The notes under the pieces were generated by a model, which saw only the letters and a list, made by a program, of their open reading frames with translations, ran no database searches and was not told the origin of the DNA. 11,078 nucleotides of DNA from Thermodesulfobacteriota bacterium (GTDB taxonomy: Bacteria > Desulfobacterota > BSN033 > UBA1163): NCBI GenBank assembly GCA_030024065.1, contig JASEIE010000108.1, forward strand, positions 1-11,078, given 5' to 3'. Below are positions 1 to 11,078 of the stretch, piece after piece. A program made the position numbers and the translations under genes. Every line of letters begins with the position of its first letter. The stretch's first letter is position 1.

Positions 1-61
1 AACAACTCCATAACCAATAATTACCCATAACTCAGGGGTTACTGTTCCAGAACTTTTTAAC

Positions 62-70
62 TGTGGATAA
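62..70 (-). promoter_or_regulatory. Possible DnaA box
   Basis: The + strand reads TGTGGATAA, the exact reverse complement of the E. coli DnaA box consensus TTATCCACA. It lies 6 bp upstream of the -35 element of the liv promoter. Only one box is visible, so it is not an origin; it could be a DnaA regulatory site or chance, since a 9-mer match somewhere in a window of this size is not rare. Confidence 0.25.
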
Positions 71-76
71 AAAAGC

Positions 77-106
77 TTGACAATTTATAAAGTTATGATA
101 TATAAA
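77..106 (+). promoter_or_regulatory. Sigma70-type promoter of the liv operon
   Basis: A perfect -35 TTGACA (77-82) is followed after 18 bp by TATAAA (101-106); TATATA at 99-104 with a 16-bp spacer is an alternative -10. Transcription would start near 113, giving a leader of about 100 nt before the first gene at 218. No other gene lies upstream within the window, so this is the best candidate for driving all five transporter genes. Confidence 0.6.
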
Positions 107-217
107 TGTCAAAGTGGTGAAATTCAGGAGTCTGATATTTTTTTTCAAATTCAACCTATATCAATTCCAACCTTTTTCCAATGAGGGTGGGGATGAACTA
201 GAAAGGAGGGGTAAACG

Positions 218-1501
218 ATGGCTAAAAAAATCACGAGAAGAAAGTTTTTGAAAAATGCGGTCGTAGGTGGAGTGGCTATTGGAACGGGTTTGGGGAGCTA
301 TCGGGTGACCTATGGACAGGCTAAAAAAGTGGCAGGTCCGATCAAGATTGGAGGACAGGGGGCTATCTCTGGAGCCCATGCCGATTATGGCTGGCAGATG
401 ATGGCTGGTTCAACGCTGGCCATTGAGGAGATCAATGCCAAAGGTGGAATCTTGAAACGAAAACTCGAACTGAAATTCATGGACGAAGAGTTAAAGCCTG
501 CTACAGCCGTCAAGAATGCTCGGTACCTAGTTACGGATTGGGGAGCAGATTTCCTCTTTGGGGTTGACTCCAGTGGCTGTGCCATGGCAGTTGGACCAGT
601 CCTCCCGGAACTGGATCGGCTCCATCTCTTCACCCACGCCTCAACTCACCGACTGACAGAAGAGCTGGTCGCTGAGAAGGGGATCAAACAGATTTTCAGG
701 ATGACTGTCCCGGTCTATCAAGAATCTCTTGCTGCCTGGATCTTCAAAGACAATCCTGAAATCAAACGTTGGGCAGGTATTAACTGTGATTATGAGTATG
801 GATACGTGGCCTGGAACTTATTTAAAGAAACGATCAAAAAATTTCGCCCGGATGTGGAATTTGTTGCTGCGGCCTGGGCACCCTTCTGGACGATGGACTT
901 CTCCTCCCATATCGCCGCTGTCATGGCTGAAAAGCCCGATGCCATCTTTGCGACTCCGTGGGCTGGTGAGGGAGTCATGCTTTTGCGACAAGCACTGATG
1001 CTCGGAGTTTTTGACAAGATTCACGTCTGGTTCCAGGGAATGGGTGGATCCGTTGACCTTCTTGAGGGAATCTCCAGAGAAGTGGCAGCGGACAAATTCA
1101 AGGGAAAACTCTGGGCCACTGCCCGATACATCCATAACTATCCTGTCTCTCCTGAAAACAAAGCCTTTGTGGATGCCTTTAGAAAGAGATGGGGGAGGTT
1201 TCCCAACTACTCTGCAGAGGGAAGTTACGCCGCCATCTATGCAATCAAGGCGGGAGTTGAGAAGGCTAAAACTTTAGAGACGGCTAAGGTCGGAACCGCT
1301 CTAGAGGGAATGGAACTGAAGACCCCTGGAGGGATACGTCTGATCAGAAAAGAAGATCATCAGGCGATCTATACCGTTCCGGCAGGAAGAGTAATTCTGA
1401 GTCCGGACTATCCATTACCGATCCTTGGAGATCTCAGGGTGATTCCCGCGAAAGAGTATTACCGCCATCCACCTTTTACACCTGTGGCTGCAGTAAAATA
1501 G
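218..1501 (+). CDS. livK: Branched-chain amino acid-type ABC transporter substrate-binding protein, Tat-exported
   Basis: This is the periplasmic binding component of a LIV-type (HAAT family) importer, which captures the substrate and delivers it to the LivHM channel. The 427 residues match the usual size of the type I Peripla_BP_6 fold. The N-terminus carries a twin-arginine motif TRRKFLK (residues 6-12), then a weakly hydrophobic stretch (about 14-27) and probable cleavage after YGQA (residue 35), so export is predicted by Tat and folded. The mature part opens with IKIGGQGAISG, typical of the family, followed by an AIEEINAKGG segment (about 68-77). The start is set by the strong AAAGGAGGGG ribosome site at about 202-210. 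The ligand cannot be read from sequence: members bind Leu/Ile/Val, aromatic acids, amides or urea. The symbol is by operon role only. Confidence 0.9.
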   Translation: MAKKITRRKFLKNAVVGGVAIGTGLGSYRVTYGQAKKVAGPIKIGGQGAISGAHADYGWQMMAGSTLAIEEINAKGGILKRKLELKFMDEELKPATAVKNARYLVTDWGADFLFGVDSSGCAMAVGPVLPELDRLHLFTHASTHRLTEELVAEKGIKQIFRMTVPVYQESLAAWIFKDNPEIKRWAGINCDYEYGYVAWNLFKETIKKFRPDVEFVAAAWAPFWTMDFSSHIAAVMAEKPDAIFATPWAGEGVMLLRQALMLGVFDKIHVWFQGMGGSVDLLEGISREVAADKFKGKLWATARYIHNYPVSPENKAFVDAFRKRWGRFPNYSAEGSYAAIYAIKAGVEKAKTLETAKVGTALEGMELKTPGGIRLIRKEDHQAIYTVPAGRVILSPDYPLPILGDLRVIPAKEYYRHPPFTPVAAVK

Positions 1502-1516
1502 TTGGTTCAGAAACTA

Positions 1517-1566
1517 GGGAGGGAATTGCCTGCCTTTAATTTTTGAGGAGGCCCCTCCCCTTTTTT
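1517..1566 (+). terminator. Hairpin plus T-run after the binding protein gene (terminator or attenuator)
   Basis: GGGAGGG (1517-1523) pairs with CCCTCCC (1553-1559). An inner helix of GCCTgCC (1528-1534) with GGAGGC (1547-1552) stacks on it, leaving a 12-nt loop, and TTTTTT (1561-1566) follows. The form is that of a rho-independent terminator. Since livH to livF follow on the same strand without an obvious strong promoter, partial read-through would give more binding protein than membrane components, a common arrangement in ABC importer operons (inference). Confidence 0.5.
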
Positions 1567-1573
1567 AAATTTA

Positions 1574-1604
1574 GGATTTAAGATTTCGGATTGCGGATTT
1601 AAGA
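1574..1604. repeat. Short direct repeat GGATTTAAGA x2
   Basis: GGATTTAAGA occurs at 1574-1583 and again at 1595-1604, with GGATTGC between them, giving a degenerate GGATT-rich tract. It adjoins the palindromic pair at 1608-1683. It appears non-coding. Confidence 0.5.
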
Positions 1605-1607
1605 AAT

Positions 1608-1683
1608 GTAGGGGAGCCCTTCTGTGCTTGCCTGCGGTAGGCAAGGGCTCCTAAATTAGGCGGCCGCAGAGGGCCGCCACTAC
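1608..1683. repeat. REP-like double palindrome in the livK-livH gap
   Basis: There are two successive hairpins. The first has outer stem GGAGCCC (1613-1619)/GGGCTCC (1645-1651) and a nested perfect stem CTTGCCT (1627-1633)/AGGCAAG (1639-1645), sharing one base. The second has GGCGGCC (1659-1665)/GGCCGCC (1672-1678). The unit is bounded by GTAG (1608-1611) and CTAC (1680-1683), the foot expected of paired REP elements. Its sequence differs from the REPs around the transposase at 5333, so it probably belongs to another REP family. It ends only 19 bp before livH. Confidence 0.6.
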
Positions 1684-1702
1684 GAATTTCATTTGGGTTG
1701 AA

Positions 1703-2563
1703 ATGTTAGAAAAATTAGTTTTTCAGAGCCTTATCGGCTTAAGTTTTTCAATGTACCTGTGGCTTCTCGCTGCAGGGCTGACCCTTGTCTTTGGCGTTCT
1801 GGGCATCCTCAATTTTGCCCACGGCAGTCTCTTCATGCTGGGCGCCTATGCGGCGTTTACATTTTATGGAAAACTGGGACTAAATTTCTGGCTTTCAATT
1901 GGCCTCAGCCTTATCAGTGTAGCCATCATTGGAGCATTCCTTGAGCGCTTTTTTATTCGCCGTATCTATGATATCGACCTGCCCTATCAATTGATCTTGA
2001 CCTTCGGTTTCATTCTGATCTTCGATGACCTGGTGAAGATGGTATGGGGAGGGGTGGCCATGATTCCCCCTCTTCCCCATTTCTTTGAGGGTCATTTCCT
2101 GATTGTCGGGAGGGCTTTCCCTTACTACAATCTTTTTATTATCTTCGCAGGAGCGGCAGTGGCCCTGCTGCTGTGGTTGACCCTGGAGAAGACCTGGTGG
2201 GGACGGATGATCCGGGCCTCGGCCTCCGATAGGGAGATGGCGAATGCGATCGGAATCAATATCCCCTTTCTCTTCACTACGGTTTTCGTCTTCTCAGCCA
2301 TGCTTGCCGCCCTCGGGGGCGCGCTCGGGACCCCTGTCCGCGTGGTCGCCCCCGGAATCGGAACGGCGATGATCATTCAGGCCTTTGTGATCACGGTCAT
2401 CGGTGGATTGGGGAACCTGAAGGGGGCTTTTGTAGGGGCCTTGATTGTGGGAATCCTGACCTCCTTTGGCATCCTCCTCTTTCCCATCTTTGAAATGTTT
2501 ATCATCTTTGTTGTCATGGCCGTGGTTTTGATGGTAAAACCGGAAGGACTCTTTGGGAAATGA
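1703..2563 (+). CDS. livH: LivH-type ABC transporter permease
   Basis: This inner-membrane permease forms the channel together with the LivM-type partner. The 286 residues fit the LivH family. It is strongly hydrophobic, with about eight membrane segments. The diagnostic motif LNFAHGSLFMLGAY lies near residues 36-49. The cytoplasmic coupling segment (MIRASASDREMANAIGIN, about 169-186) precedes the FSAMLAALGGAL helix, and the C-terminal IGGLGNLKGAFVGAL motif is at about 233-247. The ATG at 1703 has only a poor ribosome site (GGGTTG), but the downstream residues MLEKLVFQSLIGL fit a natural LivH start. It lies between livK and livM, separated from both by repeat-bearing gaps. Confidence 0.93.
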   Translation: MLEKLVFQSLIGLSFSMYLWLLAAGLTLVFGVLGILNFAHGSLFMLGAYAAFTFYGKLGLNFWLSIGLSLISVAIIGAFLERFFIRRIYDIDLPYQLILTFGFILIFDDLVKMVWGGVAMIPPLPHFFEGHFLIVGRAFPYYNLFIIFAGAAVALLLWLTLEKTWWGRMIRASASDREMANAIGINIPFLFTTVFVFSAMLAALGGALGTPVRVVAPGIGTAMIIQAFVITVIGGLGNLKGAFVGALIVGILTSFGILLFPIFEMFIIFVVMAVVLMVKPEGLFGK

Positions 2564-2660
2564 TCAATGAGCAATGGTCAATGTTCAATGTTCAATGACC
2601 AATTCTCAGTTTTTAAAAACCATTGATAATTGCTAATTGATAAATGGTCATTGGAAATTG
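2564..2660. repeat. CAATG-type short repeats in the livH-livM gap
   Basis: The gap holds a run of near-identical 6-8 bp units (CAATGAG, CAATGGT, CAATGTT, CAATGTT, CAATGACC). A perfect inverted pair CAATGACCA (2593-2601)/TGGTCATTG (2645-2653) is also present. It is low-complexity, non-coding and very different in composition from the flanking permease genes. Such tracts are seen as dispersed intergenic repeats in environmental bacteria; here it splits two genes of one operon. Confidence 0.5.
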
Positions 2661-2671
2661 AAATAGTCATT

Positions 2672-3622
2672 ATGAGACTTAAACCTTTTCTTCTCATCGC
2701 CTTGATTCTATTCCTTTTCTTCCTTCCTGCATTCGGTGGGAAGTATGTTATTTACATGGCAATCCACATTCTTATCCTCTCGGTCTTTGCCCTCGGGTTC
2801 AACCTTCTTCTCGGTTATACCGGCCTTCTCTCCTTCGGTCAGGCTGGTTTTTTTGCCGTGGGGTCCTATACCTGCGGAAAAGTTCTCCTTGTTCTCCCTT
2901 CACTGCCCCTGGGGTTATTCGCAGGGACGATCGCAGGCGGCATCTCCGCTCTTATCCTTGGTTATCTTTGTGTCCGTCACACACGAATCTACTTTTCTAT
3001 GTTAACCCTCTGCTTCGGGATGATGATCTATTCCTTAGCCTGGAAGTGGCGAGACGTGACGGGCGGCGATGATGGGCTGGTGGGAATTCCGAGGGCGCCT
3101 TTCGAAGTGCCGGGCCTCTTCAAAATCGATATGACGCCCATGGCCAACTATTATTACTTCGTATTAATCGTTTCTATCTTAGCCATTCTTGTACTCTACC
3201 GTGTGGTCAACTCGCCTTTTGGCCTCACATTAAAAGGAATCAGAGACAGTGAAAACCGGGTGGCCTATGCCGGGATTTCGATCAGGGCATTTCGGCTGAT
3301 CGCCTTTACCATTGCAGGGATCTATGCAGGGCTGTCCGGGGCGATGCTTCCTCCCCTTGAAAGCACGGTTACGCCACCGATTGCTCACTGGACCCATTCT
3401 GCTGAACCGGTGATGGTGACCCTGTTGGGAGGAATCCATACCTTCTCAGGACCCATCGTGGGGTCCATTCTCTTCTATCTCATCAAAGACATCATTGTCA
3501 GATTTACTCAATACTGGCTCATCTGCTTTGGCTCCATCGTGGTTTTTCTGGTTCTGGTCTTTCGCGGGGGGATCGTCGTCTTCTTTGCGGAACGGGTCTG
3601 GCCCCGGTTAAAAAGAACATAA
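2672..3622 (+). CDS. livM: LivM-type ABC transporter permease
   Basis: Second channel subunit of the importer, 316 residues from the ATG at 2672. Family hallmarks are GYTGLLSFGQAGFFAVGSYT (48-67), the TGGDDGLVGIP loop (130-140), the coupling segment KGIRDSENRVAYAGI (188-202) and the AGIYAGLSGAM helix (215-225). The C-terminus has the LLGGIHTFSGPIVGS motif. The frame is open further upstream to a TTG at 2630, but that would add 14 polar residues encoded by the repeat tract, so the ATG giving MRLKPFLLIALILF is preferred. No strong ribosome site is visible. Confidence 0.92.
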   Translation: MRLKPFLLIALILFLFFLPAFGGKYVIYMAIHILILSVFALGFNLLLGYTGLLSFGQAGFFAVGSYTCGKVLLVLPSLPLGLFAGTIAGGISALILGYLCVRHTRIYFSMLTLCFGMMIYSLAWKWRDVTGGDDGLVGIPRAPFEVPGLFKIDMTPMANYYYFVLIVSILAILVLYRVVNSPFGLTLKGIRDSENRVAYAGISIRAFRLIAFTIAGIYAGLSGAMLPPLESTVTPPIAHWTHSAEPVMVTLLGGIHTFSGPIVGSILFYLIKDIIVRFTQYWLICFGSIVVFLVLVFRGGIVVFFAERVWPRLKRT

Positions 3623-3709
3623 AGAATTTATCCCCCTCTTTTTTAAAGAGGGGAAGGGGGAGATTATACATAATCCCCCTTAATCCTCCTTTAGAAAAGG
3701 GGGATTCTT
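3622..3709. repeat. MITE-like palindromic repeat in the livM-livG gap
   Basis: The ends read AAGAAT...CCCCCTcTTTT (from 3622) and AAAAGGGGGATTCTT (to 3709), an imperfect terminal inverted repeat with four extra bases on the left. Inside lie two strong hairpins: CCCCTCTTT (3633-3641)/AAAGAGGGG (3645-3653) and AATCCCCCTT (3672-3681)/AAGGGGGATT (3697-3706). It overlaps the last base of the livM stop codon and ends 15 bp before livG. In RNA it would be highly structured and could act on expression of the two ATPase genes. Confidence 0.6.
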
Positions 3710-3724
3710 AAAAGGTACTGCCGA

Positions 3725-4489
3725 ATGGAACTTCTAAGAACGGAGAAACTCAAAAAATACTTTGGCGTTGTCAGCGCTGCCGATGACATTGACCTCCGGA
3801 TCAGGGAGGGGGTGCTGACTTCGATCATCGGTCCTAACGGGGCAGGAAAGACAACGCTCATCAACCTCCTGACCGGCAATATCGTTCCGGATTCAGGAAA
3901 GATCTTCTTTAAGGATGAAGAGATCACCCACCTTCCCATTCACAAAAGGGTGAAAAAGGGGATCTGCCGGTCTTTTCAGATCATGAACATCTTCCCCAAG
4001 CTCTCTGTCTTCGAAAACATTCAAATCCCGGCGCTTTCCCACCTGAACCGGAGCCGGAGCTTTTTAAAATCCGTTGAAAGCCATACCGATGCGAATGAGC
4101 AGGTGATGAAATTGCTTGATGAGATCGGTCTGGCCGGGAAAAAGGATGTTATTTCCGGGACGTTATCCCATGGGGATCAGAGGCTTCTCGAGATCGCTCT
4201 CGCTATGGCGCCGGAACCGAAACTCCTCTTCCTCGACGAACCCACAGCGGGGATGAACCCTATAGAGCGGGTGAGGGTTCTGGAAAACATCCGTCGATTC
4301 TCTCTTGAGAAGAAGTATACCTTTGTCATCGTGGAACATGATATGGACATCGTCTTCGCCCTTTCCGACCGGATTGTGGTATTGCACCGGGGCCAGATCT
4401 TAGCCGATGGCACGCCCGAAGAGATCAAACAGAACCAGGAAGTGCGAAAAGTTTATCTGGGTGAGGAGATCCTATGGAAGAAAAAATGA
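3725..4489 (+). CDS. livG: LivG-type ABC transporter ATP-binding protein
   Basis: One of the two nucleotide-binding subunits that power the importer from the cytoplasmic side. The 254 residues are the usual size. Walker A GPNGAGKTT is at 36-44, the Q-loop glutamine in SFQ at 85, the signature LSHGDQR at 147-153 (a variant normal for LivG), Walker B LLFLDEPT at 167-174 with E172, and the H-loop EHD with H205. The LivG-specific C-terminal tail DGTPEEIKQNQEVRKVYLG is present. An AAAGG (3711-3715) sits 9 bp ahead of the ATG. It overlaps the next gene by 16 bp. Confidence 0.95.
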   Translation: MELLRTEKLKKYFGVVSAADDIDLRIREGVLTSIIGPNGAGKTTLINLLTGNIVPDSGKIFFKDEEITHLPIHKRVKKGICRSFQIMNIFPKLSVFENIQIPALSHLNRSRSFLKSVESHTDANEQVMKLLDEIGLAGKKDVISGTLSHGDQRLLEIALAMAPEPKLLFLDEPTAGMNPIERVRVLENIRRFSLEKKYTFVIVEHDMDIVFALSDRIVVLHRGQILADGTPEEIKQNQEVRKVYLGEEILWKKK

Positions 4490-5208
4490 CCACAGGAATT
4501 CCCCCTGTTCTCCTGGTGGACCAAATCGATACCTTTTACGGTCAGAGCCATGTCCTTCAGGGAGTTTCCTTATCTGTCAGTGAAGGGGAAGTGGTTTGCC
4601 TTCTCGGACGAAATGGTGTGGGAAAAACGACTACCCTTCGCTCCATTATCGGCCTCACTCCGCCACGGTCAGGGAAAATTTTCCTCAAGGGAATGGACAT
4701 CACAGGAAACCCTCCCTTTCAGATCGCCAGGCGCGGCATCGGCTATACGCCTGATGATCGAAGGATCTTTCCAGACCTCACCCTCTTCGAAAATCTTGAA
4801 CTTGCCCGTCGATTGTCAAAAAAAGGCAAGACCCAATGGGGCTTTGAAAAGATTTACGATCTCTTCCCTGTCTTCGTCGATTTGAAGGAGCGAAAAGGAA
4901 ACCAATTGAGCGGAGGGGAACAGAAGATGCTTGCGATTGGTCGGGCACTGATGAAGAATCCGGATCTCCTCCTTCTGGATGAACCTGCCGAGGGACTGGG
5001 GCCACTCATCGTTCAGAATTTAATTGAGGTTCTTGGCCGAATTCGGAGCGAGGGAGTTACCATCCTCCTAGCAGACCAAAATCTAAAATTCTGCCGAAAG
5101 ACTTCTGATCGGGGCTATATTTTGGAAAAAGGCATGGTCCAGTATCAAGGAAAAATGGAAGAGATCTGGCAGAATGAAGAGATCGTTAAGAAATACCTCG
5201 TCGTCTGA
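4474..5208 (+). CDS. livF: LivF-type ABC transporter ATP-binding protein
   Basis: Second ATPase subunit of the importer, 244 residues. Walker A GRNGVGKT is at 45-52, the signature LSGGEQ at 145-150 and Walker B LLLLDEPAEGL at 165-175. In place of an H-loop His there is DQN (201-203), and the Q-loop region reads TPDDRRIF; both are normal for LivF (ExxRRIFP and EQN in relatives) and are not defects. The start at 4474 has GAGGAG (4463-4468) at 5-bp spacing inside livG. An ATG at 4486, which overlaps the livG stop as ATGA, is possible and would remove four residues. The overlap points to translational coupling. Confidence 0.95.
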   Translation: MEEKMTTGIPPVLLVDQIDTFYGQSHVLQGVSLSVSEGEVVCLLGRNGVGKTTTLRSIIGLTPPRSGKIFLKGMDITGNPPFQIARRGIGYTPDDRRIFPDLTLFENLELARRLSKKGKTQWGFEKIYDLFPVFVDLKERKGNQLSGGEQKMLAIGRALMKNPDLLLLDEPAEGLGPLIVQNLIEVLGRIRSEGVTILLADQNLKFCRKTSDRGYILEKGMVQYQGKMEEIWQNEEIVKKYLVV

Positions 5209-5296
5209 ATGATCATCCCTCCTCAATCTTCATGTCAGATTTATTGACCTCACGCCCCCTTTTCTGCTAACTTGATAACAATACGAAACGAAATAG

Positions 5297-5319
5297 GTAG
5301 CCGCAGGCTTCAGCCTGCG
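5297..5319 (+). repeat. REP palindrome upstream of the RAYT gene
   Basis: GTAG foot (5297-5300) followed by the perfect stem CGCAGGCT (5302-5309)/AGCCTGCG (5312-5319). A GTAG tetranucleotide next to an imperfectly or perfectly palindromic stem is the known hallmark of REPs recognised by RAYT transposases. It ends 13 bp before the transposase start codon, so in mRNA the hairpin sits just ahead of the translation start. Confidence 0.85.
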
Positions 5320-5332
5320 ATGAATTCATTTT

Positions 5333-5818
5333 ATGGCTGCCATAAGAGAACAAATACATCGATTATCCCCCACATTATATCTCGGTCAAATTGCTATCTC
5401 TTTTACTGCTTGCATTAAAGGAAGAATACCTATTTTAAATGATATAGAAGTCTTCGACGCTTTAACAAAAATTCTTATTGAAACGTTGAAACGATGGCAC
5501 TGTGATGCCCATGTTTTCCTCTTTATGCCTGACCATTGTCATCTTTTGATCCAGGGTAAAAGGGACGAGTCCAACCTTCTTGGCTTTATGAAGGATTTTA
5601 AGCAGAGGAGTGGATATTGGTTTTCCCAACGCAGCCTGAAGGCTGCGGCTACAGTAAAATGGCAGAAAGATTTCTATGACCACATCCTCCGCAAAGATGA
5701 AGACGTTAAGGTCCAGGTAACATACATTCTTAAGAATCCTATTAGTCGGGGATTAGTAAATGACTGGAAGGAATATCCATTTAAAGGTTCAACCATTTAC
5801 AGTTTTGACGGATGGTAA
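5333..5818 (+). CDS. REP-associated tyrosine transposase (RAYT, Y1/HUH family)
   Basis: A single-strand DNA nuclease/transposase of the IS200-like Y1 group, thought to mobilise REP palindromes. In its 161 residues the HUH metal site is HCH (68-70) within LFMPDHCHLLIQGK. The tail FYDHILRKDED...VTYILKNPISRGLVNDWKEYPF matches the RAYT C-terminus, with Y131 the likely nucleophile. GTAG-footed REPs lie on both sides. Residues 100-107 (RSLKAAAT) are encoded by a further REP copy lying in the gene. No clear ribosome site precedes the ATG. It is more AT-rich than the neighbouring liv genes, consistent with transfer. With HUH and Tyr present, it looks intact. Confidence 0.88.
   Translation: MAAIREQIHRLSPTLYLGQIAISFTACIKGRIPILNDIEVFDALTKILIETLKRWHCDAHVFLFMPDHCHLLIQGKRDESNLLGFMKDFKQRSGYWFSQRSLKAAATVKWQKDFYDHILRKDEDVKVQVTYILKNPISRGLVNDWKEYPFKGSTIYSFDGW
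5630..5652 (-). repeat. REP palindrome inside the RAYT coding sequence
   Basis: On the - strand it has a GTAG foot (CTAC at 5649-5652 on +) and a stem CGCAGCCT (5630-5637)/AGGCTGCG (5640-5647) with a 2-nt centre. It is the same family as the REP at 5297 but in opposite orientation. It lies in phase with the reading frame and adds no stop, encoding residues 100-107 of the transposase. Confidence 0.82.
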
Positions 5819-5843
5819 CCAACTTACCTGTATGTCGGTTAAG

Positions 5844-5899
5844 GTAGCCGCAGGCTTTAGCCTGCGTAACGCATCTCGCAACCCGAGGGTTGCGGCTAC
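5844..5899. repeat. Head-to-head REP pair (BIME-like) downstream of the RAYT gene
   Basis: The first REP (+) has GTAG 5844-5847 and stem CGCAGGCT (5849-5856)/AGCCTGCG (5859-5866). The second (-) has stem CGCAACCC (5877-5884)/GGGTTGCG (5887-5894) and CTAC at 5896-5899. The convergent pair with a 10-bp spacer is the classical form of a REP doublet (BIME/REPIN). It fills most of the space between the transposase and the next gene. Confidence 0.85.
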
Positions 5900-5933
5900 A
5901 TTAGCTATATAAACCAAATAGAATTGATAAATC

Positions 5934-8243
5934 ATGGGAATGCTACCTCTAAAAGTCTCTCTTCTTATCATGGGGGCAAGCGGCATTGTTGCCCAGATCG
6001 TCCTCCTGAGGGAACTCCTCATCTCTTTCCTGGGAAACGAACTCACCCTCGGCATCATCCTCGCCAATTGGCTGATCCTCGAGGCAATCGGCTCCTTCAT
6101 CGTTGGAAAATCTGTGGAAAAGGTGAAAAGGAAGATGGAGGTCTTTGTCTCCCTCCAAATTTTTTTCTCAGTGGCTCTTCCCTTTTCCATCTACCTCTGC
6201 CGGACATTTAAGAACATCCTTCTCACCACCCCGGGAGAGGGACTCGGTTTTATTCCCATCTTTTACTCCTCCCTTCTCATCCTTCTTCCGGTCTCCATTT
6301 TCCACGGCGCCCTTTTCACCTATGGGTGTAAACTCTACGCTCTGTATTCGAAAGAGGAGGCTTCCTCCATCGGAAAGGTCTATGTCTTTGAAACCGTAGG
6401 CTCCATCATCGGCGGCCTACTCATCACCTTCCTTCTGATTCAATATTTCAATTCCTTTCAGATCGCCTTCATGGTCTCTTTGCTCAATGCCATCATCTCA
6501 GTATTCCTCCTCTGGCCAGAACAGGCGAAACTTGTTCATCTCCGAAAGGGACTCTGGATTCTTTCCATCCTCTACACTTTTCTCTTTCTCTATCTCCTGT
6601 TTACGCCGATATCTGAGAAAATACATCGCTCTTCTATTGAATCTCAGTGGAGAGGGTTAAATGTCATCCACAACGAGAACTCCATCTATGGGAACATCAC
6701 CGTTACCAAAAGAGGCGAGCAATTTACCTTCTTTACGGATGGGATCCCGTCCATCACCACGCCTGTCCCTGACATCGCCTTCATCGAAAACTTTGTTCAC
6801 TTCTCCATGCTCCTCCACAAAAAGCCTGGATCGGTTCTCATCCTGAGCGGAGGAGCCGGAGGAATGATCAATGAGATATTAAAATATCCGGTGGCACGTG
6901 TGGATTATGTCGAGCTCGATCCTCTCCTTCTCAAGCTCATCCATCGGTTTCCGACCCCCTTAACCCAATCCGAACTTTCCGATGAGAGGGTGAATATCCA
7001 TTATACGGACGGCCGCTTCTTCGTCAACCGGACTCCGGATCGTTTTGATCTCATCTTCATCGGACTCTCAGCCCCACATGAATTGCAGACCAACAGACTC
7101 TTCTCGTCCGAATTTTTCTCCATGGCCAGAAGAAAGATGAACCCCGGGGGAATCATCGTCTTAACCCTTCCGGGTTCATTGACCTACATCAGTCCGGAAT
7201 TGAGAGATCTCAATGGATGCATTTGGGACACCCTGAAGAGCGTTTTTAAGTATGTGAGGATCATCCCCGGCGATGTCAATCTCTATTTTGCTTCAGACTC
7301 CGAAAAGCTATTAGGAGTGACCTCCGGGGAAATGCTTAAACGTCTCGAGGAGAGAAAGATCAAAACGAATCTCTTTACGAAAAGCTATGTGGAGTACCGG
7401 CTCCATGAAAGGTGGCTCAACTGGTTTTTAAAATCGATGGAAAGAAAAGAGGTTCACATCAATTCCGATTTCAGACCCCTTGGCGTCTTTTTCAATCTTT
7501 CCTACTGGAATGCCCTCTTCTCCCCTTATCTCACAAAGGTATTTAAGTGGTTTGAAGGGTTGAGTCTCGCTCTGATCATCGGTCTGACCGCTCTCCCTAC
7601 CCTTTTTCTCGCCATCCTTTTTGTCCGGAGACCCCTCCTCTCCAGGTACTCTCTTCCCTATGCCATCTTCACATCCGGTTTCGTCGATATGATGCTTAAC
7701 CTCGCCATCATCTTCACTTTTCAAACCCTTTACGGCTATCTTTATCATCAGATCGGGCTTTTAATTACCATCTTCATGGTGGGCATTGCGCTCAGCAGCT
7801 TCTTCATCACCCGGCGACTAGATCGAATCAAAGAGGGTTATCTTCTCTTTTTGGGAACGGAATTGTCGATCATCCTCTTCTCCATCATCCTGCCCTTTAT
7901 CCTCTCCATCCCCTCCCATTATCTCGAAAAAACGTACGTCTATGTTCTCCTCTATGCGACCTTTTTGACCATGTCTTTCCTCTGCGGCGCCCTGGTTGGA
8001 CTCCAATTTCCACTGGCAACGAAGATCTACATGAAGATCCACCTCAGGGAAGGGATGATTGGCCACACAGCGGGTTTACTCTATGGAGCGGACCTTCTGG
8101 GTGGATTCTTCGGAGGGCTTTTAGGAGGCATCCTTCTCTTTCCCATTTTGGGCCTGAAAGATTCCTGCTTCATCATGGCAATAATCAAAACAAGCAGCCT
8201 TACTCTACTCCTTATCTTCATGAAAATCCATAAGTCCAAATAA
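5934..8243 (+). CDS. Membrane-embedded spermidine synthase-like protein
   Basis: A polytopic inner-membrane protein of 769 residues with a spermidine/spermine synthase-type Rossmann domain between two membrane blocks (about 1-225 and 543-765, perhaps six to seven helices each). The soluble domain (about 245-500) has VLILSGGAGG (301-310, where SpeE has GGGDG), VELDP (326-330; the acid E327 that contacts the nucleoside is kept), TDG (358-360), NPGGIIVLTLPG (403-414) and NSDFRP (510-515). The active-site stretch equivalent to SpeE DxxDP reads G377-L-S-A380-P, so both aspartates are missing. Relatives are annotated as fused MFS/spermidine synthase. Aminopropyl transfer is doubtful; the true substrate is unknown. 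No good ribosome site; ATG at 5940 is an alternative start. Confidence 0.8.
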   Translation: MGMLPLKVSLLIMGASGIVAQIVLLRELLISFLGNELTLGIILANWLILEAIGSFIVGKSVEKVKRKMEVFVSLQIFFSVALPFSIYLCRTFKNILLTTPGEGLGFIPIFYSSLLILLPVSIFHGALFTYGCKLYALYSKEEASSIGKVYVFETVGSIIGGLLITFLLIQYFNSFQIAFMVSLLNAIISVFLLWPEQAKLVHLRKGLWILSILYTFLFLYLLFTPISEKIHRSSIESQWRGLNVIHNENSIYGNITVTKRGEQFTFFTDGIPSITTPVPDIAFIENFVHFSMLLHKKPGSVLILSGGAGGMINEILKYPVARVDYVELDPLLLKLIHRFPTPLTQSELSDERVNIHYTDGRFFVNRTPDRFDLIFIGLSAPHELQTNRLFSSEFFSMARRKMNPGGIIVLTLPGSLTYISPELRDLNGCIWDTLKSVFKYVRIIPGDVNLYFASDSEKLLGVTSGEMLKRLEERKIKTNLFTKSYVEYRLHERWLNWFLKSMERKEVHINSDFRPLGVFFNLSYWNALFSPYLTKVFKWFEGLSLALIIGLTALPTLFLAILFVRRPLLSRYSLPYAIFTSGFVDMMLNLAIIFTFQTLYGYLYHQIGLLITIFMVGIALSSFFITRRLDRIKEGYLLFLGTELSIILFSIILPFILSIPSHYLEKTYVYVLLYATFLTMSFLCGALVGLQFPLATKIYMKIHLREGMIGHTAGLLYGADLLGGFFGGLLGGILLFPILGLKDSCFIMAIIKTSSLTLLLIFMKIHKSK

Positions 8244-8322
8244 GGGCAAGGCTTCAAGGGGTGAAGGAAGGTTAAAGGGTAAGAGGCCAATCTGAAAAAG
8301 TTGGCTGTTGAGTATCTCGGAT

Positions 8323-8430
8323 ATAAATCCAGCACCTTCCTGCGGGGTATTAAACCCCGCAGGAAGATTATCTTAAGCCATTCATCCCCGCAGCAGAGCT
8401 GCGGGGTATTCTGGAAGGTGCTGGATAAAT
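8323..8430. mobile_element. 96-bp MITE-like element with terminal inverted repeats and target duplication
   Basis: Perfect 12-bp terminal inverted repeats CCAGCACCTTCC (8329-8340) and GGAAGGTGCTGG (8413-8424) enclose two hairpins. These are CTTCCTGCGGGGT (8336-8348)/ACCCCGCAGGAAG (8354-8366) and CCCCGCAGC (8386-8394)/GCTGCGGGG (8398-8406). ATAAAT flanks the element on both sides (8323-8328 and 8425-8430) as a probable target site duplication. TGCGGGGTATT is repeated directly inside (8341, 8400). It codes for nothing and lies between the membrane protein and the convergent vapC gene, where the hairpins could also stop transcription from both sides. Confidence 0.7.
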
Positions 8431-8502
8431 ATTGGGGAACTTCTGAAATGAGCAGGGGTGTTTCTACGCATCCACTGGATTGCTTTGATCTGATCGCAGA
8501 GA

Positions 8503-8859
8503 TCAATACGCCAATCCCAGTTTTGAGGAAACTTCGCTCAGTTTCTTATCAAGTGTCCACAGGTGGGCCTTGGTTAAGATAGCGGAAGCAAGCAAATGCA
8601 CATCAATGTACCCTAAACCCTTTCCCATCAGACTATAATTTTCTAAGAACTGAATTGCTTCTTCATGTTCTAAATGCATTGCCATAGGCAACGCATGTAG
8701 AAGGGAAAGTATTTCAGACCTGTTCCCGAGATTCCCACACGCAAGCTCACCGACGACGAACGAATGACAGAGAACGTGTCCCTCATTCAACAGCGCCTCA
8801 AGCCCAATGGTTCCATCTCTCAGATGCGCAACCCACACTGAAGTGTCAACAAGAACCAT
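8503..8859 (-). CDS. vapC: VapC-type PIN-domain toxin
   Basis: Predicted type II toxin ribonuclease of 118 residues. The PIN acidic set is visible: D5 (MVLVDTSVW), E38 (VVGELACG), D86 (GYIDVHLL) and D104 (TLDKK), so the Mg-dependent RNase centre looks complete. VapC toxins cut tRNAs or rRNA; which target this one uses cannot be told. It starts one base after the vapB stop (TGAAATG), with GGAG nine bases upstream inside vapB, a coupled arrangement that keeps antitoxin synthesis ahead of toxin. Confidence 0.92.
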   Translation of the reverse strand: MVLVDTSVWVAHLRDGTIGLEALLNEGHVLCHSFVVGELACGNLGNRSEILSLLHALPMAMHLEHEEAIQFLENYSLMGKGLGYIDVHLLASAILTKAHLWTLDKKLSEVSSKLGLAY

Positions 8860-8860
8860 T

Positions 8861-9058
8861 TCATGTTTCTCCGTTCCTTCTGCGACGAATCATCTCCAAT
8901 TTTTTTTCGGTCCCACCCAATTTGGCGAGTCTCTTACCGCTTTCCCTTGCTATCAGTGCTTCGAGACCGAGCCTGACCAGAGAGGTTTTTTCCTTAATGC
9001 CGGTTAACTTTGCTGCCTTGTTGAGCAATTCATCTTTTATATTTAAGGTTGTTCTCAT
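8861..9058 (-). CDS. vapB: VapB-type ribbon-helix-helix antitoxin
   Basis: Antitoxin of 65 residues that should bind VapC and repress the operon. The N-terminal MRTTLNIKDELLNKAAKLTGI is the DNA-binding strand and first helix of the VapB/Arc type, and the basic C-terminal half (EKKLEMIRRRRNGET) would wrap the toxin. The frame is open 13 codons further upstream to an ATG at 9097, but AAGGAGG six bases ahead of the ATG at 9058 fixes the start; the longer form would also run through the promoter. Confidence 0.9.
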   Translation of the reverse strand: MRTTLNIKDELLNKAAKLTGIKEKTSLVRLGLEALIARESGKRLAKLGGTEKKLEMIRRRRNGET

Positions 9059-9078
9059 GAAATCCCTCCTTAAGAAAT

Positions 9079-9114
9079 ATGCATTATTATGCATCAATGA
9101 TATGGTATTGTCAA
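9079..9114 (-). promoter_or_regulatory. vapBC promoter and palindromic operator
   Basis: On the - strand, TTGACA (9114-9109), a 17-bp spacer, and CATAAT (9091-9086). The palindrome ATGCAT-AATA-ATGCAT (9079-9094) covers the -10 box and probable start point and is a natural site for autorepression by VapB/VapBC. The expected leader is about 20 nt and carries the AAGGAGG site. Confidence 0.65.
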
Positions 9115-9209
9115 GAAGGGTTCAATGGTTTGACATGGGAAATGTGAAGAGAGAAGAGAGGGGGGAGCTTCTATTATCAATCCCAGATTTGATACCTTTT
9201 GCTATCCCG

Positions 9210-9515
9210 CTAACAAACGGCTTCCCTCAAGGGACGCACTTCACGTGCCACCTTTTCGGACAACGCATCTTCGGCAATATCCATATCATACCGACTTTGC
9301 AGGTTTATCCAATAGCGGGGGTTTTGCCCAAAATAGCGCCCCAGACGCAAGGCAAGCTCCGCTGTTACCGGACGTTTACCATTTACAACGTGATTGATAC
9401 GCATAGCGGGCACGCCTAACTCCCTGGCGAGTCGGTATTGTGTTAATTTTAATTCGTCAAGCAACTCCTTTAGATATACCCCAGGGTGTACTGGAGAAAT
9501 ACGCTTTTTGTTCAT
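9210..9515 (-). CDS. higA: HigA-type XRE antitoxin
   Basis: Antitoxin of 101 residues from the HigA/VapI family. It opens with MNKKRISPVHPGVYLKELL, the family signature, and carries an XRE helix-turn-helix at about 24-48 (LTQYRLARELGVPAMRINHVVNG). A hydrophobic/aromatic toxin-binding tail GQNPRYWINLQSRYDM follows at 63-78. The start is fixed by GAGGAGG five bases ahead of the ATG; the frame is open upstream into higB but in another phase. Ten bases separate it from the end of higB, the toxin-first order typical of hig loci. Confidence 0.93.
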   Translation of the reverse strand: MNKKRISPVHPGVYLKELLDELKLTQYRLARELGVPAMRINHVVNGKRPVTAELALRLGRYFGQNPRYWINLQSRYDMDIAEDALSEKVAREVRPLREAVC

Positions 9516-9525
9516 GCCGACCTCC

Positions 9526-9807
9526 TCAGTGATAATCGACGATTTCAACCTGTTCTGCATTAGCACTGCGCCATTCAAAACAAATACGCCACTGATCGTT
9601 AATACGAATGCTCCATTGCCCTTTACGTTTTCCCTTCAAAGCCCCAAGTCGGTTTGATGGCGGTAGACCTAAATCTTCAATCTGAGTTGCCGCATCGATC
9701 GCATTAAGTTTCATAAAGGCACGCTGCTGAATGTCATGTGGAAACTTTCGGGAAAATTGGCGGCTGAATATTTTTCTGGTTTCACGGCAACGGAACGACT
9801 TGATCAC
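9526..9807 (-). CDS. higB: HigB-type RelE-fold toxin
   Basis: Ribosome-dependent mRNA interferase of 93 residues. MIKSFRCRETRKIF at the start, GLPPSNRLGALKGKRKGQWSIRINDQWRICFEW in the core (about 47-79, split by the usual family turns) and the C-terminal VEIVDYH with the conserved terminal His93 identify HigB. The start codon is GTG; no later Met keeps the conserved N-terminus. There is no ribosome site, and the -10 box ends only six bases before the GTG, so the message may be leaderless. Confidence 0.92.
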   Translation of the reverse strand: MIKSFRCRETRKIFSRQFSRKFPHDIQQRAFMKLNAIDAATQIEDLGLPPSNRLGALKGKRKGQWSIRINDQWRICFEWRSANAEQVEIVDYH

Positions 9808-9811
9808 AGAA

Positions 9812-9842
9812 CAATAATAAACAAATTGTTTACTATTGTCAA
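9812..9842 (-). promoter_or_regulatory. higBA promoter with operator palindrome
   Basis: On the - strand: TTGACA (9842-9837), a 17-bp spacer, TATTAT (9819-9814). The spacer contains the perfect palindrome TAAACAA-T-TTGTTTA (9818-9832), and the symmetry extends to CAATA/TATTG arms over 9812-9838 with a single mismatched pair. Binding of HigA there would block RNA polymerase directly. The likely transcription start coincides with the higB GTG. Confidence 0.75.
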
Positions 9843-9871
9843 GGGGAAAAATAATAAGGATTTATAAAAGG

Positions 9872-9926
9872 GCCTAACGACTGAAATCAGCAGCGGCCAT
9901 CAGCCATCCGCTGGAGTGATTTAGGC
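9872..9926 (-). repeat. Integron attC-like recombination site
   Basis: Read on the - strand, it begins GCCTAAATCACTCCAGCGG (9926-9908) and ends TCAGTCGTTAGGC (9884-9872). The right end is a perfect GTTRRRY core (GTTAGGC, 9878-9872) and is complementary to the left GCCTAA. The left core is GCCTAAA, one base off RYYYAAC. Inner arms CAGCGG/CCGCTG and ATCA/TGAT pair with unpaired bases between them, as in attC folding. The length of 55 bp is in the attC range. Orientation agrees with cassette genes on the - strand. No integrase gene is in the window. Confidence 0.5.
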
Positions 9927-10096
9927 AGCAGTAACCAGGCAAAACATGACGTTTTCGATTCCAGAAGAAGAATTCCCAGACGGTCGAGAAAGGCGTTACA
10001 ATCCTTATCGTCCTGGAAGATCCGCTTCCGCTCGATCCCTCAGACGATTGGGTGGTGGACTCCACCAGAATAATCGATCCTTGCCTTCCGGGGCAC
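9887..10096 (-). pseudogene. N-terminal remnant of a second Y1 (IS200-like) transposase
   Basis: From a GTG at 10096 the frame reads (M)PRKARIDYSGGVHHPIV, then TGA, then GIERKRIFQDDKDCNAFLD followed by RLGILLLESKTSCFAWLLLP. This is the N-terminus of the MPRKARID-type Y1 transposases, in which R-G-I-E-R is expected; the stop is most simply a CGA-to-TGA change. The family's next segment PNHFHLLL (the HUH motif) is missing: homology ends at LLP-K, just where the attC-like sequence begins, and a TGA follows 12 codons later. The remaining about 57 family residues cannot be active. It belongs to a different lineage from the intact RAYT at 5333. Confidence 0.75.
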
Positions 10097-10108
10097 AATA
10101 ACACTTTA

Positions 10109-10333
10109 TCATCTCTCTTTCCTTGTAAAGTGCTTGTAAAGTGTATAATTTAGCTTTGACCCCATATCCCTTTTCTTCTTTTGCTCTAGTTCATGTACCG
10201 TCTGCAGGCTCACCTTCAGTAGCAATTTGCCACTACTAAACGCTAACAAAATACGCTGCATCACTTCATAGGATTGCGACCTCGGATTGACCGCATCAAT
10301 GAAACAGTTAGTGTCTAGGGCGTACGTTTTCAT
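10109..10333 (-). pseudogene. Truncated PIN-domain gene
   Basis: The 74 residues start MKTYALDTNCFIDAVNPRS, with the first PIN aspartate in DTNCFID (D7) and the second acidic position in VHELEQKK (about 46-50). PIN proteins normally run to about 130-200 residues with two further aspartates; here the frame runs into unrelated residues (KLNYTLYKHFTRKER) and stops. The end lies next to the transposase remnant, so an insertion probably cut the gene. No antitoxin gene adjoins it. It could still be translated, but an active RNase is unlikely. Confidence 0.6.
10122..10143. repeat. 11-bp tandem duplication
   Basis: CTTGTAAAGTG is present twice without a spacer (10122-10132 and 10133-10143). It lies in the 3' end of the PIN remnant, just upstream of the transposase remnant. 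Eleven is not a multiple of three, so it shifts the frame, though removing one copy does not visibly restore a PIN tail. Confidence 0.6.
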
Positions 10334-10377
10334 TAGAAAGGCGTTAGATGGACACCAGTCGCCTAGAATTACTTCAC

Positions 10378-10779
10378 TTACTTCGGAATTACTATAACGT
10401 TCGGGATATGTATATCGTTAAAAACACTTATTACCTTTCCTTCTTTAAATGCTATATAAAGATATTGCGTAGAAAGACCATAACGGGCAGAAAAGTATTG
10501 TCTGGCAAATGAGGGTTTATATACCCATACCTCTGCTTGACTGCCATCATCAAAGGACGAATAATTTATAAAATGGGCAGGTCCTAAAGTTGCCTCCACC
10601 ATGTTATAGGTCATCCCTGGAACTATCCTTTTTTGACTCATCGCATCTTTATAACGTTGATCAACAGAAGGGTCATCCAATATCGATTGTTGCAGTGGTT
10701 GAGTTTGTTGAGTTTTATGTGCACAACTGGAAAAACTAATCGTACATATCATCAAAAGCAAAATGCAAACGCTTCTCAT
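10378..10779 (-). CDS. Small BamE/SmpA-like lipoprotein
   Basis: A predicted envelope lipoprotein of 133 residues. MRSVCILLLMICTISFSSC gives a short signal peptide with the lipidated Cys at 19 (lipobox FSSC, with an unusual Phe at -3). The mature part has the PGMTYNMVEATLGPAHF segment and EVWVYKP...YLYIAFKEGKVISV strands, the pattern of the BamE/SmpA/OmlA domain. BamE helps the BAM complex insert outer-membrane proteins, but many small BamE-like lipoproteins have no known role, and this one stands alone. AAGGAGG nine bases before the ATG at 10779 chooses this start over ATG 10830. It points to a cell with an outer membrane. Confidence 0.75.
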   Translation of the reverse strand: MRSVCILLLMICTISFSSCAHKTQQTQPLQQSILDDPSVDQRYKDAMSQKRIVPGMTYNMVEATLGPAHFINYSSFDDGSQAEVWVYKPSFARQYFSARYGLSTQYLYIAFKEGKVISVFNDIHIPNVIVIPK

Positions 10780-10830
10780 ATAATGTTGCCTCCTTGGGTA
10801 AATATTCTTCGCGTATAACGAAAAGTTCAC

Positions 10831-11078
10831 CTGCCCAAAAAAAGAGCAGGGAGACTTTTTATAAATCAGAAACTATTTTAAAGGAAAAAGAATAACAAAC
10901 CGAACACAGCTGTTTTGGGTCAGGTGCAGCGCCTTGATACTATTTAAGGCCTCCCCCTAAAGATGGTAATGTAGGTTTGCAACAAAACCATATCACATCA
11001 AAAGGAGGAAGCCATATGAAATTTTACACCCAGCAACACAAATTTTATTGTGGAATCGACCTTCACACTCAAAGAATG
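10831..11078 (+). mobile_element. Left end of an IS110-family element (edge not defined)
   Basis: The recombinase start at 11016 shows an IS110-type element entering from the right edge. IS110 elements lack terminal inverted repeats, so the left boundary cannot be read here; it lies somewhere in 10831-11015, together with upstream sequence of the lipoprotein gene. The non-coding stretch contains a short stem GCCTT/AAGGC (10931-10950 region) and no open frame. Confidence 0.45.
11016..11078 (+). CDS. IS110-family DEDD transposase, 5' end only
   Basis: The visible 21 codons encode MKFYTQQHKFYCGIDLHTQR plus M, closely matching the start of IS110-family recombinases (YCGIDLH, with the first catalytic Asp of the RuvC-like DEDD domain at residue 15). 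AAAGGAGG about seven bases ahead supports the start. The rest, including the C-terminal catalytic Ser domain, lies beyond the window, so intactness cannot be judged. Confidence 0.75.
   Translation, partial: MKFYTQQHKFYCGIDLHTQRM

Follow-up and report, generated by a model that had tools for sequence, protein, structure and literature searches.

Palindromic repeats can be tolerated within reading frames, as in the Rickettsia palindromic elements. The parts of Di Nocera et al. (2013; PMC3733652) covered here, which mention these elements, describe intragenic GTAG/CGTC REPs in uvrA, recB, dnaE2 and other genes. In the main-text parts of Quentin et al. (2018; PMC6006769), REP insertions that leave the frame undisturbed are reported for tnpAREP genes of subclass 2.4, generally between the HuH and Y motifs in a peripheral region; the subclass 2.4 insert is described as variable and located between beta3 and alphaC, and REP insertion is termed unique to 2.4, with REP insertion also stated for some 2.7/2.8 members. 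The presence of a REP in frame within the gene of its own transposase, the central claim for the locus described here, is therefore known in kind. REPs at the alphaC-beta4 link of other subclasses are not mentioned in the main-text parts covered, and the sections of PMC2817692 and PMC3686654 covered hold nothing on REPs inside RAYT genes.

The window, the whole stretch of 11,078 nt that was analysed, contains a RAYT (TnpAREP) gene at 5333-5818 on the plus strand, encoding 161 amino acids. The product scores 88.7 bits against the NF047646 REP_Tyr_transpos profile (cutoff 80) and matches PF01797, and the top structural match of its predicted fold is 4er8 (E 6e-11). Its HuH motif is H68-C-H70 (DHCH), with Cys as the middle residue u, which is absent from the residues listed in the main text of PMC6006769, and Y131, within YILKNP, is the probable catalytic tyrosine. 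H68, H70, Y131 and N135 are invariant, and P136 nearly so, in an alignment with its relatives. Genes resembling those of an ABC transporter of the branched-chain-amino-acid or urea type (with scores under the family cutoffs) lie on one side and a fused MFS/spermidine-synthase-like gene on the other. Past the end of the latter is a 20 nt inverted repeat (8321-8340 and 8413-8432; 90% complementary, 72 nt between), and the region 8503-9807 on the minus strand holds a gene resembling VapC, whose match is below cutoff, and a HigA-family antitoxin gene that exceeds the TIGR02607 cutoff, the latter adjoined by a small gene that has no NCBIfam match and that we take to be HigB-like. No relatives of this RAYT were found in viral contigs, and a search of plasmids returned four records, at 29-37% identity.

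GTAG-foot REPs occur on both flanks of the gene (n=3), at 5297-5319 (plus strand), 5844-5866 (plus) and 5877-5899 (minus). The first of these stops 13 nt short of the RAYT start codon, and its hairpin could thus affect translation. A fourth REP of the same family lies within the gene at 5630-5652 on the minus strand and consists, as read on the plus strand, of the stem arm CGCAGCC, the loop TGAA, the arm GGCTGCG, a single G and CTAC, or GTAGCCGCAGCCTTCAGGCTGCG on the minus strand. On the plus strand its first base is that of codon 100, and together with the base that follows it encodes RSLKAAAT (codons 100-107). All four copies follow the pattern GTAGCCGCA-xxx-loop and have the GTAG foot, perfect stem and short loop of the GTAG REP family; at one mismatch or fewer the pattern has between 1 and 93 matches per genome in eight other genomes. 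The sixth stem pair is swapped between the internal and 5' flanking copies, with pairing intact. The original prediction of an in-frame REP of the flanking family, carried without breaking the enzyme, is thus borne out at the sequence level, where neither the frame nor the HuH and Y-NP motifs are disrupted. The stem, given there as a perfect 8 bp, is indeed perfect, but measures 7 bp around a 4 nt loop, an eighth pair requiring an inner T-A pair and a 2 nt loop.

RSLKAAAT is an insertion relative to the RAYT profile. We measured the link between the GYW-type motif and the next WQK (or LQK) in the best 120 of 165 homologues plus the window, of which 119 of 121 sequences could be parsed. The link is 9 residues long in 99 of the 119, longer in 18 and shorter in 2; that of the window has 13, four above the usual length, in agreement with the expectation that related RAYTs have a shorter link. 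Because the length is fixed at 9 in most sequences and greater in the clade containing the window, the link there is, as judged from these alignments, a derived insertion. Close relatives of known DNA sequence that lack it (L001, L032 and L042) have SKN plus five residues at this position. The RSLKAA sequences form one clade in a tree built with the link masked (ultrafast bootstrap 100), with weak deeper nodes and the insert-free P0013 placed among inserted sequences, and RSLKAA is unchanged in P0002-P0005, which are 74-89% identical to the window.

In a test for REP-coded peptides, eight sequences (window, P0002-P0005, P0011, P0020 and P0050) scored 7/7 and three (P0001, P0006 and P0089) 6/7; among 441 control windows drawn from these proteins, eight reached 6/7 and none 7/7. 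P0007 reached just 5/7, and P0008, P0010, P0012, P0014, P0015, P0017 and P0075, all with long links, scored 3 or 4. Since several long links lack a convincing REP match, such links need not come from REPs; that of P0075 looked REP-like by eye and was rejected at 3/7. The P0006 link, QAKACAY, reads as a REP in another frame, the P0011 link (CSRNLYGCG...GVKPAAT) fits two REPs in opposite orientation, and so does that of P0046 (QAKACGY...GSRNLQVA), judged by eye outside the scored table. For P0001-P0008, P0010-P0012, P0046, P0050 and P0089, REP content was deduced from the peptides alone.

REPs within RAYT genes recur elsewhere. A GTAG REP lies within 500 bp of 72 of the 170 distinct RAYT genes collected from genome loci. 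Of these 72, a non-random sample obtained by homology searches and partly from loci picked by REP pattern, 12 (window included) contain a REP that matches one of their own flanking copies at three or fewer mismatches (11/71 without the window). All codon-shuffled controls (10 per gene, 720 in total) had at least 6 mismatches to their own flanking REPs, the best having 6 and the window 2. The copies lie in loop 1, between beta1 and alphaA (L014, L016, L018, L047 and L039), or in the alphaC-beta4 link (window, L028, L056, L060, L085, L216 and L237); internal sites of L046 (5 mismatches) and L235 (6, a value within the range of the controls) are in the same two loops and look like decayed copies. 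L014, L016, L018, L046 and L047 align closely (an alignment, not a tree) and probably reflect one common event. The link cases other than the window belong to a distant 2.2-like group (DHLH, YIHYNP) with REPs of GTAGGGTGGGC or GTAGGGTGCGC type. In a midpoint-rooted tree of this group, from which L216 is absent, link REPs occur in the clades {L237, L235} (support 92) and {L028, L056, L060, L085} (support 81) and genes without link REPs lie between them, implying two acquisitions, or one with losses. A generic REP scan gave an internal site in 7/133 RAYT ORFs, and such sites arose in 5/2,660 codon-shuffled RAYT genes; the L005 site, with 9 mismatches to its own flanking REPs, was dropped as chance.

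Among the best 120 of 7,928 relatives of L028, a set enriched in REP peptides because the query itself has a REP, 37 have a link that matches the REP peptide template in reverse orientation, two of which (P0252 and P0279) look forward-oriented; eight matches fall outside the scripted link range, at least two of them (P0222 and P0242) still being link peptides. P0175, P0176 and P0182 each contain the REP peptide in two or three copies, which would correspond to REP pairs or triples. REPs of forward orientation in P0250, P0252, P0275, P0279 and P0283, read from peptides alone, were not counted because the forward and reverse templates overlap. Individual loci show further arrangements. About 80 extra loop-1 residues in L039 (1260-1510) consist of REP copies and fragments (VGQGFTKH, VGQGFSPA) with the frame open, and at RAYT codons 30-45 of L047 the 5' part of a REP (GTAGCC + CCA or TCA) is repeated in frame, with a compensatory stem pair. 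The RAYT gene of L052/L053 (G351:C202), which has a loop-1 REP, is interrupted by an unrelated insertion, and L002 has identical 28 nt palindromes ending in GTAG and CTAC (5273-5300 and 6138-6165), which resemble the double-foot REPs of Quentin et al. (2018).

As a baseline for other genes we used the 2.4 Mb genome G060, which has 58 REP pattern matches. Of 53 REPs inspected, from 45 loci, 11 are in an open frame with at least 25 codons on either side. Four of the 11 hosts were searched against Pfam and all four were recognised (L165, L170, L174 and L187; MptE-like, queuosine synthesis, Eco57I-type methylase and SelA); the remaining seven were judged doubtful by eye. With four recognised genes per genome, the per-gene rate is far below the 12/72 for RAYT genes, the two samples having been drawn differently.

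In the AlphaFold model of the window RAYT (pLDDT 90.9), residues 100-110 are mostly coil and lie between helix 82-99 (alphaC) and strand 115-119 (beta4); the block 101-110 (pLDDT 69) is the least confident stretch besides the two ends. The REP peptide has the same predicted position in the model of the 2.2-like L028 RAYT (pLDDT 84.8), between helix 66-84 and strand 106-115, where the pLDDT of the blocks is about 63. A loop is therefore predicted, as the proposed structural check envisaged, but to describe it as a remote surface loop would go too far, since RSLKAAAT ends two residues before W110-Q111. The main text of PMC6006769 lists W94, Q95 and R104 of the E. coli enzyme for GTAG recognition, the role of W94 being unclear, and by spacing these correspond to W110, Q111 and R120.

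In some relatives the RAYT sequence breaks off at or near the REP peptide. P0050 equals P0004 at 105/107 residues (98% identity) through RSLKAATT and then stops two residues later, the more diverged P0089 leaves the RAYT family after the REP peptide, and the L051 RAYT is cut short at the link, where there is a REP. This fits deletion between an internal REP and a downstream REP in the same orientation, and in the window the REP at 5877-5899, 247 bp from the internal copy and oriented alike, would be suited to such an event.

We consider it probable that the internal REP is a tolerated passenger in a permissive loop, favoured by nearby REPs and a possible deletion endpoint. An ancestor of the RSLKAA clade would have gained a copy of a REP of the flanking family within its RAYT gene, in frame in the alphaC-beta4 loop, which lengthened the link by four residues, with enzyme activity presumably unharmed; the copy may have been kept because the loop tolerates extra residues. 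Potential donors are present on either side of the gene, no more than a few hundred bases away, and since REPs of this family are also open in some frames, RAYT genes would be expected to collect their own REPs more than other genes do. The internal copy would be mainly a passenger, and either recombination or RAYT cleavage involving it and the same-orientation downstream REP could yield a truncated enzyme.

In our view it is unlikely that the internal REP has been preserved for regulation, with the protein attaching to the hairpin formed by its own message or single-stranded gene and thereby restraining its synthesis, a form of the self-regulation that the original prediction suggested. The copy does retain the GTAG foot and a perfect stem, as well as those loop positions (TTNA) that were found to be important for the Marinomonas enzyme (PMC8266576, in the parts covered), and the RNA around it folds better than 200/200 shuffles (z -3.1), as would be expected of any such hairpin. 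Preservation of the L047 stem by a paired change and the tendency of internal copies to match their own flanks point the same way, neither being required of a pure passenger. For six 2.2-like genes the internal copies are nearer their own flanks than expected (6/720 permutations as good); this is carried by L237 and L216, the L060 and L085 copies giving ties between own and other loci's flanks, that of L028 being slightly closer to L085 flanks and that of L056 closer to flanks of other loci. Gene conversion, recent insertion and selective maintenance fit this resemblance alike. However, the perfect internal palindrome is not always kept: the foot is changed in L016, the stem is lost in L046 and one stem mismatch is present in each of L056, L060 and L085, although the flanking REPs remain perfect, and the foot of P0005 appears lost, judging from its peptide. 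Moreover, in 60 of the 72 RAYT genes with flanking REPs, an internal copy at three or fewer mismatches is absent. A broader proposal, that RAYT genes in several subclasses repeatedly gain a copy of their REP in either of two fixed loops, where its match to the flanking REPs is maintained, such that the gene is itself a substrate and cuts at internal and downstream REPs truncate it as a built-in limit on REP spread, also seems to us improbable.

We think it more doubtful still that the encoded peptide itself matters by changing REP recognition. The idea draws on the position of the link next to the segment associated with GTAG reading (W-Q...D/E-H..R), as the short distance to W110-Q111 and the E. 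coli residues listed above illustrate; in addition, insertions between alphaC and beta4 in subclasses 2.2/2.6 are described as close to REP recognition (PMC6006769, main text), a role in binding REP stems has been proposed for helix alpha3 and the part of the protein downstream of it (PMC8266576, in the parts covered), and RSLKAA is identical in P0002-P0005. Against it, the link peptides of relatives vary in length, frame and sequence, and model confidence falls at the link. A chance palindrome in an ancestral peptide, or an assembly artefact, can be dismissed as extremely improbable, given that just 24 of 110,592 synonymous encodings of RSLKAAAT produce the internal stem plus CTAC, that the match to the gene's own flanking REPs is far closer than in the codon shuffles, which together speak against an accidental palindrome, and that the relatives P0001 and P0002 represent 41 and 47 member sequences, making assembly error unlikely.

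The tolerated REPs mark where a domesticated HuH transposase accepts natural inserts, and indicate that REP colonisation of RAYT genes extends beyond subclass 2.4. Such cases let REP movement or recombination be read off the enzyme gene itself, and whether RAYTs act on their own genes is now directly testable in vitro.

As in subclass 2.4 (PMC6006769, main text), the window has a REP in the gene of its own enzyme, between HuH and Y and with the frame kept. Unlike the variable beta3-alphaC insert of that subclass, it lies between alphaC and beta4, after helix 82-99 and before strand 115-119, and the protein has DHCH and YILKNP where subclass 2.4 has NH[IFV]H and YIxNNP. The WQ motif with D in place of E100 (W110, Q111 and D116) is the feature given for subclasses 2.5/2.7 in the same main text; YILKNP deviates from their Y motif (YI[VI]ANP or YI[LR][NQ]NP), and we therefore place the protein near, not in, these subclasses. 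By these motifs, the window case differs from known ones in both subclass (2.5/2.7-like) and site, and further sites beyond 2.4 are the alphaC-beta4 link of the 2.2-like genes and the beta1-alphaA loop. The E. coli TnpAREP bound to a REP hairpin (4er8) shares the fold of the window model (TM 0.72) and the W-Q segment at 20% identity, but has a shorter link in the aligned stretch. The REPs of Di Nocera et al. (2013; PMC3733652, in the parts covered) are likewise in frame in coding genes, including same-site REPs in two recB genes, but the hosts named there are uvrA, recB, dnaE2 and others, not RAYT genes. The hosts of the Rickettsia palindromic elements are also other genes, unlike the window REP, which resides in the gene of its own element's enzyme.
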